Below, one piece after another: positions 1-64,000 of a stretch of DNA of 64,000 bases; positions within the stretch are counted from its first letter, which is position 1, and every line of letters starts with the position of its first letter. Made by a program: the position numbers and the translations under genes. The stretch covers positions 1-64,000 of the forward strand of contig JAJZYH010000008.1 of the NCBI GenBank assembly GCA_021798195.1, written 5' to 3'. The stretch comes from Thermoplasmata archaeon. Lineage in GTDB: Archaea > Thermoplasmatota > Thermoplasmata > Lutacidiplasmatales > UBA184. The notes beneath the pieces were generated by a model that saw nothing but the letters and a program-made list of their open reading frames with translations, had not been told where the DNA came from and searched no databases.

Positions 1-187
1 GGCGTGGGTCGGAGTGAGGAGACGGGAGCCTCGCCAATTGCATCACCTGTTTGCGAAGCTCCGAGGCCTCATGGGCAAACTCCCGGAACCTATCTTGGAT
101 GAGGGCCGAAGCATCGAACGGGCGGGACTCGTCCGCCAGCAGCGTTCTCCGGGAGGCATCCACCAACGGGTCCTCCGGATCACTCAT
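1..187 (-). CDS. 5' end of an unidentified gene running off the left edge
   Basis: Reading leftward from the ATG at 187, the frame stays open to the window edge (62 codons). It gives an acidic, helical-looking N-terminus that begins MSDPEDPL and continues with alternating charged and hydrophobic residues (for example REFAHEASELRKQVMQL). A GAGGGGTGG Shine-Dalgarno-like stretch lies just upstream of the ATG. The composition looks coding, with no low-complexity Arg/Pro/Gly shadow signature. No domain is recognisable in 62 residues. A cytosolic protein with an N-terminal helix or coiled coil is all that can be said. Confidence 0.55.
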   Translation of the reverse strand, partial: MSDPEDPLVDASRRTLLADESRPFDASALIQDRFREFAHEASELRKQVMQLARLPSPHSDPR

Positions 188-703
188 GCCGGTCCACCCC
201 TCGTGACCTTGGGGGTGGTCCCCTCCCCCGGAAGCCCTTGGCGGGGACCCTCCAGGGCGAAGACCCCCGAACTCCCACTGGGGACCGAAGCTCCTCTCGG
301 GTCGCCAGGACACCCGGGGTTTCGGCATCGTGCGACTTCCATCGCAGCTAACCATGTGGTTACCATGTAATGAGTCTTCGCAGGGTCGTATCCCGGGCCC
401 ATCGTCGTTCCAGCCCCGGAAGGGAGGACCCACCATGGTCAAGGTCTCCGAAAGGAACCGGGCCTCCGCCCCCGGAACGGTGCCCGCTGCCCTGTCCACC
501 GGTTCATCATGCGTCATCCGGGATCTCGGAGCCCCATCCCCCACTCGGGGATCCCGCGTCGCCCGGACCGGATCTTCACGGGGAGTGCAAATGCCCTACC
601 CGGTCCCTGAGGGCGGGCAGTAACGAAGATGATACTTCGTGACCCTGCCGATGCCATCCCGTTAAGACCGTCGACATTTTCGTTACATGCGAGGGCATGC
701 GAC
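188..703. other. Intergenic region between divergent genes
   Basis: About 515 bases without a convincing gene. Short open frames on both strands are rich in Arg, Pro, Gly and Ser and look like GC-rich noise. The stretch holds a perfect palindrome (349-362) and, at its right end, a T-rich element (675-680) placed 26 nt before the ATG of the surface-protein gene. Long upstream regions are common for regulated surface proteins. Confidence 0.6.
349..362. repeat. 14-bp palindrome, possible operator
   Basis: TAACCA-TG-TGGTTA is a perfect inverted repeat with 6-bp arms and a 2-bp centre. Its right arm runs into a second ACCATGT copy. It lies in the divergent intergenic region, 162 bp upstream of the leftward gene and about 340 bp upstream of the surface protein. 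A dimeric regulator site is a reasonable reading, but nothing shows binding. Confidence 0.35.
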
Positions 704-3700
704 ATGTGGAACGGGACGTCTTGTGATGTGGCTCCCCGAGGTTCTCGGAAACAGACGGCGATTTGGGTCCTGGTCACCATCGGGATCATGGTCTTGGCGA
801 CGGGCACCGCTCTGGCCTCCGCTCCGCAGGCTTCCCCCTTTGGGACCCCGGTGGCTCTTGCAGAACCCACGCCGGCCCATGCCCCTACCTTCCCGGTGCC
901 CGGCCCCGCCTCCGGCCAGCCGAATCCCTCATCCACCCCAACCTCCGGCCCATCCCTGGGCACTTCGGGTCCACTCACGGTTCCGGGACTTGGGGGAATG
1001 CACATCCAGAGCCCTCTCATCCGAGCATCACATGTCCCGCAGTCCTGGGCCTCTCTCCGGACCCCCAGCGGTGCCTATAGCCCGCCCGGGGTGGACCCCA
1101 CCAATGCTCCGTGGGCGAACAGCTGGGGGTACTCCAATTCCTCCACGAACCAGTCCGGCCTCCACTGCGTGGGGTACGACACCGGTGTCTGGGCCCAGTA
1201 CGGGTACAATTGCGTGGGGCACGACGAACCTTCCATTGACTTCTATTCGACCCTCCCCGGCAGCGCCGGGAACGTCACATGGAACGTGACCCTCCCGGTG
1301 GACCGCAGCCCGACCCAGAACCAGTCCGATCTCTACATCGCCATCTGGTTCGGAATGACCCTCAGCGACCCCAGTGCCTGGGAGAACGCGTGCTTCCTCG
1401 AGCTCCAGTTCTACCCCGACTCCACGTGGGCGAACACCGCCCTGGACCTGAATGGCACGGTCACGAACAACTGGATCGCAGCCGCCTTCGCGTGGCAGCT
1501 GGTCCCCGGTGCCGGGGCCGGGAACCTCATCGAGAACCCATGCTTCCTCCAGCCCCTGTATTCCAATGGATACACCTCGGGGAACTCCTTCTTCAACATG
1601 CAGGGCGGGGACAAGCTGACCCTCACCTTCCAGGGATGGCCGGGGGACCCCAAAGGGGAGACCATCGCGGTGGCCGACCATACCCAGGGCACAGCTACCT
1701 CCATGGACCTCTACAACGGGTCGTGTGCCAACTACCAGGAGTGGTTCGGGTTCCGGGCCTGCGGAGGGAACTATCCGCTGGACCCCGCGTACACGTCCAA
1801 TTCCTACCAGGAAAGCATGCCCTGGTCTCCCACCACCGTCTACCCGGCGGCCTTCGCGTTCGAAGTGGGCCACGCGGGAAACCCCGCCTACCCCAACAAG
1901 GGGCTCTTCGGGGGTTGCTACCCCGGATGGGATCACCTCTACGGGACCACCTACTGCCCCACCTACAATCCTTCCTCGTGGGCCAATGACACGGCACAAC
2001 CATGGGAGATCCAGCCCCCCTACTTCTTCAACGCCCACGCGCACCAGTCCCCGGCCCAGGTGGCCTTCAACCAGGACCTGGGCGGGGAAGCCTTCTCCAA
2101 CGGTACCGCCTGGTCCAATTTCGCCTACGGCTACGACTACGGGCTCCCCAACTTCGGGTGCACCCCCAAGACGCTCACCGGTACGGAGCACTGCAGCTAT
2201 CCATGGTACAGCTACTCGTGCAGCTCCCACGCGTTCGAATTCGGGGCGACGGACTATCCGGGCGTCACCTCGGACTTCGGCAAATGGAGGCAGTTCACGG
2301 ACTCTTGGACCACCGGACCGGAGGCGGGGATCCAGGGAGGCCTGATGCCCACCAATTTCACGATCCCGGTCTGCTCGGGATCCGGGGCCAGCCTGTCGCT
2401 TGGCGTGGGTACCCCCGGCCAGGGTTCCATCTATTTCCTGTCCCACGAATACACATCCACCGCCACCGTGCGGGGACTCACTTTGGGGGAGTACTCGCTG
2501 CACGCGACCCCGTCGGCGGGCCTCTCCTTCGCCGGATGGTACTCTTCCGGCGGGGTGAAGGTGGCACAGCCGGCCTCTCCGTGGACCAGCGTCTACGTGG
2601 AGGGGAACGGCACGTTGGTGGCCAACTTCTCCAAGACGGCGCCCAAGCTCATCGACGTCTACTTCAATGACTCCGCCTCGGGGGCGGAGATCAGCCTTGT
2701 CCCGGGCTTCACCGAGGCGTTCCAGCCCCAGATCGGGGACCTTGCCAGCGGGACCATGGAGGCCTTGCCTCCCGGCATCTATTCGGTGCAGGCCATCCCC
2801 CCGGCGGGAAGCGCCACGTCCGGCTTTTTGTTCTCCAACTGGTCCATCTCCAAGGGCGGGAACATTTCGGCCCCGTACTGGGCCTTCGCCTGGCTCACCA
2901 TCGACGGGAGCACGAGCTCCGTGTCCCTCGAGGCGTACTACACGCCCAGCACGCTCACCGCCTCTCCCCTCGTCGAAGTGATCGGGGATGCCACCGCGGT
3001 GACCTTCAACGGAGTGGCCTTGACCCCCCTCTCCACCAGCACCCCTACGGTCTATGTGAACCCCTCGGGCCTTGCCGGCGCGACCATGGCCGTGGGAGGG
3101 TACACCCTCAGCATCACCCCCGCGGCCGGCTGGGTCGTCGTGGCCAGCGAGATCATCGAGGCCATGAGCATCGACACCCACTCCAACAGCATGGCGGTCT
3201 ACTTGCAGCCCACCCCCAGCGGAGCCCAGTCGGAGATCGTGGTCATCATGGCGGCTCAGGTCACCCTCGCCGATAGCCCGGCCACCGGGGGAGAGGTGGC
3301 GATGCAGTACGGTTCCTTCAATGGCCTGCTCTCCACCCTGGGGCTGTACCCTCCGGGTCTCCTTCCCTCCGGGCCGCTCCCCAGCGGGACCGTCCTGGAC
3401 CTTCCTCCCAGCACGGTGAGCTGCGCGGCGTGCACCCCCACCACCATCACCCTCGCGGGCCCCTATTCCCTGTTCGGGATCCCCAGCGCATCCACCTCCT
3501 TCTCCTCCTGGAGCGTGAGCACGGGGGCCAACATCACCGTGGCGAGTTCCGGGGCGATGTACACCACCGCCCTCATCGACAACACGGGTACGCTCACCGC
3601 CAACTACGTCTCGGCCGCGAACCACTCGGTCACCTTCTACTCCTATCCCTCCAACGGGGGAGAGGTCGACTTCAATTTCCAGACGGTGGCGAGTGGGGCT

Positions 3701-5467
3701 CCCGGCATCAACGCGACCAACGGGACGTATCTCGTCTATGCCCTCCCCGCCCCCGGGTTCAAGTGGATCGGATTCGAGCCGTGGGGCGGCGTGAGCACGG
3801 CGCCCTCCTGCTTCGACAGCTCCATCTGCAACGAGCTCAATGTCTCCGGGAACGGCTTCGTCTACGCCCTCTTCGCCCCGCTGGATGTCCGGGTGAGCTT
3901 CACCACGAACCTTCCCGGATGGGTCTCGGCCACGTTGAACGGGACCTCGCTCGCCAACGGGGGTTCCACGGAACTTCCCTTCGGGACGGCCCCCCTGGAT
4001 CTGGTCCTCCCCTCCGGCGTTCGGGCAGCGGTGGATTGGACGGCCACCGAGGGCCTCTCCCCTCAGTCGGCGTCCGCCCCCGCGACCAATCTCTCCATCG
4101 CCGGACCGGGGACCCTGTATGCGGAGGTGGGCGCCGCGGTGACCACCCCGGGGGCCACCTTGCGCGCCCTCGACGTGGGGATGAGCGTCGACCTTTCGGT
4201 GACCGCGGCCGGGTACGGAAACCTCACCTACATGTGGAACGGGCTCCCGTCCGGTTGTTCCTCGCAGGACTCCGCCAACCTCACGTGCGCTCCCACGAGC
4301 GCAGGGACCTACAACATCACCGTCACAGTGACCTCCTCCGCAGGGCCCCAGGTGACCTCCCTACCGGTGACCCTGGCCGTGGGGCTTCCCCTCTCCACCA
4401 CCGCGGTCCTTTCCGCGTCCGCTTCGGATGTGGGGATCCCCCTCCAGGTCTCCATCGTGCCCACGGGAGGTGTCGCGCCGTACGCCTACGAGGATTCCCA
4501 CGTCCCCGCCGGATGCAGCCCGGGCGCCTCGGGAAGCGTGCTCACCTGCACCGAGGCCCTCCCGGGGAGCTACTCCGGAACGGTCTCGGTGACCGACGCC
4601 GCGGGTGTCACCGTGTCGACCCCGTTCGCATTCACGGTGAATCCCCTCCCCCAGGTGGCGACCTTCACCGCCAGCCCGGCCGCGCTGCTTGTGAACGGGA
4701 CCACATTCCTCAACGTGAGCGAAACCGGAGGGACGGCCCCCCTCCAGTATAGCTACGCGGGCCTCCCGCCGGGTTGCGCCTCGGTAGACGCGGCGACCTT
4801 GACCTGCCGTCCGGACACCACGGGAACGTTCGGCGTCACGGCCTCGGTACGCGACGCGGACAACGTGACCGCCCAGGCCTTCATCGTCCTCTCCGTGGGC
4901 GTCGCCCTGTCCAGCCCGCACCCCGTCGCCGTGACCGCCTTCACGGCTTCCCCCAACGCCATCGATCTGGGTGGGACCGTGGACCTCAACGTCACCGTGA
5001 CGGGAGGGACCGCTCCGTTCACCTACAACTACTCCGGGCTCCCCAACGGCTGTTCCCCGGCGGACTCCCCCACCCTGACATGCACTCCCACCGCCACAGG
5101 GGATTACACCGTGATGGTCACCGTGCGGGATGCCCAGAACCAGACGGCCTCTGCCTTCGTCTCCTTCACCGTGGCCTCAACCCCCACCCCCGCCTCGAGC
5201 CAGGGACCCGCGGCGTCCTCCTCAGGACTCCTGGCCCTCGTCGCCCTGATCCTTGCGGTCCTGGCTCTGGTGGCCGCCGGGGTGGCGCTCGCCGCGCGCC
5301 GCCGGGAACGGCGACAGAACGAGCCCCCCCTTCCGTGGGCCACGCAGAACCTGAGGCAGGGATCCCCGTCCCCGGGACCGACCCCCCCGGGCCAAGCCTC
5401 CGCGACGGAGCCGGGAAGCCCGGGCTCGCCCGGGCAGACCACACCCGAAGGCCAGTCCCCTCCCTAG
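704..5467 (+). CDS. Giant secreted, membrane-anchored surface protein with Ig/PKD-like repeats
   Basis: A 1,587-residue cell-surface protein. I start it at ATG 704 because a T-rich element sits 26 nt upstream and because the N-terminus then forms a classic signal peptide: basic residues, then a hydrophobic core at about 19-38 ending ALASA. The first ~550 mature residues are rich in Trp, Tyr, Asn and Cys and match no family I know. From ~590 to ~1,130 come beta modules of the pattern G-Y-S-L-x-A-x-P-x-x-G-x-x-F-x-G-W, like bacterial surface repeats. Four Ig/PKD-like repeats (about 1,165-1,490) each carry a GLPxGC...LTC cysteine pair. A C-terminal membrane helix (~1,507-1,530) precedes a cytoplasmic RRRERR stop-transfer and a Pro/Gly/Gln tail. 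Many N-x-S/T sequons suggest N-glycosylation. Ligand and role are unknown. Confidence 0.85.
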   Translation: MWNGTSCDVAPRGSRKQTAIWVLVTIGIMVLATGTALASAPQASPFGTPVALAEPTPAHAPTFPVPGPASGQPNPSSTPTSGPSLGTSGPLTVPGLGGMHIQSPLIRASHVPQSWASLRTPSGAYSPPGVDPTNAPWANSWGYSNSSTNQSGLHCVGYDTGVWAQYGYNCVGHDEPSIDFYSTLPGSAGNVTWNVTLPVDRSPTQNQSDLYIAIWFGMTLSDPSAWENACFLELQFYPDSTWANTALDLNGTVTNNWIAAAFAWQLVPGAGAGNLIENPCFLQPLYSNGYTSGNSFFNMQGGDKLTLTFQGWPGDPKGETIAVADHTQGTATSMDLYNGSCANYQEWFGFRACGGNYPLDPAYTSNSYQESMPWSPTTVYPAAFAFEVGHAGNPAYPNKGLFGGCYPGWDHLYGTTYCPTYNPSSWANDTAQPWEIQPPYFFNAHAHQSPAQVAFNQDLGGEAFSNGTAWSNFAYGYDYGLPNFGCTPKTLTGTEHCSYPWYSYSCSSHAFEFGATDYPGVTSDFGKWRQFTDSWTTGPEAGIQGGLMPTNFTIPVCSGSGASLSLGVGTPGQGSIYFLSHEYTSTATVRGLTLGEYSLHATPSAGLSFAGWYSSGGVKVAQPASPWTSVYVEGNGTLVANFSKTAPKLIDVYFNDSASGAEISLVPGFTEAFQPQIGDLASGTMEALPPGIYSVQAIPPAGSATSGFLFSNWSISKGGNISAPYWAFAWLTIDGSTSSVSLEAYYTPSTLTASPLVEVIGDATAVTFNGVALTPLSTSTPTVYVNPSGLAGATMAVGGYTLSITPAAGWVVVASEIIEAMSIDTHSNSMAVYLQPTPSGAQSEIVVIMAAQVTLADSPATGGEVAMQYGSFNGLLSTLGLYPPGLLPSGPLPSGTVLDLPPSTVSCAACTPTTITLAGPYSLFGIPSASTSFSSWSVSTGANITVASSGAMYTTALIDNTGTLTANYVSAANHSVTFYSYPSNGGEVDFNFQTVASGAPGINATNGTYLVYALPAPGFKWIGFEPWGGVSTAPSCFDSSICNELNVSGNGFVYALFAPLDVRVSFTTNLPGWVSATLNGTSLANGGSTELPFGTAPLDLVLPSGVRAAVDWTATEGLSPQSASAPATNLSIAGPGTLYAEVGAAVTTPGATLRALDVGMSVDLSVTAAGYGNLTYMWNGLPSGCSSQDSANLTCAPTSAGTYNITVTVTSSAGPQVTSLPVTLAVGLPLSTTAVLSASASDVGIPLQVSIVPTGGVAPYAYEDSHVPAGCSPGASGSVLTCTEALPGSYSGTVSVTDAAGVTVSTPFAFTVNPLPQVATFTASPAALLVNGTTFLNVSETGGTAPLQYSYAGLPPGCASVDAATLTCRPDTTGTFGVTASVRDADNVTAQAFIVLSVGVALSSPHPVAVTAFTASPNAIDLGGTVDLNVTVTGGTAPFTYNYSGLPNGCSPADSPTLTCTPTATGDYTVMVTVRDAQNQTASAFVSFTVASTPTPASSQGPAASSSGLLALVALILAVLALVAAGVALAARRRERRQNEPPLPWATQNLRQGSPSPGPTPPGQASATEPGSPGSPGQTTPEGQSPP

Positions 5468-5500
5468 AGGGATCTCTTCGGGAGGAACTCCGTTCCGCGT

Positions 5501-6628
5501 CTAGGGGCGAACCCTTTCAAGGTGCATGTACCGGGGGCCCGAAGGGCCGGACGCCCACGCGAAGAGGAATTCCTTCCGGACCCCCTGGGCCAGCCGGACC
5601 CCCCGGGAGACCTCGGGCCAGAGGGTCTCGAAGTCCGGAGGGACCACATGGAGCAGGTAGCGCGCGTGGCTCGTCGCCGGATGGCGCTCGTAGGCGCGGA
5701 AATGCGTCCCGTACTTGAACCCCGTCTTGGGCACGAGTCCCACGGACCTCAGGTGGCGATAGACGGGAAGCCTGCGAGGGATGTCCGGTTCCACCCGGAG
5801 CGCCCGGCGGAGGAGCTGCTCCCGGGAGAGGGGGCGGCGTCCCGGCCCCTCCTGGAGGGAGAGGACCCCTTCCTCGGCGAGGTACACCGCCTCCAGGAGG
5901 GAGAGCTCCAAGCGCGAGCCCACCCGGCACCCGAAGAAGGCCCTCTCCCCGAGGATCTCGGTGGCCACGGGGTCGAAGATGCTCACGCGATCCTCGAGGA
6001 ACGTCCCCGCCACCTCCGGGGGCATATCCACCGTGGGAAGGTGCCCCCGGGGACTCACCTCCCGGACCCGGTAGTAGGTGAGGTCGCTCTCCTCGTCCAC
6101 TACCCCCACAAGGAGCGTCCTCTTGGCCGCGCGTGCCCGGTCCAGGAGGTCCCGGATCTCCGGGAGCTGGAACGAAGTCCGCTCCGAGAGCGCACGGACC
6201 CAGTAGCGGGAAGGGGTGCGGGAGAGGCTGCCTCCCCGCGGGAGGACCCCGAAGTCAAAGGGGGCCGTGCCGGAGCGGACGATGTACCCCCTCTGACGGA
6301 AATCGCGATAGACGAGGTAGCGGATCTCGAAGGAGCGGTCCCGTCGATGGTGGAGGCGGACCAGGTCCTCGAACCCCAGGTCGTGACCCACAGGGTCCGC
6401 CACCCGGAGGCGACCGGACTCCACCAAGTAGGTGGTCTCCACATCGTCGAGGTGCAGTGTGCCGCCGCCCTGGATCGTCCCGTAGGCCCCCTTGCCATGG
6501 ATCTGGGATGCCTCGGTGACGTCCGCGACCCGGGAGATCCCTGCCGCCTCCTGCGTGGCCCGAGCCGGAGCACTGGGGCGGGGGGGACCCGAATCCCCCC
6601 GCACCTCCCCGATCTCCGTCGACGTCAT
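5501..6628 (-). CDS. endA: tRNA-splicing endonuclease
   Basis: Cuts the bulge-helix-bulge motif to remove archaeal tRNA introns. The 375-residue protein has the expected C-terminal catalytic core: a KTGFKYGTHFRAY strand with the general-base Tyr at 313, His at 321 in SHARYLL and Lys at 352. The length, roughly twice the ~180-residue single-repeat type, points to the euryarchaeal form with an N-terminal pseudo-catalytic repeat, which acts as a homodimer. I start it at ATG 6628, which overlaps the pyrE stop as ATGA and leaves out a low-complexity upstream extension. It is the last gene of carS-pyrE-endA and converges on the surface-protein gene with 33 bp between stops. Confidence 0.93.
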   Translation of the reverse strand: MTSTEIGEVRGDSGPPRPSAPARATQEAAGISRVADVTEASQIHGKGAYGTIQGGGTLHLDDVETTYLVESGRLRVADPVGHDLGFEDLVRLHHRRDRSFEIRYLVYRDFRQRGYIVRSGTAPFDFGVLPRGGSLSRTPSRYWVRALSERTSFQLPEIRDLLDRARAAKRTLLVGVVDEESDLTYYRVREVSPRGHLPTVDMPPEVAGTFLEDRVSIFDPVATEILGERAFFGCRVGSRLELSLLEAVYLAEEGVLSLQEGPGRRPLSREQLLRRALRVEPDIPRRLPVYRHLRSVGLVPKTGFKYGTHFRAYERHPATSHARYLLHVVPPDFETLWPEVSRGVRLAQGVRKEFLFAWASGPSGPRYMHLERVRP

Positions 6629-7302
6629 CCCGGCCCCCGAGAGGATCGCTCCCGGAGCTGCCGGGCCACGGACGCCATGCCTTCCTCCAGGATCGAAAGC
6701 TCCTCCTCGGAAAGACGCCCTTCCTTGCGGGCGGCCGCCTCGACGTCCGACATGCGCACCAGGGCGAACCAGGGGACGCCCGCCTCCCGGAGGGCTTCCT
6801 CCGCCTGGGGAAAGCCATACGTCACGATGGCGGTCCCGCCCAGGACCTCGGCTCCGGCGGAGCGGAGCTCCCTCGCCACCTGGATCATGGAATGGCCCGT
6901 GGAGATGAGATCCTCGACGATCACCGCCTTCTGCCCCGGGAGCACCACCCCCTCCACGGTCTTGGAGAGCCCGTGGTCCTTTCCCCGGTCGCGGACGTAG
7001 ACCATGGGAAGCTTGAGCCGGTCCGCGAGGAAGGCGGCATGGGGGATCCCCGCCGTGGCGACTCCCGAGAGGACCTGGGCCGTGGGGAACCATGCCCGGA
7101 TCGCATCGGCCCAGAGCGATTCCACCTCGTCCCGCGCCTCCGGATAACTCATCAGGCGCCGGTTGTCACAATAGACCGGGGACCGGACCCCCGACGACCA
7201 CGTGAACGGCTCCTGCGGGGACAGGATCATCGCGCCGATGGCCAGGAGGCGCCGGGCGACCCGCTCCGAGCGGAGCCCCTCGGAGAGACCCTCCTTCTCC
7301 AT
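6625..7302 (-). CDS. pyrE: Orotate phosphoribosyltransferase
   Basis: Joins orotate to PRPP to form orotidine 5'-phosphate in de novo pyrimidine synthesis. The 225-residue protein shows the PRPP-binding motif VIVEDLISTG near residues 125-135 and the type I phosphoribosyltransferase fold features upstream, such as SGVATAGIPHAAFLA and the flexible loop VRDRGKDHG. The length is usual, with a slightly long C-terminal helical tail. Its stop overlaps the endA start by 4 bp, and carS ends 21 bp upstream, so the three genes should be cotranscribed. Confidence 0.93.
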   Translation of the reverse strand: MEKEGLSEGLRSERVARRLLAIGAMILSPQEPFTWSSGVRSPVYCDNRRLMSYPEARDEVESLWADAIRAWFPTAQVLSGVATAGIPHAAFLADRLKLPMVYVRDRGKDHGLSKTVEGVVLPGQKAVIVEDLISTGHSMIQVARELRSAGAEVLGGTAIVTYGFPQAEEALREAGVPWFALVRMSDVEAAARKEGRLSEEELSILEEGMASVARQLRERSSRGPG

Positions 7303-7323
7303 GCTCCATCCCCTCCCGCGGCG

Positions 7324-7914
7324 TCACCACGGGACCTTCTTCGTCCCGATAAAGTAACCCACCCAGTTGAACGCCGTGTGGAGGAAGAGCGTGAGCAGGA
7401 GGACCCAGGCCAGCACCAGGAGGCCCCCGAGAGGTCCGGGCCAGAAGGCGGACAGGAACAGGGAGGGGTCCGCGAACCCCAGGAGGGCCATGGGAACGAG
7501 CAGGAACGGCCACTGGTCCAAAAGCGGCGCCGGAGCGCTGCTTGCGTAGTTCCAGCGCCGCTTCAAGAAGGAACCCAGGGCATCTCCGGACATCGCCCCG
7601 GCGGAGAGGAGGAAGAGCGGGAACAGCGAGCCCACGAGGGAAGTACCGAAGCGGGGCACGATCTGGAGTGAGGGTGGAGCGATGAGGATGAGCTCCGAAG
7701 GGATGAGCCCCACCAGCATCCCCCCGAGAACCCCGGCCAGGAAGCCGGACCACGTCTTGGAAGCGCCCAGCACCCTCCGGCCATCCCGCGGCCACGACCG
7801 CCCGAGGTCCATGGAAGGGCCGCGGCCGCCCGGGAGCGTGGCCAGGGCATTGGCCACATAGGCGGGGATGAGCACCCACAGCGCACCGGCCAGGATCGCG
7901 AGGAGGAGGACCAT
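7324..7914 (-). CDS. carS: CDP-archaeol synthase (DUF46 membrane protein)
   Basis: Activates digeranylgeranylglyceryl phosphate with CTP to give CDP-archaeol, the branch point for archaeal polar lipid head groups. The 196-residue protein is almost entirely membrane helices (about five). It carries the family loops PAYVANALATLPGG, LGASKTWSGF and the SGDALGSFLKRR motif, and ends HTAFNWVGYFIGTKKVPW. I chose ATG 7914 because a CTTATAC box (minus strand, 7936-7942) lies about 25 nt upstream, giving a leaderless mRNA. It works downstream of the two prenyltransferases encoded at 12.7-14.4 kb. Confidence 0.93.
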   Translation of the reverse strand: MVLLLAILAGALWVLIPAYVANALATLPGGRGPSMDLGRSWPRDGRRVLGASKTWSGFLAGVLGGMLVGLIPSELILIAPPSLQIVPRFGTSLVGSLFPLFLLSAGAMSGDALGSFLKRRWNYASSAPAPLLDQWPFLLVPMALLGFADPSLFLSAFWPGPLGGLLVLAWVLLLTLFLHTAFNWVGYFIGTKKVPW

Positions 7915-7935
7915 CCAGGCTCCGATTCCCTTCGG

Positions 7936-7942
7936 GTATAAG
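7936..7942. promoter_or_regulatory. TATA box for carS, possibly bidirectional
   Basis: GTATAAG on the plus strand, CTTATAC on the minus strand. Its centre is 25 nt upstream of the carS ATG. The near-symmetric core could also drive the rightward small-protein/purU pair, with a start of transcription near 7966. Confidence 0.6.
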
Positions 7943-8031
7943 GGTGCGGCCCTCCGGGGAGCCCCTCCCCCGAGGAGTGACGATGGCTCGCGGGCAAAGC
8001 CTTTTGGTCCCCGGGTCTCCCCGAGGTCACC

Positions 8032-8223
8032 ATGCCGGGGACCGATGCGAACTTCCGGGACCTGCAGTACTATGCCCTGCTCGAGGAGAGGCTCCGCACC
8101 CAGCACGCCACCTCGAAGACGGTCTACGGGACGTACTGCAATTGCACCGAATGCACCCACTCCTGGCGGGGCGAGTGCATGGAGTCCAAGTGTGCCTGCT
8201 GTACCTCGCCCTGGAAGGAGTGA
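8032..8223 (+). CDS. Small seven-cysteine protein
   Basis: A 63-residue protein with a helical first half (NFRDLQYYALLEERLRTQHA) and a cysteine-rich second half: C36, C38, C41, C49, C54, C56 and C57 (CNCTEC...ECMESKCACC). The spacing suits a compact Zn or Fe-S binding knuckle, but I cannot place it in a family. GAGGT lies at the right distance before the ATG. It sits 10 bp upstream of purU on the same strand and is probably cotranscribed with it. Alternative frames through this stretch are low-complexity. It could be a redox or metal-binding accessory factor. Confidence 0.7.
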   Translation: MPGTDANFRDLQYYALLEERLRTQHATSKTVYGTYCNCTECTHSWRGECMESKCACCTSPWKE

Positions 8224-8233
8224 TCCTCCCCGG

Positions 8234-9118
8234 ATGGCATCCCGGACACCCGCCGCGCCGGGACCTTCGGACCGGGGACGCCTCCTCATCACGTGCCCCG
8301 ATCGGCCGGGCCTCGTCGCGGCGGTGAGCCGGTTCCTGGCCGAACGCGGAGGCAACATCCTCCGGTCGGACCAGCACTCGAACCATCCCTATGGAAGGGA
8401 TTTCTTCTGCCGGATGGAGTTCACCCTGCCGGGGCTCGACCGCAAATGGGCCTCCCTCACGGAGGAATTCCGGGATCTCGCCGCCCCGTTTGCCATGGAC
8501 TTTCGCCTCCATCGCGCCGATCGGACCAAGAAGGTGGCGATCTTCGTCTCCCGCCAGGACCATTGCCTCCTGGAACTCCTGTGGCGGTGGCGCTCGGGGG
8601 AGCTCCCGTGCGAGATCGTCCACGTGATCAGCAACCACGAGGACCTTCGCCCCCTCGTGGAGGAATGGGGAGTCCCCTTCCACCATGTCCCCGTGGACCC
8701 CCTGGACCGCGATCGCTGTGAGACCGAGGAACGGATGCTCCTGGGATCGGATACGGACCTCATCGTCCTCGCCCGCTACATGCAGATCCTTTCCCCCTCC
8801 TTCGTTCGGGATTGGCCCCACCGGATCATCAACATCCACCACGGTTTCCTCCCGGCGTTCGCGGGAGGGCGGGCCTACGAGCAGGCCTATGAGCGGGGCG
8901 TCAAGTTCGTGGGAGCCACGGCCCACTATGTCACCGATGTCCTCGACGGGGGCCCCATCATCGAACAGGATATCGTGCGGGTCGATCACCGCCACGGGCC
9001 GGACGACCTCCGCCGGAAGGGGAAGTACGTGGAGCGGGAGGTGCTCGCCCGCGCCGTCGCCTGGCACCTCGAGGATCGGATCCTCGTGTTCCAGGGAAAG
9101 ACCGTGGTGTTCTCGTAG
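8234..9118 (+). CDS. purU: Formyltetrahydrofolate deformylase
   Basis: Hydrolyses 10-formyl-tetrahydrofolate to formate and tetrahydrofolate; in some archaea homologues may instead feed formyl transfer. The 294-residue protein has an N-terminal ACT domain (LLITCPDRPGLVAAVSRFL, residues ~13-90) and a C-terminal formyl-transferase fold. The catalytic stretch is INIHHGFLPAF (about residues 198-208, Gly replacing the usual Ser) and GATAHYVTDVLDGGPIIEQD. I start it at ATG 8234, just after the small cysteine protein; the GGAG of the preceding stop region serves as ribosome-binding site. Confidence 0.92.
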   Translation: MASRTPAAPGPSDRGRLLITCPDRPGLVAAVSRFLAERGGNILRSDQHSNHPYGRDFFCRMEFTLPGLDRKWASLTEEFRDLAAPFAMDFRLHRADRTKKVAIFVSRQDHCLLELLWRWRSGELPCEIVHVISNHEDLRPLVEEWGVPFHHVPVDPLDRDRCETEERMLLGSDTDLIVLARYMQILSPSFVRDWPHRIINIHHGFLPAFAGGRAYEQAYERGVKFVGATAHYVTDVLDGGPIIEQDIVRVDHRHGPDDLRRKGKYVEREVLARAVAWHLEDRILVFQGKTVVFS

Positions 9119-9175
9119 GGACCTCGGCCCCGGGGATCCCACCCCTTTCCCCCGCAGGGATCCCCGGAACACGTG

Positions 9176-10813
9176 TCATCCGGCGTTCCACGTCTCCACC
9201 ATGCGGACGAGAAGCTCCACCACCTCGCGCAATCGCGCGGGGTCCAGGCTCTCCTCCGCGTCGTGGATGTGGGCCCGGGCATCCATGGCGCCGAACACGA
9301 TGGCCGGCAGGGGGGCCCCTCCGGGGGTGCGCAGGGTCCGCAAGGCACTGGCGTCCGTACCCCCGAACTCCCCATAGACCCCCACCGGTCGATGGGCCAC
9401 CTCTTCGTAGACCTTCTGGACGCGCCGGACCATGGGATGATCCACGGGCAGGAAGTATCCGCTCCGGGTCCGGTCCACGGGAGCCTCCAGGCGGGCGCCG
9501 GCCACCGTGCTCTCGATCTCGGCCCGGAAGTACTCCCGGAACGTCGAGACGGCCCGGGATGCCTCCATCTCGGGAGGGGAACGGAGGTCCAGGGTCATCT
9601 CTCCCGTACCCTTTGCCGAAAGGTCCACGATCCCCCGGTCCCCCAGCTCCCGCACCACCGCCACGGCGATGGGGACGGGGTTCGCCGCCTCGTGCGGATA
9701 TCCTCCGTGCCCCGAGATCCCCGATACGGTGATGGTGGGACCCCCCTGGCTACCTCCGGCGGCGTCCCACCGGAGAGCGAAGGGGGGTGGGACTTTGAGA
9801 CCCGCCGGCCCCACGACCGCGTCGAGGACAACTCCCGGGAGGGGCGGCAGCGAGATGGTCACAGACGCCGGGATCTGGTTGGCGGCGAGGCTTTCCGCGT
9901 GCACCTCCATGGGTCGAGGGTCCGAAGAAGCTCCGCGTGGCACCCTGAGGTCCAGCCGGGTGAGCGTGGCCCGACCCGCGATGGTGGGGTGGGGAGGGTC
10001 CCCCCGCTCCCGGGGGGCCGCCAGTTGGGAGCGCCAGGAATCGGCGATCCCATGGAAGTCGATGGCCCGCTGGGCAAGGAGAAGGAGATGGGAGAGGGGC
10101 GTGGGGGTCTCCACGGCGAGGTCGAGGAACGAGACCCCGCTGGAGCCCGCCGCCACATAGTCGGACCCATCGGGAATCAGGGCCAGCTCGCCGCGGAGGA
10201 GCCGTTCCGGGCTCGCCTCCCCCAACGATTCATCATGCTCCCGCAGGGCCTCGATCCCACCCGCCCCTCCCGTCTCCTCGTCGCAGCAGGCGATGAAGCG
10301 GACCGTGACCGGACGTCGGGGGGCCTGGGCCAGTCTTTGGAGGGCCCGGAGGGAGGCCAGGACGCCGCTCCCCAGGTCGTCGTTGGAGCCACGACCGTAG
10401 AGACGTCCGTCGGCACGATAGGTGAGCTCGTGGGGGGGTGTCTTCCATCGATGGCGCTGCTCCTCGGGGACCGGGACGACGTCGTAATGGGCCAGGAGGA
10501 GGAGGGTCTCGGAGGAGTCTCCCGGCAGATCGATGATGACGTTGGGGCGGCTCTCGGGGAACCGCTTCGCCCCCTGAGGAAGCTCTTCCCGGGCATCCCA
10601 CACCCGGCCCGCGAGTCCCCATCCTCGGGCGCGCTCCAGGATCGCACTCGCCGCCGCGGGGTAGCGGGACTTGTCGGTGCGGCGATGCACCGGATCCTCG
10701 AGGTTCACGGGAGCCAGGGAGACCATCCGGTCCAGGAACTCCCAGGCCTCTTCGCCTCCCAGCAACGCCATCGCCTTGGGCGGCGGGCGCCGCCCCGAAA
10801 CTTCGCTCCTCAT
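9176..10813 (-). CDS. M20-family zinc peptidase/deacylase
   Basis: A 545-residue cytosolic metallohydrolase of the ArgE/DapE/carboxypeptidase clan. The metal ligands are visible: LLLLAHYDVVPV (His and first Asp, ~111-113), GRGSNDDLGSG (bridging Asp, ~140), CDEETGG (catalytic and ligand Glu, ~181), IPDGS, and a late IHDAEE His. It is longer than the typical 370-450 residues because of an expanded lid/dimerisation domain in the middle. No signal peptide. The substrate cannot be read from the sequence; amino-acyl or peptide hydrolysis is likely. It follows the DUF2070 gene by 25 bp in the lipid-synthesis operon, with AAAGGGGT before the ATG. Confidence 0.85.
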   Translation of the reverse strand: MRSEVSGRRPPPKAMALLGGEEAWEFLDRMVSLAPVNLEDPVHRRTDKSRYPAAASAILERARGWGLAGRVWDAREELPQGAKRFPESRPNVIIDLPGDSSETLLLLAHYDVVPVPEEQRHRWKTPPHELTYRADGRLYGRGSNDDLGSGVLASLRALQRLAQAPRRPVTVRFIACCDEETGGAGGIEALREHDESLGEASPERLLRGELALIPDGSDYVAAGSSGVSFLDLAVETPTPLSHLLLLAQRAIDFHGIADSWRSQLAAPRERGDPPHPTIAGRATLTRLDLRVPRGASSDPRPMEVHAESLAANQIPASVTISLPPLPGVVLDAVVGPAGLKVPPPFALRWDAAGGSQGGPTITVSGISGHGGYPHEAANPVPIAVAVVRELGDRGIVDLSAKGTGEMTLDLRSPPEMEASRAVSTFREYFRAEIESTVAGARLEAPVDRTRSGYFLPVDHPMVRRVQKVYEEVAHRPVGVYGEFGGTDASALRTLRTPGGAPLPAIVFGAMDARAHIHDAEESLDPARLREVVELLVRMVETWNAG

Positions 10814-10838
10814 GCTTCGACCCCTTTGCCCCGTCTCC

Positions 10839-12692
10839 TCAATGGAAGAGCCACAGGAGGATCGCCGCCTCCATGGCCAACGCCAGCAGGAACGTGGTGG
10901 GGAAGAGGATCCAGAACGAGGAGAACGAGTCCCCCACCGCCGTCAAGAGCCGCGCCGTGACCCCGGGTCCCAGGATCTTCACCCGGGGGACCCTTGTGGA
11001 GCCCATGGTCACCTCCATCGGTTCCAGTGACCCCAGCGCCTCCTGCAGGGTTTCGCGCAGGTCCCGGGAGAGTTCCGCGATGGGACGCAACTTTCCCAGG
11101 GGGTTGAGTCCTCCCGCGACCTCGTGGACCACGTGGTTGTCCGTGGTCATCACCTCTCCGTCGTCCACGGACTCCCGGAGGACCGCCACCAGAGGGTCCC
11201 GGAGGCCCCGCACGAGGTTGTTGGCGTCGAAGAGGGCATACGCCGTGGTCTTCCCAGCCGCTTCCACCACCGTGACCGAAAGACCCTCCGGCCCGATGCC
11301 GTCCTCCCGGGGAGTATATCCCAGCTTCTGGGCGAATCCCACCCGGATCTCCTCTCGGGGCCCTGCGGCGGCGCGGCAGGCCTCCAGGGCTTCCCGTGCA
11401 TCGCGCACGATCTGGAATCCCACGGGGGACCCGAACGGCACCGCACCCCGGTAGGCCTCGTACGAATTGTGGGCGTCCACCACCGCCACCTCCCGGAAGC
11501 CCAGTTTCCGCCCTTCGTCCCGGATCGTCTCCGCCCAGGCGTAATCGATGTCGTCGGTGGGCTGGGGCGCCTGGGTGATGAGCACCAGCGCCCCGTCCCC
11601 CAGGGCCTGCGCCCGCACCAGGGAACCGGGGCGTCCGGAGACCAGCGGGGAGAAGGCCCCGGATCCCCCCCACGAAAGCCCCCCGAGGAGATTCCGTGCC
11701 GCCTCGATCACGCGCGCTACCTCGGCCGAGGTGGGGATGTCCTGATCGTGCGTCGAAGGGGAGTGGGGGACCACCACGTGCGGGAACGTCCCCTTGAGGG
11801 TTCCGGCGATCTTGTGGGGCAGGTCGCTGGCTCCCAACTCCCCGAAGGGGCCGGGATGCACCGCGGGGAGGACCCATGCGAGGGGGACCTTCCCGCCGGC
11901 GCGGAACCCGATCGCGGTGACCCTCAGGTCTCCTTCGGTGGAAAGCCTCTCGAAGAATCCTTCCATCCGTTCCTGCGCCAGGGGGTCGCGCTCGTTCATG
12001 TGGTCCATCAGCGGGCGAAGGAAGGCGAGCCCTCCCTCACCGAACTCCCGGGCCATGGGTCGGTTGACCCCCCTCAGGAGGAGCGTCACCGCCAAAAGGC
12101 CGGCGCCCAGGCAGGCCCATCCAGCGAGGATGTCCGTCGGAGAGTCTCCCACGTATCCCCAGAGCATGATGTCCCCCAGGAGAGGGACCACCAGCGAGAT
12201 GGGCAGTGACCGCAGGTAGGAGGGGGTCGCGACGCCCATCACGGCCATCTGCCGGAACCAGAGCACGAGCCCATAGGAGAGGAGGAGCACCGCCTCCACC
12301 GGAATCCGGAGGCCCAGCGCGTCGAGGACCCTCGCCAGGACAAGGAACGTGCCCAGGATGATCGAGGAGTAGAGGGCAGTGTAGTAGGCGCGGCGGAGGT
12401 AGAACTTCCCCCCCACCGCGAAGGAGACGGGTGCGGCGAGCGTGGAACCCAGAGCCAGGGGGACGAGGAAGATCAGGAACGCCGTGAAGAAGCCCCCCCA
12501 GGGAAGCCCCGGGACCGGGGGGAAATCGGGGCTCGTCCCAAAGGCGAGATACGCAAGGACCAGGGAGATGGGCACCGTGGCGAGGAGACCCACGGGCCAG
12601 GGCGGTGCCCGGATGTTGAATCGGGAGGATCGGGAGTGGGACCGGTACGCGGTGTCCTTGGCCTTCGGGGCCGCTGGAGCTGGGGTGCTCAT
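10839..12692 (-). CDS. DUF2070 family membrane protein
   Basis: A 617-residue integral membrane protein of an archaea-specific uncharacterised family. About seven or eight hydrophobic helices occupy the first ~260 residues. A large soluble domain follows, with the conserved blocks AVHPGPFGELGASDLP, VPHSPSTHDQDIPT and VVDAHNS, and one more helix closes the C-terminus (FPTTFLLALAMEAAILLWLFH). The His/Asp-rich soluble blocks look like a metal or phosphate site. The ATG at 12692 overlaps the GGGP synthase stop (ATGA), which argues for a role linked to membrane lipid or envelope biogenesis. No experimental function is known to me. Confidence 0.85.
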   Translation of the reverse strand: MSTPAPAAPKAKDTAYRSHSRSSRFNIRAPPWPVGLLATVPISLVLAYLAFGTSPDFPPVPGLPWGGFFTAFLIFLVPLALGSTLAAPVSFAVGGKFYLRRAYYTALYSSIILGTFLVLARVLDALGLRIPVEAVLLLSYGLVLWFRQMAVMGVATPSYLRSLPISLVVPLLGDIMLWGYVGDSPTDILAGWACLGAGLLAVTLLLRGVNRPMAREFGEGGLAFLRPLMDHMNERDPLAQERMEGFFERLSTEGDLRVTAIGFRAGGKVPLAWVLPAVHPGPFGELGASDLPHKIAGTLKGTFPHVVVPHSPSTHDQDIPTSAEVARVIEAARNLLGGLSWGGSGAFSPLVSGRPGSLVRAQALGDGALVLITQAPQPTDDIDYAWAETIRDEGRKLGFREVAVVDAHNSYEAYRGAVPFGSPVGFQIVRDAREALEACRAAAGPREEIRVGFAQKLGYTPREDGIGPEGLSVTVVEAAGKTTAYALFDANNLVRGLRDPLVAVLRESVDDGEVMTTDNHVVHEVAGGLNPLGKLRPIAELSRDLRETLQEALGSLEPMEVTMGSTRVPRVKILGPGVTARLLTAVGDSFSSFWILFPTTFLLALAMEAAILLWLFH

Positions 12693-13489
12693 GAGGGCGG
12701 TCTCCGGCGCTTCCGTACCTCGGCCACGATGTCCTGGAGCGCCGAGACCCCATCGGTCTCCACCACGGTCCCGGTCACCAGTACATCCGCCCCCGCGTCC
12801 AGGAGCGCCGCTGCGTCCTCGCGGCGCCGGATCCCTCCCCCCACCACGAGGACCGAGCGGACCGTCTCGCGGACGGCCCGCACCATGGCGGGCGGGACCG
12901 GGGCCGGCGCCCCGGAGCCCGCCTCCAGGTAGATGAGCTTCATCCCCAGGAATTCGGCTGCCTGCGCATATCCGCAGGCGGTGGCCACATCGTCCCGGGG
13001 GACAGGTTCCGCCCGCCCCACCTCCCCCACCTTCATCCCCGGTTCGATGATGAGGTAGCCCAGGGAGATCGCTTCGATGCCCAGCGCCCGGATCCCCAGG
13101 GAACTCTGCATCTGGGCCCGGATCACCCACTTGAGGTCGCTGGAATTCATGAGGCTCATGAAAAGGAGGGCGTCGGCCTCCCGGGTGATCGATTCGGGAC
13201 CCTGGGGGAAGATGATGACCGGCAAGGAGGTGGCCTCGTGGACGGCACGGGCGGCGTCCCCCATGAGTGCGGGGGTGATCCCCGTGGAGCCTCCCAGGAG
13301 GATGGCGTGGGAACCCAGGCGCTCCGCCTCGCGCGCCACCCGGCCCGCCGTGGCGCCCGGGCTCTTGTCCGGATCCAGGAGAGTGAAGTGGAGAGGCCCT
13401 GACTTCCGTTGGCGCTCGAGCCACGGGAATATCCTTCCGGCCCGCCATGGGAGGCGTGGGGCCCCTCGGTCCCCCGGCTGAGGCGTCAT
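12689..13489 (-). CDS. Geranylgeranylglyceryl phosphate synthase
   Basis: Makes the first ether bond of archaeal lipids from sn-glycerol-1-phosphate and geranylgeranyl diphosphate. The 266-residue TIM barrel shows HFTLLDPDKS (Mg/G1P site), ILLGGSTGI, the PEG/GSGAP phosphate region (YLEAGSGAPAPV) and VVGGGIRRREDA near the C-terminus, all family hallmarks. The ATG at 13489 overlaps the DGGGP synthase stop by 4 bp, and its own stop overlaps the DUF2070 start by 4 bp, so the operon is tightly coupled. Upstream in-frame sequence is low-complexity and was excluded. Confidence 0.93.
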   Translation of the reverse strand: MTPQPGDRGAPRLPWRAGRIFPWLERQRKSGPLHFTLLDPDKSPGATAGRVAREAERLGSHAILLGGSTGITPALMGDAARAVHEATSLPVIIFPQGPESITREADALLFMSLMNSSDLKWVIRAQMQSSLGIRALGIEAISLGYLIIEPGMKVGEVGRAEPVPRDDVATACGYAQAAEFLGMKLIYLEAGSGAPAPVPPAMVRAVRETVRSVLVVGGGIRRREDAAALLDAGADVLVTGTVVETDGVSALQDIVAEVRKRRRPPS

Positions 13490-14367
13490 CGGAGGGACGC
13501 TCCCAGGAACGCTCCCAGCGCCAGGATCATAGCCACCTTGGACAGCCCTTGCTCCCGGTGCAGCCGCTCCGGGAGCCACCAGACCGACATGAGGAACACG
13601 ACGTCGCTCCCGAGGACCAAGAGGGCGTACATAATCCCCGCGGCGGAGCGGAGCGGCAGCCAGTAGAGCAGGGGGAGGGGGCTCAGGAGGATGGCCGCGA
13701 GCACGCTGCCCCGAGCGACCCTCCCGGCCACCTGGTTGCCCCGGGCCCTCGGAAGGGTCGTTCGGCCCACGTCGCCCAATCGGTCCTCCATATCCTTGAT
13801 CACCTCGCGGGACAGGGTGGAAAGGGTCGCCATGGCCGTCCAGGGGAGCGCGAGGGATGGGTGGCCCGTCACGCTGGCCCCGAACAGGAATACGACACCG
13901 GTGAGGAGGGCCACCGTCGCGTTCCCCTGGAGCCCCCGTGCTTTCCAGTGGTACTCGTACGCCAAGAGAAGAGCGACGGCGAGGGCCCATATGGAAAAGG
14001 GCAGGAGCAGGGACCAGGGGGACTCTCCCAGGTATGGGAGTTCCAGACTCGCCCCAACGACCAGGGGGAACGGGGAGGCACCGAGCAAGATGCGGGCGTA
14101 CGTCCGGGCCCCTTCGGGCGTCATCTCTCCGGTGACCAGGGGCCGATCCGGATGGTTCACCCGGTCCCCCTCCCGGTCCAGATAGTCGTTGAGGACATTC
14201 CCGCCGGATGTGACGAGGAATGTGGTGAGGCCCGCGAGGAGCAATGCCCCCCATCCGGCAGGGCCCCCCACGGACCCGACACCCACGACGGAGAGACCCC
14301 CGATGAGCGTCCCCGCGAGCGAGATGGCACCGTTCCCGGGGCGGAGGATGCGGATCCAGGGATTCAC
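13486..14367 (-). CDS. Digeranylgeranylglyceryl phosphate synthase (UbiA family)
   Basis: Membrane prenyltransferase adding the second geranylgeranyl chain to GGGP. The protein has about eight hydrophobic segments and both UbiA aspartate motifs: NVLNDYLDREGDRVNHPDRPL (cytosolic, diphosphate/Mg binding) and REVIKDMEDRLGD. The frame opens at GTG 14385, but I prefer GTG 14367 (VNPWIRILRPGN, 293 residues): it matches where family members begin and lies ~28 nt below an AATTAT box, giving a leaderless message. First gene of the operon DGGGPS-GGGPS-DUF2070-M20. Confidence 0.9.
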   Translation of the reverse strand: MNPWIRILRPGNGAISLAGTLIGGLSVVGVGSVGGPAGWGALLLAGLTTFLVTSGGNVLNDYLDREGDRVNHPDRPLVTGEMTPEGARTYARILLGASPFPLVVGASLELPYLGESPWSLLLPFSIWALAVALLLAYEYHWKARGLQGNATVALLTGVVFLFGASVTGHPSLALPWTAMATLSTLSREVIKDMEDRLGDVGRTTLPRARGNQVAGRVARGSVLAAILLSPLPLLYWLPLRSAAGIMYALLVLGSDVVFLMSVWWLPERLHREQGLSKVAMILALGAFLGASLR

Positions 14368-14392
14368 ATCGAAGGCGGAACCCACTCACGGG

Positions 14393-14398
14393 ATAATT
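14393..14398 (-). promoter_or_regulatory. TATA-like box for the lipid operon
   Basis: AATTAT on the minus strand within a GC-rich spacer. It is ~28 nt upstream of GTG 14367 but only ~11 nt from GTG 14385, which supports the downstream start. Confidence 0.5.
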
Positions 14399-14553
14399 GT
14401 TGTCGTCCTCCCCCTCGACGGGGTGACGGACCCGGAACCGCCCGGTGAACGGGGAGGTGACCCCCGGGGGCCACCTCTTCCCGCGTTCCACCCTCGCCTC
14501 AGGTGGGCTCCCGCCCCCCGGGAGCGCCCGGGGCCGGGCCCCCATGGACCCCC

Positions 14554-14559
14554 TTTATA
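14554..14559 (+). promoter_or_regulatory. TATA box for the M16 peptidase pair
   Basis: TTTATA centred ~26 nt upstream of GTG 14582, the standard TATA-to-start spacing for a leaderless archaeal transcript. Confidence 0.55.
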
Positions 14560-14581
14560 GGCGGATTGTGTGGGCCGGTGC

Positions 14582-15934
14582 GTGACGTCCCCACAGAATC
14601 CCCGTGTGGAGTCCTTCACGCTCCCCAACGGGTTGGACGTGGCGCTCCTCGCCCGCCCCCAGTCTCCGGTGGTCTCCTCCTGGGTCTGGTACCGCGTGGG
14701 CTCCAAGAACGAGACCCCGGGGGCCACGGGCGCCGCCCACTGGCTGGAGCACATGCTGTTCAAGGGATCGCGGAACTACGCGGTGGGGGCCATCGACCGC
14801 GCCATCGTGGAGGCGGGGGGGAACCTCAATGCATTCACCGACACGGACTTCACCGCGTACTTCATCACCGTCCCACGGCAGCATGCCCTGCTGCCCCTCC
14901 GGATCGAATCCGACCGGATGACGGGAGCCACCATCCCCGCCCCCGAGGTGGACAAGGAACGCGAGGTGGTCCTGTCGGAGCGGGAGATGAACGAGAACCA
15001 TCCGGTCTTCCGGGTGGAGGAGGAGATCTTCGCGCTGGCCTTCCATGAACACCCCTATCACTGGGACCCCCTGGGCTACGCCCAGGACATCCGGCGGATC
15101 ACCCGGGACGAGCTCTACCGCTTCTACCGGAGATTCTATGGACCGGCCAACGCGAGCCTCGTCCTTGCGGGCGGATTCGATCCCGGGGAGATCCGACGGG
15201 AGATCCAGAAGCGGTTTGGGGCCATCTCCCACGAGACCGAGGATCCCCGGGTCCCGACGGAGGAGCCTCCCCAGCGGGGAGAGAGAAGGACCACGCTGCG
15301 GGGGCCTGGCTCCACTCCTCTGGTCCGCATCGGATGGCGGGTCCCCTCCGTCCTGTCGCCCACGGCCGCCCGCTTCCTCATGCTGGATCTCTACCTGGGG
15401 GGAGAGATCCCCCTCTATCCCTCGGGGACGAGCTGGGGGCGGTCCCGGGAGCACCCCTCCGCCCGGCTCTACCAGGCCCTCGTGGACACCGGCCTCGCGG
15501 TGAGCGCCGGCAGCGACTGGAGGCCCCGCGTCCACCCCAGTCTGTTCTCGGTCTGGGCCCAGGCCGCACCGGGGGTCTCCCTGGACCGGCTGGAGGAGGC
15601 GGTCCGCGCCGAGGTGGACCGGGTCCGGCGCCGTCGGGTGGACCCGGGGGAGATGGCACGTTTGCGGGCGAAGCTCGTCCAAGGGGCCCGGATGGGCTGG
15701 GAGGGGAGCACCCGATCCGGCTTCCGGCTGGGCTATTTCTGGGCGCTGGGGGGTCGCCACCTGGATCGGGCGGTCCTTCGGGAGTGCCTGCGCCTAAGCC
15801 CCGGGGACATCCGGGAGGCGGCGGAAGAGATCTTCCAGGATGACCGGGCCACGGTGGTCCGCTACGAGGTGGAGCCCCCGCCCCCCGATGGACGGGGCCG
15901 AGGCTCCCGGGTCCCGCGGAGGAGGAGGTCCTGA
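14582..15934 (+). CDS. M16-family zinc metallopeptidase, catalytic partner
   Basis: Insulinase/mitochondrial-processing-peptidase family. The inverted zinc motif is intact: H53-x-x-E56-H57 in AAHWLEHMLFKG, with the distal ligand Glu133 in LSEREMNEN, 76 residues on as the family requires. The 450-residue length fits one M16 half (two M16 domains), and there is no signal peptide. I use GTG 14582, not GTG 14570, because the TTTATA box lies 26 nt before it. The next gene overlaps by one base and encodes a zinc-free M16 homologue, so the pair should form a heterodimer like PqqL-type or MPP enzymes. The substrate is unknown. Confidence 0.88.
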   Translation: MTSPQNPRVESFTLPNGLDVALLARPQSPVVSSWVWYRVGSKNETPGATGAAHWLEHMLFKGSRNYAVGAIDRAIVEAGGNLNAFTDTDFTAYFITVPRQHALLPLRIESDRMTGATIPAPEVDKEREVVLSEREMNENHPVFRVEEEIFALAFHEHPYHWDPLGYAQDIRRITRDELYRFYRRFYGPANASLVLAGGFDPGEIRREIQKRFGAISHETEDPRVPTEEPPQRGERRTTLRGPGSTPLVRIGWRVPSVLSPTAARFLMLDLYLGGEIPLYPSGTSWGRSREHPSARLYQALVDTGLAVSAGSDWRPRVHPSLFSVWAQAAPGVSLDRLEEAVRAEVDRVRRRRVDPGEMARLRAKLVQGARMGWEGSTRSGFRLGYFWALGGRHLDRAVLRECLRLSPGDIREAAEEIFQDDRATVVRYEVEPPPPDGRGRGSRVPRRRRS

Positions 15935-17250
15935 TGCCTCCGGCCCCCGCGCTCCGGAACCCCCTCATCCTGCGGCGGGTGGACTGGGGAGGACCCATGG
16001 ACCTCGTGATCCAGTGGGCGCCCCCGTCGTCGTTGAGCTTCGCGGCTTCCTGGATTGCACCGGCGGGAAGCGCCTTCGATCCTCCCGGCCGGGAAGGCAC
16101 CTCCCTGGCGCTTGGTCGCCTGCTCTCGGCGGGGACCCTCCACCGGGACAAGCGGGCCCTCGCGCGGGACCTCGACCGCCTGGCGGCCGCCATATCGGTC
16201 GACGTTGATTGGGAGTCCGTGGATGTGGAGGTGAGCGGTCCGGCCTCCGCCTGGAGGGAGCTCGTGGCACTCCTTTCGGAGGTGATCCGGGAGCCGGCAC
16301 TGCGCCCCGAGGAGCTCCGACGCGTCTGCCGGGAAGGTCAGGAGGCTCTCCTTCGGGAATCCACGGAGCCGGGTCCCCGTGCGGAGCGGGTGTTCCTGGA
16401 AACGGTCTTCCCCCGGGGTCACCCGTACCATCGGAACCCCCTGGGAACGCCCCGTTCCCTGGGACGCCTTCGTCCCGAGACCGTGCAACGTTTCCATGAA
16501 CGGCACTATACCCCGAGGGGATCCCTCCTCGTGGTGACCACGGACCGGACCGAGGCGGAGCTCCTGCCCGTGATCCGGAAGATGTTCGGGGACTGGGAGG
16601 GGCCCCCGCCACCGCCTCCCCTTCCTCTCCCTCCTCCGGACCATCGGGAGCGGGACCCCGTCTACGCCCCCCTGGAAGGAACGTCCCAGGTGGAGGTGAT
16701 CGTGGGAGGCGCCTCTCCCCCGCGGGCCCACCCGGACTACCCGGCCCTCTTCCTCGCGGACGAGGTCCTGGGGGGACGTCCCCTCCTTTCCCGCCTCTTC
16801 CAGAAGGTCCGGGAACGCGACGCGCTCGCCTATTCCACGGGAAGTGAGCTCGAGGCCCTGCGGTGGTCCGGAATCTTCACGGCGGAGGCCGGTACGAGCC
16901 CCTCCACGGCCGGCCGCGTGGCGGCCATCCTCCGGGATGAGATCCGCCGGCTCGCGGAGGAGCGGATCCCCCGGGACGAACTGGAGCGGATCCGGGAGAG
17001 CTTCCTGGGCAGCATCCCCCTCTCCCTGGAGACCGCCGTCGCGGCCCATGGCCTCGCCACCACCGTAGCCGCCTACGACCTCCCCCTGGATTTCCACGTG
17101 ACGTGGCCCGCGCGGATCCGGAGCCTCTCCCCTCCGGAGATCCGGGAAGCGGTGGCCTCCCACTGGTGGCCCCCAGGAGGACCCATCGTGGTGGCGTCCG
17201 GGCCTCCCAAGGGGGCCTGGAAGGGGACCGTGGGACCGTCCGGCCCCTGA
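15934..17250 (+). CDS. M16-family peptidase homologue, non-catalytic partner
   Basis: A 438-residue M16-fold protein that lacks the HxxEH zinc site in its N-terminal domain (the region reads GREGTSLALGRLLSAG). It keeps the C-terminal R/Y-type substrate loop, VRERDALAYSTGSE, typical of the partner subunit. A proline-rich linker near residue 230 (eleven prolines in about fifteen residues) joins its halves. Its ATG overlaps the upstream stop as TGATG, so translation is coupled to the catalytic subunit. It probably completes the closed peptidase chamber. Confidence 0.85.
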   Translation: MPPAPALRNPLILRRVDWGGPMDLVIQWAPPSSLSFAASWIAPAGSAFDPPGREGTSLALGRLLSAGTLHRDKRALARDLDRLAAAISVDVDWESVDVEVSGPASAWRELVALLSEVIREPALRPEELRRVCREGQEALLRESTEPGPRAERVFLETVFPRGHPYHRNPLGTPRSLGRLRPETVQRFHERHYTPRGSLLVVTTDRTEAELLPVIRKMFGDWEGPPPPPPLPLPPPDHRERDPVYAPLEGTSQVEVIVGGASPPRAHPDYPALFLADEVLGGRPLLSRLFQKVRERDALAYSTGSELEALRWSGIFTAEAGTSPSTAGRVAAILRDEIRRLAEERIPRDELERIRESFLGSIPLSLETAVAAHGLATTVAAYDLPLDFHVTWPARIRSLSPPEIREAVASHWWPPGGPIVVASGPPKGAWKGTVGPSGP

Positions 17251-17420
17251 AGGGAGAAGACGAACCCGGGGACCGGCGTACCGGCCCTCGGGAGAATGCG
17301 CGGGGCTGCGGGAGCCGCGGGATCATGGAAGGGACGGGGGCCCCCATGCCCGCCTCCTCGGGGCTATACCCAAGCGCCACCGGGGGGAGCCACGGCTGCC
17401 CGACCGGCGATTTGCATACG

Positions 17421-17428
17421 TATAAATA
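17421..17428 (+). promoter_or_regulatory. TATAAATA box
   Basis: The clearest TATA box in the window, in an otherwise GC-rich spacer (17251-17450). Its centre is ~26 nt upstream of ATG 17451. Confidence 0.75.
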
Positions 17429-17450
17429 CATCGGTACGGATTCCCCCGGC

Positions 17451-17699
17451 ATGGCACCTGGACACAAGGCGGACCGCGAACCAGCCATGCTCCGGAAGAA
17501 CATCACGATCACCCCCTCCGAGAACGAGTTCCTGGAGAGGCACCCCGAGATCAACCAGAGCGCTCTCTTCCGTCAGGTGGTGGAGAGCCTCATGAAGGCC
17601 GAGAAGGGCCCCAAGTACGCCAGCGTGAGCACCCTCAGGCTGGGGAAGGCCGTCTACCGCAGCGGCGCCGTTCTCTTCAAGCGGAAGTCGAATCTTTAG
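17451..17699 (+). CDS. Small ribbon-helix-helix-like regulator
   Basis: An 82-residue protein. After a short basic leader it reads KNITITPSENEFLERHP, then EINQSALFRQVVESLM: one beta strand followed by two helices, the arrangement of archaeal ribbon-helix-helix repressors. The C-terminal ~30 residues are basic (ends FKRKSNL). ATG 17451 is chosen over ATG 17487 because TATAAATA lies 26 nt upstream. Its 3' end overlaps the converging dtdA gene by 23 bp. It sits head-on to the dtdA/RecA/VirD4-like operon and might regulate it, but that is only a positional suggestion. Confidence 0.75.
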   Translation: MAPGHKADREPAMLRKNITITPSENEFLERHPEINQSALFRQVVESLMKAEKGPKYASVSTLRLGKAVYRSGAVLFKRKSNL

Positions 17700-18522
17700 G
17701 GACCGCGGGCGACCCCCGGGCGGCGAGGGTCCGCTCGGCGATGGTGGGTAGCCAACGGGCGAAGCGCCCTTCCCGGGCCTCCTGGGCGCGGGCGTAGATG
17801 ACTCCGCGGACCCCCGGCGTGCGGGAGACGATCTGTTCCAAGAGCTCCGCCGGAAGCCCCGCCCAGTGATGGCGAGGGATCATGTGCCCGAACGAGGCCT
17901 CACGTCGCCGCGCGAGCTCCCCCCAGTGGGGGACATAGTGCCCCCCTCCCACGCCGATGAGGATGGGATCCTCCCGGGTCCTGGCCACCTCGAGACCGAG
18001 GAGCACCTCGGCCAGGGCGCGGTGCACCTCCCTCCGCGCGAGCGTCGCCGCATCCCCGCCCGCCTCCAGGAAGAAGGAGGGCCAGGGCAGGAACGGCCCG
18101 TGGTGGGTGCACTCGAACGTGGCGGGGATGCCCAGGGCCAGGCCGTGGGGATGAAGCCGCAGGAGCGCTTCCGTCATGAGGCGGGCCGGAACCGGGTTCA
18201 CCTCCCAGGGACGCCCCCCCACGGGGGCCCCGGAGGTGAGGTTCCCCAGGGGATGGACGGTGAGTGCCGGCCGCCCGGCCTCGCTCCGGTGGGAAGAGGG
18301 GAAGATGACGGCCTCCAGCTGGATCCCCACGGTGGGAGGGAGCGCTCCCCCCAACCCCGAATCGTCCACGTGAAGGATGTTCCGATGGAGGACCCACGTC
18401 CCGTCCTCGAGGCTCCGGATCGGCGCCCCGTCCACGAAGAGTCCGGTGGATGCACCGGTCCCCAGCACCTCGCCCACGCCCCGGGCCACCGGATCCTGAA
18501 GGCTCACCACCACGAGCTTCAT
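17677..18522 (-). CDS. dtdA: D-aminoacyl-tRNA deacylase, archaeal type
   Basis: Removes D-amino acids mischarged on tRNA (DTD2/GEK1 family). The 281-residue protein carries the conserved histidine-rich blocks FECTHHGPFLPWPSFF, LIGVGGGHYVPHWGELA and SFGHMIPRHH, which build the zinc-dependent active site. Length is normal. It lies 52 bp downstream of the third RecA-like gene and may ride on that operon. Its stop lies inside the last codons of the converging RHH gene. Confidence 0.93.
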   Translation of the reverse strand: MKLVVVSLQDPVARGVGEVLGTGASTGLFVDGAPIRSLEDGTWVLHRNILHVDDSGLGGALPPTVGIQLEAVIFPSSHRSEAGRPALTVHPLGNLTSGAPVGGRPWEVNPVPARLMTEALLRLHPHGLALGIPATFECTHHGPFLPWPSFFLEAGGDAATLARREVHRALAEVLLGLEVARTREDPILIGVGGGHYVPHWGELARRREASFGHMIPRHHWAGLPAELLEQIVSRTPGVRGVIYARAQEAREGRFARWLPTIAERTLAARGSPAVPKDSTSA

Positions 18523-18574
18523 GGGGGAACCGCACGGGGGCCGGCCGCCCTCTCCCCCCGCGGAACGAGGGCCG

Positions 18575-19330
18575 TCACTGGGCCGTGCCGATCCCCTTGG
18601 GGGTGATGGTCACCGGGATGATCCCGGTGCGCTCGGGATGGTTCCGGATCTTCCGGACGTTGATGAAGTGCCGCAGGGTGGCGTGCTCCCGCTCCACCTC
18701 GATGTCCAGGAGCAGGTCCGCGATCTCCTCGAGCGTGCCCGTGGTCTGGTGGTCATGGATGGCCGGATGCACCGTGAGCAGGGCCACGCCTCCCACCCGC
18801 TGCGCCCGGGACCGGATCTGACGGACCAGGGAGATCACCTCCTCCCTCTCGGAGATCTCCAGGAAGAAGTCCAGCGAATCCAGGACCAGCCGGAAGGGCT
18901 GGTCGAAGCCCGCCAGGTCGTAGGTCATGCGCGTCACGAAGTTCACCGGGGGCGCTTCCAGGGACGCCATCTGGAACTCGCTCACCTCCTTCCCCGAGAC
19001 CCCTTTCTCCCGGTACTGGCTCACCTCGAGGTTCCGGGAGAGGACCTTCTCGTAGTACTCATCCGCGATGTTCACCAGGTTCAGGTCGTCCCTCCAGCCG
19101 AAGTCCCGGAGGGCGCTCTTCACGTCCTCGTCCCGCTCGCTGGTGGTGTAGTAGACCACCGGCGTCTTGGGGGCCGCGGCCTGCGCGAACTGCTTCGCCA
19201 GGAGTTCGATCCCGCTCCCGGGGACGCCCGAGAGGATCCCGAGCCACCCCCGGGGGAGCTGGCCCGATAGCTGCTGGTCCACCTCGGGGATGCCGAAGAT
19301 CGCCTCGGCACCCGGGACCTTGGGGGCCAT
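18575..19330 (-). CDS. KaiC/RecA-like protein with degenerate Walker A (third of three)
   Basis: A 251-residue single-domain RecA-superfamily protein. The P-loop position reads GVPGSGIE (residues 35-42), so the essential Lys and Thr/Ser are replaced by Ile and Glu and ATP hydrolysis is unlikely. The Walker B-like strand is kept (FRLVLDSLDFFLE), as is the family segment VYYTTSERDEDV. The C-terminal part ends in beta-rich HFINVRKIRNHPERTG, typical of KaiC-like domains. Its ATG shares one base with the preceding gene's stop. A structural or regulatory subunit of a hetero-oligomer is the best guess. Confidence 0.82.
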   Translation of the reverse strand: MAPKVPGAEAIFGIPEVDQQLSGQLPRGWLGILSGVPGSGIELLAKQFAQAAAPKTPVVYYTTSERDEDVKSALRDFGWRDDLNLVNIADEYYEKVLSRNLEVSQYREKGVSGKEVSEFQMASLEAPPVNFVTRMTYDLAGFDQPFRLVLDSLDFFLEISEREEVISLVRQIRSRAQRVGGVALLTVHPAIHDHQTTGTLEEIADLLLDIEVEREHATLRHFINVRKIRNHPERTGIIPVTITPKGIGTAQ

Positions 19331-19929
19331 CAGCCGGCCTCCCCGGTCGCCTTCAGGACCACGGTGTCGTCGCAGACCAGGGACAGGATGTTGTCCATCT
19401 CCGGGCTCATCTCCTCCGCGACCGCGAGGATCACGATGGTGATGCCCCGGGATTTGAGGTTATTCACCATGATATGGAAGAATTCCGACAGGATCCCCGC
19501 GTCGTTGTGGATGGAGAGCGAGTTCACCGAATCCAGGACCACGATCTTGCGCGCCGCGGAACTCTTCCGGAGGAAGTACTCCACCCGGAGCATGATGTTC
19601 TCGAGCATCGTGGGGCTCTCCACGTAGCTCGCATTGGGGATCTTCTCCTGTCCCGCCATCATGATGTGGCTGATGGCGTCCACGAAGAACACCCGGTCGG
19701 CGGGGATGTCCAGGGATGTGAGGAGGGAGTTCACCAGCAGGGAAGGGTTCGTGATGGAGACGTAGATGGAATACCCGTCCACCTCCATGGCGTAATCCCG
19801 AAGGACCGCAGCGAGCGCCGCAAGGTAGTTGTCCGCGTATGCGGCGCCCCCCATCTTGAGGGCCAGGGCGCCTCCCTGGGGGAGGTTCCTCAGGTGCTCC
19901 GCCACGTCCACCGGATTCGCCGTCGCCAT
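19330..19929 (-). CDS. RecA-fold protein lacking Walker A (second of three)
   Basis: A 199-residue protein similar in layout to its two neighbours, but the N-terminal P-loop segment is replaced by GGALALKMGGAAYADN, with no GxxxxGK[ST]. The core strands remain: SIYVSITNPSLLVNSLL, RVFFVDAIS, and the Walker B-like KIVVLDSVNSLS, followed by ITIVILAV. It is shorter than the usual 230-260 residues. One base separates it from the upstream KaiC-like stop, and it overlaps the next ATG by one base. Probably a pseudo-ATPase that assembles with the intact paralogue. Confidence 0.8.
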   Translation of the reverse strand: MATANPVDVAEHLRNLPQGGALALKMGGAAYADNYLAALAAVLRDYAMEVDGYSIYVSITNPSLLVNSLLTSLDIPADRVFFVDAISHIMMAGQEKIPNASYVESPTMLENIMLRVEYFLRKSSAARKIVVLDSVNSLSIHNDAGILSEFFHIMVNNLKSRGITIVILAVAEEMSPEMDNILSLVCDDTVVLKATGEAG

Positions 19930-19930
19930 C

Positions 19931-20710
19931 TCACAACCCGTCCCCGGAACGGCCCCCCTTCAGGAATGGTGCCAGGAGGATCCCCAGCGGAGTGAGGTCG
20001 ATCACGTACTGGGCCCGCGAATGCGTGGTTCCCCGCATCTTGATGATCTTGAGCGTCCGCAGGAGGTCCCCCCGCCTCTGCTGGTTCCCCAGGAGGATGA
20101 CCCCGTCGGCGATGGCTTCCTCCACGCCGTAGAGGGAATACCGGTTCTCCGCCGGCCCGATCTCGCTCACCAAAAGCGTCGTGCAGGAGATGTCCGAGAG
20201 GGACTTGCCCAGCTTCAGGATCAGGTCCCGGATGTTCTCCTCGTGCCGGATCCGGTAGCAGACCGACGTGATGGAGTCCAGCACGAGGCGCTGCACGCCC
20301 ATGTCCGAGGCGAGCCGGGAGATGGCCAGGACCAGGAGGTTCACGTCCTCCGAGGAGAGTTCCTCCTTCGACAGGCCCAGCTTCTCGTACAGGATGGGCA
20401 CGTCGATGAAGACCAGCTTCCTCTCCTCCACGGTCCGGGGGTCGAAGAACTCGAACGTCGCCAGGTTCTGGAGGATCTTCCGCGAGGCCTCGGTCACCGA
20501 GAGGAACAGGCACCGTTCCCCGGCGAGGGCGCCCCGGACCAGGTACTCCAGGCTGAGGGTCGTCTTGCCCGTCCCGCAGCTCCCCGAGACCAGGACCGTG
20601 TTCCCGCGGGGGATCCCCCCGTCCAGGATGTTGTCGAGGCCCTCGATCCCGGTCCGGCAACGCTCCAGCACCGTGGGCCCCGCGGGGGCGGTCCCCATCG
20701 CAGCCGACAC
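19931..20710 (-). CDS. KaiC-like RecA-superfamily ATPase (first of three, intact)
   Basis: A 259-residue single KaiC domain. Walker A is complete, GSCGTGKT at residues 43-50, preceded by the family opener TGIEGLDNILDGGIPRGN; Walker B is RLVLDSITSVCYRIR. The C-terminus carries KIIKMRGTTHSRAQYVIDLTP, the strand-turn that in KaiC-type proteins reads out nucleotide state (KMRGTxHS). It is the only member of this gene trio that can be expected to hydrolyse ATP. It starts 17 bp after the VirD4-like ATPase. Related archaeal proteins include ArlH and circadian KaiC; no archaellum genes occur in this window. Confidence 0.87.
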   Translation of the reverse strand: MSAAMGTAPAGPTVLERCRTGIEGLDNILDGGIPRGNTVLVSGSCGTGKTTLSLEYLVRGALAGERCLFLSVTEASRKILQNLATFEFFDPRTVEERKLVFIDVPILYEKLGLSKEELSSEDVNLLVLAISRLASDMGVQRLVLDSITSVCYRIRHEENIRDLILKLGKSLSDISCTTLLVSEIGPAENRYSLYGVEEAIADGVILLGNQQRRGDLLRTLKIIKMRGTTHSRAQYVIDLTPLGILLAPFLKGGRSGDGL

Positions 20711-20726
20711 GGGGGCATCCTACGGC

Positions 20727-23243
20727 TCAAGTGTCCTTGAAGGTATCGTCCGGTGCGAGGGGAGGTCCCTCCGGAACGGGAGGGAGAGTCCCGGGAAGGG
20801 GCTCGTGCTTCACCCACCAGATACGGCGGGGGCCCGACCCCTCGGTGCGGACGAGGATTCCCGCCGCGTGGAGGCGCCGGCCCAGTTCCCGAACATCTTC
20901 CGTCCGCTCTCCCAAGAGGTCCCGGACACGGGAGAGCGGGAGCCTCTTCACCTCGGATCCCACAGGTTCGTCGAGGCCGCACCGGATCGCCTCCCATACC
21001 GCACGCAACCCTTCGTCCCGCCCTTCGAGGGGCGGGGGATCGGGCGCCCCCGGGGCCTGGGGGCCCCACAGATCAGGTGACCAATGTTTCCGGGACCCCT
21101 CCGCGATGTCCCACGGCTCGGGTGTTGGGACCAGGGAGGAGCCCCTTTCCCACGCGGACTCGGGACGGAGCGGCACCTGGCGCGTGCCCTTTCCCAGGAA
21201 GGCGATGGCCACGTGCGAGGGCAGCGCCGCGAGGCGGGAGGGTCCGTCCAAACCGAACATCTTCGCCGACGCTTCCGCCTCCATCCCCGCGCCCCGGAAG
21301 CAGACAAAGTCCCGCACGTTGGTCCAGACCGTCTCCCGGAGGGGGGCCGGGACCGCCGCCAGGGATTGCGTGGTCATGATCACATGGATGTTGTGGCGCC
21401 GACCCAGCCGCAGGAGGTCCAAGAGCGCGTCGTTCACATACTCCTGCACCTCGTCCAGGAACAGGAGGACCTTGGGCCCGGACCCCCTGCGTTGGACGGC
21501 GGACCAGAGCAGGGCGAGAAGGAGAGAGCCCAGGTAGGCACTGGGCCGGGTGCCCACCTTCCCCCGCGCGAGGCTGAGGAAGGTGGTGGATCCCCGCTCC
21601 AGGGCGCGTCCCAGGTCCCACGTGGGGGACGGGTGGCACAGGATCCGCGCGATCCCGTCGGAAAGCATGAGTTCCCGCAACACCCGACGGGCCCCTTCAA
21701 GGGCTTCGGGAGGTTCTTCCCGCAACGAAGCGAGAAGAGCTCTGGGTTCCGGCATCCCGCCCAGCGTGTCCCCGCAGAGTCCGGAGAATTCCGCCGGATC
21801 CTCAAGGACGGCCAGGGCGTCTCGGAGCGTACCGCCCGGGACCCAGGAGGCGAGGTTCAACACACGCCCCAGCACGTCTTCGAGGCGGGGTCCCCAGAAG
21901 ACCACCTCATCGAACCTCTCGGCACGGACCCTGTGGAGCGCCGAGACCAGTTCCTGGACGCGCGCCTGCCGTTCCGCCCGGGGTGAGGCGGCGGGGTCGC
22001 GCGATCCCGCGGACAAAAGTGGGTTCACCCCCACGGGCGAACGGACCGGATCCACGAGGACCGCGTGAGCCCTGCGTCCCGGGGGCAGTTCCCGAAGGAG
22101 TCCGGTCACGAAGTCCCCGATGGGATCCAACACCACGAGCGCCCAATCCCGCGCGGCGCTCTGACGGAAGATGGCGCGGAGGAGACTGCTCTTTCCCATC
22201 CCCGTTTCCCCCGTGATGATGAGATGGTGGCCTTCCCATCCCGCGACCTCCCACCGGACCGGATCCCCCGTGGGAGAGGACCCCAGGCGGATCCCCACGT
22301 TCCCCGGCATCGCATCCGGGGCGGGCACGCCGTTCCAGTTCCCCGTCGAGGGAGGCAGCCAAGCCATCACCTCCGGTGAGCCCAGGGTGAGGGGGGGGTG
22401 GCCGAAGGACGTGGGGGGCATGCCCAACTCCCGGGCCCGCTGGCAAACCCTCTCCGCTTCCCGCCTCCGCCGGATCCACCGGACCCGTACTCCCCCACCT
22501 CCCGGGTGGGAGGAGATCTGGGCGAGGAGCCGGGCCATGGCCTCCATGGGCTCCGCGGGATGGTCCCGGGACCCTCCCACGATGATCCCGACGGCGGACC
22601 AGTGGGGCCCCAACGCCTTCTCCTCCGACACTTCCTCGAGGTCCCTTGCCAGGGGGTTTGTCGCCGGCACCGGGAGGGGGGTCTTGCGGTCCTCCCGGGG
22701 CAGTGGGCCCTGTCGGCCCCGGAAGGCGGGATGCGAGGGCCCCACGGGGTGGAAGATCCATCGGAGCGTCCACGGGCTTGGTTCCCGGGAGACGGCCCGA
22801 ACCCAGGAGAGCCAAGGTTCCGGACGACCATCCTGCGGGTCGATGCCCCTCACGGGGACATCCATCCGGTAATGAGTGCGGGATTCCAGGACTCCCACCG
22901 CCCCGGGGCGAAGTTCCGATGCGGGTACCCGCTCCCAGAACCACGCCCCGCAATGGGGGAGGAGGACCCGTTTCAGGAAGGTGGCGGACCCCTCCGGGCA
23001 GATCAGCCGGATTTCGGGGGTGAAGGCCCCGCCGGCCGTCACCTCGATCCCCCACGGCCCGCCCCGTGTGTGCAGGAGGTCCACCACCTCCCTGCGTTCC
23101 CCTCGGGCCTTGAGGTCCGCCGACGGTGAGAGGAGGGGGACTCCCGGTCGACCTCTCAGGTGGGTGAGGAGGAGGGCGTCCGGAGGATGGCCCCGAGGAA
23201 ACGACCCAATGAACCGGAACGGCCCCCGCCATGGTCCGGCCAT
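20727..23243 (-). CDS. VirD4/HerA-like DNA- or protein-pumping ATPase
   Basis: An 838-residue P-loop ATPase of the FtsK/HerA superfamily. A ~330-residue N-terminal region without recognisable domain is followed by Walker A TGETGMGKSS (near 343-352), a variable insertion, Walker B LLFLDEVQEYV (near 596), and MTTQSLAAVP (near 626), whose TTQS is the sensor-like motif of TraD/VirD4-type coupling proteins. The C-terminal ~100 residues look like a winged helix (LPLSRVRDLLGERTEDVRELGRRL). I start at ATG 23243: the upstream extension is low-complexity, and an ATTAAT box lies 25 nt before this codon. No relaxase, VirB or pilus genes are nearby. It heads the operon with three RecA-like genes. Confidence 0.83.
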   Translation of the reverse strand: MAGPWRGPFRFIGSFPRGHPPDALLLTHLRGRPGVPLLSPSADLKARGERREVVDLLHTRGGPWGIEVTAGGAFTPEIRLICPEGSATFLKRVLLPHCGAWFWERVPASELRPGAVGVLESRTHYRMDVPVRGIDPQDGRPEPWLSWVRAVSREPSPWTLRWIFHPVGPSHPAFRGRQGPLPREDRKTPLPVPATNPLARDLEEVSEEKALGPHWSAVGIIVGGSRDHPAEPMEAMARLLAQISSHPGGGGVRVRWIRRRREAERVCQRARELGMPPTSFGHPPLTLGSPEVMAWLPPSTGNWNGVPAPDAMPGNVGIRLGSSPTGDPVRWEVAGWEGHHLIITGETGMGKSSLLRAIFRQSAARDWALVVLDPIGDFVTGLLRELPPGRRAHAVLVDPVRSPVGVNPLLSAGSRDPAASPRAERQARVQELVSALHRVRAERFDEVVFWGPRLEDVLGRVLNLASWVPGGTLRDALAVLEDPAEFSGLCGDTLGGMPEPRALLASLREEPPEALEGARRVLRELMLSDGIARILCHPSPTWDLGRALERGSTTFLSLARGKVGTRPSAYLGSLLLALLWSAVQRRGSGPKVLLFLDEVQEYVNDALLDLLRLGRRHNIHVIMTTQSLAAVPAPLRETVWTNVRDFVCFRGAGMEAEASAKMFGLDGPSRLAALPSHVAIAFLGKGTRQVPLRPESAWERGSSLVPTPEPWDIAEGSRKHWSPDLWGPQAPGAPDPPPLEGRDEGLRAVWEAIRCGLDEPVGSEVKRLPLSRVRDLLGERTEDVRELGRRLHAAGILVRTEGSGPRRIWWVKHEPLPGTLPPVPEGPPLAPDDTFKDT

Positions 23244-23264
23244 GGAGCAAGGCTGGAGCGAAGG

Positions 23265-23272
23265 CATTAATC
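23265..23272. promoter_or_regulatory. Shared AT-rich promoter element CATTAATC
   Basis: An ATTAAT core in the 58-bp divergent spacer. It is 25 nt upstream of the leftward ATPase start (leaderless) and ~34 nt upstream of the rightward DRG gene (about 8-nt leader). Its palindromic core allows both directions. Confidence 0.55.
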
Positions 23273-23301
23273 TCGCCCCGGGTCCCCTCTTCCGCTGAAC
23301 G

Positions 23302-24423
23302 ATGGGGGCCATCGACGACGAGATCCTCCGCCTGGAGGACGAGATCCGGAACACGCAGTACAACAAGGCCACCCAGGGGCACATCGGCCGCCTCCGGGCC
23401 AAGATCGCCGCGCTCAAGCTGGAGAAGGAGAAGCGGGCCCGGGGCACCGGGGGAGGACCTTCGGGGTACGCCGTGCGCAAGAGCGGACACGCCACCGTCG
23501 CCCTCGTGGGGTACCCCTCGGTGGGCAAGTCCACCCTGCTCACGCACCTCACGGGAGCCGAGAGCGAGTCCGCGGCCTACGAGTTCACCACCGTGAGCAT
23601 CATCCCGGGGATGCTGCAGTGGAAGGGGGCCTCCATCCAGATCCTGGACATGCCCGGCCTCGTGGCGGGAGCCTCCCGGGGGCGCGGGAGGGGCCGGGAG
23701 GTGATCTCCGTGGTGCGGGCCTCCGACCTCGTCCTCTTCATGCTGGACAAGGAACACCTCGAGTTCCGTTCGCTCCTCGCCGAGCTCGAGGGGGCGGGCG
23801 TCCGCGTGAACCAGCGGCCGCCCAAGATCTCGGTCACCCACCGGGACCGGGGGGGACTCGAGGTGGAGAGCACGGTGCGCCTCACGAAGGTGGACGCCGA
23901 CCTGGTGAAGCAGGTGGCGCGGGAGTTCGGGCTCCACAACGGCCTCATCATCTTCCGGGAGGACGCCCCCGTGGATTCGCTCATCGACGTCCTCGCCGGC
24001 AACCGGGTCTACGTCCCCGGGATCCTCGCCATCAACAAGTCCGACCTCATCTCGCCCGCGGAACGGGCCTCCATCCTGGAGCGCCTGGGGAGCCATCGGC
24101 CCATCTTCGTGTCTGCCACCTCGGATCAGGGTCTCACGGAACTCAAGGACCGGATCGCCGAGGTCCTCGCGTTCATCCGGGTCTACATGAAGCCCCCGGG
24201 AGAGGCCCCCGACCTGGTGGAGCCGCTCATCCTCCGGAAAGGGGACACGGTGGCCTCGCTCCTCCTCCGCCTCCCTCCCGAGACCACCCAGGGTTTCAAG
24301 GCGGCCCAGGTCTGGGGCCCCAGCGCCCGCTTCCCCGGTCAAACGGTGGGGAAGGACCACGTCCTGGCGGACCGGGACATCGTCACCGTGGTCATCCAGC
24401 GCGGTTCCCGCCCCGAGAGGTGA
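23302..24423 (+). CDS. DRG-family GTPase
   Basis: Developmentally regulated GTP-binding protein homologue, a translation-associated OBG-class GTPase. In 373 residues: an N-terminal basic helical segment (about 1-60), G1 GYPSVGKST (70-78), G3 DMPGL, G4 NKSD and G5 SATS, and a C-terminal TGS domain (from about residue 290, ending DRDIVTVVIQR). This domain order is that of DRG1/DRG2 and their archaeal orthologues. The 3' end overlaps the converging fibrillarin gene by 32 bp. Confidence 0.93.
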   Translation: MGAIDDEILRLEDEIRNTQYNKATQGHIGRLRAKIAALKLEKEKRARGTGGGPSGYAVRKSGHATVALVGYPSVGKSTLLTHLTGAESESAAYEFTTVSIIPGMLQWKGASIQILDMPGLVAGASRGRGRGREVISVVRASDLVLFMLDKEHLEFRSLLAELEGAGVRVNQRPPKISVTHRDRGGLEVESTVRLTKVDADLVKQVAREFGLHNGLIIFREDAPVDSLIDVLAGNRVYVPGILAINKSDLISPAERASILERLGSHRPIFVSATSDQGLTELKDRIAEVLAFIRVYMKPPGEAPDLVEPLILRKGDTVASLLLRLPPETTQGFKAAQVWGPSARFPGQTVGKDHVLADRDIVTVVIQRGSRPER

Positions 24424-25216
24424 TGGGGGGGATCCCCCCGCCACCCCCCCGGACCCTTCCCCGTACGAAGACGTGCTTCCGGTGGAAGGGGTCCAGGGGT
24501 GTCACATCCTCCACCTCCATCCTTCGGGAGAACTCCGGGGACACATCCTCCCAGCGGGCGGTGGCCCCCTCCCTGCGCGGAAGGCTCGCCAGCTTCACCG
24601 CGAGGAGGACCCAGGTGCCCGGCCGGGCGAACCAGGAGAGATTCGCCTCGAGGATCCCCGCCTGGTCGCCCTGGGGGATGTCCATGCAGATGAGGTCCAC
24701 ACGAGGGACCCAGGGTGAGTAGCGCTGGGGGGAACGCGCATCCTCCAGGAGTGGGATCAGGTTGGGGTACCGCTGGGCCACCGACAGCAATTGCTGGAAC
24801 GGGCGGAGGCTCTTCTCCACCGCGAACACCGTGGCCTCCCTCCCCACCGCATCTGCGACGTGCGTCGCCGTGGTCCCGCTGGCGGCTCCCAGGTACAGGA
24901 TCGCGGAACCCGGTCGGACCGGAGGGAACTCCACACCCTTCACCAGGGCGGCCGCGAGCTTGCTCCGGAAGGGGTCCATGGCCCGCCATACCCCCTCCGG
25001 TGCGTGTCGAAGACGCTCCGAGCGTACCCCGGGAGGCTCCCCCAACCCCAACGTCCAGAACGTGAGCCTCTCCTTCCCGGAACGGAGGAGATACGGCGGC
25101 CCGTTTCCATCCGTCCGTTCCAACGCGCGCTCCGGTCCGCGTTGGGGCTCCCCTCGCCATGGGCCCGGTCGCGGCCGCACCCACCCGGGCCGTCGTGCGG
25201 CGCGTCCCGTCCTCAT
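24392..25216 (-). CDS. flpA: Fibrillarin-like rRNA/tRNA 2'-O-methyltransferase
   Basis: Catalytic subunit of C/D-box sRNPs, placing 2'-O-methyl groups on rRNA and tRNA. It shows the fibrillarin signature ILYLGAASGTTATHVADAVG, the SAM acidic loop AVEKS, ICMDIPQGDQAG and WVLLAVKLASLP. ATG 25216 overlaps the nop5 stop as ATGA and gives 274 residues, about 40 longer than usual. The extra N-terminus is Arg/Gly/Pro-rich and ends ERALERTDGN. The C-terminus overlaps the end of the DRG gene on the other strand. Operon purF-nop5-flpA. Confidence 0.93.
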   Translation of the reverse strand: MRTGRAARRPGWVRPRPGPWRGEPQRGPERALERTDGNGPPYLLRSGKERLTFWTLGLGEPPGVRSERLRHAPEGVWRAMDPFRSKLAAALVKGVEFPPVRPGSAILYLGAASGTTATHVADAVGREATVFAVEKSLRPFQQLLSVAQRYPNLIPLLEDARSPQRYSPWVPRVDLICMDIPQGDQAGILEANLSWFARPGTWVLLAVKLASLPRREGATARWEDVSPEFSRRMEVEDVTPLDPFHRKHVFVRGRVRGGGGGIPPITSRGGNRAG

Positions 25217-26154
25217 GCCCCGCCTCGCGGTCCGTTCCTCGTCCTCGGGCGTCGGGGCCGGTTCAGTTCGCGGATCCGGGCCTCCCGCCGCGCCACCAGG
25301 AACGTCCCCAGGGACCCGTGCGTGAGAAGGTCCGCCCGGATCGCCGGGGCGGCGAGGGACCCCAGGGTCCTCGCCAGGGCGCCCCGCCGGGAGGGGGGGA
25401 CCCGGTCCATCCCTTCCGCATTGTAGAGGAGCCCGTGCCGGGGGCCGTTGCCGCCCGGGGGCCGCCGTTTCGCTCCCAGGAGCTGGATCCGGGACGCCCC
25501 AAGGCGGGAGAGCCCGTCCAGGGAACTGGAGTGAGCCAGGAGACGGGCCGCGGTCCTCGCGCCCAGGAGGGCGGTGAGGTTCGGCAGGATGCGGGTCGTT
25601 TCCAGGAGGAGGGCCCGGTCGAGCCGTTCCCGGCGGGCCCGCAGTGCATCCAGCGTCTGCAGGGACAGCTCCCGGTACCTCGCCACGACGCCATCGGGGG
25701 ATCCCGAGAGGCGCAGGGCCTCGAGGACCTCCTCCTCGCGCCCCATCCACCGCTCCACACGGTCGCGCTCCCGGCTCAGCGTGATGACCACCTCAGGAGG
25801 GGAGGAGAGTTCCCGGGCGAGCCGCTCGCGGGCCATGTCGAGGCCCACGTCCCGGGAGATCCGGGGCCACCAGGGCGCCCCCCGCAGGTCCGGCAGCGAG
25901 CTTGGATCCGGACGGAGCGCGCGGACCCCGAAACGCTGCGCGAGCTTCTCTGCCACGGGGTCCATCGCCACCACGGGCCGTTCCCGGAACTCGGCGAGCC
26001 ACCGGGACCCCCAGTCCAGGAGCGGGGGAGGGAGTTCTGGGGAGAGCCACCAGAGGGAGCCCCGGTCCAAGGGGGCCCACTGGGACCGCACCTTCCCGTC
26101 GGGGTTCACGAGGACCATCATGGATCCGGCCTGGGCCAGAACCGGTGCCGGCAT
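25213..26154 (-). CDS. nop5: Nop5 (Nop56/58) C/D-box sRNP core protein
   Basis: Scaffold that bridges fibrillarin and L7Ae on guide RNA. The 313-residue protein has an N-terminal fibrillarin-binding domain, a coiled-coil middle and the Nop domain. The Nop domain carries ILPNLTALLGARTAARLLA, LSRLGASRIQLLGAK and the PRHGLLYNAE signature. The C-terminus is basic (RRPRTRNGPRGG), as expected. It starts 6 bp after the purF stop and overlaps flpA by 4 bp; the nop5-flpA pairing is conserved in archaea. Confidence 0.93.
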   Translation of the reverse strand: MPAPVLAQAGSMMVLVNPDGKVRSQWAPLDRGSLWWLSPELPPPLLDWGSRWLAEFRERPVVAMDPVAEKLAQRFGVRALRPDPSSLPDLRGAPWWPRISRDVGLDMARERLARELSSPPEVVITLSRERDRVERWMGREEEVLEALRLSGSPDGVVARYRELSLQTLDALRARRERLDRALLLETTRILPNLTALLGARTAARLLAHSSSLDGLSRLGASRIQLLGAKRRPPGGNGPRHGLLYNAEGMDRVPPSRRGALARTLGSLAAPAIRADLLTHGSLGTFLVARREARIRELNRPRRPRTRNGPRGGA

Positions 26155-26160
26155 CCTGGT

Positions 26161-27567
26161 CTAGAACTCCCGGAGCGTCCGCTGGAACCGCCGCTGCTCC
26201 TGCGGGACGTCCACCGGGTAGCGGGCGGTGAGGCAGCCCAGGCACAGGCCGTTCTGCCCCACACCGATGGACTGGACCAGGCCCGGGATGGTGAGGTAAC
26301 GCACCGAGTCCGCCCGGAGCGCCCGGGCCACCTCTTCCTGGGTCTTCTCGAACGCCACGAGGTCCTTGCGCTCCTTCATGTCCACGCCGTAATAGCAGGG
26401 GGCGACGATGGGAGGACATCCCACCCGGACGTGGACCTCGCGGGCCCCCGCGGCCCGGACCATGTGGACGATCTCCCGGAGGGTCGTCCCCCGCACGATG
26501 CTGTCGTCCAGGAGCACGACCCTCTTGTCCCGCAGGACCCCCGGGATGGGATGGAGCTTCACGCGCACCTCCTCCTCCCGGCGGCGCTGATCCGGCAGGA
26601 TGAACGTGCGCTCCACGAACCGGCTCTTGATGAGGCCCTCCGCGTACGGGATGCCGCTCTCCTCGGAGAACCCCAGCGCCTGGGGGCGGCTCGAATCCGG
26701 GACCGGGACCACCACGTCCGCCTCCAGGGGAGATTCCCGGGCCAGCGCCTTCCCGATGCGGTGCCGGACCTCGTAGATCAGCTGGCCCTGGAAGATGCTG
26801 TCCGGCCGGGAGAAGTACACCCATTCGAACATGCAGTAGGCCGTGGAGCCCGGACGGGGGATGGTGGAACTGTGGGACACCTGGCCCCGCTCGATGGAGA
26901 CGATCTCCCCCGGAAGGAGCTCCCGTTCCAGCTTCCCTCCCATGAGCTCCAGGGCCACCGATTCGCTGGCCACGGCATAGCCCCCGTCGAGGGATCCCAG
27001 GCAGAGGGGGCGGATCCCGTGGGGGTCCCGGAACGCGTAGAGGTGGTTCCCGTGCAGGAGCACCACGGCGTAGGCCCCGGAAGCCTCCATCATGGCTCGG
27101 CGGATGGCGGTCTCCATGTCCCGGGTCCGGGAGAACTCCATGGCGATGTACTGGCCCAGCGCTTCCGTGTCCGCGTTCCCCAGGAACTCCACCCCGCTCA
27201 GGGCGAGGCGTCGCCGGAGCCTCTGGAAGTTCACGATGTCGCCGTTGTGGGCCAACGCGATCTCCCGCGTGCCCGTGCCCACGATCAACGGCTGGGCGTT
27301 CTCCAGGTTGGAGGTCCCTGTGGTGGAATAGCGGACGTGGCCGATCCCCACGCTCCCCCGCAGGGTGTCCAGGAGTTCCCCGTCAAAGACCTCGTGGACC
27401 AAGCCCATCCCCCGCCGGTGGTACATCTGGCTCTGCGAGGCGGTGGCCATGCCCGCCGATTCCTGGCCCCGGTGCTGCAGGGCCCGAAGCCCCATGTACA
27501 GGTAGGGAGCCGCTCCCTTACCGGGGAGGGAGACGCCGACGACGCCGCATTTCTCCCGGACGCCCAC
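26161..27567 (-). CDS. purF: Amidophosphoribosyltransferase
   Basis: First committed step of purine synthesis: PRPP plus glutamine to phosphoribosylamine. GTG 27567 gives a 468-residue protein beginning MGVREKCGVVGV, so the catalytic Cys is residue 7 and needs removal of a six-residue propeptide, as is usual for class II glutamine amidotransferases. The glutaminase domain shows GHVRYSTTGTSNLENAQP and LAHNGDIVN; the PRTase domain shows VVLLDDSIVRGTT. The frame is open to 27642, but the TTTAAA box at 27589-27594 lies 25 nt before GTG 27567 and would be inside a longer gene. Two late Cys (LCLGC) could be remnants of the Fe-S site. Confidence 0.92.
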   Translation of the reverse strand: MGVREKCGVVGVSLPGKGAAPYLYMGLRALQHRGQESAGMATASQSQMYHRRGMGLVHEVFDGELLDTLRGSVGIGHVRYSTTGTSNLENAQPLIVGTGTREIALAHNGDIVNFQRLRRRLALSGVEFLGNADTEALGQYIAMEFSRTRDMETAIRRAMMEASGAYAVVLLHGNHLYAFRDPHGIRPLCLGSLDGGYAVASESVALELMGGKLERELLPGEIVSIERGQVSHSSTIPRPGSTAYCMFEWVYFSRPDSIFQGQLIYEVRHRIGKALARESPLEADVVVPVPDSSRPQALGFSEESGIPYAEGLIKSRFVERTFILPDQRRREEEVRVKLHPIPGVLRDKRVVLLDDSIVRGTTLREIVHMVRAAGAREVHVRVGCPPIVAPCYYGVDMKERKDLVAFEKTQEEVARALRADSVRYLTIPGLVQSIGVGQNGLCLGCLTARYPVDVPQEQRRFQRTLREF

Positions 27568-27588
27568 GAGGGTGGGACCTTGTGCAGG

Positions 27589-27594
27589 TTTAAA
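27589..27594 (-). promoter_or_regulatory. TATA-like box for purF-nop5-flpA
   Basis: TTTAAA inside the 8-bp palindrome GTTTAAAC, centred 25 nt upstream of GTG 27567. It decides the purF start. Confidence 0.55.
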
Positions 27595-27692
27595 CGGTTT
27601 CGTGGTGGCGTGCGGAATGTCCCCAAAGAAGCCTGGGGGCAAAGGATCCCCCCCGGCCCTGGGACCCGTGAGTCCTCCGGGGAGGGGATGCG

Positions 27693-27737
27693 AAAAAGAT
27701 GGGGGAGGAGGGCCCAGCGCTGTGGGCCCTCTCCCCC
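27693..27737 (-). terminator. Hairpin plus T-tract terminator after rpl12
   Basis: On the minus strand the transcript downstream of rpl12 reads GGGGGAGAGGGCCC, an ACAGCGCT loop, GGGCCCTCCTCCCCC, then ATCTTTTT. The stem is about 14 bp with one bulge and is directly followed by five T. It resembles a bacterial intrinsic terminator and closes the rpl1-rpl10-rpl12 operon 23 bp after the rpl12 stop. Confidence 0.65.
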
Positions 27738-27759
27738 GAGGGAGGATACGCGGTGGGGC

Positions 27760-28077
27760 CTATCCGAAGAGGGCGGAGAGTCCGGCCGCGGCCTCTTCCT
27801 CGGTCACGCCCTTCTCTTCCTTCTCTTCCTTCTTGGCTTCCTTCTTGTCGTCCTTCTTCTCCGAGGCGGCAGGCGCCGCCGGGGCGGCCGCCACGGCCAT
27901 GGTCTCGGCCTTGGCCAAGACCTCGGACACGTTGACCCCTTCCAGGGCGGCCAGTAAGGCCTTCACCTGGGCCGGATCGGCTTGTGCCCCTGCGGCCGTG
28001 AGGACCGAAGTGACCCCTTTCTCATCGATCGGCTTGCCTGCCGCGTGGAGCAGCATGGCACCATAGACGTACTGCAT
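27760..28077 (-). CDS. rpl12: Ribosomal stalk protein P1/L12, archaeal
   Basis: A 105-residue stalk protein that recruits translation GTPases. It has the N-terminal helical dimerisation domain ([15 protein letters not shown]...), an Ala-rich hinge, a Lys/Glu tail and the terminal GLSALFG hydrophobic motif that contacts elongation factors. GGAGGAGG precedes the ATG. Third gene of the L1-L10-L12 operon. Confidence 0.95.
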
Positions 28078-28108
28078 GGTTCTTTCCTCCTCCTGGTTGT
28101 GTTCCTTC

Positions 28109-29005
28109 CTAGTTCGTTGGGAGACCTTCGAGGGCCTGGAGAGCCTTCGCCTGGCGCGCGGCCTTCTCCAGGAGCGGCCGGATGGTCTCCTGCGAGACGA
28201 AGCCGGCGGCGAGGGCGAGGCCCATCCCCTGGCGCTGGGCCCGGGCCAGGAGATGCGGGATGCTCTCCGCCGTGGGGAATGCGATGTGGAGCGCGAGGCC
28301 CAACGCCTGCTGGCGGGCCCGAACGAGGTCGCCCCGGATCCGCTCCAAGTCCACCATGAGGGCCTCGCGGGGGTAGAAGACGTCCTCCTCCACCGCGGCG
28401 CGCAAAAGGAGACCCACTTCCAGCGGCTTGATGTCCAGCCGAGCGAGGAGAGGCCCCACCTCCCGCGAGATGATCGACCCCTTCCTCACGATCAGGGTCT
28501 CCTTCTTGATCACCACCTTTCCCTTCTCGATGGCGGCCGGGAACCCGGCGTGCTGCAGTTCTCCCACGATGGGGCCGGGCTTGAAGGGGGTCTCCCCCGC
28601 CGGGACCACCACGTCGATGGGGGCGATCTCCCCGCCCCGGGGCGCCACCGGGCTCCGGGTCTTGTCCAGTTCCTGGGACAGGACGAATGGGTTCGTGTCC
28701 GCCACCAGTATCGCGGTCTGATCCTGGACCAGGGGGACCAACCGGGCCAGGGAGGGCCGCTCGGAGGCGGCTGCCTCCAGGGCATGCACGATGAGGCTAT
28801 TCGGGGCCACGTGGAGAGGATGTCCGCGGAGACTGAGTTCCCGACGCATCCCCTGCAGGTTCGCCGCCGGGACCCCCCGGATGCCCACCAGGGCCACCAC
28901 CGGCCGGGAGAGGAGTTCCTTCTTGAGAGCCTCCACCCGGGCGACCTTCTGGGCCCGGGAGGGGGAGATGTGTGGAGTGACCTGGGCTTGGGCCGCCATG
29001 CTCAT
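28109..29005 (-). CDS. rpl10: Ribosomal stalk base protein P0/L10, without the acidic tail
   Basis: Anchors the stalk to 23S rRNA and carries L12/P1 dimers. At 298 residues it has the rRNA-binding domain ([21 protein letters not shown]), the eukaryote/archaea insertion domain ([17 protein letters not shown]) and the C-terminal spine helices that bind L12 ([33 protein letters not shown]). It stops at EGLPTN and lacks the charged linker and GLGALFG-like end found in most archaeal L10. ATG 29005 is used for its AGAGGGAA ribosome-binding site; GTG 29023 would overlap rpl1. Confidence 0.93.
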
Positions 29006-29016
29006 GGATCTTCCCT

Positions 29017-29655
29017 CTACCACAGACGGACCGACGGGCCCATGGTGGTCTTCACGTAGACGCTCTCCACGTTGGACCGCCCGCGCTCCAGGCGCGACAC
29101 GACCCGGTTGAGGACGGTCTCGAGGTTCTCCGCGAGTTCCTCCGCGGGCATGTTCCGAGTCCCCACGGCCGCATGGAAGGTCCGCTTCCCCTTGTTGCGC
29201 ACCCGGACGTTCCTCTTCAGGGCCTGGATGATGGGGGTCGGGTCAGTCCCCGGAGGCACCGGCCGGGGCATCTTCCCCCGGGGACCCAGGACCTGTCCCA
29301 GCCGCTTCCCGATCATGGGCATCAAGGGAGCCTCGGCCATGAAGAAATCGATGTCGCGGGCCACCTTCCGGCTCACCCGCTTGTTCTTGAAGACCTCATC
29401 CATCTGGTCGGGAGTCACGGTGAGGTCCGCCGATCCCCGGACCTTCTCCGCGAGCTCGGGGGAGGCGATGACCGCCACCTTGATCCCCTTGCCCCGTCCC
29501 CGCGGGAGGGTCACGTCCTCCTCCACCCGGTTCTTGGGAAGGCTCAGGTCCAGTTCCTTGAGGTTGATGGCCACCTCCACGGACTCGGGGAACTCCCGGG
29601 GCGGAGCGGTGGACACCGCTTCCTGGATTGCTTGCAGCGGGGATTTGTCGGCCAT
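29017..29655 (-). CDS. rpl1: Ribosomal protein L1
   Basis: A 212-residue L1-stalk protein, first gene of rpl1-rpl10-rpl12. Typical blocks: VAVIASPELAEKVRGSADL, LGQVLGPRGKMPRPVP (L1 signature) and VGTRNMPAEELAEN. In many archaea L1 represses its own operon by binding a leader-mRNA copy of its rRNA site; the predicted leader here is only about 15 nt, so any such site would have to lie inside the coding region. Confidence 0.95.
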   Translation of the reverse strand: MADKSPLQAIQEAVSTAPPREFPESVEVAINLKELDLSLPKNRVEEDVTLPRGRGKGIKVAVIASPELAEKVRGSADLTVTPDQMDEVFKNKRVSRKVARDIDFFMAEAPLMPMIGKRLGQVLGPRGKMPRPVPPGTDPTPIIQALKRNVRVRNKGKRTFHAAVGTRNMPAEELAENLETVLNRVVSRLERGRSNVESVYVKTTMGPSVRLW

Positions 29656-29692
29656 GGGAACGCTGGTTCGGCGCCGCCGAAAAAGCGCCCTG

Positions 29693-29700
29693 CTATAAAG
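29693..29700 (-). promoter_or_regulatory. TATA box for rpl1-rpl10-rpl12
   Basis: CTTTATAG on the minus strand, placing transcription start near 29671, about 15 nt before the rpl1 ATG. The divergent spacer of ~245 bp to rpl44e holds only this box and the one at 29871. Confidence 0.6.
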
Positions 29701-29870
29701 CTTGGGGACGTGCTCCGCCGGGAAGCGCCCCCGATCCGCGGCACCGGGCGGACGCGGCCCGGGAGGGGCGAGGATCCGGTGACTCGGGTCCCACCCCCCA
29801 CGCCCCCCACTCGGAGCCCCGGCGAGGCCCGCACCATCCCGAAGGACCGCCGACCGGGTCCATCATGTTC

Positions 29871-29876
29871 AAATAT
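29871..29876 (+). promoter_or_regulatory. TATA-like box for the rpl44e operon
   Basis: AAATAT, centred about 28 nt before the rpl44e ATG at 29902, consistent with a leaderless or nearly leaderless transcript. Confidence 0.45.
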
Positions 29877-29901
29877 CGCTCCTCTCTCGGCGGGCCTCGT
29901 C

Positions 29902-30189
29902 ATGCACTATCCCAAGGAAGTGTCCGCCTACTGCCCCAAGTGCAAGAAGCACACCGCGCACGACGTGGAGAAGGGGAGGAAGCGGCAGGCGAGCGAACTC
30001 GCGTGGGGTCAGCGGAGGTTCCGACGGGCCCAGCGGGGCTACGGGGGGTTCCCCCGCCCCAAGCCCGAGGGAAGGGCGAAGGCCGTCCGGCGCGTGTACC
30101 TCAAGTACCGCTGTCAGCAATGCAAGTACGTGGTGCAACCTCCTTCGTTCCGCGCGAGCCAGCTGGAGCTGGTGGAGCATAAGGGATGA
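29902..30189 (+). CDS. rpl44e: Ribosomal protein L44e (eL42)
   Basis: A 95-residue E-site zinc-ribbon ribosomal protein. C11-x2-C14 (YCPKCKKHTAHDV) and C71-x2-C74 (RCQQCKYV) form the zinc site, and the GGFPRPKPEGRAK loop is characteristic. First gene of a translation operon whose order (L44e, S27e, aIF2-alpha, Nop10) is widely conserved in archaea. It overlaps rps27e by 4 bp (ATGA). Confidence 0.95.
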   Translation: MHYPKEVSAYCPKCKKHTAHDVEKGRKRQASELAWGQRRFRRAQRGYGGFPRPKPEGRAKAVRRVYLKYRCQQCKYVVQPPSFRASQLELVEHKG

Positions 30190-30392
30190 TGGAACAACAG
30201 CTTCCCGCGCCGGGAGCGCCGCGTCCCCGGGCCCCGTTCTACACCGTGAAGTGCCCCGACTGCTCCAGCGAGCTCGTGGTCTTCAGCCGCCCTTCCACCA
30301 CCGTGCACTGCAGCATCTGCGGGGCCCTCGTGGCCACCCCCACCGGGGGGAAAGGGGAGTTCCGCGCCGAGATCGTCCGAACGGAGGTCTGA
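30186..30392 (+). CDS. rps27e: Ribosomal protein S27e
   Basis: A 68-residue small-subunit zinc-ribbon protein with four Cys at 23, 26, 42 and 45 (KCPDC...HCSICG) and the conserved FYTVKCPDC start and GALVATPTGGKG end. Two consecutive ATG codons at 30186 and 30189; either could start it. The N-terminal extension MEQQLPAPGAPRPRA is a little longer than usual. Confidence 0.94.
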   Translation: MMEQQLPAPGAPRPRAPFYTVKCPDCSSELVVFSRPSTTVHCSICGALVATPTGGKGEFRAEIVRTEV

Positions 30393-30417
30393 GCCTCCCC
30401 CCGGTTCGGTCCCAAAG

Positions 30418-31194
30418 ATGCCGTCTCGTGGAACCCTTCCCGAGGAAGGGGAGCATGTCGTGGCCACGGTCCGGAGCATCCGGAACTTCGGGGCCTTCGT
30501 CACGCTCGACGAATACGGGAACCGGGATGCCTTCATCCATCTCTCGGAGGTGGCCACCGGGTGGGTCAAGTACATCCGGGACTACATCCGGGAGGGCCAG
30601 AAGATCGTGGCCCGGGTCATCCACATCGACCCCGAAAAGAACCAGGTGGACCTCTCCCTGAAGCGGATCAACGACCACCAGCGCCGGGAGAAGCTGCAGT
30701 CCTGGAAGAACGAGCAACGGGCCGAGAAGCTCATGGGCCTCGTGGCGAAGGCCCTCAAGATCGAGATGGAGGCGGCCTACCAGGAGTTCGGGGAGCGCCT
30801 CGTGGAGAAGTACGGGTCCCTCTTCAAGGCGTTCGAGATCGCGGCCGCGGACCCCAAGGCGCTGCAGCGCGACGGGTTCCGGGGGGCCTGGGTGAGCGCC
30901 TTCCAGCGCATCGCCCATGAGAACATCACGCCGCCGCGGGTGTCCGTGACGGGGATCCTCGAGGTCTCGAGCCACGCGCCCGACGGGGTGGAGCACGTGC
31001 GCGCCGCGCTCCAGGAGGCGGAACGGGTGGACCCCAAGGCCATCGTCGTCCAGTACGTGGGCGCCCCGCGCTACCGCGTGGTGGTCGAGGGGACCCAGTA
31101 CCGGCAGGCGGAAGAACTCTTGAAGAAGTCTTCCGAGGCCGCCCTGAGCAAGATCAAGGCCCTGGGGGGAAAGGGCTCCTTCACCCACCTCTGA
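30418..31194 (+). CDS. Translation initiation factor aIF2, alpha subunit
   Basis: A 258-residue subunit of the ternary-complex factor that delivers initiator tRNA. N-terminal S1/OB domain (VATVRSIRNFGAFVTLDEYGN; FIHLSEV; VDLSLKRI), a central helical domain (RREKLQSWKNEQRAEKLM) and the C-terminal alpha-beta domain that binds the gamma subunit (IVVQYVGAPRYRVVVEG). Length is normal. It sits between rps27e and nop10, the expected archaeal context. Confidence 0.95.
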   Translation: MPSRGTLPEEGEHVVATVRSIRNFGAFVTLDEYGNRDAFIHLSEVATGWVKYIRDYIREGQKIVARVIHIDPEKNQVDLSLKRINDHQRREKLQSWKNEQRAEKLMGLVAKALKIEMEAAYQEFGERLVEKYGSLFKAFEIAAADPKALQRDGFRGAWVSAFQRIAHENITPPRVSVTGILEVSSHAPDGVEHVRAALQEAERVDPKAIVVQYVGAPRYRVVVEGTQYRQAEELLKKSSEAALSKIKALGGKGSFTHL

Positions 31195-31204
31195 GGAATC
31201 CGCC

Positions 31205-31399
31205 ATGTCTCCCCTCCAGATCCGCCGATGCCGGACCTGCTCCGTCTACACGCTCCAGGAGAACTGTCCCCGGTGCCAGGCCCCCACGGGCACTCCGCAC
31301 CCGGCCCGCTTCTCTCCCGAGGACCGGTACGGGCGCTACCGAAGGGCCCTGTTGGCGAAGGTCCCGGCAGAGAGCCCCCCGCCGACGCCCAAACAATAA
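31205..31399 (+). CDS. nop10: Nop10, H/ACA sRNP protein
   Basis: A 64-residue zinc-ribbon subunit of the pseudouridylation guide RNP. C9-x2-C12 (RRCRTCSVYTLQ) and C21-x2-C24 (CPRCQAPT) are followed by the signature PARFSPEDRYGRYRR. It lies directly after aIF2-alpha, as in most archaea. Confidence 0.94.
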   Translation: MSPLQIRRCRTCSVYTLQENCPRCQAPTGTPHPARFSPEDRYGRYRRALLAKVPAESPPPTPKQ

Positions 31400-31425
31400 G
31401 AGCCCGCTTGCCCTCCCGGGGAGAG

Positions 31426-31935
31426 ATGCATCGGATCAAGGTGGTCAATGAGATCTCCGAATTGGTACCCGTCCTCCGTGCGGTGGACTCCCCCTTCAAG
31501 CTCGACCTCTTCAACCGGCTCACCGACAACTGGCTGACCGAGGAGGACGTGGAGAAGGAGTTCGGCAAGGAGGGGGTCCGCGTCCTGGGGTTCTTCGAGA
31601 AGCTCAAGCTGGTGGACACCCGCTGGGTCGCCCGGGATGCGAAGAAACAACCCGTCAAGAGTTTCCACACCTACTATTCCACCATCAACATCAACACCAC
31701 GGCCCCGCTTTCCGAGGTCTCCGAGATCCTCTCCATCGCCTCCATGAGCGACAAGGACTACGCCAAGCAGGAGAAGCAGGTCTACGATGCGGTGGGCGAG
31801 ACGGGACGGTTCTTCTCCGACGTCGCGGAGGAGCTCCAGATGAGCCCCACCCGCCTCAAGGGGCTCATCAAGCGGTCGGAGCGCCTGGAGTACCGGGGAC
31901 ATCGCATCGAGCGTCTCAATGGGTCCCGGGAGTGA
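31426..31935 (+). CDS. Winged-helix (ArsR-like) transcriptional regulator
   Basis: A 169-residue soluble protein with an N-terminal helix-turn-helix region (SPFKLDLFNRLTDNWLTEEDVEKEFG, then a FFEKLKLVDTRW wing) and a second helical HTH-like segment at the end (DVAEELQMSPTRLKGLIKR). The middle is beta-rich and may form a dimer or ligand site. ATG 31426 has GGGGAGAG just upstream. It replaces the PAC2 gene often found after nop10; the PAC2 homologue is at 43.8 kb here. Its target is unknown; the trm56 gene overlaps its end by 17 bp. Confidence 0.78.
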   Translation: MHRIKVVNEISELVPVLRAVDSPFKLDLFNRLTDNWLTEEDVEKEFGKEGVRVLGFFEKLKLVDTRWVARDAKKQPVKSFHTYYSTININTTAPLSEVSEILSIASMSDKDYAKQEKQVYDAVGETGRFFSDVAEELQMSPTRLKGLIKRSERLEYRGHRIERLNGSRE

Positions 31936-32506
31936 TCCTGGCCTCCGCGTGGAGGTCCTTCGGCTGGGGCATCGACCGGGCCGGGACCCCCGGCTCACCA
32001 CGCATGTCCTCCTCACCGCCCGGGCGTTCGGCGTGGAGGTCGTCCATCTGGAACCTCCCGACGACGCGCTCGCCCGGCGGGTGGTGGACCTCGCCCGCCG
32101 GTTCGGGGGTTCGTTCCGGGTCCTGGGCGAGCGCAGCGGGAGGAAGCTGATCCAGGATTGGCCCGGATCCACACTCCACCTCACCATGTACGGGGAGGAC
32201 CTGGACGAGCTCCGGACGCGGTGGACCCTCGAGGGCCCGGTCCTCGTTGTGGTGGGCGGCCCCAAGGTCTCCCGGGAGGTGTACGAGAGGGCCACCTACA
32301 ATGTGGCGGTGACCCACCAACCCCACAGCGAGGTGGCGGCCCTCGCCATCCTCCTGGACCGGCTCCTGGGAACCCCTCAGGTGGAGCGGCGAGACGGGGC
32401 ACGGATCCAGGTCCTCCCCGCACGCCGCGGAAAGAGGGTCCGCGACCTGACCTCGTCCTCCCGGAGGCTCCCGGACCCTTACGAGGAGGCGGAGGCACCT
32501 CCGTGA
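31919..32506 (+). CDS. trm56: tRNA (cytidine-56) 2'-O-methyltransferase
   Basis: Archaeal SPOUT enzyme that methylates C56 in the tRNA T-loop. The 195-residue protein begins with the family signature VEVLRLGHRPGRDPRLTTHV and has the knotted SAM-site strand VLVVVGGPKVSREVYE followed by YNVAVTHQPHSEVAALAILL. The start overlaps the upstream regulator, and its TGA overlaps the GTG of mevalonate kinase, so the cluster is translationally coupled. Confidence 0.92.
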   Translation: MGPGSDPGLRVEVLRLGHRPGRDPRLTTHVLLTARAFGVEVVHLEPPDDALARRVVDLARRFGGSFRVLGERSGRKLIQDWPGSTLHLTMYGEDLDELRTRWTLEGPVLVVVGGPKVSREVYERATYNVAVTHQPHSEVAALAILLDRLLGTPQVERRDGARIQVLPARRGKRVRDLTSSSRRLPDPYEEAEAPP

Positions 32507-33492
32507 ATCCCCTCCCGCTCACCCCCCTCCCGTCGCGGGGGATCTCACCGGGAAAGGCGATCCTCTTCGGCGAGCACGCCGTGGTCTACGGGGAACCCGC
32601 CGTGGTCCTCAGCCTGGACATCTACACCACCGTGGAGGTCCACGAGGCGACGGGAGGAACTGACCATCGCTTCCAGGGGGACTCGGGCGCCTGGAGGAGG
32701 AACCCCTACCTCCAGGAGATCCTCGGGAAGGGGTCGTCCCCGCCGGCGGGACATCTCGACGTGCGCGTGCGTTCCCAGATCCCTCCGGCGTCCGGCCTGG
32801 GCTCGTCCGCCGCGCTCGTGGCCCCGCTCACGGCCATCCTCAGAGCCCGGGAGGGCCCCGTGGACCGGGGGACCCTTGCCCGGGAATCGTTCCTTGCGGA
32901 GAGGGCCGCGCAGGGGGTCGGCAGCCCGGTGGACACCACCGCGGTCACGGCGGGCGGGATCGTGGCCGTGGGACCCCCCGGCCGGGAGGGCGAGGACCTC
33001 TGGACGATCCCAGCCGTGGAGGGAAAGGGCCCGTGGACGGTCCGCCGGGTGCCGGATCCGGGCTGGACCTGGGTGGTGGGGTACACCGGCGTCCCCAAGC
33101 AGACGGGCCGCACGGTGAACCGGGTCCGGCAACGCCTCCAGGAGACCGATGGCCCCGAACTCCTGGCCGCCTTCGGCTCGCTGGCGCGAGCCGGCGAGGA
33201 CGCGCTCCGGCGCGGGGACCGGGATGCGGTGGGGCAGTGCATGGAGCGGAACCACGCCCTTCTCGTGCGCCTGGGAGTGGGCCACCCCCGGCTGGACCAG
33301 TTGGTGGGGGCCGTCCGGCCCCATGTCGCAGGGGTGAAGATCACCGGAGCGGGCTCCGGAGGTTCCATCCTGGCCCTCCCTCGACCGGGGAGCGAGCTCG
33401 CGGCGGCGCGGGCCATCGCCCGGGCGGGGGGCCTCGCCTTCCGGGTCCGCCCTCCCCCCCAGGGCGTCCGAGTGGAGCCCCTTCCCCGTTGA
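32503..33492 (+). CDS. mvk: Mevalonate kinase
   Basis: Phosphorylates mevalonate at O5, feeding isoprenoid synthesis. The 329-residue GHMP kinase carries PGKAILFGEHAVVYG (motif 1), PPASGLGSSAAL (ATP loop) and VKITGAGSGGSI (motif 3), plus the catalytic Asp in VGSPVDTTAV. It starts at GTG 32503 as GTGA over the trm56 stop. Possession of a classical MVK sets the organism apart from Thermoplasma-type species that use mevalonate 3-kinase. It should connect to the IPK and IDI-2 genes at 58-60 kb. Confidence 0.92.
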   Translation: MNPLPLTPLPSRGISPGKAILFGEHAVVYGEPAVVLSLDIYTTVEVHEATGGTDHRFQGDSGAWRRNPYLQEILGKGSSPPAGHLDVRVRSQIPPASGLGSSAALVAPLTAILRAREGPVDRGTLARESFLAERAAQGVGSPVDTTAVTAGGIVAVGPPGREGEDLWTIPAVEGKGPWTVRRVPDPGWTWVVGYTGVPKQTGRTVNRVRQRLQETDGPELLAAFGSLARAGEDALRRGDRDAVGQCMERNHALLVRLGVGHPRLDQLVGAVRPHVAGVKITGAGSGGSILALPRPGSELAAARAIARAGGLAFRVRPPPQGVRVEPLPR

Positions 33493-33506
33493 ACGTCCCG
33501 GGAAGT

Positions 33507-34703
33507 TCACTTCCGGGAAACGATCCGTACGATGTCTCCCGGTTGAAGGATGTGGTCGGCCGCCAGCGCCCGGTGCGTCCTCCCGTCCACGGCCCGGATG
33601 AAGCCCTCCCCGAGGTCGGTGTGGACCCGGTAGGCCAGCTGCCGTGCGGTGGTCCCCTGGGGGACGAGGAACGCGTCCGGCAGGACGCGTCCGCGCCCGT
33701 CGGTCCATTTGGTCTCGTCCTCCACGGGGAAGACCACGATCCGGTGGAGGCCCTGGAAGACGAGCCCCTCCAGCGCCTCCTGGACACCCGTGGTCCCCCA
33801 GACCGAGAGGAAGCGCCGGATCGATTCCAGCGCGTTCCTCTGGCCCGCGGTGAGGCGGCCGGGGTCCGGGATGGAGAAGCTCGGGTCGCCCGGGGAGTAC
33901 CGTACGAGCCCTCCCTTCGAGGCCCTCCTCAGGGTGAGCTCCATCTCCGCGGAGGCGAACGAGAGGGGAGGGAGGCTCGCATCCGCCCGGAGGGCCTCCA
34001 CGAGCGGTCCGGGTGCCTGGTCGGCCTTGTTGGCCACCACGCGGCGGGGCTTTGCGACCCGGAGGAGGACCCGGGCCAGGAGGAGCCGGTCCCCGGGGGT
34101 CCAGTGGGAGGGATGGGCCAGGTCCAGGGGCACCTGTCGCAGGGCCGCCTGGATGGACGGGAGAGGGATGGAGAGCCCCGTGAGACGCTCCTCCACGAAC
34201 CCTTCTACCTTCCCTCCCGAGAGTTCCAATCCCCTCACCTGACGATCCCACTGCCGGTCCAGGATCCCCGCCACCCATCGGGTCAGTTCCTCCTCGAGGA
34301 ACTGGATCTCCTCCCGGGGATCGTGGCTTCCGGGGGCCCCCAGGACCCCCTGGGCATCCGTCGCCCCGCTCCCATCCACCACGTGGAGGAAACCATCCGC
34401 CGCCCGAAGGTCGTCGAGGAACTGGTTCCCCAGGCCCTTCCCCTCATGGGCTCCCGGAACGAGGCCCGCCACGTCCACGAGGACGACCGGCAGGGTCCGG
34501 GTCCCTGCATCGCAGCCGGCGTTCCCCGGGACGCATGCGTGACCCAGCTCCCGATGGGGGCAGGGGAACCGGACGAACGAGGGCCCCCGGTTGGGTTCGA
34601 TGGTGGTGAAGGGGTACGGGGCCACTGGAACGCTCGCCAGGGTGAGGGCATTGAACAGCGTGGACTTGCCCACGTTGGGTTTTCCCACCAGCCCGATCTC
34701 CAA
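33507..34703 (-). CDS. YchF/OBG-family GTPase with TGS domain
   Basis: A 398-residue ribosome-associated GTPase or ATPase of the archaeal/eukaryotic YchF-like group. G1 GKPNVGKST (7-15), PFTTIEPN switch I, G3 VDVAGLVPGAHEGKGLGN and G4-like NKAD. A helical insertion occupies ~135-230, and the C-terminal TGS domain ends ADHILQPGDIVRIVSRK. CVPGNAGCDAG near residue 57 is a cysteine-bearing insertion typical of the archaeal subgroup. It converges on mevalonate kinase with 14 bp between stops. Confidence 0.92.
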   Translation of the reverse strand: MEIGLVGKPNVGKSTLFNALTLASVPVAPYPFTTIEPNRGPSFVRFPCPHRELGHACVPGNAGCDAGTRTLPVVLVDVAGLVPGAHEGKGLGNQFLDDLRAADGFLHVVDGSGATDAQGVLGAPGSHDPREEIQFLEEELTRWVAGILDRQWDRQVRGLELSGGKVEGFVEERLTGLSIPLPSIQAALRQVPLDLAHPSHWTPGDRLLLARVLLRVAKPRRVVANKADQAPGPLVEALRADASLPPLSFASAEMELTLRRASKGGLVRYSPGDPSFSIPDPGRLTAGQRNALESIRRFLSVWGTTGVQEALEGLVFQGLHRIVVFPVEDETKWTDGRGRVLPDAFLVPQGTTARQLAYRVHTDLGEGFIRAVDGRTHRALAADHILQPGDIVRIVSRK

Positions 34704-34733
34704 CGCCTGCCTCCCCGGTGAACCCGCCTTCCC

Positions 34734-35291
34734 TCACCGAGTGTAGTCGGGGGCCGTCTCGGGGCGGCCCTCCCCATGGTTCACCCACAGGGCCATGGCG
34801 AAGAGCAGGTCCGAGAGCCGGTTCACGTAGGCGAGGATCACGGGGCGCAGGGGTTCCGCGGCGTCCAGGCGCACCAGGGCGCGCTCCGCGCGTCGGGCCA
34901 CGGTACGGGCCACATGGAGCTGGGCGGCCAGAGGGGTCCCCCGGGGCAGCACGAAATGACGCAGAGGCCCCACCGGTTCCATGAACCGGTCCGTGGACCT
35001 CTCCAGAGCCTCCACGTGCCGCGCTTCCAGGAGCCGGAGAGGGGGATTCGCGGCTCCAGAACCGGCGACCTCCGCGCCCAGGCTGAACAGCTCGTGCTGG
35101 ACCAGCTCCAGCTCCTCCCCCAGCGGCGTGGCCGTCCCCTGGGGAAGGGCCGCGAGGACCGTTCCCAGGAGCGAGTTCAGTTCGTCGAGGGAACCGTAGG
35201 CTTCGACCCGGGGATCGTCCTTGCGCACCCGCTTGCCGCCCCGCAAGGACGTCTCCCCGCGGTCGCCGGTCCGCGTGTAGAGACGCGTCAG
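34734..35291 (-). CDS. Cob(I)alamin adenosyltransferase, PduO type
   Basis: Makes adenosylcobalamin from ATP and cob(I)alamin. The family N-terminus YTRTGDRGETSLRGGKRVRKD is encoded upstream of the first canonical start (TTG 35246), so the true start must be earlier. The only plausible codon is CTG 35291, which sits 8 nt after a perfect AAAGGAGGT. No in-frame ATG, GTG or TTG precedes it in the sequence I checked (to about 35360). That gives 185 residues, the usual size. Other motifs: VEAYGSLDELNSLLG and FVLPRGTPLAAQLHVARTVARRAER. No B12-dependent enzyme is visible nearby. Confidence 0.85.
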   Translation of the reverse strand: MTRLYTRTGDRGETSLRGGKRVRKDDPRVEAYGSLDELNSLLGTVLAALPQGTATPLGEELELVQHELFSLGAEVAGSGAANPPLRLLEARHVEALERSTDRFMEPVGPLRHFVLPRGTPLAAQLHVARTVARRAERALVRLDAAEPLRPVILAYVNRLSDLLFAMALWVNHGEGRPETAPDYTR

Positions 35292-35298
35292 ATGGAAG

Positions 35299-35307
35299 AC
35301 CTCCTTT
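35299..35307 (-). promoter_or_regulatory. Perfect Shine-Dalgarno AAAGGAGGT
   Basis: Full complement of the 16S 3' end, 8 nt before CTG 35291. Its strength and spacing decide the adenosyltransferase start. Confidence 0.7.
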
Positions 35308-35412
35308 CGGGGGAGACCCCGGGGTCCTTCATGGGCTTTGCCCCGTGCCGGGTCCGGGTGCCCCCCCGGGAGGAAAGGGTTCCCTACCGGGCCGCGGAGG
35401 CCCCGGGGCGCC

Positions 35413-35658
35413 TCAACCCGCGGGGATGGCCCAGGACCCCAGGTTGAAGGTGGGGTTCGCGTTCCGGACGAACGCCGCGCGTCCGGTCTCGAAGCGCCGG
35501 GGGGTGCTCCCCAGGATGTCCAGAGGGCTCTCGAGCCCGTGGATCGCGCAGTAGGAAATGCGCAGGATCTCGTTGTGCTCTGCCTCTTGCTGGCAGAGAC
35601 GGCAGACGAGAGGTGGTTGCCGCAGGGGTCGCACGTTCAGCGGGCGGGGATTCAGCAT
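35413..35658 (-). CDS. Small CCCH zinc-site protein
   Basis: An 81-residue protein with C19-x2-C22 and C37-x2-H40 (VCRLCQQEAEHNEILRISYCAIH), a compact CCCH zinc arrangement, followed by an aromatic C-terminal part (FVRNANPTFNLGSWAI). GGAGG precedes ATG 35658. It lies 23 bp after the RHH gene on the same strand and is probably cotranscribed with it. I cannot assign it to a named family. Confidence 0.65.
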   Translation of the reverse strand: MLNPRPLNVRPLRQPPLVCRLCQQEAEHNEILRISYCAIHGLESPLDILGSTPRRFETGRAAFVRNANPTFNLGSWAIPAG

Positions 35659-35681
35659 GGTTCGGTGCCTCCGTGGGGTTC

Positions 35682-36110
35682 TTACTTTCCGAGCAGCCCG
35701 TCTCCCCGGGACGCCGCGCGGCGACGGGCCATGCGGCGTTCGTGGAGCTCCCGGGAGGCGTCCCGCGAGGCCCGGCGCCTCTCTCCATGGTCCAGGGCGA
35801 GCTCGGTGAGCCCACGTTCCACCGCCTTGGAGAGCGCGTCGGCCACAGAATTGGCCCAACCATCCTCCACCAGCTCTTCCAGCTCGGCAGCGAGGGAAGC
35901 CGGGAGATCCGGGCGTGCCTCCGCGCCGGTGGTGGGAAGGGACCCCGACCGGGGCACCGTGGCCTCGGGGTCCGCCTCCCGGAGCAATTGGCGGACAGCT
36001 TCGGACCGATTGGGGAGCCCGCGGGACCGCACGATGCGGTCCAGACGGTGAGTCGCCTCGTGGTCCAGACGGACTCCGAGGAAGACTCCGGCCCCCTTCG
36101 GTGGCTGCAC
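35682..36110 (-). CDS. Ribbon-helix-helix DNA-binding protein
   Basis: A 142-residue protein. Residues ~8-45 (VFLGVRLDHEATHRLDRIV then SRSEAVRQLL-type: RGLPNRSEAVRQLLREAD) form a classical RHH/CopG domain. A second, weaker beta-helix-helix (about 72-108, LPASLAAELEELVEDGWAN then SVADALSKAVERGL) may be a second RHH half. The C-terminus is strongly basic. It begins at GTG 36110, 28 nt below a TATTAAATA box, so it is leaderless. Two GTTAAAC sites fall between that box and the start codon, which strongly suggests autorepression. Confidence 0.82.
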   Translation of the reverse strand: MQPPKGAGVFLGVRLDHEATHRLDRIVRSRGLPNRSEAVRQLLREADPEATVPRSGSLPTTGAEARPDLPASLAAELEELVEDGWANSVADALSKAVERGLTELALDHGERRRASRDASRELHERRMARRRAASRGDGLLGK

Positions 36111-36112
36111 GC

Positions 36113-36162
36113 GTTAAACGACAGTTAAACAGCTATTTAATACAAGTGGCGCTTCGTTTAAC
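36113..36162. promoter_or_regulatory. Three-site GTTAAAC operator array
   Basis: GTTAAAC occurs at 36113-36119 and 36124-36130 (11 bp apart, one helical turn), and its reverse complement GTTTAAC at 36156-36162. The first two lie between the TATA box and the RHH start codon, over the expected transcription start; the third lies on the far side of the TATA box. This is the layout expected for an RHH repressor that controls its own promoter. Confidence 0.6.
36134..36142 (-). promoter_or_regulatory. TATA box TATTAAATA of the RHH gene
   Basis: Minus-strand TATTAAATA, centred 28 nt upstream of GTG 36110 and flanked by the GTTAAAC sites. Confidence 0.65.
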
Positions 36163-36236
36163 ACCGCGGCATCTTCGCGTGGATCGCACGGCTCCGCGGC
36201 CGGGCGGGGTGCCCGATGACCTCGGGGAGCGAGAGC

Positions 36237-36241
36237 TTTTA
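36237..36241 (+). promoter_or_regulatory. TATA-like TTTTA element for aIF5A
   Basis: CTTTTATG in GC-rich sequence. It predicts a transcription start near 36266, giving the aIF5A message a leader of about 13 nt. Confidence 0.4.
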
Positions 36242-36278
36242 TGCCGCTCCCCATCGGGACAGCCGAAGGGAACGAACC

Positions 36279-36665
36279 ATGGCTTGGACGCAGGCAGAGG
36301 TCCGGGAATTGCGTGAGGGGCGCTACATGCTGGTGGACAACGAGCCGTGCAAGATCCTCTCGATCCAGACGTCGAAACCGGGAAAGCACGGAGAGGCGAA
36401 GGCCCGCATCGACGTGATGGGCATCTTCGATGGGAGCAAGCGCTCCGTGGTGTTCCCGGTGAAGCACAAGGTGCAGGTCCCCATCATCAACAAGCGGTCC
36501 GCCCAGGTCCTCTCCTTGAGCGACACCGAGGTCCAGTTGATGGACATGGAGAGCTACGAGACCTTCTCCCTGCCCTTGGAACCGGGGCAGCGGGAGGAAC
36601 TCTCCCCCGGGTCCGAAGTGGCGTACATGTCCGCCATGGGGAAGCGGAAGATCCAACGCGCGTAG
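36279..36665 (+). CDS. Translation factor aIF5A
   Basis: A 128-residue factor that rescues stalled ribosomes, notably at polyproline. The hypusination loop is intact: [13 protein letters not shown], with the modified lysine at position 36. Two beta domains follow, the C-terminal one OB-like ([16 protein letters not shown]). Deoxyhypusine synthase is not in this window. It diverges from the RHH operon and is followed by 158 bp of spacer before the giant helical protein. Confidence 0.94.
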
Positions 36666-36823
36666 GCCCGGGCGGGCCCCCGAAGGGAGCCCGTTCTCAC
36701 GGTAGACGCCGCCGGTATTCCCCACATCTTATATGAGGGGGGCCATATGCAATCGCACGTCCCGGCGTCCCGTGCGCGGGGAGGTCCAACCTCGGAGGGT
36801 AGTCTACGGCGGCAGGAGGCGGG

Positions 36824-39800
36824 CTGAGTAGCGCTCGGCTCAAGCAGGTTGCCCAAAAGGCCGAGGAACTGAAGCGGAGGAAAGCGGCGGGGGAAGAGGC
36901 CCGGCGCCTCGCCATGGACTCCGTGGAGCTGGCCCGGGGGTTAGGTGTGACCCCACCGGACCTCGAGGCACGGGAGAACGCCATCCGGGAAGCGATCCGG
37001 AAGCTCTCCTGGGAGGAGGTGGTCACCCTTTCCGATGCGCTCCGCAGGTCCACGGAGGAGGAGATCCAGAAATCGCTCACAGAACGGGGCGAACGGGCCC
37101 TCCTTCGGGCCCAGGAGCTCCACAAGCTCGGGGTCCTCCCCGACGGGCAGTCTCCCCTCTCTTCCCGTGGGTGGGAGACCCCGCTCAAGGAAGCGCGCTT
37201 CTCCGAGGCCCATGCCACCCTCACCGAGGCCGAAGCCTTCCTCCAGAAGGCCCAGGACGGATTCCTCGGAGACCTTCAGCGAAGGGTCCTCGCATTGGCC
37301 CAGTGGTCCGGCGACGGGGGAGAGGACCTTGCCTCACTCCATGGGTTCCCCGCCGCCGAGAAACTGTTCCAGGAGGGAAGGTTTTCGGACGGGCTCGCGG
37401 CTCTGGAAGCGGAACTTCCTCACCGCCTCCCCAAGGCCCAGAAACGTCTCGAGGATTCCGTTCGGCGCTTGAGCGCGCTGGTCCCGCTGGCCAAATCGTG
37501 GTCCATCGAGGTGGACGCTGCGGAAGGCCGTCTGGGGCAGGTCTCGTCCCACCGCACGCTGGACCTCCCGACCTACGTGGGGTCGCTGGACCAGGAAGCC
37601 TCCCACCTCGAGCAGCGGATCCGGGAGAAGACGGAATCCCAGCTCGCGGAACTGCGCCAGGTACTCAGGGTCCTGTCCGAAGGGGGGGTCGACGTCAAAG
37701 AGCCCCTCGAGAAGCTGGAACACGTGGCGAACCAATCCTCCGACACGCCCGTCACCGAGCTCCCGGGCCTCGTGCAGGAAGCCCAGGAGAGCGTGGAAGC
37801 CCTGGTGGTGAGCGTTGTGGCCGGGTACATCGACGAAGTGCGGCCCCGATTCGCCGAGGCCCGACAGCTCCGCCGGGATGCGCAACCGGCCATCGACGCG
37901 ATGAACGAAGCGCGTGACTTCCTGCGGCAGCGGAAATTCCTCCAGGCCATCGCCTCGGCCCAACGGTCGCTGGAGCTCGCCTCGGAACTCCTCGCGGATG
38001 TGGAGGCGGCCCACGCCGAGATCCAAGAATTCCGGGAGATCCTCAGGCGCCTCAACACCGGCGGCTTCTCCACTACGCCCTATGAGGCGATGGCCACCGA
38101 GGCGGAGGCGATGCTCTCCCGGGGGGACGTGGAGCGGATGCGCACCAGCCTCCAGGAGGGCCTTCGGGGGTTGGGCCGCGAATCCCTGCCGTTCTTCCAA
38201 CGGCAGTTCGAGGTGCAGGATCGATTGCGCGCCCGGTTCCGGGAACGGGGGTGGACCCCTCCCGAGGACCTTCCCCGGAAACTGGACGGGGCGAAGCAGC
38301 TCTTCCAGGACGGCCGCTTCGCGGAGACCGCCGAAGCCCTGGCCGAAATCAAGGCGCTCACCAAGGCCTTCGTGGCCCCCCACATCAGCCAGCGGCTGGA
38401 GGAGATGGGCCGAGCGCTCGACGAGATCCCCGACCCCCAGGCCGTGGGGACCGTCCGAGGGCTCCTCGCGGACACCGACGTGAGCCTCCGGGTACGGGAC
38501 GACGCCGCGCTGTCGCTGGAAGCGCTGGACCGCGCCGAGAAGGAACTCTCCACCGTGTTCCTCGCCCGTTCCCAGGCGGTGATCCGCGAACTCGAGGAGG
38601 AACGGACCGCACTCGCCTCCATGGCCGTGGACACCTCCGAGGTCCAGCGGGAGATCGCCCAGGTGCGCGAGATCTTCGACGTGGGGGATTTCTTCAAGGC
38701 CTCCCGGGCCAGCCAGGAATTGAAGACGCGCCTGGAGCAACAGCAGCTGGTCCGGGCCGAGGAGGCGGTCTCCCGGGCCAAGCTCGCGGTTGTCGAGGCC
38801 GGCAAGATGGGACTGGAACCTCTCGGTGTCCGCACTGCCCTCCAGGGAGCCCAGGAACTGGTCCGCCAGGGGCGGTACCTGCCGGCCTTCCAGGCCGCGG
38901 AGAAGGCCCGCACGGAGGCAGCGAACATCTGCTCCACCGCCCAGAGGGTCCTGGACGTGATCACCAAGGTGGCCGAATTGATGGCGAATCTCCGCAAGCA
39001 GGGGGTTCCCGTGGAGGACCTGCGGGAATTCGCCCCCCGGATCGCCGAGGCACGGGAGGCGTACCAGTCCCTGAGGTTCCAGGAGGCGGAGACCCTTGCC
39101 TCACGCATCCGGAACGATGTGGAGGCGATCGTCGCCCGGAGGGATGGGCGCGCGGTGCTCACGTCCCTGCGGACCCTCTTCGAGGAAGCGGAACGCATCG
39201 GGGCCGCCCCGGAAGATTGGCACCCTTCCCTCGCCCGGGAGGAGGAGGCCCTCTCCGGCCCCCAACCCGTGGAGGCGTTCCACCGGCTCCAGGAACTCCA
39301 GGTCCAGGGCCTCTCCCGGATTCGCCCGCTCCTGGAAGGCCAGCTCCGGACGCTGGAATCCGACCTGAGGTCCGCCCGTGCGGTGGGCATGGACACGCAG
39401 GCCGTGGAGGAAGCGCTCCGGGAAGCCCGACGCCGCCTGGAGAGCCCCATCCCCCTGGGGGCGGCCCAGATCCTCGACCAGACGCGCCGCGACTTCTTCC
39501 AGAGCCGCACGTTCGTGGAACAGGCGCTCAAGGGGCTCAAGTCGGCCCGGGACGCATTGGTCCAGGCGGAGCTCGTTCGGGTGGGGACGGCCGACCTCCG
39601 CAAACGTCTCGACGAGGTGGAATCCCGGATGGCCGCCAAGGACTACGCCTCGGCCATCGAGAGCGCCCAGGCGATCCAGCGCGAGGTGGAGGGGCGGGTC
39701 CGGGACCAGGTGAACGAGACGCTGGCCAAGTTCCAGAACCTCGTCACCAAATCCAAGATGGAGGGGATGCTCACCACGGTCGCGGAGAATTTCCTCGTCC

Positions 39801-41227
39801 AGGCCCGCCGGCTCCTCGAGGAGGGCAAGCCCATCGAGGCCCTCCAGTTTGCCAGCCGCAGCGAATCCGAGCTGGAGAAGGTGGAACTCCAGCATTCCCT
39901 CGCCCAGAACTCCCTCCTGACGCTCCAGGAGAAGCTCGAGACCGCCGAGCGGGAACGACTCCATGCCCCGGGAGCTCGCGAGGATCTGGAGAAGGCAAGG
40001 GACCTCTTTGCCCGCGGGGATTACACCAACGTCCTGGATCTGGTCTTCACCGCCACCGACCGCCTGAGCTCCGTGGCCGAGCTCCGGAAACGGGCCGGAG
40101 AGGTGGTGACGAGGACGCAGGAGGGCCTCGGGGCCCAATCGGGATTCGGGGTGGACCTGGGACCGTTCCTTGCGGACAATGCCCGGGCGAAGGAACTCCT
40201 CGACCAGGGGAAGTATGCGGAGGCCCGCATCCTCTCCCTCTCGGCGGCGGAGGGGGCGCGCAACGCCGTGGAATCTTCGATCACCCGGTCCCTGGATGAG
40301 GTGCGGGACCTGGGCGCAGCGCTCCCGACGCTTTCCCCCGAGGCGCATACCAAGTTCCTCCCCATCCTGGGACGGGCCGAGCAGGCGTTCAAGTCGCGCG
40401 ACTGGACCGCGTCGCTCCAGGCGATCAAGGAGGCGCGGGAAATCGCGGAGGGGACCCTCCGCGTGGTCATCGAGGAGCAGAGGGCGAAGCTCCGGACCCT
40501 GCGCTCCGCCCTCCCCTCCCCGCCCCCCACGGAACCGGGGGGGGATCTCGACACCCGCCTGGACGAGGCGGTGCAGGGGCACCGATTCCGGGAGGCCCAG
40601 GACCTCCTGGCCTCGGCTCTCGCGGAGATCGAGACCCTGCGCATACAGGCCCTCGGGGCGGACGTTCAACGGCTGGAACGGAAGGTCCTGCAGGGGGAGA
40701 AGCTGGGCGTGGAAACCACGCCCGTCATGGAGCTCTTTAGCGAAGCCAAGATGAACTTGGAGTCTCGGAACCTCGAGGTCGTCCCCGGGCAGATCGCGAA
40801 GGCCACCGACCTGCTCAACGGCCTGGTGGCCCCCCGTCTCGAGGACAAGCTCCGGGAACTGGAGAGCGAGCTCGCCTTTGCGAAGGAGGGCTTGAACGTG
40901 GCCGTGGGCCCGGTGGAAGCCCTCGCACTGGAGGTGGAGCGGGTCCGCGCCACGGGAGACCTCACCGGGGCTGCGGCAAAGCTCCTCGAGGCCGAGGAAG
41001 AGCTCAACCAGCGGAAGGCCCGGCACCGGGAATTCACCAACCTCACCTACCTCATCGACGCCGCACTGGCCCAGGCCAACGAACGGAAGCTCACCACGAC
41101 GAAGGCGCGTGAGCTATTGTCCGAGGCGCTCAAGCTGAGGGCCACCGATTACGGGAAGGCCATCGAGCTGGCGCGGAGCGCACTGGCCCAGGTTCAGGAG
41201 GCACTTCGGGCGCCTCCCACGAGTTGA
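36824..41227 (+). CDS. Giant all-helical repeat protein of unknown function
   Basis: A cytosolic protein of ~1,467 residues, almost entirely charged alpha-helix, with one cysteine and no membrane segment. A recurring motif ends one helix and opens the next: KLFQEGRFSDGLAAL, QLFQDGRFAETAEAL, ELVRQGRYLPAFQAA, RLLEEGKPIEALQFA, DLFARGDYTNVLDLV and ELLDQGKYAEARILS. This looks like a degenerate TPR or spectrin-like repeat of about 60-190 residues. The first ATG is 36914, but the 30 codons before it read as the same kind of helix (RLKQVAQKAEELKRRKAAGEE) with no stop, so I extend to CTG 36824, four bases after GGAGG. A structural, cytoskeletal or scaffold role is possible. No known family recognised. 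Confidence 0.8.
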   Translation: MSSARLKQVAQKAEELKRRKAAGEEARRLAMDSVELARGLGVTPPDLEARENAIREAIRKLSWEEVVTLSDALRRSTEEEIQKSLTERGERALLRAQELHKLGVLPDGQSPLSSRGWETPLKEARFSEAHATLTEAEAFLQKAQDGFLGDLQRRVLALAQWSGDGGEDLASLHGFPAAEKLFQEGRFSDGLAALEAELPHRLPKAQKRLEDSVRRLSALVPLAKSWSIEVDAAEGRLGQVSSHRTLDLPTYVGSLDQEASHLEQRIREKTESQLAELRQVLRVLSEGGVDVKEPLEKLEHVANQSSDTPVTELPGLVQEAQESVEALVVSVVAGYIDEVRPRFAEARQLRRDAQPAIDAMNEARDFLRQRKFLQAIASAQRSLELASELLADVEAAHAEIQEFREILRRLNTGGFSTTPYEAMATEAEAMLSRGDVERMRTSLQEGLRGLGRESLPFFQRQFEVQDRLRARFRERGWTPPEDLPRKLDGAKQLFQDGRFAETAEALAEIKALTKAFVAPHISQRLEEMGRALDEIPDPQAVGTVRGLLADTDVSLRVRDDAALSLEALDRAEKELSTVFLARSQAVIRELEEERTALASMAVDTSEVQREIAQVREIFDVGDFFKASRASQELKTRLEQQQLVRAEEAVSRAKLAVVEAGKMGLEPLGVRTALQGAQELVRQGRYLPAFQAAEKARTEAANICSTAQRVLDVITKVAELMANLRKQGVPVEDLREFAPRIAEAREAYQSLRFQEAETLASRIRNDVEAIVARRDGRAVLTSLRTLFEEAERIGAAPEDWHPSLAREEEALSGPQPVEAFHRLQELQVQGLSRIRPLLEGQLRTLESDLRSARAVGMDTQAVEEALREARRRLESPIPLGAAQILDQTRRDFFQSRTFVEQALKGLKSARDALVQAELVRVGTADLRKRLDEVESRMAAKDYASAIESAQAIQREVEGRVRDQVNETLAKFQNLVTKSKMEGMLTTVAENFLVQARRLLEEGKPIEALQFASRSESELEKVELQHSLAQNSLLTLQEKLETAERERLHAPGAREDLEKARDLFARGDYTNVLDLVFTATDRLSSVAELRKRAGEVVTRTQEGLGAQSGFGVDLGPFLADNARAKELLDQGKYAEARILSLSAAEGARNAVESSITRSLDEVRDLGAALPTLSPEAHTKFLPILGRAEQAFKSRDWTASLQAIKEAREIAEGTLRVVIEEQRAKLRTLRSALPSPPPTEPGGDLDTRLDEAVQGHRFREAQDLLASALAEIETLRIQALGADVQRLERKVLQGEKLGVETTPVMELFSEAKMNLESRNLEVVPGQIAKATDLLNGLVAPRLEDKLRELESELAFAKEGLNVAVGPVEALALEVERVRATGDLTGAAAKLLEAEEELNQRKARHREFTNLTYLIDAALAQANERKLTTTKARELLSEALKLRATDYGKAIELARSALAQVQEALRAPPTS

Positions 41228-41392
41228 CGGGACGCCCCTTCTCTTTCCCGGGAAGCGCGTGGATCCCGGCGCTCCGTGGATCGTTTCCCCATATGGGACC
41301 TCGCTGGGTTGGTAGTCGGGGTGGGAGAGGGAACTCACGAGGATCGATCTGCCGCCTACTACGGGGGCGCCCAGGGAGCCCTTCCCCAACGA

Positions 41393-41851
41393 CTACGCGG
41401 AACCGCCCAAGGACTCTTCGCTCAGGCCGGATGTGGGCATCGCCCCCGGACGGGGCGGCGTCAGAGGCCAGCGATCGTACTCCACCACATGTTTCAAACC
41501 GGCCTTGCGGAGGATCGAGGAGATCGACTCGGTCAGGCCCACCACCTCCTGGCAGCGGATGGGCTTCGTCACGTAGAACTCCAACCGACGGTCCTCCCGG
41601 ATCGGGAAGACCAACCGAAGACCCGAAGGGTCCTGCCGGTTGTAGCCGACCGGCTTGCGATCGGCGCGGAGGTCCCGAAGGTTCTCCTCGAGGATGACCT
41701 CCGGTAGGATCGGGTCCGGCTCCTTGGGGAGGGGCCGGTTCTGGTCCACCAGCCTCCGGTGGATCTCCGGATAGACCTTTGCGAGGTCCTTGTAGGTCTT
41801 CCGTCCATCCAGGATGAGATGCCCGCTCCGGGCCTTCACAGGGGGGGTCAT
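41393..41851 (-). CDS. Conserved-looking archaeal protein of unknown function
   Basis: A 152-residue soluble protein with a mixed alpha/beta pattern. A Lys-rich opening (SGHLILDGRKTYKDLAKVYP) is followed by YPEIHRRLVDQN, VILEENLRDLRADR, a beta stretch GLRLVFPIREDRRLEFYVTK and a helix EVVGLTESISSILRKAG, then a Pro/Gly/Ser-rich tail. ATG 41851 is chosen because a CTTATAC box lies 28 nt upstream. It stands alone between the giant repeat gene (convergent) and the tRNA. I do not recognise the family; nucleic-acid binding is conceivable. Confidence 0.65.
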   Translation of the reverse strand: MTPPVKARSGHLILDGRKTYKDLAKVYPEIHRRLVDQNRPLPKEPDPILPEVILEENLRDLRADRKPVGYNRQDPSGLRLVFPIREDRRLEFYVTKPIRCQEVVGLTESISSILRKAGLKHVVEYDRWPLTPPRPGAMPTSGLSEESLGGSA

Positions 41852-41875
41852 CGGCCTCTTGGAACGCAGGACGGC

Positions 41876-41882
41876 GTATAAG
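41876..41882 (-). promoter_or_regulatory. TATA box CTTATAC
   Basis: Minus-strand CTTATAC, centred 28 nt upstream of ATG 41851, giving a leaderless message. Confidence 0.6.
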
Positions 41883-41986
41883 GGGGTTGCGCGATCCCGG
41901 GTCACCCCTCAGGGGTCCCGGGCGGGAACTCCGGGGACTGTCCATGGAAGGTTAAATACGCGGAGGAATCCAGAACGTCACACGCT

Positions 41987-42062
41987 GCTCCCGTAGTCTA
42001 GTGGTCAAGGATAGAGGCCTCTCGAGCCTTTGACGCGGGTTCAAATCCCGCCGGGAGCACCA
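41987..42062 (+). tRNA. tRNA-Glu (anticodon CUC), CCA encoded
   Basis: The cloverleaf folds completely. The acceptor stem GCTCCCG (41987-41993) pairs with CGGGAGC (42052-42058). The anticodon stem GAGGC/GCCTT encloses the loop CTCTCGA with anticodon CUC. The T arm is GCGGG TTCAAAT CCCGC. The discriminator A is followed by a genomically encoded CCA. No intron. A TAAATA box about 31 nt upstream (41953-41958) fits a tRNA promoter. Confidence 0.95.
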
Positions 42063-42251
42063 CGACCTCACGGGAACCATCCCGCCCCGTTTGTTCCGCG
42101 GATCCTCAACCCCCGAGGCATGCAGATTCCCGTTGCAGGACTGCCAAGGCGCAGCCGACGCGGGGGGGGGTACCCACGGGTCCGGGACGGTCGCTCCATT
42201 CGCTCCGATTCTCCCCGTGAAGCTATAGGGACGGCTCGTCATCGGTGGTCC

Positions 42252-42842
42252 ATGGAAGGTCCGGGCGTAGAGAAGCCGCAGGACCGCATGTGCCCTGCGT
42301 TTACCCTGGATAACCGCCTCCGCCGGTGGCTGGGCCCACCCGGGGGAGACTTGGACCTCCTGGACATCCACCCCGGAGACTCCGTCGCGGATCTGGGAGC
42401 CGGCGTCGGATACTATGCCCCGGAGATCCTCCGTCGTATCGGGGCGCAGGGACAGCTATTCCTGGTGGACCTCGATCCCGAGAACCTCCAGATCGCCCGC
42501 TCCCGTGTGGGAGCGGACCCCCGGGTGACGTTCATCGAAGGCGCGGCAAACCAGGTCCCCCAGATCCCCACGGGTTCCGTGGACCGAGCCCTGTTGTCGT
42601 TGGTCCTCTGCTGCATGGTGGACAAGTCCGGTGTCCTGCGCGAGACCTGGCGGATCCTCAAACCCGGAGGACGGACTCTCGTCAGCTATCCACGGCACCT
42701 GTTGCCGTTCCGCCTGTCCCGCCGAAGCCTCCGGGTCACTCCCGCTCTCTGGAGCCGACTGCTCCAAGAGCTCCCATGGGAAACGAGAGAGGTTCCCCAG
42801 GTATTGCCCCTGCGGAAGCATCTTCTCCTGAAGGGGTCCTGA
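42252..42842 (+). CDS. Class I SAM-dependent methyltransferase
   Basis: A 196-residue Rossmann methyltransferase. Motif I is VADLGAGVGYYAPEIL, the acidic motif II loop is LFLVDLDPENLQIA, motif III is VTFIEGAANQVP, then DRALLSLVLCCMVD and the motif ILKPGGRTLVSYP. ATG 42252 lies 26 nt after a CTATAG box (leaderless). The substrate is not evident; it resembles UbiE/ArsM-like small-molecule methylases. No operon partners. Confidence 0.85.
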   Translation: MEGPGVEKPQDRMCPAFTLDNRLRRWLGPPGGDLDLLDIHPGDSVADLGAGVGYYAPEILRRIGAQGQLFLVDLDPENLQIARSRVGADPRVTFIEGAANQVPQIPTGSVDRALLSLVLCCMVDKSGVLRETWRILKPGGRTLVSYPRHLLPFRLSRRSLRVTPALWSRLLQELPWETREVPQVLPLRKHLLLKGS

Positions 42843-42864
42843 GGGGGCCTTCGCCTTCCCCCTG

Positions 42865-42900
42865 GTCGGACCCGCTCGCCATTCTGCGGGAGGGTCCGAC
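42865..42900 (+). other. Strong hairpin after the methyltransferase gene
   Basis: GTCGGACCC (42865-42873) pairs perfectly with GGGTCCGAC (42892-42900) around an 18-nt loop, 22 nt after the stop codon at 42842. There is no following T-tract, so it is a 3'-end stabiliser or weak terminator at best. Confidence 0.4.
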
Positions 42901-43078
42901 AAGTTCCGAAGAACCGCACCGGGAGTTCCGGTCGACGGGAGACCGTGGGAAAGTATGAGACCACTCCCGCTCCTCACCGGGACATTGCGACGCGAGGGGA
43001 GAGCTGGGGTCCCCCTCGCCATGTGAACTGTCAAGAAGGAGGAGAGGCTCCCCGCCGGTGGCTCGGAGAGGGGGGAGA

Positions 43079-43267
43079 ATGGTCTCGGCTCGGCGATTTT
43101 GGTTCCTTGCCGCGGGTTTCCTGGCGATCACCTTGGTGGTCACGGTCCTTCCCGACCCTCTGGGCCTGGAACTCATGCTCCTGTTTGCCCTGGCCACCAT
43201 CGCCGCGTTGGGGCTGGGGATGGAGGCCTCCCGCCGGGAGGATCTCCTCCGGGGGAATCCTCCCTGA
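43079..43267 (+). CDS. Small two-helix membrane protein
   Basis: A 62-residue protein with two hydrophobic helices (FWFLAAGFLAITLVVTVL and LELMLLFALATIAALGLGM) joined by a short PDPLG turn, and a charged C-terminus (EASRREDLLRGNPP). A GGGGGGA purine run sits just before ATG 43079. It converges on the zinc-ribbon gene with one base between their ends. The 236-bp region upstream (42843-43078) holds only the hairpin at 42865. Function unknown. Confidence 0.55.
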   Translation: MVSARRFWFLAAGFLAITLVVTVLPDPLGLELMLLFALATIAALGLGMEASRREDLLRGNPP

Positions 43268-43268
43268 T

Positions 43269-43640
43269 TCAATCCCCCGGGCCTTTCTTCTTCACCGGGG
43301 TCGATCCTGCCGGGGGAACAGTCCCCTGCCTATCCGGGGGTGGGGGGGGCGGGATCGGAGGTGCCCGGCCGTCCAATTCCTGCCGGGCCCCCTCGATGGC
43401 GTCCCGCGTGAGCTCGGCGGCTTTGGAAACCAGGGGGCGCACTTCGCCATACAGGCTCCGGGCCAAACCTGAGGCGATACGCACCCCGTCGGTGAGATCC
43501 CGGCTTGCGTCGCTCACGAGTCCATGCCCTTCATCGTGCCCCGACGTGCCACCGGCGGGGGGAGTGGATCGGCCACAGGTGGGGCACGGGGAACCCCCGG
43601 TGCGCCCACCCCCTCCGCAGGTGGGACAAACCTCGGTCAT
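43269..43640 (-). CDS. Zinc-ribbon protein with helical middle
   Basis: A 123-residue protein with an N-terminal C4 zinc ribbon (C5, C8, C19, C22 in VCPTCGGGGRTGGSPCPTCG), a helical middle (LTDGVRIASGLARSLYGEVRPLVSKAAELT) and a polyproline/Lys-rich tail ending VKKKGPGD. ATG 43640 has a weak GTGATAGG box about 26 nt upstream. Short zinc-ribbon proteins of this kind are common and mostly uncharacterised in archaea. Confidence 0.6.
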   Translation of the reverse strand: MTEVCPTCGGGGRTGGSPCPTCGRSTPPAGGTSGHDEGHGLVSDASRDLTDGVRIASGLARSLYGEVRPLVSKAAELTRDAIEGARQELDGRAPPIPPPPPPDRQGTVPPAGSTPVKKKGPGD

Positions 43641-43787
43641 GCCGGAAGGGAGACCTTCGGCTCCTATCACGCTTGCGAGAACCTGTGCCTGCGGCCGGTC
43701 CCGCCCCTCAACGGGACAGGTGATGGGATGGCCCGGGGCCAATCATCATAAGGGCGGGTCCCATCGTTCGGACCGGGTAGGCGCTCC

Positions 43788-44558
43788 ATGCAGGATGTCC
43801 GGATCCAGATCGAGGAAGACGTCACACTCAAGGACCCCGTGCTCGTGGAGGGGCTTCCCGGCATCGGGAGCGTGGGGAAGCTCGCCGCGGACTATCTCAA
43901 GGACGCGCTCTCCGCCACCCGGTTCGCCACGATCCACTCCAAGTACTTCCCTCCCCAGGTGTACGTGGACGAGAACGGGATCATCCGGCTCGTCTCCAAC
44001 GACCTCTACTATCGGAAGGCAACCAAGGCCGGGCAGCGGGATCTCGTCATCCTCGTGGGCGACTATCAAGGCATCAGTCCCGAGGGTCAGTACGAACTCA
44101 CGGATCAGGTCCTCCTCCTCTGTTCCAAGTTGGGGGTCCGCGAGGTCTACACCCTCGCGGGCTTCGCCCAGGGCCACCTCGTGGAGTCCCCCCGGGTGCT
44201 CGGCGCAGCGACCTCCCCCCAGAGGGTGGAACTCATGAAGAAGTACGGGGTCATCTTCTCCCGGAACGATCCCGGCGGGGGCCTCATCGGGGCCAGCGGG
44301 CTCTTCCTCGGCCTGGGGAAGCTCTACGGGATGGAGAGCGTGTGCCTCATGGGCGAGACCTCGGGATACTTCGCGGACCCCCGGAGCGCCGAGGCGGTGC
44401 TGCGCGTCCTCGCCAAGGCCTTGAACCTGGATGTGGACCTTTCCACCCTCGAGGCGAAGGCCAAGGAGATCGAACGGATCGCCGCACGGTTCCGGGAATC
44501 CGACACGAAGCCCTCCCCGGAAGCCCAGCCCAAGGAAGACCTGGGGTACATCGGTTGA
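43788..44558 (+). CDS. PAC2-family protein (proteasome-assembly chaperone-like)
   Basis: A 256-residue member of the PAC2/PbaA-PbaB group. The PAC2 domain is clear: VLVEGLPGIGSVGKLAADYL, HSKYFPPQVYV, DLVILVGDYQGIS, EVYTLAGFAQG and GASGLFLGLGKLYGMESVCLMGETSGYF. A charged helix leads to a C-terminal GYIG. In archaeal PbaB a C-terminal HbYX motif docks on the proteasome alpha ring; here Tyr is third from the end, not second, so docking is uncertain. Often found after nop10 in other archaea, but separate here. Confidence 0.88.
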   Translation: MQDVRIQIEEDVTLKDPVLVEGLPGIGSVGKLAADYLKDALSATRFATIHSKYFPPQVYVDENGIIRLVSNDLYYRKATKAGQRDLVILVGDYQGISPEGQYELTDQVLLLCSKLGVREVYTLAGFAQGHLVESPRVLGAATSPQRVELMKKYGVIFSRNDPGGGLIGASGLFLGLGKLYGMESVCLMGETSGYFADPRSAEAVLRVLAKALNLDVDLSTLEAKAKEIERIAARFRESDTKPSPEAQPKEDLGYIG

Positions 44559-44601
44559 GACCGGCGGGGGCCCCTCTCGACGGCGCTCCACGGGATGCCA
44601 C

Positions 44602-45717
44602 ATGGACCCGTCCTCCGGAGGTCTTGGGTCCCCGGCGGCGCGGCATTCGGCTCTGCTCCATCGCCTCCGGGAGAGGATCGCCCGGGAAGGACCCCTCCCG
44701 TTCCCGGAGTTCCTCCGGGAAGCGCTGTACCATCCCCACGCGGGCTACTACCATGGTGGGAGGGAGATCCTTGGAGCCCGGGGGGACTACCAGACCGCGC
44801 CCCGGGTGAGCCCCCTCTTCGGCGCCGTCCTGGCCCAGCACATCGGGGAGATCCATCTCTCGATGGGCCGTCCCTCCAACTTCTCCCTGATGGAACTGGG
44901 ACCCGGGGACGGGTCTCTTCTGCGCGACGTATGGGCCTCCCTGGAACGAGGGCGACCACGCAGCGAGGTCGGGGGTTGGAAGGTCCGGGCGGTGGAAGTG
45001 TCCTCCACCTTGCGGGAACAAGCCCTGCAGAACCTCTCCGGCGCAGCTGCCGTGTCCTGGTACGATTCCCTGGAAGGCATCGCGCCCGCCGAAGGCGTCG
45101 TCTGGGGGAACGAGTTCTTGGATTCGCTCCCCTTTCACCGGCTGGTGGTCCATGAAGGCCGTTGGTGCTCCCTCCTCGTGGATGCCCCGCCCGACGACCC
45201 CACACGGCTGGTGGAGACCGTGGGTCCACCGGTCCCGGACGATTGGGGCCGGGAACTTCCGCGGGACGTACCCGAAGGCACCATGCTGGAACGCATCTCG
45301 GGCCTTCCGGAACTGTTCCGGTCCCTGGCGCGAATGGTTCCCCGGGGACACCTCATCTTCTTCGATTACGGCGACACCCGGGAACGGCTTCTTGCCCGGT
45401 TCCCCCGGGGAACCCTCCAGACGTTCCACCGCCACGAGGGAGGCTTGGATCCCTTCCGGGGGCTCGGGTCCACGGACATCACCGCATGGGTGGACTTCAC
45501 ATACGTCCAGGAGGTGGCGCGGGGATCCGGGTTCCATGTCTCGGACTACCTTGACCAGTCGGAAGCCCTTCACCGATGGGGCCTCGATGCCGTGACGGAG
45601 GCCCTGGTCCGCGCGACCTCAGACCCCGTGGAGCAGACCCGGATACGGATGGCCCGGAAGACGTACCTCTTCGCCTATCCCACGTTCCGGGTCCTGGAAC
45701 TGGTCCGGCAGGGGTGA
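44602..45717 (+). CDS. MidA/NDUFAF7-family SAM methyltransferase (DUF185)
   Basis: A 371-residue protein of the family whose mitochondrial member methylates a complex I arginine. The hallmark order is FPEFLREALYHPHAGYY, DYQTAPRVSPLFGAVLA, the SAM loop LMELGPGDGSLLRDV, then EGVVWGNEFLDSLPFHR and GHLIFFDYG. Length is typical. It follows the PAC2 gene by 43 bp on the same strand and may be cotranscribed. Its archaeal substrate is unknown. Confidence 0.87.
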   Translation: MDPSSGGLGSPAARHSALLHRLRERIAREGPLPFPEFLREALYHPHAGYYHGGREILGARGDYQTAPRVSPLFGAVLAQHIGEIHLSMGRPSNFSLMELGPGDGSLLRDVWASLERGRPRSEVGGWKVRAVEVSSTLREQALQNLSGAAAVSWYDSLEGIAPAEGVVWGNEFLDSLPFHRLVVHEGRWCSLLVDAPPDDPTRLVETVGPPVPDDWGRELPRDVPEGTMLERISGLPELFRSLARMVPRGHLIFFDYGDTRERLLARFPRGTLQTFHRHEGGLDPFRGLGSTDITAWVDFTYVQEVARGSGFHVSDYLDQSEALHRWGLDAVTEALVRATSDPVEQTRIRMARKTYLFAYPTFRVLELVRQG

Positions 45718-45737
45718 CCCCGGGCTCCCGGAGGGGC

Positions 45738-46580
45738 TCAGGGAAGGAGTTCCTCGGCGATCGACGGGATCCGCCCCAGGTCCTCGACCACATGGCGGGG
45801 GGCCGGATCGATGGGCTCGTTGGGGCGGTAGAGGTGTTCATAGCCGGCGCCGTACCGCTTCGCCCCCCGGTAGAGGATCGCCTCCCGGAATCCCGCCTTG
45901 CGGGCCCCCAGGATGTCATAGGGGTGATCCCCCACGTGGATCGCCCGTTCCGGTGGGACACCCAGCTCGCGAAGGCAATGGAGGAAGATCTCAGGGGATG
46001 GTTTGGCCCAGGGGAGCTCTTCGCTGAGGGACCATGCCTCGATCCACGGGGCGAGCCCCAGGTCGGACACCACCCGGCGGATCCCCTCCCCGGGCTCCCC
46101 GGAGAGGTTGGAGACCACTCCGATCCGGAACCCCTTGGAATGGAGGCGCGCGAGGCACGCCCGAGCCCCCGGGCTTTCCCGCAACGGGGCGTCCCGGACG
46201 AATCGGGAAAGCGCCCGGATGTACTCCTCGGGACGCGCCCATCTCCCCGCGAGGCGCGCCGCCTCCTGCGCTTGGGTGGCGAGGGACATCCCCACCCCTT
46301 TACGCTCGGCGTCGGCCGCCCGGAGGAAGGCCCGCTGTCCCGCTTCCTCCGGGGAGAGTTCCTCCCGGGTGCCGGGGCGTCGGGGCCATTGCCGCACCAC
46401 ATGGGCCCGGACCTCCGCCGCGGTCCGGACGTAGCGCTCCTCGTCCTCGGGATCGAGGTAGATCAAGGTGTGCCAGAGGTCCCACGTCACGGCGCGGGGA
46501 ACGGCGGGACCCCCAACGGCTCCCGGGGGACCTTCTCCCCCGCCTGGGCGATCTCCCTCTCCGGGTCGCGGCTCCGTCAC
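45738..46580 (-). CDS. HAD-superfamily hydrolase
   Basis: A 280-residue haloacid-dehalogenase-fold phosphatase. Motif I is VTWDLWHTLIY, where the second Asp of DxD is Trp, as in several HAD subgroups; motif II is GVVSNLSG; motif III Lys is in WAKPSPEIF; motif IV is IHVGDHPYDILGARKAG. The helical cap lies between residues ~45 and 140. It starts as ATGA over the GINS stop. The substrate is probably a small phosphometabolite. Confidence 0.87.
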   Translation of the reverse strand: MTEPRPGEGDRPGGGEGPPGAVGGPAVPRAVTWDLWHTLIYLDPEDEERYVRTAAEVRAHVVRQWPRRPGTREELSPEEAGQRAFLRAADAERKGVGMSLATQAQEAARLAGRWARPEEYIRALSRFVRDAPLRESPGARACLARLHSKGFRIGVVSNLSGEPGEGIRRVVSDLGLAPWIEAWSLSEELPWAKPSPEIFLHCLRELGVPPERAIHVGDHPYDILGARKAGFREAILYRGAKRYGAGYEHLYRPNEPIDPAPRHVVEDLGRIPSIAEELLP

Positions 46581-47308
46581 GTGACCTGCACCCGATCTCC
46601 CGGTTGGATCCGGACCGCCCGTCCCGCGTGGACCAGGATCTGGGCCACCGAGGGAGGGAGCGTCACCACATCTTCCCGAAGGAGCTCCAGTGTGTCCCCC
46701 GGGGAGACCTCGAAGGGCGGCCCGTCCTGAAGGATGCGGATCACCCAGCCTTCCGGTTGTTCCTCCTTGACCTTGGTGACACCACCCGAAGGATGGCTCC
46801 CCCCGGCAGGGTGGGCCTCCATCGCCGGTCCGGAAAGTTGGGGAGGGCCACCCTCCCGGGCGACCTGCGAGGCGGGAGAGCCACCGGATGGGACTGCGGG
46901 GCTCGGGGGCGCGGGCGCTCCTCCGGAGAGGAATGGGGCGACGTTCCCCCGATGCCGGAGCAGCTCGTTCACGAGGGCATCGAACAGGAGCCTCTCCACG
47001 GGGAGCATTGCGGGGACCTCGCCTCCCATCGAGGCGTACTGCGCCGCGCGGGTGGCAATCTTGGACATCCGTGCGTCAATGACGTCCCTCGTCTGCTGGA
47101 GGGCCCTCTGGTAGGTCTGTCGGGTGACCTCCACCCGACGTCCCGTGGGATCCTCTCGGGCCTGCTGGTCCAAGAGGGCCCGCAACTCCTTGAGGAACGC
47201 GTCGGACATGGTATAGAAATCGGAGGGGATCTTGCCCAGCCCCCGGGAGGAGTATTCGAGCCGCCTCTGTTCCAGGATGGCGTTGTAATAATCGCCGGGG
47301 GAGGACAT
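46577..47308 (-). CDS. GINS complex subunit (Gins51 type)
   Basis: Replicative helicase (CMG-like) subunit. The N-terminal alpha domain shows LEYSSRGLGKIPSDFYTM, a helical arm with RMSKIATRAAQ, and VPAMLPVERLLFDALVNE. A Pro/Gly/Ser-rich linker (~125-175) leads to a small beta domain (WVIRILQDGPPFEVSPGDTLEL). The alpha-then-beta order is that of Gins51, the form that can act as a homotetramer. ATG 47308 gives 243 residues. A GATAAG-containing box lies ~45 bp upstream. Confidence 0.86.
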   Translation of the reverse strand: MSSPGDYYNAILEQRRLEYSSRGLGKIPSDFYTMSDAFLKELRALLDQQAREDPTGRRVEVTRQTYQRALQQTRDVIDARMSKIATRAAQYASMGGEVPAMLPVERLLFDALVNELLRHRGNVAPFLSGGAPAPPSPAVPSGGSPASQVAREGGPPQLSGPAMEAHPAGGSHPSGGVTKVKEEQPEGWVIRILQDGPPFEVSPGDTLELLREDVVTLPPSVAQILVHAGRAVRIQPGDRVQVT

Positions 47309-47534
47309 GGATCCGGAGGCCTTCCGGGGACTCTCACCACACCCTCCCTGATAAGAGCGTTGGGACCCGGAGCGCCCGATGGCTCTCCACCCTCCGCATC
47401 CGGCCCCCCCTCGCAGGGGGAAACTGTTGCCTTCACCCTCGGGCCCGGAATTCGGGCGGACTCCCTTCCCCCTTCTCGTACCCACCGCCTCAGGTTAAGT
47501 CCGAGGAGGACATCCCCCTCCGTGAGGGACGACG

Positions 47535-47990
47535 ATGGCGGATCCGCCCCCGTTGGTGACCTTCCTCCGCGTGCTCGCCGATCTCCGCCGGACGGTCGCG
47601 GAGAGGGGGGCCCTCCTCCTGGTGGAGGGGGACCGGGACCGGGAGGCCCTGAGAGCGCTGGGAGTTACTCGAGCCTCCCTCGTCGTGGTGAATTCCGGGC
47701 GGCCTCTTCCCGCCGTGGTCGAGGCATTGGTGGACCGGGGACGGCCGGTTGTGGTCCTGACCGACTGGGACCGGAAGGGGGGACATCTCGCCTTTCGCCT
47801 GTCCCAGATGATGGCCGACGGGCGCGTCCCGGTGGATCTCACCTTCCGCCGCCGCTTTGCGCGGGCCATGCTGGGAGAGATCACCCATGTCCAGGCCATG
47901 GCGGTCTGGGCCGAACGGGAAGCCGGCAGGCTGGGCACCACGCTGGATCACTGGCTGGGGGATCTGGAAGAGAGGAACCCGCACCTTTAG
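47535..47990 (+). CDS. Small Toprim-domain protein (UPF0292-like)
   Basis: A 151-residue stand-alone Toprim protein with the catalytic Glu strand ALLLVEGDRDREALRALG and the DxD strand PVVVLTDWDRKGGHLAFRL. Single-domain archaeal Toprim proteins of this kind resemble RNase M5 and primase cores, but their substrate is unknown to me. It sits between GINS (divergent) and L15e (convergent, 10 bp between stops). Confidence 0.83.
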   Translation: MADPPPLVTFLRVLADLRRTVAERGALLLVEGDRDREALRALGVTRASLVVVNSGRPLPAVVEALVDRGRPVVVLTDWDRKGGHLAFRLSQMMADGRVPVDLTFRRRFARAMLGEITHVQAMAVWAEREAGRLGTTLDHWLGDLEERNPHL

Positions 47991-48000
47991 GTGGCGTGAC

Positions 48001-48615
48001 TCAGGGGATGACCTTCGTCTGGACCCGCCGGACATAGCGCTGGTTCGCCTTCCGCGAGGGCCGGAAGCGCTCCGCCCCCTTTCCCTTCCACCAGAGTCCC
48101 CGACCCCTCTTGCCGGCACTGGTCAACCCACGGAAGGCCCGTCCCTTCTGTTCCGGCGCGGCGATCCACCGGATCTTGGGGTCGGACAGGATCGAGGGGT
48201 GGCTCGGGTCCACCAGCACCACTTCGTAGAACCGGTCGTGGCCGTCCTCCCCCACCCAATAGGAGTTGAGCACCTCGAGGTTGTGGAACTTCTTCTGGGC
48301 CCGTTCCTCGGCGATCCTCTGCTGGGACTTCGCGAGGACCATCTTCGCGATCCCCTTGTGCTTGGGGCGCCGGCCCGCGATGATGGCACGCTTCCGTTGA
48401 CCGCCCCGGCGAACGCGGACCCGGGCCACGACGAACCCGGGCTTCGCGCGCCATCCCAATGCATGCGCGCGGTCCAACCGCGTGGGGCGTTCCAGCTTCG
48501 TGATGGCGGATTCCTGCCGCCAGTGCAGCAGGCGATCCCGTCGCTGGACCGCGCCCTCCCGATGAAGGGTGGTCTGGAACGACTCTGCGAAGTGGCTGTA
48601 TGCGGATTGCGCCAT
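48001..48615 (-). CDS. rpl15e: Ribosomal protein L15e
   Basis: A 204-residue basic large-subunit protein. Signature segments include [61 protein letters not shown] and [14 protein letters not shown]. Length is slightly above the usual ~195. A CTTTTTAAG element at 48647-48655 places transcription start near 48625, a ten-base leader. Confidence 0.95.
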
Positions 48616-49161
48616 GACCCGAAGCGCGGTCGCGACTCCGGTCCCGCTTAAAAAGCCTTCTCTCGGTCAAAGCGGGTGGGGCCGGCATCGAGGGGTCCAC
48701 CTCCTAAGGCCCGTCTCCGGAAGCGGGGTCCTCACGACTCCTCGGGCCCGGCCTTTCCCAGCCCACGGGAGAGCGGGGATCCACGCCGCCGCGGGTCGGA
48801 AACCATTCCCTTGTCGCAATGGGTGGGCTGGTCCCAGGCGGATCCTGCCTCCCAAGGTCGTCGCATCCCCATCCCAACGTAGAGGGAGTCGCCCTCCTCA
48901 CAGGGCGGAGCCCGATGTGCACAGAAGGTCCCTGTCCGTCGTCCTCCGAGCGCAGTCCGGCCAGATCGACCCACTTCACCGGAAAGCGACTTGGCGGCGA
49001 TGCGCGTTCATGATGTTTAGATCCAGTCCTCAACGATTCCCTTCATCCCCCCCGTACGGAGGGACACGAAGGCCCTCCCCGGCTCTTCGGGACTCGCCCC
49101 GACCGGACGGACCACGAGGAGGCTCCCCGACGGATCTGGGTCCGGGCGGAGACCCGGACCG
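48616..49161. other. Intergenic region of ~545 bp without a clear gene
   Basis: Contains the L15e promoter at its left end. I looked on both strands for RNase P RNA, SRP RNA and tRNA signatures and saw none. Short reading frames are low-complexity. One minus-strand frame ending at 49017 gives LLVVRPVGASPEEPGRAFVS, which looks more coding-like than its neighbours, but it has no convincing start. Confidence 0.5.
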
Positions 49162-49620
49162 TCATCCGGTGGAGGGAGGGACCTCTCCCGCCGCCGGACT
49201 CGCCGGTACGGGTGGCCGTGGGGTCTCATCGAAGGGGAGGCCATGGGGCGTCGAGCGGGTGACCTTTGCCGTCCCCCGGCTTTCCGTGGCGATGATCCGC
49301 TCCACATGCGTGAGGAATTCGTGCAGGAACCGGATGGCCCGTGGCCGTTCCGCCTCCGGAGGAGCGGACCGCGGGGATTCCCAGGTGATGAGGGCTCCTC
49401 CGGCCGTGGGGGATACTGAGAGCCGGATCTGGACGAGGAAGGGGACCACGGCGGGATTCGCCTTGGTGAGGGTCGCCTGGATCACGGACCGGGAGACTTC
49501 GCTCCCCCCGTCCTGTTGGTCCTCGACCGTGTACCCCGCACCCGTGAGGAACTCCCCCAGGTACCGGGTCACCCTCTCCCGGCCCACTCCGCGCACCCTC
49601 AACCAGCCGTCTTCGTCCAT
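49162..49620 (-). CDS. Uncharacterised small archaeal protein
   Basis: A 152-residue protein, last gene of the LX operon. The first ~110 residues look folded: a helix (RERVTRYLGEFLTGAG), beta strands (FLVQIRLSVSPTAGGALITWE) and a helix (AIRFLHEFLTHVERII). The end is Pro-rich. It starts inside the methyltransferase gene (22-bp overlap), so it is translationally coupled. I do not recognise the family; the pattern of a short amphipathic strand set between helices resembles small lipid-binding or START-like folds only loosely. Confidence 0.6.
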   Translation of the reverse strand: MDEDGWLRVRGVGRERVTRYLGEFLTGAGYTVEDQQDGGSEVSRSVIQATLTKANPAVVPFLVQIRLSVSPTAGGALITWESPRSAPPEAERPRAIRFLHEFLTHVERIIATESRGTAKVTRSTPHGLPFDETPRPPVPASPAAGEVPPSTG

Positions 49621-50321
49621 CCTTTCCTCCGATACATGGCCCGGCGCAGGAACCCCAGGAGCATGGTGTACTCGTACCGCGACGGGAGGGAACGTCCCAG
49701 GACCCGTCGAAAGAGCAGCCGGAGGCCCTTGCGCTTGTGGGGCGGGTACCGGCACTCGGTCAAGAACCTTTCCAAGAGGTCGAAGAAGAGCGCTTCCGTG
49801 GCACCGTGGAGCTCCACCGGATCCTCCGCGGGGACCCTCCCCCGATGGAGGACGTAGAGCAGCACCGTCACCGCGTGGGAGAGATTGAGGGTGGGGAACG
49901 TCCGGTCCGCGGGGATGTGCGCCAGGACGTCACACCGCGCAAGCTCCTCCCGGTTCAGGCCGTTGTCCTCCGGCCCGAAGACCAGGCTCACCGTCCCCTG
50001 GACCCTCTGGACCATCAGGGAGAGCTCCTCCGGGGTGACCGAGCGCCGGAGGTAGGAACGGGTCCGACCTCCCGAAAGGTCCGTGGTTCCCACCACGAGG
50101 TCGGTGTCCTCCACGGATTCCTCGAGGGAACCCAGGACTCTGGCGCGCTGGAGGATGGGAAGCCCCGCCATGGCCCGCCTCCGCGCCTCGGGACCCAGCT
50201 TGGCGCGTGGGGAGACCAGCACCAGGTCCGTGACGCCGAAGTTCCGGAGGGCCCGGGCCACCGCCCCCACATTCCCATCCTCCTTGGGTCGGAGAAGCAC
50301 CACCCGAAGGGAGGGGGTCAT
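49599..50321 (-). CDS. TrmJ-family SPOUT RNA methyltransferase
   Basis: A 240-residue 2'-O-methyltransferase of the TrmJ/TrmH class, probably acting on tRNA wobble-loop position 32. SPOUT motifs: VVLLRPKEDGNVGAVARAL, TVSLVFGPEDNGLNREEL (motif II) and the knotted IPADRTFPTLNLSHAVTVLLY (motif III). A helical C-terminal extension follows. ATG 50321 overlaps the ftsY stop as ATGA. Confidence 0.9.
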   Translation of the reverse strand: MTPSLRVVLLRPKEDGNVGAVARALRNFGVTDLVLVSPRAKLGPEARRRAMAGLPILQRARVLGSLEESVEDTDLVVGTTDLSGGRTRSYLRRSVTPEELSLMVQRVQGTVSLVFGPEDNGLNREELARCDVLAHIPADRTFPTLNLSHAVTVLLYVLHRGRVPAEDPVELHGATEALFFDLLERFLTECRYPPHKRKGLRLLFRRVLGRSLPSRYEYTMLLGFLRRAMYRRKGWTKTAG

Positions 50322-51304
50322 GCCGGAGCCTCGTCCGAAGCGCGGAAGAGCCGGTCCACCATCCATCGGCGGTCGAAGGGCCGCAGGTCCTGGTATCCCT
50401 GGCCGACCCCCACGTAGAGGATCGGCTTGCGGACCACGTACGCCACGGACAGCGCGGACCCGCCCTTCGTGTCCGTGTCCAGCTTGGTGAGGATCACCCC
50501 GTCGAAGCCGATCTCCTTCTGGAACAGCTTCGCCTGCTCCACCATGTCGTTGCCCGACAATGCGTCCCCCACGAAGACCGTGAGCTGGGGCTTCACCACG
50601 CGACGGATCTTCTTGGCTTCCTCCACCAGGTTCTCGTTGGTGTGCTGACGGCCCGCGGTGTCCACGAGGACCACGTCCATGTGGCGGCTGCGGGCGTGCT
50701 GCACCGCGTCAAAGGCCACCGCCGCGGGGTCCGAGCCCTCCTGCTGCCGGACGAGCTTCACACCGAGCCTCTCCGCGTGCACCCCGATCTGCTCGATGGC
50801 CCCGGCCCGGAACGTGTCCCCCGCTGCCAGTACGACCCGGAGCCCCCGGGATTGCAAGAGGCTCGCCAGCTTGGCGATGGAGGTCGTCTTGCCGCTCCCG
50901 TTGACCCCGAGGAAAAGGATCACGTAGGGGCGGGGACCGGCCCGGATGGCCGACTCCACGTCGAGAGAGGGCAGCGTGAGCACCGATTCCACCGAGTGCC
51001 GGAGGGCCGCCTCGATGGCGCGGGAGGGGTCCTCCCCGAGGCGGAGCTTGCGGGACTTGAGTTGGTCCCGCACTTCCTTCTGGATCCTCTCCACCACCTC
51101 GAGCGCCACATCCGACTCCAGGAGGACGATCTCCAGTTCCTGGAGGACCTGATCGAGCGTCCTCGCCTTGATGCGGAACCCCAGACCATCGGTGAAGTAG
51201 GCTTCCGGGGAGGCGGCGCCCGCGGGAGCGGGCTCGCTCCCCGACGGGTCCTGGCCCCCGGGCGAGGGGCCCAGGCCCAGCCGCCTCTTAAGGCGCGCCC
51301 ACAT
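50318..51304 (-). CDS. ftsY: Signal recognition particle receptor FtsY
   Basis: SRP-GTPase that docks ribosome-SRP complexes at the membrane. In 328 residues: a short Pro/Gly-rich linker instead of a long acidic A domain, the N helical bundle (~45-120), and G1 GVNGSGKTT (133-141). DTFRAGAIEQ (G2), DVVLVDTAGRQ (G3), TKLDTDTKGG (G4) and YVGVGQGYQDLRPF at the end follow. It overlaps pfdA by 17 bp. The LX-pfdA-ftsY order is conserved in archaea. Confidence 0.95.
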   Translation of the reverse strand: MWARLKRRLGLGPSPGGQDPSGSEPAPAGAASPEAYFTDGLGFRIKARTLDQVLQELEIVLLESDVALEVVERIQKEVRDQLKSRKLRLGEDPSRAIEAALRHSVESVLTLPSLDVESAIRAGPRPYVILFLGVNGSGKTTSIAKLASLLQSRGLRVVLAAGDTFRAGAIEQIGVHAERLGVKLVRQQEGSDPAAVAFDAVQHARSRHMDVVLVDTAGRQHTNENLVEEAKKIRRVVKPQLTVFVGDALSGNDMVEQAKLFQKEIGFDGVILTKLDTDTKGGSALSVAYVVRKPILYVGVGQGYQDLRPFDRRWMVDRLFRASDEAPA

Positions 51305-51782
51305 GGGAGTCGCGGCCCGCAGGAGGATTGGGGGAGGCTTCCTGCTGCGCGGCCAGTTCCAGCCGCTGGGAGATCATGGCCACCTGTTCCTCCAACCGGT
51401 GGATCTGCTCGCCCAGCTCCCGTTCGCTGCGCTCCAGGCGGAGGATCCTCTCGTTCACGATCTCCAGGGCCCGGGGCCTCTCCATCTCCACGGTGACCCC
51501 CCGCCCCAGGCCCAGGAGCACACGGTCCTTGTCCGTGGGCTCGGCCCGGACAAAGACCTCCCCACCCACGGGGAGGAGGATCTCCTGGCGGGAGTCGAAG
51601 CGCTCCATCTCCTCGAGCACCTGGCGGGCCCGGGTGTGGTCCCCCAGCGACATCCGCAGGAGCTCATGCTGCCGGAGCATCGCGTTCAACTGGTTCCGGT
51701 AGGCGTCGAGCCGTGCGATCTGCTCCTGGACCTCCTCCTCGCGGCGCGAGCCCGCCATAGAGAGATCGTCCGTCGCGGTCAC
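51288..51782 (-). CDS. pfdA: Prefoldin subunit alpha
   Basis: Chaperone subunit that passes unfolded proteins to the thermosome. It has two coiled-coil arms (EEVQEQIARLDAYRNQLNAM and ERILRLERSERELGEQIHRL) around a central beta-hairpin region (EILLPVGGEVFVRAEP; VLLGLGRGVTVEM). GTG 51782 is used because it overlaps the LX stop as GTGA and gives 164 residues; the internal ATG 51758 would also be viable. Confidence 0.9.
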   Translation of the reverse strand: MTATDDLSMAGSRREEEVQEQIARLDAYRNQLNAMLRQHELLRMSLGDHTRARQVLEEMERFDSRQEILLPVGGEVFVRAEPTDKDRVLLGLGRGVTVEMERPRALEIVNERILRLERSERELGEQIHRLEEQVAMISQRLELAAQQEASPNPPAGRDSHVGAP

Positions 51783-51970
51783 GGGGACCCTTCCTTCGCC
51801 GCCACCGATTCGATCCGGATCATCATGCGGGGTACGTGGTGGGAGCCCCCGATCTCCGAAAGGACCTGCTCCCGGGCCGCCTCGGCCGTGGGAGCTTCCC
51901 GTACCTTCGTGAACCCCTGCCAGTACTTCCGACGAGCCTGATAGGAGCCACGAACGGCCCACTGGGGCAA
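51779..51970 (-). CDS. rplX: Ribosomal protein LX (L18a/L20e)
   Basis: A 63-residue archaeal large-subunit protein. WAVRGSYQARRKYWQGFTK, then a helix (TAEAAREQVLSEIGG) and the C-terminal strand PRMMIRIESV match the family. First gene of the rplX-pfdA-ftsY run; the spacer upstream contains only a weak TTAAG element near 52008. Confidence 0.88.
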   Translation of the reverse strand: MPQWAVRGSYQARRKYWQGFTKVREAPTAEAAREQVLSEIGGSHHVPRMMIRIESVAAKEGSP

Positions 51971-52081
51971 CGTAGCGCCTCCGGGGAGGTGGCAGTTGGT
52001 GCGGGTCTTAAGCTTTGGGGGAGACGCCCCCCCACCGACCCGATCCGGGCGTGGGTTTGGCTCCGGCGTCCGGGGGCACGC

Positions 52082-52750
52082 TCACCGGGAACCGGGAGTC
52101 CCCCCGCGCGAGCCCACCACACGTCCCACGCGCTTCAGGAGGAGCAGCGTCAGGCGGAGTCCCCTCTGGATGTCGGGCTCCGAGAGCGCTCGGCCCAGGC
52201 TCATCACTCCCGTCACATGGGGGATCCGTTCCAGCTCGGCCTGCGTCCGCTCTCCGTCCCCCAGGGTGGCGACCTCGCCCACGACCGCCTGGATCATGGG
52301 CGCGCTCTGGCGATAGGCCACGAGCAGAGGTTCCAGCTCCTCCCATTGCGGGAGGTTCTGGACGAACCGCATGGCCCCCAGGAGAGACCCGCCCGCCTCT
52401 TCCACCATCTTGTCGGAGACCGCCTGGGTCGCCCCCACGAGCCCCTCGAGGAGCCCCGTGAGCGTGTCGAGAGCCCCCGTTTCCTTCCATTCCCCCACCT
52501 TCTCCAGGAGGAGGATGAGCCCCTCCCGCGCCTTTTCGTTCTGGCCGATGGAGTCCAAGAGGGACACCGCCGCCACCAGTCCGGAGCCGGAGGACTGGAC
52601 CATGCGGTCGGTGAGGGCGTCACTCACGCCCACGAGCCCCTCCGCGAGGCCCATGAGATGCTCCAGGGTACCGTCCGCCTGCCACCGGTCCAGCCGCTCC
52701 GTGAGGGCTTGCAGGCCGTTGGGCTGCGCCGGGGGGGTTCCTTCGGGCAT
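52082..52750 (-). CDS. DUF1641 protein
   Basis: A 222-residue, all-helical Leu/Gly-rich protein with internally similar stretches (LEHLMGLAEGLVGVSDALTD and LDTLTGLLEGLVGATQAVSD), the style of DUF1641. Such proteins are usually encoded next to sulfide:quinone oxidoreductase or formate-dehydrogenase-type genes and are thought to help electron transfer at the membrane. It follows the SQR gene by 11 bp. No catalytic residues are evident. Confidence 0.82.
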   Translation of the reverse strand: MPEGTPPAQPNGLQALTERLDRWQADGTLEHLMGLAEGLVGVSDALTDRMVQSSGSGLVAAVSLLDSIGQNEKAREGLILLLEKVGEWKETGALDTLTGLLEGLVGATQAVSDKMVEEAGGSLLGAMRFVQNLPQWEELEPLLVAYRQSAPMIQAVVGEVATLGDGERTQAELERIPHVTGVMSLGRALSEPDIQRGLRLTLLLLKRVGRVVGSRGGTPGSR

Positions 52751-52761
52751 GGTCCCTCCCC

Positions 52762-53907
52762 TCAGAACATGGCGCGGGCGGTCACGTCCCAATAGACGCG
52801 GTTGTAGATCATCTTGTTCCAGTAGTGGGAGAACGAGGGAGTGGGGGGGTGCGGCGGGTGCAGATAATCGAACTTGATGTAGGTGGCCTGGGAGAGCCCC
52901 GTCATGATCCAGCAATAGACCCGACCCTCGTAGCGCGTCGAAGGGGCGATCCCCCGGGCCTGGGAGGCGACGCTCTGTGCCACGGTCTCCGCTTCGTAGT
53001 CCGCCGTGGATCCCGCCTTGGAGATGGCGATGTTGGTGGCATCCCCGAGGACGTAGATGTCGTTCTGGCCCTCCGCCCGCAGGGTGTATTTGTCCGTGGG
53101 GACCCAGTTCCCCTTGTCCCCCAACCCCGAGGCCCCGATGAGGTCCGCTCCCCGGTGTGGGGGGATCCCCACCAGGAGGTCGAAGTCGAGTGCCTCTCCC
53201 TCGACCCCCACGAGCTTCTTGCCCGCGGCGTCCACCTTCTGGACGTTGAACGGGGTGTGGGTCTGGATCCCGCGCTCGGTCATGATCTTCTGCATGACGG
53301 GGGCCACCGTCTCGATCCCGAAGACCCGGGGAATGGGGTAGGTGTAATGGATCTCGCTCTTGTCCCGGAGCCCCCGGGACCGTAGATAATCGTCGAGCAT
53401 GAAGGTCACTTCCAGGGGGGCCACGGGGCACTTGTAGGGCATCCCGGCCACCGTGACCACGATCTTTCCGCCGTTGAACTGGCGGAGGTCGTCCCGGAGC
53501 TTCACCGCATTGGCGAGGTCATAGAAGGAATGTGCGCCCTCGGTGAATCCGGGGGAGAGCTCGGGATGCAGGGTCGAGCCGGTGGCGATCACGAGGATGT
53601 CGTACGGCATCTCCTTCCCTCCCGCGAGGTGGAGCTTCTTCCCCGCGGCGTCGATCTTCACCACCTCGGACTTGACGAGGCGGATGTTCCGGTGGAGCAG
53701 GCGGGCCTCATCCTGCCGCGTCTCCTCGGGCCGCATCTTGTCGAAGACGACCATGAGGTAGCCCGGCTGGTAGGCATGGATCCCTTCCTTGTCCACCACG
53801 GATATCTCCACCTGGCCCGTCTCCACTTCCGGGGCCAAGAGCCGCTGGATCCGGTTCGCCACGGTCGTTCCGCCGATGCCTCCTCCCAACACCACGATTC
53901 GCTTCAT
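52762..53907 (-). CDS. sqr: Sulfide:quinone oxidoreductase-type flavoprotein
   Basis: A 381-residue FAD disulfide reductase-fold enzyme: GGGIGG (8-13) after IVVLG, VDKEGIHAYQPGY, ATGSTLHPELSPG, and the second FAD motif NDIYVLGDATNI. C160 (PYKCPVAPLEV) and a late Cys near 332 (VYCWIMTG) match the redox cysteine pair of SQR. The C-terminal region is aromatic and amphipathic (HYWNKMIYNRVYWDV), suiting membrane binding and quinone access. It should oxidise sulfide to polysulfide. It lies between TusA and DUF1641 genes. Confidence 0.88.
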   Translation of the reverse strand: MKRIVVLGGGIGGTTVANRIQRLLAPEVETGQVEISVVDKEGIHAYQPGYLMVVFDKMRPEETRQDEARLLHRNIRLVKSEVVKIDAAGKKLHLAGGKEMPYDILVIATGSTLHPELSPGFTEGAHSFYDLANAVKLRDDLRQFNGGKIVVTVAGMPYKCPVAPLEVTFMLDDYLRSRGLRDKSEIHYTYPIPRVFGIETVAPVMQKIMTERGIQTHTPFNVQKVDAAGKKLVGVEGEALDFDLLVGIPPHRGADLIGASGLGDKGNWVPTDKYTLRAEGQNDIYVLGDATNIAISKAGSTADYEAETVAQSVASQARGIAPSTRYEGRVYCWIMTGLSQATYIKFDYLHPPHPPTPSFSHYWNKMIYNRVYWDVTARAMF

Positions 53908-53927
53908 GCTCGTTCCCTCCTGGACAT

Positions 53928-54209
53928 TCAATGCGTCTTGCGGATCAGGTACCGGTCGAACTCCGTACCCTCCTCCACCTTCACCAGTTCGTGCCCCGCC
54001 TTCCGGACCCACAGGGGGATGTCCTGGCGCGAGCCCTGGTCGCTGGACAGGACCTCGATCTGGGATCCCGCGTCCTCCTCCTGGATGGCGGCGATGAGCT
54101 CCATGAGCGGTCCGGGGCACCATGCCCCTCGGGCGTCCACCACGCGCGCACCGGCCGGACGGGCGGGGGTCTCGGGTCCCGTGGGGTTGGTCGAGGATTC
54201 TCCGGTCAT
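53928..54209 (-). CDS. tusA: TusA-family sulfur carrier
   Basis: A 93-residue protein with the TusA motif WCPGPLMELI; the sulfur-carrying Cys is residue 31. A beta-alpha-beta fold follows (SQIEVLSSDQGSRQDIP...). The Ser/Pro/Thr-rich first 20 residues are longer than in TusA. ATG 54209 overlaps the DsrE stop by 4 bp. It probably relays sulfane sulfur between DsrE and the SQR product. Confidence 0.9.
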   Translation of the reverse strand: MTGESSTNPTGPETPARPAGARVVDARGAWCPGPLMELIAAIQEEDAGSQIEVLSSDQGSRQDIPLWVRKAGHELVKVEEGTEFDRYLIRKTH

Positions 54210-54676
54210 ACGAAATAGGTCGCCTCCGCACCCCGGGTCCTCTCCACGAACGATGCGATGCCCATCACATCGTCCACGAGGGGGTCCAGGTCCTTCCTCG
54301 AGAGGCCCATCACCTCCATGGATTGCGAGCACGCATAGACCCCCACATGGCCCACGGCCTTGGCCGCGCGGAGGATCTTCCTCCAACTGGGGACATTCCT
54401 CCGGTGGAGAGTCTCCTGGAGGCGTTCCCCGTCCGGGCCATGCCCCGGCTCCCCGGGCGGGTGCCCGTCGGCATGGCTGGTGCGGAACGCGTCGAGCCCC
54501 CAGTAGCTCGCAAAGATGTGCACGTCGTACCCCAGGGCCGCCGCCCCGCTCACCAGCGTGGAAAAGGCGAGGAGGCGTTCGGACATGCCGGACGCGAGGA
54601 GGATGGCCATCTTGGGGGGCCGCTCACCGGACGACGCTCCCGGTCCTTCCCCTTCCTTGGAACCGGGCGCGCTCAT
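54206..54676 (-). CDS. DsrE-family sulfur transferase
   Basis: A 156-residue DsrE/DsrF-like (DsrE2-type) protein. MAILLASGMSERLLAFSTLVSGAAALGYDVHIFAS is the Rossmann-like core, and C116 in YACSQSMEVMGL is the conserved persulfide Cys. A disordered Gly/Pro loop (69-84) is inserted. First gene of the DsrE-TusA-SQR-DUF1641 cluster. The 210-bp spacer upstream contains a TAAATATGG box near 54815-54824. Confidence 0.87.
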   Translation of the reverse strand: MSAPGSKEGEGPGASSGERPPKMAILLASGMSERLLAFSTLVSGAAALGYDVHIFASYWGLDAFRTSHADGHPPGEPGHGPDGERLQETLHRRNVPSWRKILRAAKAVGHVGVYACSQSMEVMGLSRKDLDPLVDDVMGIASFVERTRGAEATYFV

Positions 54677-54887
54677 GGACGAGCCCCCAGCCTGCGTCGC
54701 CGTCGGGGCTCCAAGTCCCCATCCTGTGACGGCAGCGGGGGCGTGACCCTAGCTCCCGCCTCGAAGGTCCATGCGTCGGCCATACGTTCCACGCTCTGGC
54801 GCGACGAGCCTCTTTCCATATTTACCCCTTCCACCGGGGCCCCCGGATCCACCCAACCCGTTCGGGAAAAGGGGGGGTCCGGACGAA

Positions 54888-55157
54888 CTAACCCGGCCTC
54901 GAGCCCTCGCCCGCGGGGCCCTCGTCCGCGGGAGGGAGGTCGCGCCGCTGCCGGCGCCGGAGCGCTTCCTCCCGTTGCCGGAACCAGTTCGCCACGCGGT
55001 CCTCGAAGGAGGCGCTGGGAGACGAGGGCTCCCGGAGCCGGTTCTCCCGGAACTCCCTCTCCGCCTCCTCCTCCGAGGAGAGCGGGACCGCTTCCTCGAG
55101 ACCCCTCTGGCCCTGGGGACGTTCCCCTAGTGCGCGAGAGCCACGACGTCGGACCAT
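54888..55157 (-). CDS. Small charged protein of unknown function
   Basis: An 89-residue, very charged frame overlapping the end of the ThiI-like gene by 31 bp. Its core (EEEAEREFRENRLREPS; FEDRVANWFRQREEALRRRQRR) looks like genuine amphipathic helix, unlike shadow frames here. The start at ATG 55157 is uncertain. No family recognised; it could be a disordered RNA-binding adaptor or a spurious call. Confidence 0.4.
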   Translation of the reverse strand: MVRRRGSRALGERPQGQRGLEEAVPLSSEEEAEREFRENRLREPSSPSASFEDRVANWFRQREEALRRRQRRDLPPADEGPAGEGSRPG

Positions 55158-56023
55158 CGGCGGCTCACCTCCTCGTCCGTCATGCCCACGGTGGGGGAGA
55201 ATACCACCACGTCCTTCCAGAACTCGCGGGCCGGCGGGAACTCGTCCACGTCCAGGGGGAGCGCCACCCCGTCCAGCCCCCGCGTCTCGGCCAGCCGCCT
55301 GAGATGCTCCCACGCACCCTGGGGGTTGTCCGCCGATTCCACAGGGAGGGAAGGGGAGAAGCGGGAAAGGACCTCCTTGACCAGGCGTACCCCCTCGCCT
55401 TCCGCCACGCAGTAAACGGAGCAGCCCCGCTTCATGAGGAGGTAGGCCCCCAGAGCGCCCCGGAGCCCATCCACATGGGCACCCACCGGGCCCGCCACGC
55501 CCAGGGGCATCCCTCCGGGACCCGGCCAGCGCTCGTGGTACACGTACGTCTTGGGCCCGCGTACCTCCACGAATGCCTCCCAATCCGGTTTGCCGAGGTC
55601 CACATGGAGGTGCGCCTCGGGAAAGGCGTTCAGGATGGCTTCCCCCACCCGGGCTCCCACCTCCTGGCTGGTGAACGGATGATTCCCGGTCCGGCGCGCG
55701 CGGACCGCGAACCGGGCCCCGGTCGTCACCCGGGGTCTCACCATCTCCACGACCCTTTCGCTGATGCGGGGGAGGTCCGTCTCCACCACCTCCGCGGGAC
55801 TCACAGAGACCACCCCGAACACGCGGCGGGCCACGGGGGCCGCGGAGCCGGCATCCGGGGTGTGGACGTACAGGTGGCCGTGGTCGCTCGAGATCGTGCA
55901 GGGGATCCGGGCGGCCAGGAAGGCCTCCAGGATGTTTCGCCGGAGCCGGCCCTCGAACTCCCTCCGGACCGGAGGGGACTTGAGGGCGATCTCCCCGTAA
56001 CGGATGAGTAAAACCTCGGGCAC
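55127..56023 (-). CDS. ThiI-like THUMP protein with a lost PP-loop
   Basis: A 298-residue homologue of tRNA 4-thiouridine synthase. It has the N-terminal ferredoxin-like region (LLIRYGEIALKSPPVRREFE), a THUMP domain (RPRVTTGARFAVRARRTGNHPFTSQEVGARVG) and the start of the AANH domain (AYLLMKRGCSVY). Where ThiI has the ATP-binding SGGxDS loop, this protein reads GVAGPVGAHVDGLRGALG, so adenylation of tRNA looks impossible. It also lacks the C-terminal rhodanese. It begins at GTG 56023, divergent from argS. It may bind tRNA without catalysis. Confidence 0.8.
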   Translation of the reverse strand: MPEVLLIRYGEIALKSPPVRREFEGRLRRNILEAFLAARIPCTISSDHGHLYVHTPDAGSAAPVARRVFGVVSVSPAEVVETDLPRISERVVEMVRPRVTTGARFAVRARRTGNHPFTSQEVGARVGEAILNAFPEAHLHVDLGKPDWEAFVEVRGPKTYVYHERWPGPGGMPLGVAGPVGAHVDGLRGALGAYLLMKRGCSVYCVAEGEGVRLVKEVLSRFSPSLPVESADNPQGAWEHLRRLAETRGLDGVALPLDVDEFPPAREFWKDVVVFSPTVGMTDEEVSRRWSDVVALAH

Positions 56024-56061
56024 GGGGTTTATGAGTCCTCGATTCTCATGAGGTTTCCTCC

Positions 56062-57921
56062 ATGGCGGATCCTCCCGTCGCCCCCGGTAGCACGATGGCC
56101 GAGGATTCTCCGGATCCGTGGGAGCCCCTGAGAGGACACTTCATCGGCACGGTTTCGCAACGGCTCTCCCGGCGGGGGTGGAAGGGAGAGCCCTCGGAGA
56201 TCCGGAGCCAGATCGCCACCCCCTCGGAGAGCAAAGGGGACCTCGCCCTCCCGATCTTCCGCTGGGCGAAGTCCCTGGGAATGCCCCCCGGGGCCCTCGC
56301 CAAGGAGCTGGCGGAGGGCTTCCCCGCCGGGCCCGGCCTCGCGGAGGTGACCACCGAGAACGGATTCATCAACGTCACCGCGTCCGTGGAGTGGCTCGCG
56401 CAGCGGACCCTGGGCCTCATCCTTTCCCGGGGGGACGAGTACGGGCATCATCCCCCCCGGGAGGAGGCGGTCTGCGTGGAGCACACCAGCGCGAACCCCA
56501 CGGGCCCCCTGCACGTGGGGCGGTCCCGCAACAGCATCTTGGGGGATACCCTGGTGCGGGTCCTTCGGGCCCGTGGCCATCCCGTCACCGTCCACTTCTA
56601 CGTGGATGACATCGGGCGTCAGGCGGCGACCCTGGTCTGGCTCTGGCGCCGTCCTCCCTCGGAATGGCCCCCGGAGATCCGGGCGCGCTCCGGGGTCCCT
56701 GCGGACGGGCGCCGACCTCCGGACCTCAAGCCCGACGCGTGGAGGGGACTCCCGTACGCCGCCGCCTCCGAATACCTGAAATCCCACCCCGAGGCGGCCG
56801 AGGAGGTCGCCCGCCTCGCCCGCCTCCTCGAGGAGGGGAAACTCCCGGTGGAGGAATATCGTGCGGTCCCCCGGGAGATCATGGAGGGGGTCTGCGAGAC
56901 CCTCCGACGGGTCCATGTCTCCTTCGACGAATTCGCCTGGGAGTCGGACTTCGAGCTCGACGGGAGCGTCCGGGACGTCCTCCGCCGCCTCCGGGCATCC
57001 CCCAGGGCACGGATCGTGGAAGGTGCCCTCGGGATCGATGCCCATGACCTGGGTCTCCCCAAGGAGGACGCCATGGTGTTCGTGACCCGGGGGGACGGCG
57101 CGGACCTCTACCCCGCACGGGACGTGGCATACCACCTCTCCAAGTTCCGGCGTTTCGCCCGGGTGATCGACGTACTGGGGGAGGATCACAAGCTCCACTA
57201 CCGCGGGCTCCTGGCGCTCCTCGAGGCCATGGGAGAACCCCGCCGGCCCGAGGCGATCTTCTATTCGTTCGTGAACCTGCCCGAGGGAAGGATGACCACT
57301 CGCGGGGGCCGCGTGGTCCTCCTGGATGACGTTCTGGACCGCGCCTGCGCCCTCGCCCGGGAGGAGGTCCGGAAACGACGCGAGAACCTCTCGCCGGAGG
57401 AGATCCAGGACATCGCGGAGAAGGTGGGATGCGCCGCGGTCCGTTTCCATCTCCTGCGGGTGCAGGCGGAGAAGCCCATCACCTTCCGCTGGGAGGAGGC
57501 CCTCTCGTTCGAAGGGAAGAGCGCGCCGTTCCTGCAGTACGCCCATGCCCGTGCGTGCAGTCTCCTCGAGAAGGCACGAACCGAAGCCCCCGAACTCCTT
57601 GCGGGGAGAGAACGGGTGGCCCGGGGGGAACCCGTCCCGTTCCCCCCCGGGGGTCCGGAGCCCTCGGAGAAGGCCCTCCTGCGGGCCTTGAGCCGGCTCC
57701 CGTCCCTCGTGGACCAGGTGGCGATGTCGGCGTCGGTGCACCTCCTCGCCCTGTATGGGCATGAGGTGGCGGAACGTTTCAACGAGTTCTACCAATCCCT
57801 GCGGGTGCTGAACGCGGATCCCCCCCAGCGCCCCTTCCGGCTCCTCCTGGTGGAGGCCTCGCGCCAGGTCCTCCGGAACACCCTGGACCTCATCGGCGTC
57901 GAGGCCGTGGAGGCGATGTGA
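56062..57921 (+). CDS. argS: Arginyl-tRNA synthetase
   Basis: Class I synthetase of 619 residues. N-terminal additional (Add-1) domain for tRNA D-loop binding (~20-120), the HIGH-type signature NPTGPLHVGRSRN (the Arg form is normal for ArgRS), FYVDDIGRQ, and LEDHKL-type insert VLGEDHKLHYR. The KMSKS region reads LPEGRMTTRGGRVV, the common ArgRS variant. A DALR anticodon-binding domain closes it (FLQYAHARACSLLEKA). ATG 56062 follows a TTTATGA element by about 32 nt. Confidence 0.95.
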   Translation: MADPPVAPGSTMAEDSPDPWEPLRGHFIGTVSQRLSRRGWKGEPSEIRSQIATPSESKGDLALPIFRWAKSLGMPPGALAKELAEGFPAGPGLAEVTTENGFINVTASVEWLAQRTLGLILSRGDEYGHHPPREEAVCVEHTSANPTGPLHVGRSRNSILGDTLVRVLRARGHPVTVHFYVDDIGRQAATLVWLWRRPPSEWPPEIRARSGVPADGRRPPDLKPDAWRGLPYAAASEYLKSHPEAAEEVARLARLLEEGKLPVEEYRAVPREIMEGVCETLRRVHVSFDEFAWESDFELDGSVRDVLRRLRASPRARIVEGALGIDAHDLGLPKEDAMVFVTRGDGADLYPARDVAYHLSKFRRFARVIDVLGEDHKLHYRGLLALLEAMGEPRRPEAIFYSFVNLPEGRMTTRGGRVVLLDDVLDRACALAREEVRKRRENLSPEEIQDIAEKVGCAAVRFHLLRVQAEKPITFRWEEALSFEGKSAPFLQYAHARACSLLEKARTEAPELLAGRERVARGEPVPFPPGGPEPSEKALLRALSRLPSLVDQVAMSASVHLLALYGHEVAERFNEFYQSLRVLNADPPQRPFRLLLVEASRQVLRNTLDLIGVEAVEAM

Positions 57922-58042
57922 CGCCCCGCGCGGCCAGGGAAGCGAATCACCTCATGGAAGGTGTCATTGGGAACGCGTCGGCCCGCCGGGGGTCTCGGGG
58001 CCCCGTACCGGCTTCGCGGGGACTCTCTGGGGGGGAGTGGAC

Positions 58043-58843
58043 ATGGACCGCCCCATCGTGGTGAAGCTCGGGGGCAGCATCCTCACGAGGAAGCGGGAGC
58101 GGGAGCGCCTCCGGCCCAAGGTGATCCAGCGCCTCGCCACGGAGCTCTTCCAGGGCTGGAACGCCGGAGGGGCCCCGCTCGTGGTGATCCACGGGGCCGG
58201 GTCGTTCGGGCACCCGGGGGCCGCCCAATGGGGCCTCGCGGGACCACCGGGGAGCTCCCGCAACCACCGGGAGCGGGGAGCGGCCCTGACCTCCCACCGC
58301 GTCCGGGACCTCCATCAGCGGGTGGTGAAAGAACTCCTCTCGGCGGGCCTCCCCGCGTTCTCGGTCCCCCCCTTTCCCCTCGCCGAGAACCGGGAAGGGA
58401 ACCTGGTGGGATTCCCCACGGCCAGCCTCACGGAGGTCCTGGAGCGGGGAGGGATTCCGGTCACCTTCGGGGACGTGGTCCGGGATTCCGCCTGGGGGTT
58501 CTCCATCCTGTCGGGAGACACCATCGCGGTCCGGATGGCGCGGGAGATCCCCCTCCGGCAAATGGTGTTCGTGAGCGATGTGCCCGGAGTTTTCGCCCCC
58601 GGGTCCGAAAGGCACCGGACCGTGATCCCGGAACTGGGGCCGGAGGTCCTCGCCGGGCTCTCGACGCCCCGGGGACATCATGACGTGACCGGGGGCATCC
58701 GGGCCAAGGTCCAGGCGATGCTCCAGATCGCCGAGGGGGGCGCCCGCGCAGGGCTTATAAGCGGCCTCACGCATGGAAACGTCCTCAGGGCGCTCAAGGG
58801 GGAGGAGGTCTACGGGAGCTGGACAAGGCGTACCTCCCCCTGA
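58043..58843 (+). CDS. ipk: Isopentenyl phosphate kinase
   Basis: Phosphorylates isopentenyl phosphate to IPP in archaeal mevalonate pathways. A 266-residue amino-acid-kinase fold: IVVKLGGSILT (Lys8), VIHGAGSFGH with catalytic His57, GFSILSGDTIAV and HHDVTGGIRAKVQAM. ATG 58043 is preceded by a GGGGGG run; GTG 58037 is an alternative two codons upstream. It is followed by IDI-2 and elp3. Confidence 0.92.
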   Translation: MDRPIVVKLGGSILTRKRERERLRPKVIQRLATELFQGWNAGGAPLVVIHGAGSFGHPGAAQWGLAGPPGSSRNHRERGAALTSHRVRDLHQRVVKELLSAGLPAFSVPPFPLAENREGNLVGFPTASLTEVLERGGIPVTFGDVVRDSAWGFSILSGDTIAVRMAREIPLRQMVFVSDVPGVFAPGSERHRTVIPELGPEVLAGLSTPRGHHDVTGGIRAKVQAMLQIAEGGARAGLISGLTHGNVLRALKGEEVYGSWTRRTSP

Positions 58844-59939
58844 GGCCGGAAAGGAGGTTTCCGGCGGTCCCCCGCCGGATCTCCTCACGCACCGCAAGGC
58901 GGAGCACGTACAGATCGTCCTCGACGGTGGAGTGGAGGGGCGCTACCGTTTCTGGGACGACGTGGAACTCGTCCACAATTCCTTGCCGGAGATCGATCTC
59001 GAGGAGGTGGACACCGCCATTTCGCTGTTCGGCCGCCAACTCAAGGCTCCCCTGGTCATCACCGGCATGACCGGAGGATACCCGGGGGCCACCTTCATCA
59101 ACCGGAACCTGGCCCGCGCGGCTGCGGAGCTGGGGATCGGCTTCGGGGTGGGCAGCGAGCGGGCGGCGGTGGTGAAGGGGGCCTACCCGGAGAGCTATTC
59201 CTGCGCCCGGGACTACGACGTCCCGCTGAAGCTCGCCAACATCGGGGCCCCCCAGATCATCCACCAGGCCGCCGAGGACCCCGTGGTGGGCCCCGAGGAG
59301 GCCCAGAGGGCCATGGAGCTCATCGGCGCCCACGTCCTCGCGATCCACCTCAACTATCTCCAGGAGATGATCCAGCCCGAGGGGGACCGCCGGGCGCGGG
59401 GCGTCCTCGCTCAGATCGCACGCATGGCGCGCCGCTTCCCGGTGCTGGCGAAGGAGACGGGGGCGGGGATCTCCCGACCGGTGGCCCTGCGCCTCCGCCG
59501 GGCGGGGGTGAAGGGGTTCGATGTCAGCGGGAGGGGGGGGACCTCCTTCGCCGCCGTGGAGTACCACCGTGCGGTGAAGCAGGGCGCCACCCGCCAGGCG
59601 CGCCTGGGAAAGACGTTCTGGGACTGGGGGATCCCGGCGCCCGTGAGCGTGGTGGAGCTCGCCCATCTGGGGGTGCCCGTCATCGCGAGCGGCGGGATCC
59701 GCAACGGGCTGGACGCGGCCCGGGCCCTGGCCCTGGGCGCCACCGCGGTGGGGACGGCCGGGGGGATCCTCCGCGCCGCCACCGAGAGCTATGAGGCGAC
59801 CCGGGAGGAGCTCGAGATCTTCCTCCAGGAGCTCCGGACGGCGATGTTCCTTACCGGGTCCCGGCAGGTGAGGGACCTCGCCCGTGTGCGGACCGTCGTC
59901 CGCGGCGAGACGAGATCCTGGCTCGACCAGCTCCCGTGA
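58773..59939 (+). CDS. fni: Type 2 isopentenyl-diphosphate isomerase (FMN)
   Basis: Interconverts IPP and DMAPP with reduced FMN. TIM-barrel signatures: THRKAEHVQIVLD at the mature N-terminus, LVITGMTGGYPGA, LANIGAPQII, HLNYLQEMIQPEGDR (product site), VLAKETGAGIS, GFDVSGRGGTSF and VIASGGIRNGLDAARALALGA. The only canonical in-frame start is ATG 58773, which overlaps the IPK gene by 71 bp and adds ~37 residues of Gly/Ser/Arg-rich sequence; a strong AAAGGAGGT at 58848-58856 lies inside that extension. Confidence 0.92.
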   Translation: METSSGRSRGRRSTGAGQGVPPPEAGKEVSGGPPPDLLTHRKAEHVQIVLDGGVEGRYRFWDDVELVHNSLPEIDLEEVDTAISLFGRQLKAPLVITGMTGGYPGATFINRNLARAAAELGIGFGVGSERAAVVKGAYPESYSCARDYDVPLKLANIGAPQIIHQAAEDPVVGPEEAQRAMELIGAHVLAIHLNYLQEMIQPEGDRRARGVLAQIARMARRFPVLAKETGAGISRPVALRLRRAGVKGFDVSGRGGTSFAAVEYHRAVKQGATRQARLGKTFWDWGIPAPVSVVELAHLGVPVIASGGIRNGLDAARALALGATAVGTAGGILRAATESYEATREELEIFLQELRTAMFLTGSRQVRDLARVRTVVRGETRSWLDQLP

Positions 59940-59952
59940 GGGACCACCCCCC

Positions 59953-61527
59953 ATGCCGTCTCCTCGAACGGTGGCCCGGGACCTCCTCCCGCCGGACGTC
60001 CCGGCCTCCGAGGCCAAGGACCGACTGGAGCGGGCGAAACTGGAGGCGGCCCGCGGGGGCCGGTGGAAGGAGCTACCCACCAACCCGGATCTCCTTTCTC
60101 AGCTGGATCCTCAGGAGCGCTCCCAACGGGCGCGCCTCTACCGCATCAAGCCCACCCGGAGCCTCTCCGGGGTGAGCGTGGTGGCGGTGATGACCTCCCC
60201 CTTCCGCTGCCCCCACGGGAAGTGCACGTACTGCCCCGGAGGCCCTGAGTTCGGGACCCCCCAGAGCTACACGGGGGAGGAACCTTCCGCGCTCCGCGGG
60301 GCCCAGTTCGGGTTCGACCCGTACCGCATCACCCAACACCGTCTGTCCAGCCTCGAGACCATCGGGCACCCGGTGAGCAAGGTGGAGGTGATCCTCATGG
60401 GAGGCACCTACACCTCCCGCCCCCCCCAGTGGCAGGAGGAGACCATCCACCGGGTCTTCGACGCCCTGAACGGATCCACCACGGGACACCTCTCGGAGGC
60501 CCATGCCCAGAACGAGCGGGCGGCGCGACGCTGCGTGGGGCTCACCGTGGAGACGCGCCCCGATCAGGCCTCCGCCCAGCAGCTGGCCCAGTTGGTCTCC
60601 TGGGGGGTGACCCGGGTGGAGTTCGGAGTGGAGTCGCTCCGGGACGAGGTCTTGGACCACGTGCACCGGGCCCACCACGTCCGCGACGTCGTCGAGGCGA
60701 CCCACCGGGCGCGGGAGTTCGGTCTCAAGGTGGCCTACCACATGATGCCCGGACTCCCCGGGATGGATCCCGGGAAGGATCGGGCCGACTTCGCGAGGCT
60801 CTTCGAAGACCCCTCGCTGCGGCCCGACATGCTGAAGATCTATCCGTGCCTCGTCCTCCCCGGCACGGGCCTCTACGAGGAATGGAAGGCGGGCCGGTTC
60901 CAGCCCTACGACCACGAGGTGGCGAGCGAGCTCCTCGCGGACATCAAGGAGTCCCTGCCCCGGACCGTCCGGATCCAACGTGTCCAGCGGGACATCCCCG
61001 CGCGGCTCATCGCCGCGGGGGTCCGCAAGAGCAATCTCCGGGAGATCGCACTCGCCAAGCTCCGGGCGCGGGGGCGCTCGTGCCCCTGCCTGCGGTGCCG
61101 GGAGTTCGGACGACGCCCCGCGCCCCGGGAGCGCTGGACCCCCCAGCTCACCACGACGGAATACGACACCGGACGCGGACGCGAGGTCTTCCTCTCCCTC
61201 GACGTCCCGGAGAACGATTCCGTCCTGGGGTACCTCCGCCTCCGGTTCCCCTCCGGAGACGTGCCCGGTGCCCTCACGGACCCCGTGATCCGGGAGCTCA
61301 AGGTGGTGGGCGCCGAGGTACCGGTGGAGGGGTCCGCGGGTTCTGCCGGGGAGGTCCAGCACCGGGGCTTCGGTCGCCTCCTTGTGGAGGAGGCGGTGAA
61401 CCGGGCCCGCGCATCCGGGGCCCGACGGCTCTTCGTCATCAGTGCCGTGGGGACCCGAGGATACTACGCCCGGTTGGGGTTTGAGCGCGACGGACCCTGG
61501 ATGTCCCGGAACCTGGCGGGGAGTTGA
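59953..61527 (+). CDS. elp3: Elp3-like tRNA-modifying radical SAM acetyltransferase
   Basis: Installs carboxymethyl-type modification on wobble uridine-34. The 524-residue protein has the radical SAM cluster C86-x4-C91-x2-C94 (CPHGKCTYCPGG), then VEVILMGGTYTSRP, GLTVETRPDQ, RVEFGVESL and HMMPGLPGMD. The C-terminal GNAT domain carries HRGFGRLLVEEAVNRA and GTRGYYARLGFERDGPWM. CLRCREFG at ~380 is the zinc-site region. It starts 13 bp after IDI-2 and is probably cotranscribed. Confidence 0.94.
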   Translation: MPSPRTVARDLLPPDVPASEAKDRLERAKLEAARGGRWKELPTNPDLLSQLDPQERSQRARLYRIKPTRSLSGVSVVAVMTSPFRCPHGKCTYCPGGPEFGTPQSYTGEEPSALRGAQFGFDPYRITQHRLSSLETIGHPVSKVEVILMGGTYTSRPPQWQEETIHRVFDALNGSTTGHLSEAHAQNERAARRCVGLTVETRPDQASAQQLAQLVSWGVTRVEFGVESLRDEVLDHVHRAHHVRDVVEATHRAREFGLKVAYHMMPGLPGMDPGKDRADFARLFEDPSLRPDMLKIYPCLVLPGTGLYEEWKAGRFQPYDHEVASELLADIKESLPRTVRIQRVQRDIPARLIAAGVRKSNLREIALAKLRARGRSCPCLRCREFGRRPAPRERWTPQLTTTEYDTGRGREVFLSLDVPENDSVLGYLRLRFPSGDVPGALTDPVIRELKVVGAEVPVEGSAGSAGEVQHRGFGRLLVEEAVNRARASGARRLFVISAVGTRGYYARLGFERDGPWMSRNLAGS

Positions 61528-61783
61528 CGGGAGGGATCGCCCCCTCCCGCCGGATGGGACCGGAGCCGGTTGCCCGAACACCCTTCCCGTGGGGGAATGC
61601 CCTGAGGACCCTTCGGAGACCCCCGAGGGATGCCCGGAGGCCAAAGGCGACATCGCAGAGAACCGAACGGGGGAGAGCATGCCGGTCCACGGTGGCGGAC
61701 AGACTCTCCCGCCACGTCGACCCTGGGCCGCGAACAGGGGAGACCGGGGGTCCTCACATGTCGTCGAGGCCGATTCCCCTGCG

Positions 61784-63283
61784 TCAGACAACCCTCAAGA
61801 GCTGGTACGTCCGCTTCCCGTCTCCCTGTACCAGGACGAACGGGGGTGTCATCGGCTGGATGCCGTAGAGGAAGACCCGGCCGCTGCGGGCCCGGAACCG
61901 GATCCGCGTCGTGGCCATGGACCGGATCGATTCCACCAGGGGGTCGCCCGAGACGCCGATGAAAATCTCGTGGGCATTGGTCCCGGACGCGTACTCGAGG
62001 GCGAGGGCGGGTAGGGTCTCGGCGCGGTACGGCGTACCCGTGACGGCGCCCAAAGCATTCAAACCCGCGACCCACACGATGGTCAGGTTGGGCGCGCCGG
62101 TCGCCGCCCCTTCCTTCAGGAACCGCAGAGCCTCCGGTGTCCGGGAATGGCTCGACACCTCCGAGCCCGACTGCGGCCTGGGAAGCAGGACGCTCGCCAG
62201 ATGGGCCGGCATCGATTCGTCCGTGGACATGAGGCTCTGGATCCGGACCTGGCGCCGGAACGTCGACTCGGGGATGAGGGACTGGTAGAGCTCCCAGACA
62301 TCATGCGGGGAGACCTGGGGGGCCAGTACGTGGAAGATCCGCCCGCCCCCCTGGATCACCTGCGCCACGATGGGGGCGAAGACGAGCCGGATGGCGGCCT
62401 CGGGCACCCCGGATTCCGTCTCGAAGAGGGAGATGCGGCCCACGGGCAACCGGCCGAAATTGGCGGCAAAGTCCGACGACCCCGGCCACAAGAAACCCGG
62501 TCTCCGATCCGGCTCGGGCTCCGGCTGCTGGAGCCGGGGCTGGAAGTCGGGGGCGATGGGAGTGATGCATTGGAACTTCCCCTCCTCCAGGGTGAACGGG
62601 TAGGAGGGGTTGTCGAGCCGCATGCCCCGGAGCTTGTGGATGTGGAGCCACCGTTCGGAGCGCTCATCCACGGTCATCCGCCCGGTGGAGAGCACCCCGT
62701 TCACGAGGTAGTCCAGCTGACCCGCCGCGTCCTGCTCCAGGACGAGCACGGTGTGGATCGGCCTCCGGCTGAGCTGCTCCAGGACCAGCCGCTCCATCTC
62801 CGCCCGGTCCGGAAGTCCCTCGTTGAGCGGCGCGGGGACGCCCAGGTACTTCTCGACGACCGCGTCCCAGGAGTCGATGACCACCATCGCGGGTTCGTTG
62901 GGACGGGTGAGGGACCAGGCCTCCTTGAGGGGGGCCGGCAGCCACGGGGTGAGGGACGCCGGTCCCGTCTCCCCGTTCACCAGGTAGTTCCGGACGTCCT
63001 GCAGCGCACGCGCCGTATCCCGGACCGTCCCCGTCCGGGTGGACGCGTCAACGACCTTGATGTGGGATCCACCGTTGGAACCCAGCCAGGGGAAGTCACG
63101 GCTCAGCTCGGCTGCCGTGACCCGGCTCGTGACGTAGATCCGCTGACCCGGGAATACCGACAGGAGGGTGAGGGCGAGGGTGGTCTTCCCCGTGCCGGCC
63201 CATCCCCGGACCAGAAGTGTTTCCGGAGGCGGTCTCAGGAGGAAGCTGGTGACCTCTTGGGGGAGGGGGACGACCACGCTCAT
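61784..63283 (-). CDS. GvpD/KaiC-like tandem RecA-fold ATPase
   Basis: A 499-residue protein with two RecA-like halves. The first has Walker A GWAGTGKT (residues 27-34) and Walker B PAMVVIDSWDAVVE. The second (from ~275) keeps the topology (GRISLFETESGVPEAAIRLVF; LTIVWVAGLNAL) but has no P-loop. A Pro-rich linker QPEPEPDRRP separates them. Closest layout: archaeal GvpD-type regulators and single-copy KaiC relatives. It stands alone, with ~256 bp of empty spacer downstream (61528-61783). An ATTAAT box near 63325 gives an ~18-nt leader. Confidence 0.8.
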   Translation of the reverse strand: MSVVVPLPQEVTSFLLRPPPETLLVRGWAGTGKTTLALTLLSVFPGQRIYVTSRVTAAELSRDFPWLGSNGGSHIKVVDASTRTGTVRDTARALQDVRNYLVNGETGPASLTPWLPAPLKEAWSLTRPNEPAMVVIDSWDAVVEKYLGVPAPLNEGLPDRAEMERLVLEQLSRRPIHTVLVLEQDAAGQLDYLVNGVLSTGRMTVDERSERWLHIHKLRGMRLDNPSYPFTLEEGKFQCITPIAPDFQPRLQQPEPEPDRRPGFLWPGSSDFAANFGRLPVGRISLFETESGVPEAAIRLVFAPIVAQVIQGGGRIFHVLAPQVSPHDVWELYQSLIPESTFRRQVRIQSLMSTDESMPAHLASVLLPRPQSGSEVSSHSRTPEALRFLKEGAATGAPNLTIVWVAGLNALGAVTGTPYRAETLPALALEYASGTNAHEIFIGVSGDPLVESIRSMATTRIRFRARSGRVFLYGIQPMTPPFVLVQGDGKRTYQLLRVV

Positions 63284-63604
63284 GGCTTCTCGATGGACGG
63301 CGAGAGGTAGGCAAGCCCTGTGTAATTAATCCTTGGCTAAGGCGCTTCCATTCATGAGGACGCATGCGGATATGCCATTTTCCCGCTCCGCTCAAAATAC
63401 ATCTCGGGAACCACCCGCCATTCGTCCACCCCCTTCCGGGGATCCACGGGATCACCAGCCGACCCGGGCTCGCGTCCGTGGCGTACACCCCAAGGAAGGA
63501 TGCTCCGGGCCGGGGGCCACAGAGGGACCCCGGGACCCTCGCTGGGCGCTCTCCTCCCAAAAGCATGATAAGAGATTCGGGGCTGGGGCGCCCCGTCGAT
63601 ACCC
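63284..63604. other. Divergent promoter region
   Basis: About 320 bp between the GvpD-like gene and the E1-alpha gene. It holds TGTAATTAAT (63321-63330, leftward) and ATGATAAGAG (63565-63574, rightward, about 35 nt before the ATG). No gene or repeat recognised between them. Confidence 0.55.
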
Positions 63605-64000
63605 ATGGCGAGTTCGCTCCCGTCCCCCTCAGCCGCCCCACCTGTGGCAGCCACCGACCTCCCACCGGAGGAACTTCGGAAGGCGCTCCGCGTCATGGTC
63701 CTGGCCCGGACGCTGGACGAGAGGGGTATCAACCTGCAGCGCCAGGGGCGCATCGGGTTCTACGCGCCCATGGAGGGACAGGAGGCGGCCCAGGTGGGGT
63801 GCGCCTGGGCATTGTCCTCCAAGGACTGGCTGGTGCCGGCGTACCGGGAACTCGCGGTGGCCCTCACGAGGGGCGTCCCCCTGCGCCAACTGGTGGACCA
63901 GCTCTACGGGAGCCGGGCAGACCTCACCAAGGGGCGTCAGATGCCCAACCACTACGGGTTCGCCCAGTACCGTTTCGTCACACCTTCGAGCCCCATCGGG
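63605..64000 (+). CDS. 2-oxoacid dehydrogenase E1 component, alpha subunit (5' part)
   Basis: The first 132 residues of a thiamine-diphosphate-dependent E1-alpha (pyruvate, acetoin or branched-chain oxoacid type), cut by the window edge. After a Pro/Ala/Ser leader it reads VMVLARTLDERGINLQRQGR, then IGFYAPMEGQEAAQVGCAWAL and DWLVPAYRELAVALTRGVPL, and the edge lies near the MPNHYG motif that precedes the ThDP pocket. In archaea the E1-alpha, E1-beta, E2 and E3 genes usually follow one another, so the rest should lie to the right. Confidence 0.9.
   Translation, partial: MASSLPSPSAAPPVAATDLPPEELRKALRVMVLARTLDERGINLQRQGRIGFYAPMEGQEAAQVGCAWALSSKDWLVPAYRELAVALTRGVPLRQLVDQLYGSRADLTKGRQMPNHYGFAQYRFVTPSSPIG

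Follow-up and report, generated by a model that had tools for sequence, protein, structure and literature searches.

A run of four genes in a 1.75 Mb archaeal genome of the Thermoplasmata raises the question of whether a HerA-like ATPase and three KaiC-like proteins are parts of one machine, as the preliminary description had supposed, or whether the conserved unit is a smaller one. The window, i.e., the whole stretch of 64,000 nucleotides that was analysed, harbors the four genes as intact open frames in a single head-to-tail run on the minus strand (18575-23243). The run and its two flanking genes are organized as follows:

17677..18522, minus strand: D-aminoacyl-tRNA deacylase gene on the flank, without a conserved link to the cassette
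18575..19330, minus strand: K3, KaiC-like protein, 251 aa, with a degenerate P-loop (lysine lost) and, in most relatives, K-x-R-N-x-P near the C-terminus
19330..19929, minus strand: K2, KaiC/RecA-fold protein, 199 aa, without Walker A, the phylum-wide marker of the cassette
19931..20710, minus strand: K1, KaiC-like single-domain ATPase, 259 aa, with an intact Walker A (GSCGTGKT) and a KMRGTTHS motif
20727..23243, minus strand: VirB4/TrwB/HerA-class ATPase, 838 aa, with a P-loop, a Walker B DE and a TQ motif conserved in the family
23302..24423, plus strand: DRG/Obg-type GTPase gene on the divergent flank, conserved in the family as a neighbour of the 838-aa ATPase (shared gene order)

The composition and the order of the four genes, as originally described, are borne out, since sister genera have orthologues of all of them, arranged alike, far beyond chance. 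The spacing of 17, 1 and -1 bp is correct for the last two values (1 nt and a 1-nt overlap, TGATG), the first gap measuring 16 nt. Relaxase, toxin and integrase genes are indeed absent from the cassette in the window, and those of its neighbours that were scanned with Pfam are housekeeping genes. Further along the window (14570-17250, plus strand), the sequence reveals two adjoining M16-type peptidase-like genes with a 1-base overlap, the first of which has an HxxEH-like motif.

The three smaller proteins belong to the KaiC fold to a different extent. The Pfam family PF06745 (KaiC, cut-off 26.6 bits) is matched by K1 (E 2e-53, 181.5 bits) and K3 (E 3e-18, 66.5 bits), while K2 stays slightly under the cut-off (E 1.4e-5, 25.1 bits); the structure predicted for K2 (pLDDT 86, pTM 0.87) is nevertheless KaiC-like and matches KaiC and PH0284. 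The Walker A motif is present in 76/76 K1 loci, 0/78 K2 and 0/66 K3, in agreement with the reading of the trio as one KaiC-type ATPase and two pseudo-ATPase paralogues. The P-loop of K3 is degenerate, the Walker A lysine being gone, and a K-x-[RK]-N-x-P-like motif is found in at least 51 of the 66 K3 sequences. K1 consists of a single domain, unlike the double domain of circadian KaiC, and its scores against the circadian KaiC equivalogs (155 bits versus a cut-off of 408, and 113 versus 546) fall short. Neither K1 (31.7 bits) nor K3 (47.3) reaches the NCBIfam cut-off for ArlH (215 bits), and no match for K2 or K3 was found in PHROGs or PADLOC.

The distribution of these genes reveals that the conserved module is the trio K1-K2-K3 and not the foursome, and that the trio is an ancient cassette of the Thermoplasmatota. 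The order K1-K2(-K3) is kept in more than 30 families of the phylum, several classes among them, with changing flanks; the K2 profile was detected in 178/300 genomes and 57/90 genera of the class, as well as in 94/194 genomes of the phylum, many of them outside the class. Without exception, K2 directly follows K1 in the 37 class loci from outside the window's own family (22 families), and K3 comes next in nearly all of those whose contig continues. The same arrangement is shared by most of 20 further loci, of which 16 are labelled only as belonging to the same phylum and four come from remote families of the class. Because the trio extends so far beyond the ATPase, the four genes together are rejected as a conserved unit. 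Two of the loci (L218 and L219) contain K2 without an adjoining K1. A co-oriented gene lies ahead of K1 in three loci of other classes (L224:5613-6686, L226:5979-7082 and L237:3538-4617); its product of about 360 aa combines a pilin-like hydrophobic start with a lamin-tail domain (PF00932).

As for the surroundings of the trio, type IV pilin genes lie directly downstream of it, on the same strand, in 23 of the 57 loci outside the window's family, representing 16 families (16/37 class loci from 11 families and 7/20 further loci from five more). Pilins were called by the archaellin/pilin N-terminus motif, and Pilin_N scored over its cut-off in the three examples tested. Given 3-15 pilins per genome, this adjacency would be expected by chance in 0.1-0.6 of the 57 loci; although loci of the same family do not count as independent, the count by family is equally extreme. 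The same motif search disclosed no pilins elsewhere in those 57 loci. In six loci of the families f9 (L184, L190), f22 and f30 (L231, L232, L233, L235), pilin genes directly follow K2 with no K3 in between; K3 can thus be missing while the K1-K2-pilin arrangement persists. At two loci of a family from another class (f55), the archaeal prepilin peptidase PF06847 is found nearby, over the cut-off in L237 and slightly under it in L224. The absence of pilus genes, reported in the preliminary description, holds for the window but not for the trio in many loci elsewhere; the motif search found no pilin near the trio in the window or in 29 loci of its own family, and in over half of the loci from other families the trio likewise has none beside it. 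In the window's genome, three Pilin_N and two T2SSF matches are located away from the trio.

A similar association is observed at the level of whole genomes, with counts that are not corrected for phylogeny. Among the 178 class genomes with K2, Pilin_N is present in 171 and T2SSF in 169, and none has neither; the corresponding figures for the 122 class genomes without K2 are 61 and 74 (about 242-243 class genomes being T2SSF-positive in this co-occurrence test). Pilins and T2SSF are present and K2 is absent in 51 genomes outside the window's family, so that pili do not need the trio.

The fourth gene has a much narrower distribution. Among 61 relatives, strong matches to the 838-aa ATPase come only from the window's own GTDB family, and outside it three genomes give partial matches (E 1e-12 to 1e-23, 23-26% identical). 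Pfam assigns its P-loop to the FtsK/HerA/TrwB class, and the TTQS falls in a [TA]TQ motif kept in nearly all relatives, in agreement with the proposed FtsK/HerA-class motor; the exact N-terminus is uncertain because the N-terminal part is poorly conserved. The AlphaFold2 model (28 sequences, pLDDT 78.5, pTM 0.64) shows, from a reading of its secondary structure, a motor that carries a helical insertion at about 421-548, preceded by an alpha/beta part at the N-terminus and followed by a domain resembling a winged helix at the C-terminus. The top Foldseek matches are TrwK/VirB4 (E 1e-13, with a TM of only 0.39-0.43 over at least 800 columns), followed by DndH, HerA and TrwB in the motor domain, the last with a TM of 0.6 on the target side. 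The NCBIfam VirB4 score is far under the cut-off, no HerA repair equivalog is listed for the protein in NCBIfam, and the DUF87 match is limited to the P-loop stretch. The hydropathy profile contains no transmembrane-like stretch, the highest 19-residue value (1.19) lying inside the motor, so that the N-terminal anchor of VirD4/TrwB is missing and the idea of a "membrane-anchored" pump with a KaiC ring as its gate finds no support. The 838-aa protein is best described as a predicted soluble motor of the VirB4/TrwB/HerA class and a later, family-specific neighbour of the trio. Its predicted fold matches that of VirB4/TrwK over most of its length (TM about 0.43), and its motor domain those of TrwB, DndH and HerA; it differs from type IV secretion ATPases and HerA in the lack of a membrane anchor, in the low whole-length TM, and in having no type IV secretion, relaxase or NurA genes as neighbours. 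Another HerA/TraD-class ATPase, 969 aa long, is encoded in the window's genome (L064:7779-10688, on G000:C52), with weak matches to the CedD/CedB profiles, and paralogues like it occur in most genomes of the family.

The adjacency of ATPase and trio is restricted to the window's own family, in which it was observed in all seven genera. The neighbourhoods from 29 genomes show a recurring order, i.e., L10-P1-PurF-Nop56-fibrillarin-DRG (divergent)-ATPase-trio; since the adjacency is embedded in this longer inherited gene order, it is less telling about function than it appears. In 22/29 loci, ATPase and trio share one piece, and the gap between the ATPase and K1 is 0-228 nt in 16 of these and about 600 nt in two, a gene intervening in the remaining four. 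In 22 further genomes, the ATPase match and the K2 match are 861-932 nt apart, corresponding to K1 plus a short gap. In many members of the family, the ATPase is probably co-transcribed with the trio. Both were searched for in 62 family genomes: 48 contain the ATPase and the trio, eight neither, three the ATPase only (G025, G032, G249) and three the trio only (G004, G016, G270). The trio-only genomes carry it at or near a contig end, and the ATPase may be missing only from the assembly. The small genomes of one genus may have lost both in one step, and gaps in an assembly likewise take out neighbouring genes together.

Of the six testable genera, five or six are recovered in each of the phylogenetic trees of K1, K2, K3, the ATPase and DRG (23 taxa, 19 of them for DRG). 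The tree lengths are 4.6 for K1, 5.2 for K2, 9.8 for K3, 3.7 for DRG and 19.2 for the ATPase, whose rate of evolution is about four times that of K1. The ATPase has been inherited vertically with the region, but under weaker constraint. In two genomes from two genera of the family (G019 and G020), the ATPase gene is split at the LDEVQ[DE]YA codons just past Walker B, the C-terminal pieces lying within L238:7400-9572 (minus strand) and L239:7477-9576 and the N-terminal ones in L040 and L245. Immediately before the C-terminal piece by the trio lies a gene for a tyrosine-recombinase-like protein of 435 aa, with 64% identity between the two genomes, and the two junctions share a core around CAGGA[CG]TA; the split and the adjacent recombinase suggest that an integrative element uses the ATPase gene as its attachment site. 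A mobile-element boundary, which had been considered as a possible objection to the cassette, is not seen in the window, but in these two genomes it appears to fall inside the ATPase gene.

According to the reading first proposed, the four proteins would form one machine, in which a HerA/VirB4-type motor moves DNA or protein and is gated by a KaiC-like ring. The adjacency in all seven genera of the family, in many cases with only 0-45 nt in between, the joint presence or absence of ATPase and trio in 56 of the 62 genomes, and the monophyly of most genera across all gene trees are in its favour. However, the trio exists without the motor in more than 30 other families and the motor without the trio in G025, G032 and G249; genes intervene or the arrangement is relocated in G013, G026, G030, G005 and G008. 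The joint absences are partly expected from the loss of one stretch or from one assembly gap, and the difference in evolutionary rate between the motor and K1 speaks against a single complex as well. On balance, one machine of four is unlikely. A part in a defence system, as a Mad8-like component, would agree with the best profile match of the ATPase (PADLOC mad8, E 2e-21), but this match spans only the ATPase core (residues 318-694), and the gene has an ordinary chromosomal setting with translation genes, is vertically inherited through the family and, far from being patchy, occupies the same place in 30/37 family genomes of one sample; a defence function is highly improbable. It is also very unlikely that the pilus-linked trio and the VirB4/HerA-class motor constitute, in this family, a pilus-coupled apparatus for DNA transfer or uptake, which would be analogous to the Ced system of Sulfolobales though different in composition.

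It is known that KaiC-like proteins accompany type IV filament systems in Archaea: ArlH (FlaH) has been proposed to act as a switch of the archaellum motor via ATP binding and autophosphorylation (PMC8978795); the KaiC-family ATPases arCOG01171, 01174 and 01175 have been associated with archaeal type IV pili (Makarova 2016, PMC4858521); and CirA, a KaiC homologue of Haloferax volcanii, is implicated in the regulation of pilin-mediated motility and in cell shape (cited in PMC13286277). Like ArlH, the trio is a KaiC/RecA-fold system tied to a type IV filament, and like the three arCOG families its genes occur near pilus genes. However, it has two additional pseudo-ATPase subunits, K1 and K3 score far under the ArlH cut-off, and archaellum genes are reportedly absent from Lutacidiplasmatales (PMC9287336). 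On the analogy with ArlH, CirA and the pilus-adjacent KaiC families, the best explanation is that the trio acts on archaeal type IV pili of the PilA kind, as a regulator or in their assembly, a role to which we assign about an even chance. Alternatively, the trio might be a general KaiC-type signalling module, pilins being one of several outputs placed behind it. The many loci without a pilin neighbour, including all those of the window's family, are consistent with such a module, and a role as general signalling hubs has been suggested for KaiC-like proteins of archaea (Makarova 2017, as cited); yet pilins directly downstream in 16 families, and the lack of any class genome that has K2 but neither pilus marker, argue against it, and we consider it possible but clearly less probable than the pilus-specific role.

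If the trio does act on pili, K1 would bind ATP and probably hydrolyse it and/or autophosphorylate; K3 has no ATP site but mostly retains a K-x-R like the one that reaches the neighbour's nucleotide in KaiC-type rings; and K2, with neither the site nor the motif, would serve as an adaptor. In the simplest model, the three would assemble into a mixed ring, whose nucleotide state would set the engagement of the pilus motor or platform, or pilin expression. Both the formation of a ring and the regulation of pili are inferred, whereas the conserved order and its distribution, the loss of the P-loops, the adjacency to pilins, the co-occurrence with pilus genes, the modelled fold of K2 and the class of the motor are observed. 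What is known already is that KaiC-family proteins are linked to archaeal pili; what is new, relative to the parts of the literature that were available, is a phylum-wide cassette with two pseudo-ATPases. The available text of PMC4858521 names single KaiC genes and does not describe a phylum-wide three-gene order with two subunits devoid of Walker A, and CirA is presented in that of PMC13286277 as one protein, with no mention of pseudo-ATPase partners, while the trio has two. The preservation throughout the phylum of a KaiC-type ATPase with two partners lacking an ATP site suggests a mixed KaiC ring, of which no description was found in the portions of the literature consulted. If this is true, the trio would be a candidate regulator of type IV pili for the uncultured Thermoplasmatota, with K2 as its marker gene.

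Follow-up and report, generated by a model that had tools for sequence, protein, structure and literature searches.

A giant helical-repeat protein widespread in the Thermoplasmata: a predicted spectrin-like rod and the putative loss of an ancestral RING module

Background

Operons that encode Ub, E1 and E2 have been described from prokaryotes, and RING E3-like proteins are added to them only in Caldiarchaeum and the Asgard archaea (PMC6043591); the srfp RING E3 of Caldiarchaeum is a small, operon-encoded protein (PMC5654768). Among long helical proteins, the rod of spectrin is built of units of ~106 aa, and TPR proteins are built of 34-aa units with equal helices.

The stretch of DNA analysed here (the window; 64,000 nucleotides of contig JAJZYH010000008.1) derives from a Thermoplasmata archaeon of a Lutacidiplasmatales-like family (f1). 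It encodes a giant protein that an earlier note, made from the sequence alone, had described as a soluble, cysteine-poor helical-repeat protein of ~1,470 aa, and had likened to spectrin, plakin or TPR scaffolds and proposed as a candidate cytoskeletal or cell-shape protein in a lineage whose relatives often lack cell walls. The observation itself was confirmed, and its interpretation was partly supported. No description of this protein family was found in the literature collection searched. The features of the locus are summarized in Table 1.

Table 1. Features of the giant gene, its product and its neighbours in the window
Feature	Coordinates	Strand	Evidence or remarks
aIF5A/eIF5A, archaeal translation factor, upstream neighbour	36216..36665	+	PF21485 1.1e-14; synteny
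Shine-Dalgarno-like AGGAGG	36814..36819	+	4 nt before CTG 36824; sequence reading
Giant helical-repeat protein	36824..41227 (incl. stop)	+	1,467 aa from CTG (1,437 from ATG 36914)
N-terminal capping helix, residues 3-39, class-wide QL-KQLEEKAKEA motif	36830..36940	+	AlphaFold2; alignments
~23 tandem ~63-aa repeats, residues 44-1464	36953..41215	+	AlphaFold2 pLDDT 88-89; repeat statistics
SESELEKVELQ, residues 1013-1023 (consensus SExELERVELQ)	39860..39892	+	invariant columns A1, A3; A2 consensus matches
Downstream convergent conserved gene, function not known	41393..41905	-	synteny
tRNA-Glu(CTC)	41987..42062	+	

Gene and protein properties

The open frame of the giant gene begins at ATG 36914, ends with the stop at 41227 and encodes 1,437 aa; a longer form of 1,467 aa starts at a CTG codon upstream. 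CTG is rare as a start codon; nevertheless, CTG 36824 is probably the right start, because the 30 extra N-terminal residues of this form (RLKQVAQKAEELKRRK) can be aligned to the N-terminus of the homologues, which is conserved. Full-length relatives in the same family (29-41% identity) ruled out a GC-rich shadow ORF.

The protein has a single Cys among 1,437 residues, and hydrophobic segments are absent (the highest Kyte-Doolittle mean over 19 residues is 1.06), in agreement with a cysteine-poor, soluble protein; a signal peptide or membrane segment was not seen. No relative was found in Pfam, NCBIfam or PDB (best E-values 0.068, 0.24 and 0.26, respectively), as expected from the earlier claim of no recognised family. 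The Pfam scan also gave no match to a known enzyme or to the terminal ATPase heads of SMC/Rad50 proteins, and helical repeats extend from end to end.

Repeat architecture and predicted fold

Nearly the whole length of the protein is made up of ~23 tandem repeats of ~63 aa (62.7 +/- 3.8 aa), each comprising a helix of ~15 residues and one of ~40 residues with a G/K-x-(F/Y)-xxA turn between them. The recurrent turn motif that had been noticed earlier is real and periodic, with peaks of profile self-similarity at offsets 62, 126, 188 and 313, and the ~63-aa unit spanning nearly the whole protein had been missed. The repeats are visible at the protein level only; no tandem repeats were found in the DNA. 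Ungapped profile autocorrelation was marginal, with offsets 62 and 313 just above a heptad-block null, and therefore a gapped leave-one-out HMM was used; 19 of the 23 repeats outscored all 300 of their own shuffles, and over 437 instances the repeat HMM scored a mean of 13.5 bits, compared to 4.3 bits for the identical repeats reversed. The strongest class-wide conserved segment, SESELEKVELQ, lies within repeat 16, on its long helix.

AlphaFold2 predicted an all-helical protein with strict alternation of ~15- and ~40-residue helices over all 1,467 residues (pLDDT 88-89), joined by loops of about 3-6 residues; with a pTM of 0.41-0.45, the model does not fix the course of the rod as a whole. Foldseek searches against PDB with both halves of the protein gave no significant match. 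Judged by the helix pattern, the protein may have a compact, spectrin-like rod architecture for which there is no solved counterpart.

Because short and long helices alternate with loops of 3-6 residues, we infer a spectrin-like rod rather than a TPR-type stack; the geometry is argued from the helix and loop lengths of the predicted models. As in the spectrin/alpha-actinin rod (PF00435), the long helix is predicted to run into the next unit and the shorter one to fold back, and the helix pattern and loops fit three-helix units through which one long helix continues; Foldseek gave no significant match to spectrin. In contrast to spectrin, the repeat measures ~63 aa and its two helices ~15 and ~40 residues, actin-binding CH and PH domains are missing, and the Pfam scan gave no PF00435 match at E<=1. 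The earlier analogy to spectrin appears apt for the predicted topology, although no homology is detectable. A likeness to TPR/Sel1-type alpha-solenoids did not hold: the turn resembles the TPR helix A-B turn, and weak TPR_2/TPR_12 matches, all below cut-off, were obtained for some orthologues, but no TPR match was found by Pfam in the window protein, and side-by-side stacking of the TPR type (34 aa, equal helices) would be impossible for a unit of 63 aa whose helices differ so much in length and whose loops have only a few residues.

Distribution and the C-terminal RING module

The giant protein is full-length in 32 of the 37 f1 genomes, apparently once per genome, and a version of it is encoded in most of the class Thermoplasmata (nearly all sampled genomes outside two families) despite having no family model. 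To our knowledge, conserved single-copy archaeal proteins of ~1,500 residues without a family model are rare. A search of genome contigs with a single giant sequence as query yielded no loci, whereas 54 giant-gene loci were detected with the alignment as query. The f1 profile and the class-wide orthologue profile aligned over 1,329 columns (E 3.6e-94), up to a point before the CARDB/RING region.

In most orthologues outside f1, the rod is followed by a CARDB-like domain and a Prok-RING_1 (PF14446) zinc finger at the C-terminus (E-values in orthologues, 7.4e-7 for CARDB and, at best, 2.7e-15 for Prok-RING_1). The RING ligands of the orthologues are invariant (CxxC, CxC, H, C, CxxC), and the Prok-RING_1 of the Aciduliprofundum-like orthologue exceeds the Pfam cut-off. 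These orthologues thus end in a RING-type finger like the srfp RING E3s of Caldiarchaeum; unlike srfp, the finger is carried on a ~1,500-aa rod that is unlinked to the Ub operon. The module is absent from the window protein, which has no RING finger, and no RING was found in any of the nine f1 genomes examined. No Prok-RING_1 over cut-off was found in the window's own genome, where sub-threshold partial matches were rejected, and the convergent gene and tRNA-Glu(CTC) leave no space immediately downstream in which a detached RING ORF could lie. On this sequence comparison, the CARDB/RING module is apparently ancestral and was lost in f1.

Possible association with a ubiquitin-like system

No E2 was found in the same nine f1 genomes that lack the RING, and the order-mates of f1 (f2 and f3) have E1, UbL, E2 and JAMM together with a RING-bearing giant; the E1-UbL-E2-JAMM operon retained in these order-mates is missing from f1. 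Class-wide, E2 and RING are associated (36/3/23/18; Fisher p 2.7e-4, phylogeny not corrected for). The coupling is imperfect, since several lineages keep the RING without a detectable E2, as in the Aciduliprofundum-like f15 and in f6, and a few genomes have an E2 without the RING. In a further family (f9), a UbL-E2 fusion gene divergently adjoins the giant gene in seven of the eight genomes with the fusion (gaps of ~150-210 bp); this E2 lacks the canonical catalytic Cys and so may serve there for binding and not for catalysis. Many further RING proteins are encoded in these genomes and might act with the E2 instead. Altogether, the link of the giant rod to ubiquitin is suggestive, not proven.

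Proposed role and alternatives

We consider it fairly probable that the giant protein is a cytosolic, non-enzymatic helical rod scaffold, ancestrally RING-tipped (E3-like) and now RING-less in f1. Its ~23 repeats would chain end to end, each short helix turning back along a long one and each long helix being common to adjacent three-helix bundles in spectrin fashion, and would form an extended rod of several tens of nm (about 85 nm if fully straight, by geometric estimate). In the ancestral form, we infer, the binding of clients or partners would have fallen to the rod, and the recruitment of the E2 of the archaeal E1-UbL-E2-JAMM system to the RING; an E3-like scaffold is the probable ancestral state because most relatives outside f1 end in the CARDB-like and RING domains. 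In f1 the Ub-like operon was lost together with the RING module, and the full rod was retained; this argues for a scaffolding role independent of RING and shows that E3 activity is not the core function.

Tentatively, these ancient, class-wide mini-spectrin-like rods could be the trans-encoded RING E3 scaffold of the E1-UbL-E2-JAMM system, of which the window's lineage possibly shed the ubiquitin apparatus and the RING tip, keeping the rod for a second job. The RING-bearing rod could fill the place of the missing Thermoplasmata E3, and the paired loss in f1 and the f9 UbL-E2 beside the giant gene make the idea testable with two purified proteins.

A cytoskeletal or cell-shape element, i.e. a spectrin-like cortex or cell-girdling stabiliser, is unlikely. 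The great length and the spectrin-like topology would suit such a role, and weak, non-significant Foldseek matches were to vinculin, the alpha-actinin rod and alpha-catenin; the top matches (vinculin/alpha-catenin and dynein-tail bundles; E at least 0.37, probability at most 0.21) reflect generic helix-bundle likeness only. However, the protein has no membrane segment and no actin-, tubulin- or membrane-binding domain recognised by Pfam, and an ancestral RING and CARDB-like module would be unusual for this role. The idea of a cell-shape protein in a wall-less lineage is not borne out and is weakened because the giant gene is absent from the wall-less Thermoplasmatales (f19, which we take to be the family of T. 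acidophilum and T. volcanium). The CARDB-like and RING domains of many orthologues point away from a cytoskeleton and towards a scaffold linked to a ubiquitin-like system, a link that was not visible to the earlier note because the window copy has lost the module.

Just as improbable is a quality-control or translation platform close to the ribosome to which nascent or damaged proteins attach, with the eIF5A adjacency representing co-expression and the ancestral RING having marked clients. eIF5A adjoins the giant gene throughout f1, and ribosomal-protein-like genes flank the E1-UbL-E2-JAMM operon in several genomes (partly inferred from translations), but the adjacency is not seen beyond f1, and housekeeping-gene neighbours are often incidental.

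With an identity of 16-24% beyond f1, and with repeats that can match out of register, the giants might share a generic helical or coiled-coil resemblance and not constitute one orthologous family. This is very unlikely, since the profile alignment is collinear end to end, lengths are similar, and the families have in common the N-terminal motif and the SExELERxELQ segment; the window protein shows the QL-KQLEEKAKEA helix, the ~23 repeats and this segment alike. Moreover, the convergent downstream gene, for which a Pfam scan gave no match, is found at the same position in most of f1 and in the RING-bearing order-mate L023.

A tether, surface-associated rod or phage tape-measure-like protein, as the length, the helicity and the top Foldseek matches of the C-terminal half in BFVD (viral; including tail tape-measure and minor tail proteins) might suggest, is exceedingly improbable given a best E of 0.044 (not significant), the apparent lack of a signal peptide and of membrane segments, a conserved chromosomal position beside eIF5A, and a location outside any prophage region with no phage genes.

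A JAMM-ThiF pair in the window's own genome (C48) was rejected as a Ub operon (24-28% identity; no UbL or E2 beside it) and presumably represents a sulfur-transfer or SAMP-type pair.

Gene and start codon

The giant open reading frame pointed out in the earlier note was confirmed as a genuine gene. Its longest conventional start is ATG 36914, which gives 1,437 aa; the codon at which the earlier note had placed the start is a CTG located 4 nt 3' of AGGAGG. The protein probably comprises 1,467 aa, since the 30 additional residues encoded between the CTG and the ATG resemble the conserved N-terminus of its homologues. It contains a single cysteine and no hydrophobic stretch, and no sequence relatives were found in Pfam, NCBIfam, or PDB.

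Coordinates of the giant gene and of related features
Feature	Locus	Position
Giant gene	Window	36824-41227 (+)
CopG-type regulator gene	Window	35682-36110 (-)
3,420-aa repeat-rod relative (order-mate genomes G039 and G037)	L049; L050	5776-16047; 6330-16592
FWPFRRPP-type C-terminus	L008-L013, L018, L042, L043, L047
E1-UbL-E2-JAMM compact operon, many Thermoplasmata	L145-L157, L159, L164	e.g. L150: 3898-6156
UbL-E2 fusion with degenerate active site, divergently adjacent to giant gene (family f9)	L028; L029; L160; L161	5411-6094; 6330-7004; 5842-6501; 4222-4899
Adjoining JAMM and ThiF-like genes (own genome G000, contig C48)	L165	~3014-4557

Repeats and predicted fold

The turn motif described previously does recur, with a period of ~63 residues. 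Ungapped profile self-similarity peaks at offsets of 62, 126, 188 and 313, only marginally above the null; when scored with a leave-one-out profile built from the other repeats, 19 of the 23 repeats exceeded all 300 shuffles, and the mean score was 13.5 bits for real repeats versus 4.3 for reversals (437 repeat instances, 19 homologues).

AlphaFold2 predictions were made for two overlapping segments, residues 1-730 (42 aligned sequences, pLDDT 89.2, pTM 0.45) and residues 660-1467 (45 aligned sequences, pLDDT 88.2, pTM 0.41). The prediction is free of strands and repeats one unit 23 times, i.e. a helix of ~13-16 residues, a three-residue turn, a helix of ~35-42 residues and a loop of about 4-6 residues, with irregular units e.g. 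around residues 115-240. Because the predicted helices are antiparallel, unequal and short-looped, each unit would be displaced axially by 25 residues x 0.15 nm, or about 3.5-4 nm, which would make the chain a rod of overlapping three-helix bundles with one long helix in common, a small-scale spectrin topology, rather than a TPR-type solenoid. For both halves, Foldseek searches of PDB gave no significant match (vinculin, E 0.37, and a designed nanocage, E 0.51, came closest), nor did a search of BFVD with the C-terminal half. The proposed scaffold role is supported, and the comparison with spectrin fits the topology suggested by the predicted helices, but does not extend to family membership, in view of unit length, profile and Foldseek results.

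Distribution

The giant gene is present in 32 of 37 genomes of the window's family (f1), mostly in a single full-length copy that lies between eIF5A and a conserved convergent gene. Five genomes of one genus (G009, G025, G032, G034 and G036; 93-97% complete) lack it, and their congeners have it. In several genera, eIF5A is immediately preceded by a conserved, divergently oriented gene for a ribbon-helix-helix (CopG-type) regulator. The close relatives with named MAG records are Thermoplasmata, Candidatus Lutacidiplasma silvani among them; the Lutacidiplasma order has ~69% GC and includes aerobic members from soil (PMC9287336).

Over 1,329 columns, the f1 profile aligns collinearly (E 3.6e-94) with a profile of orthologues found in the class outside f1, and the N-terminal QL-KQLEEKAKEA helix and a SExELERxELQ segment are common to both. 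A match was obtained in 112 of 150 class genomes. The listed genomes without the gene belong mostly to two families, f19, which we take to be that of Thermoplasma acidophilum and T. volcanium, and f8, presumably containing Methanoplasma termitum; mcrA was not found in f19 and is present in f8. The absence from f19 does not favor the suggested cell-shape role in wall-less cells. Further relatives are a longer repeat-rod protein in two order-mate genomes (Table) and, in other classes of the phylum, proteins of 2,780-3,198 aa that match the C-terminal model region with the RING.

C-terminal tip and its loss

In most families other than f1, the orthologues continue past the rod for another ~150-180 residues, which include a CARDB-like beta domain (7.4e-7, L035) and a RING-type zinc finger (Prok-RING_1, 2.7e-15 for the copy in an Aciduliprofundum-like genome), the ligands of which are invariant in 15 aligned sequences; many close with a short KK-(V/L)AxKx tail. 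Families f22 and f30 combine a RING-less rod with a stand-alone RING protein encoded elsewhere. The f1 proteins stop at the last repeat, or a subset, in several genera, closes instead with FWPFRRPP, a motif missing from the window's copy; no RING (E<=1e-6) was detected in nine f1 genomes. A simple split-off of the RING from the giant gene is excluded, because a convergent gene and a tRNA lie immediately downstream.

Most likely, the giant protein is a rod scaffold whose ancestor would have been a RING-tipped, E3-like platform, and the window's lineage would have lost the RING secondarily and kept the rod.

Ubiquitin-like system

E2 (UQ_con) was detected in 39 of 80 class genomes scanned and in none of nine f1 genomes; order-mates in families f2 and f3 have E1, UbL, E2 and JAMM as well as a RING-tipped giant. 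The operon order is E1 (ThiF), UbL (PDPEGG end), E2 (HPN, active-site Cys) and JAMM, apparently without a linked RING; no description of it for the class Thermoplasmata was found in the literature searched. In family f9, the E2 part of a UbL-E2 fusion lacks the canonical Cys; by coordinate comparison, seven of the eight genomes with the fusion have it divergently beside the giant gene, and the eighth has the giant only as fragments.

E2 and RING tend to be found in the same genomes of the class (36/3/23/18; Fisher p 2.7e-4, a count that ignores phylogeny), with families f15 and f6 as clear exceptions (RING, no E2), and the link between the giant rod and the ubiquitin system is therefore suggestive. 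Prokaryotic operons with Ub, E1, E2 and JAMM homologues have been described, of which only those of Caldiarchaeum and Asgard archaea also include RING E3-like proteins (PMC6043591), and a small archaeal RING protein is able to act as E3 (PMC5654768); a trans-encoded RING on the giant rod would fill the E3 gap of the Thermoplasmata operons. The window's own genome carries a JAMM/ThiF-like pair, with no E2 or UbL beside it, that is distant from the E2-operon versions.
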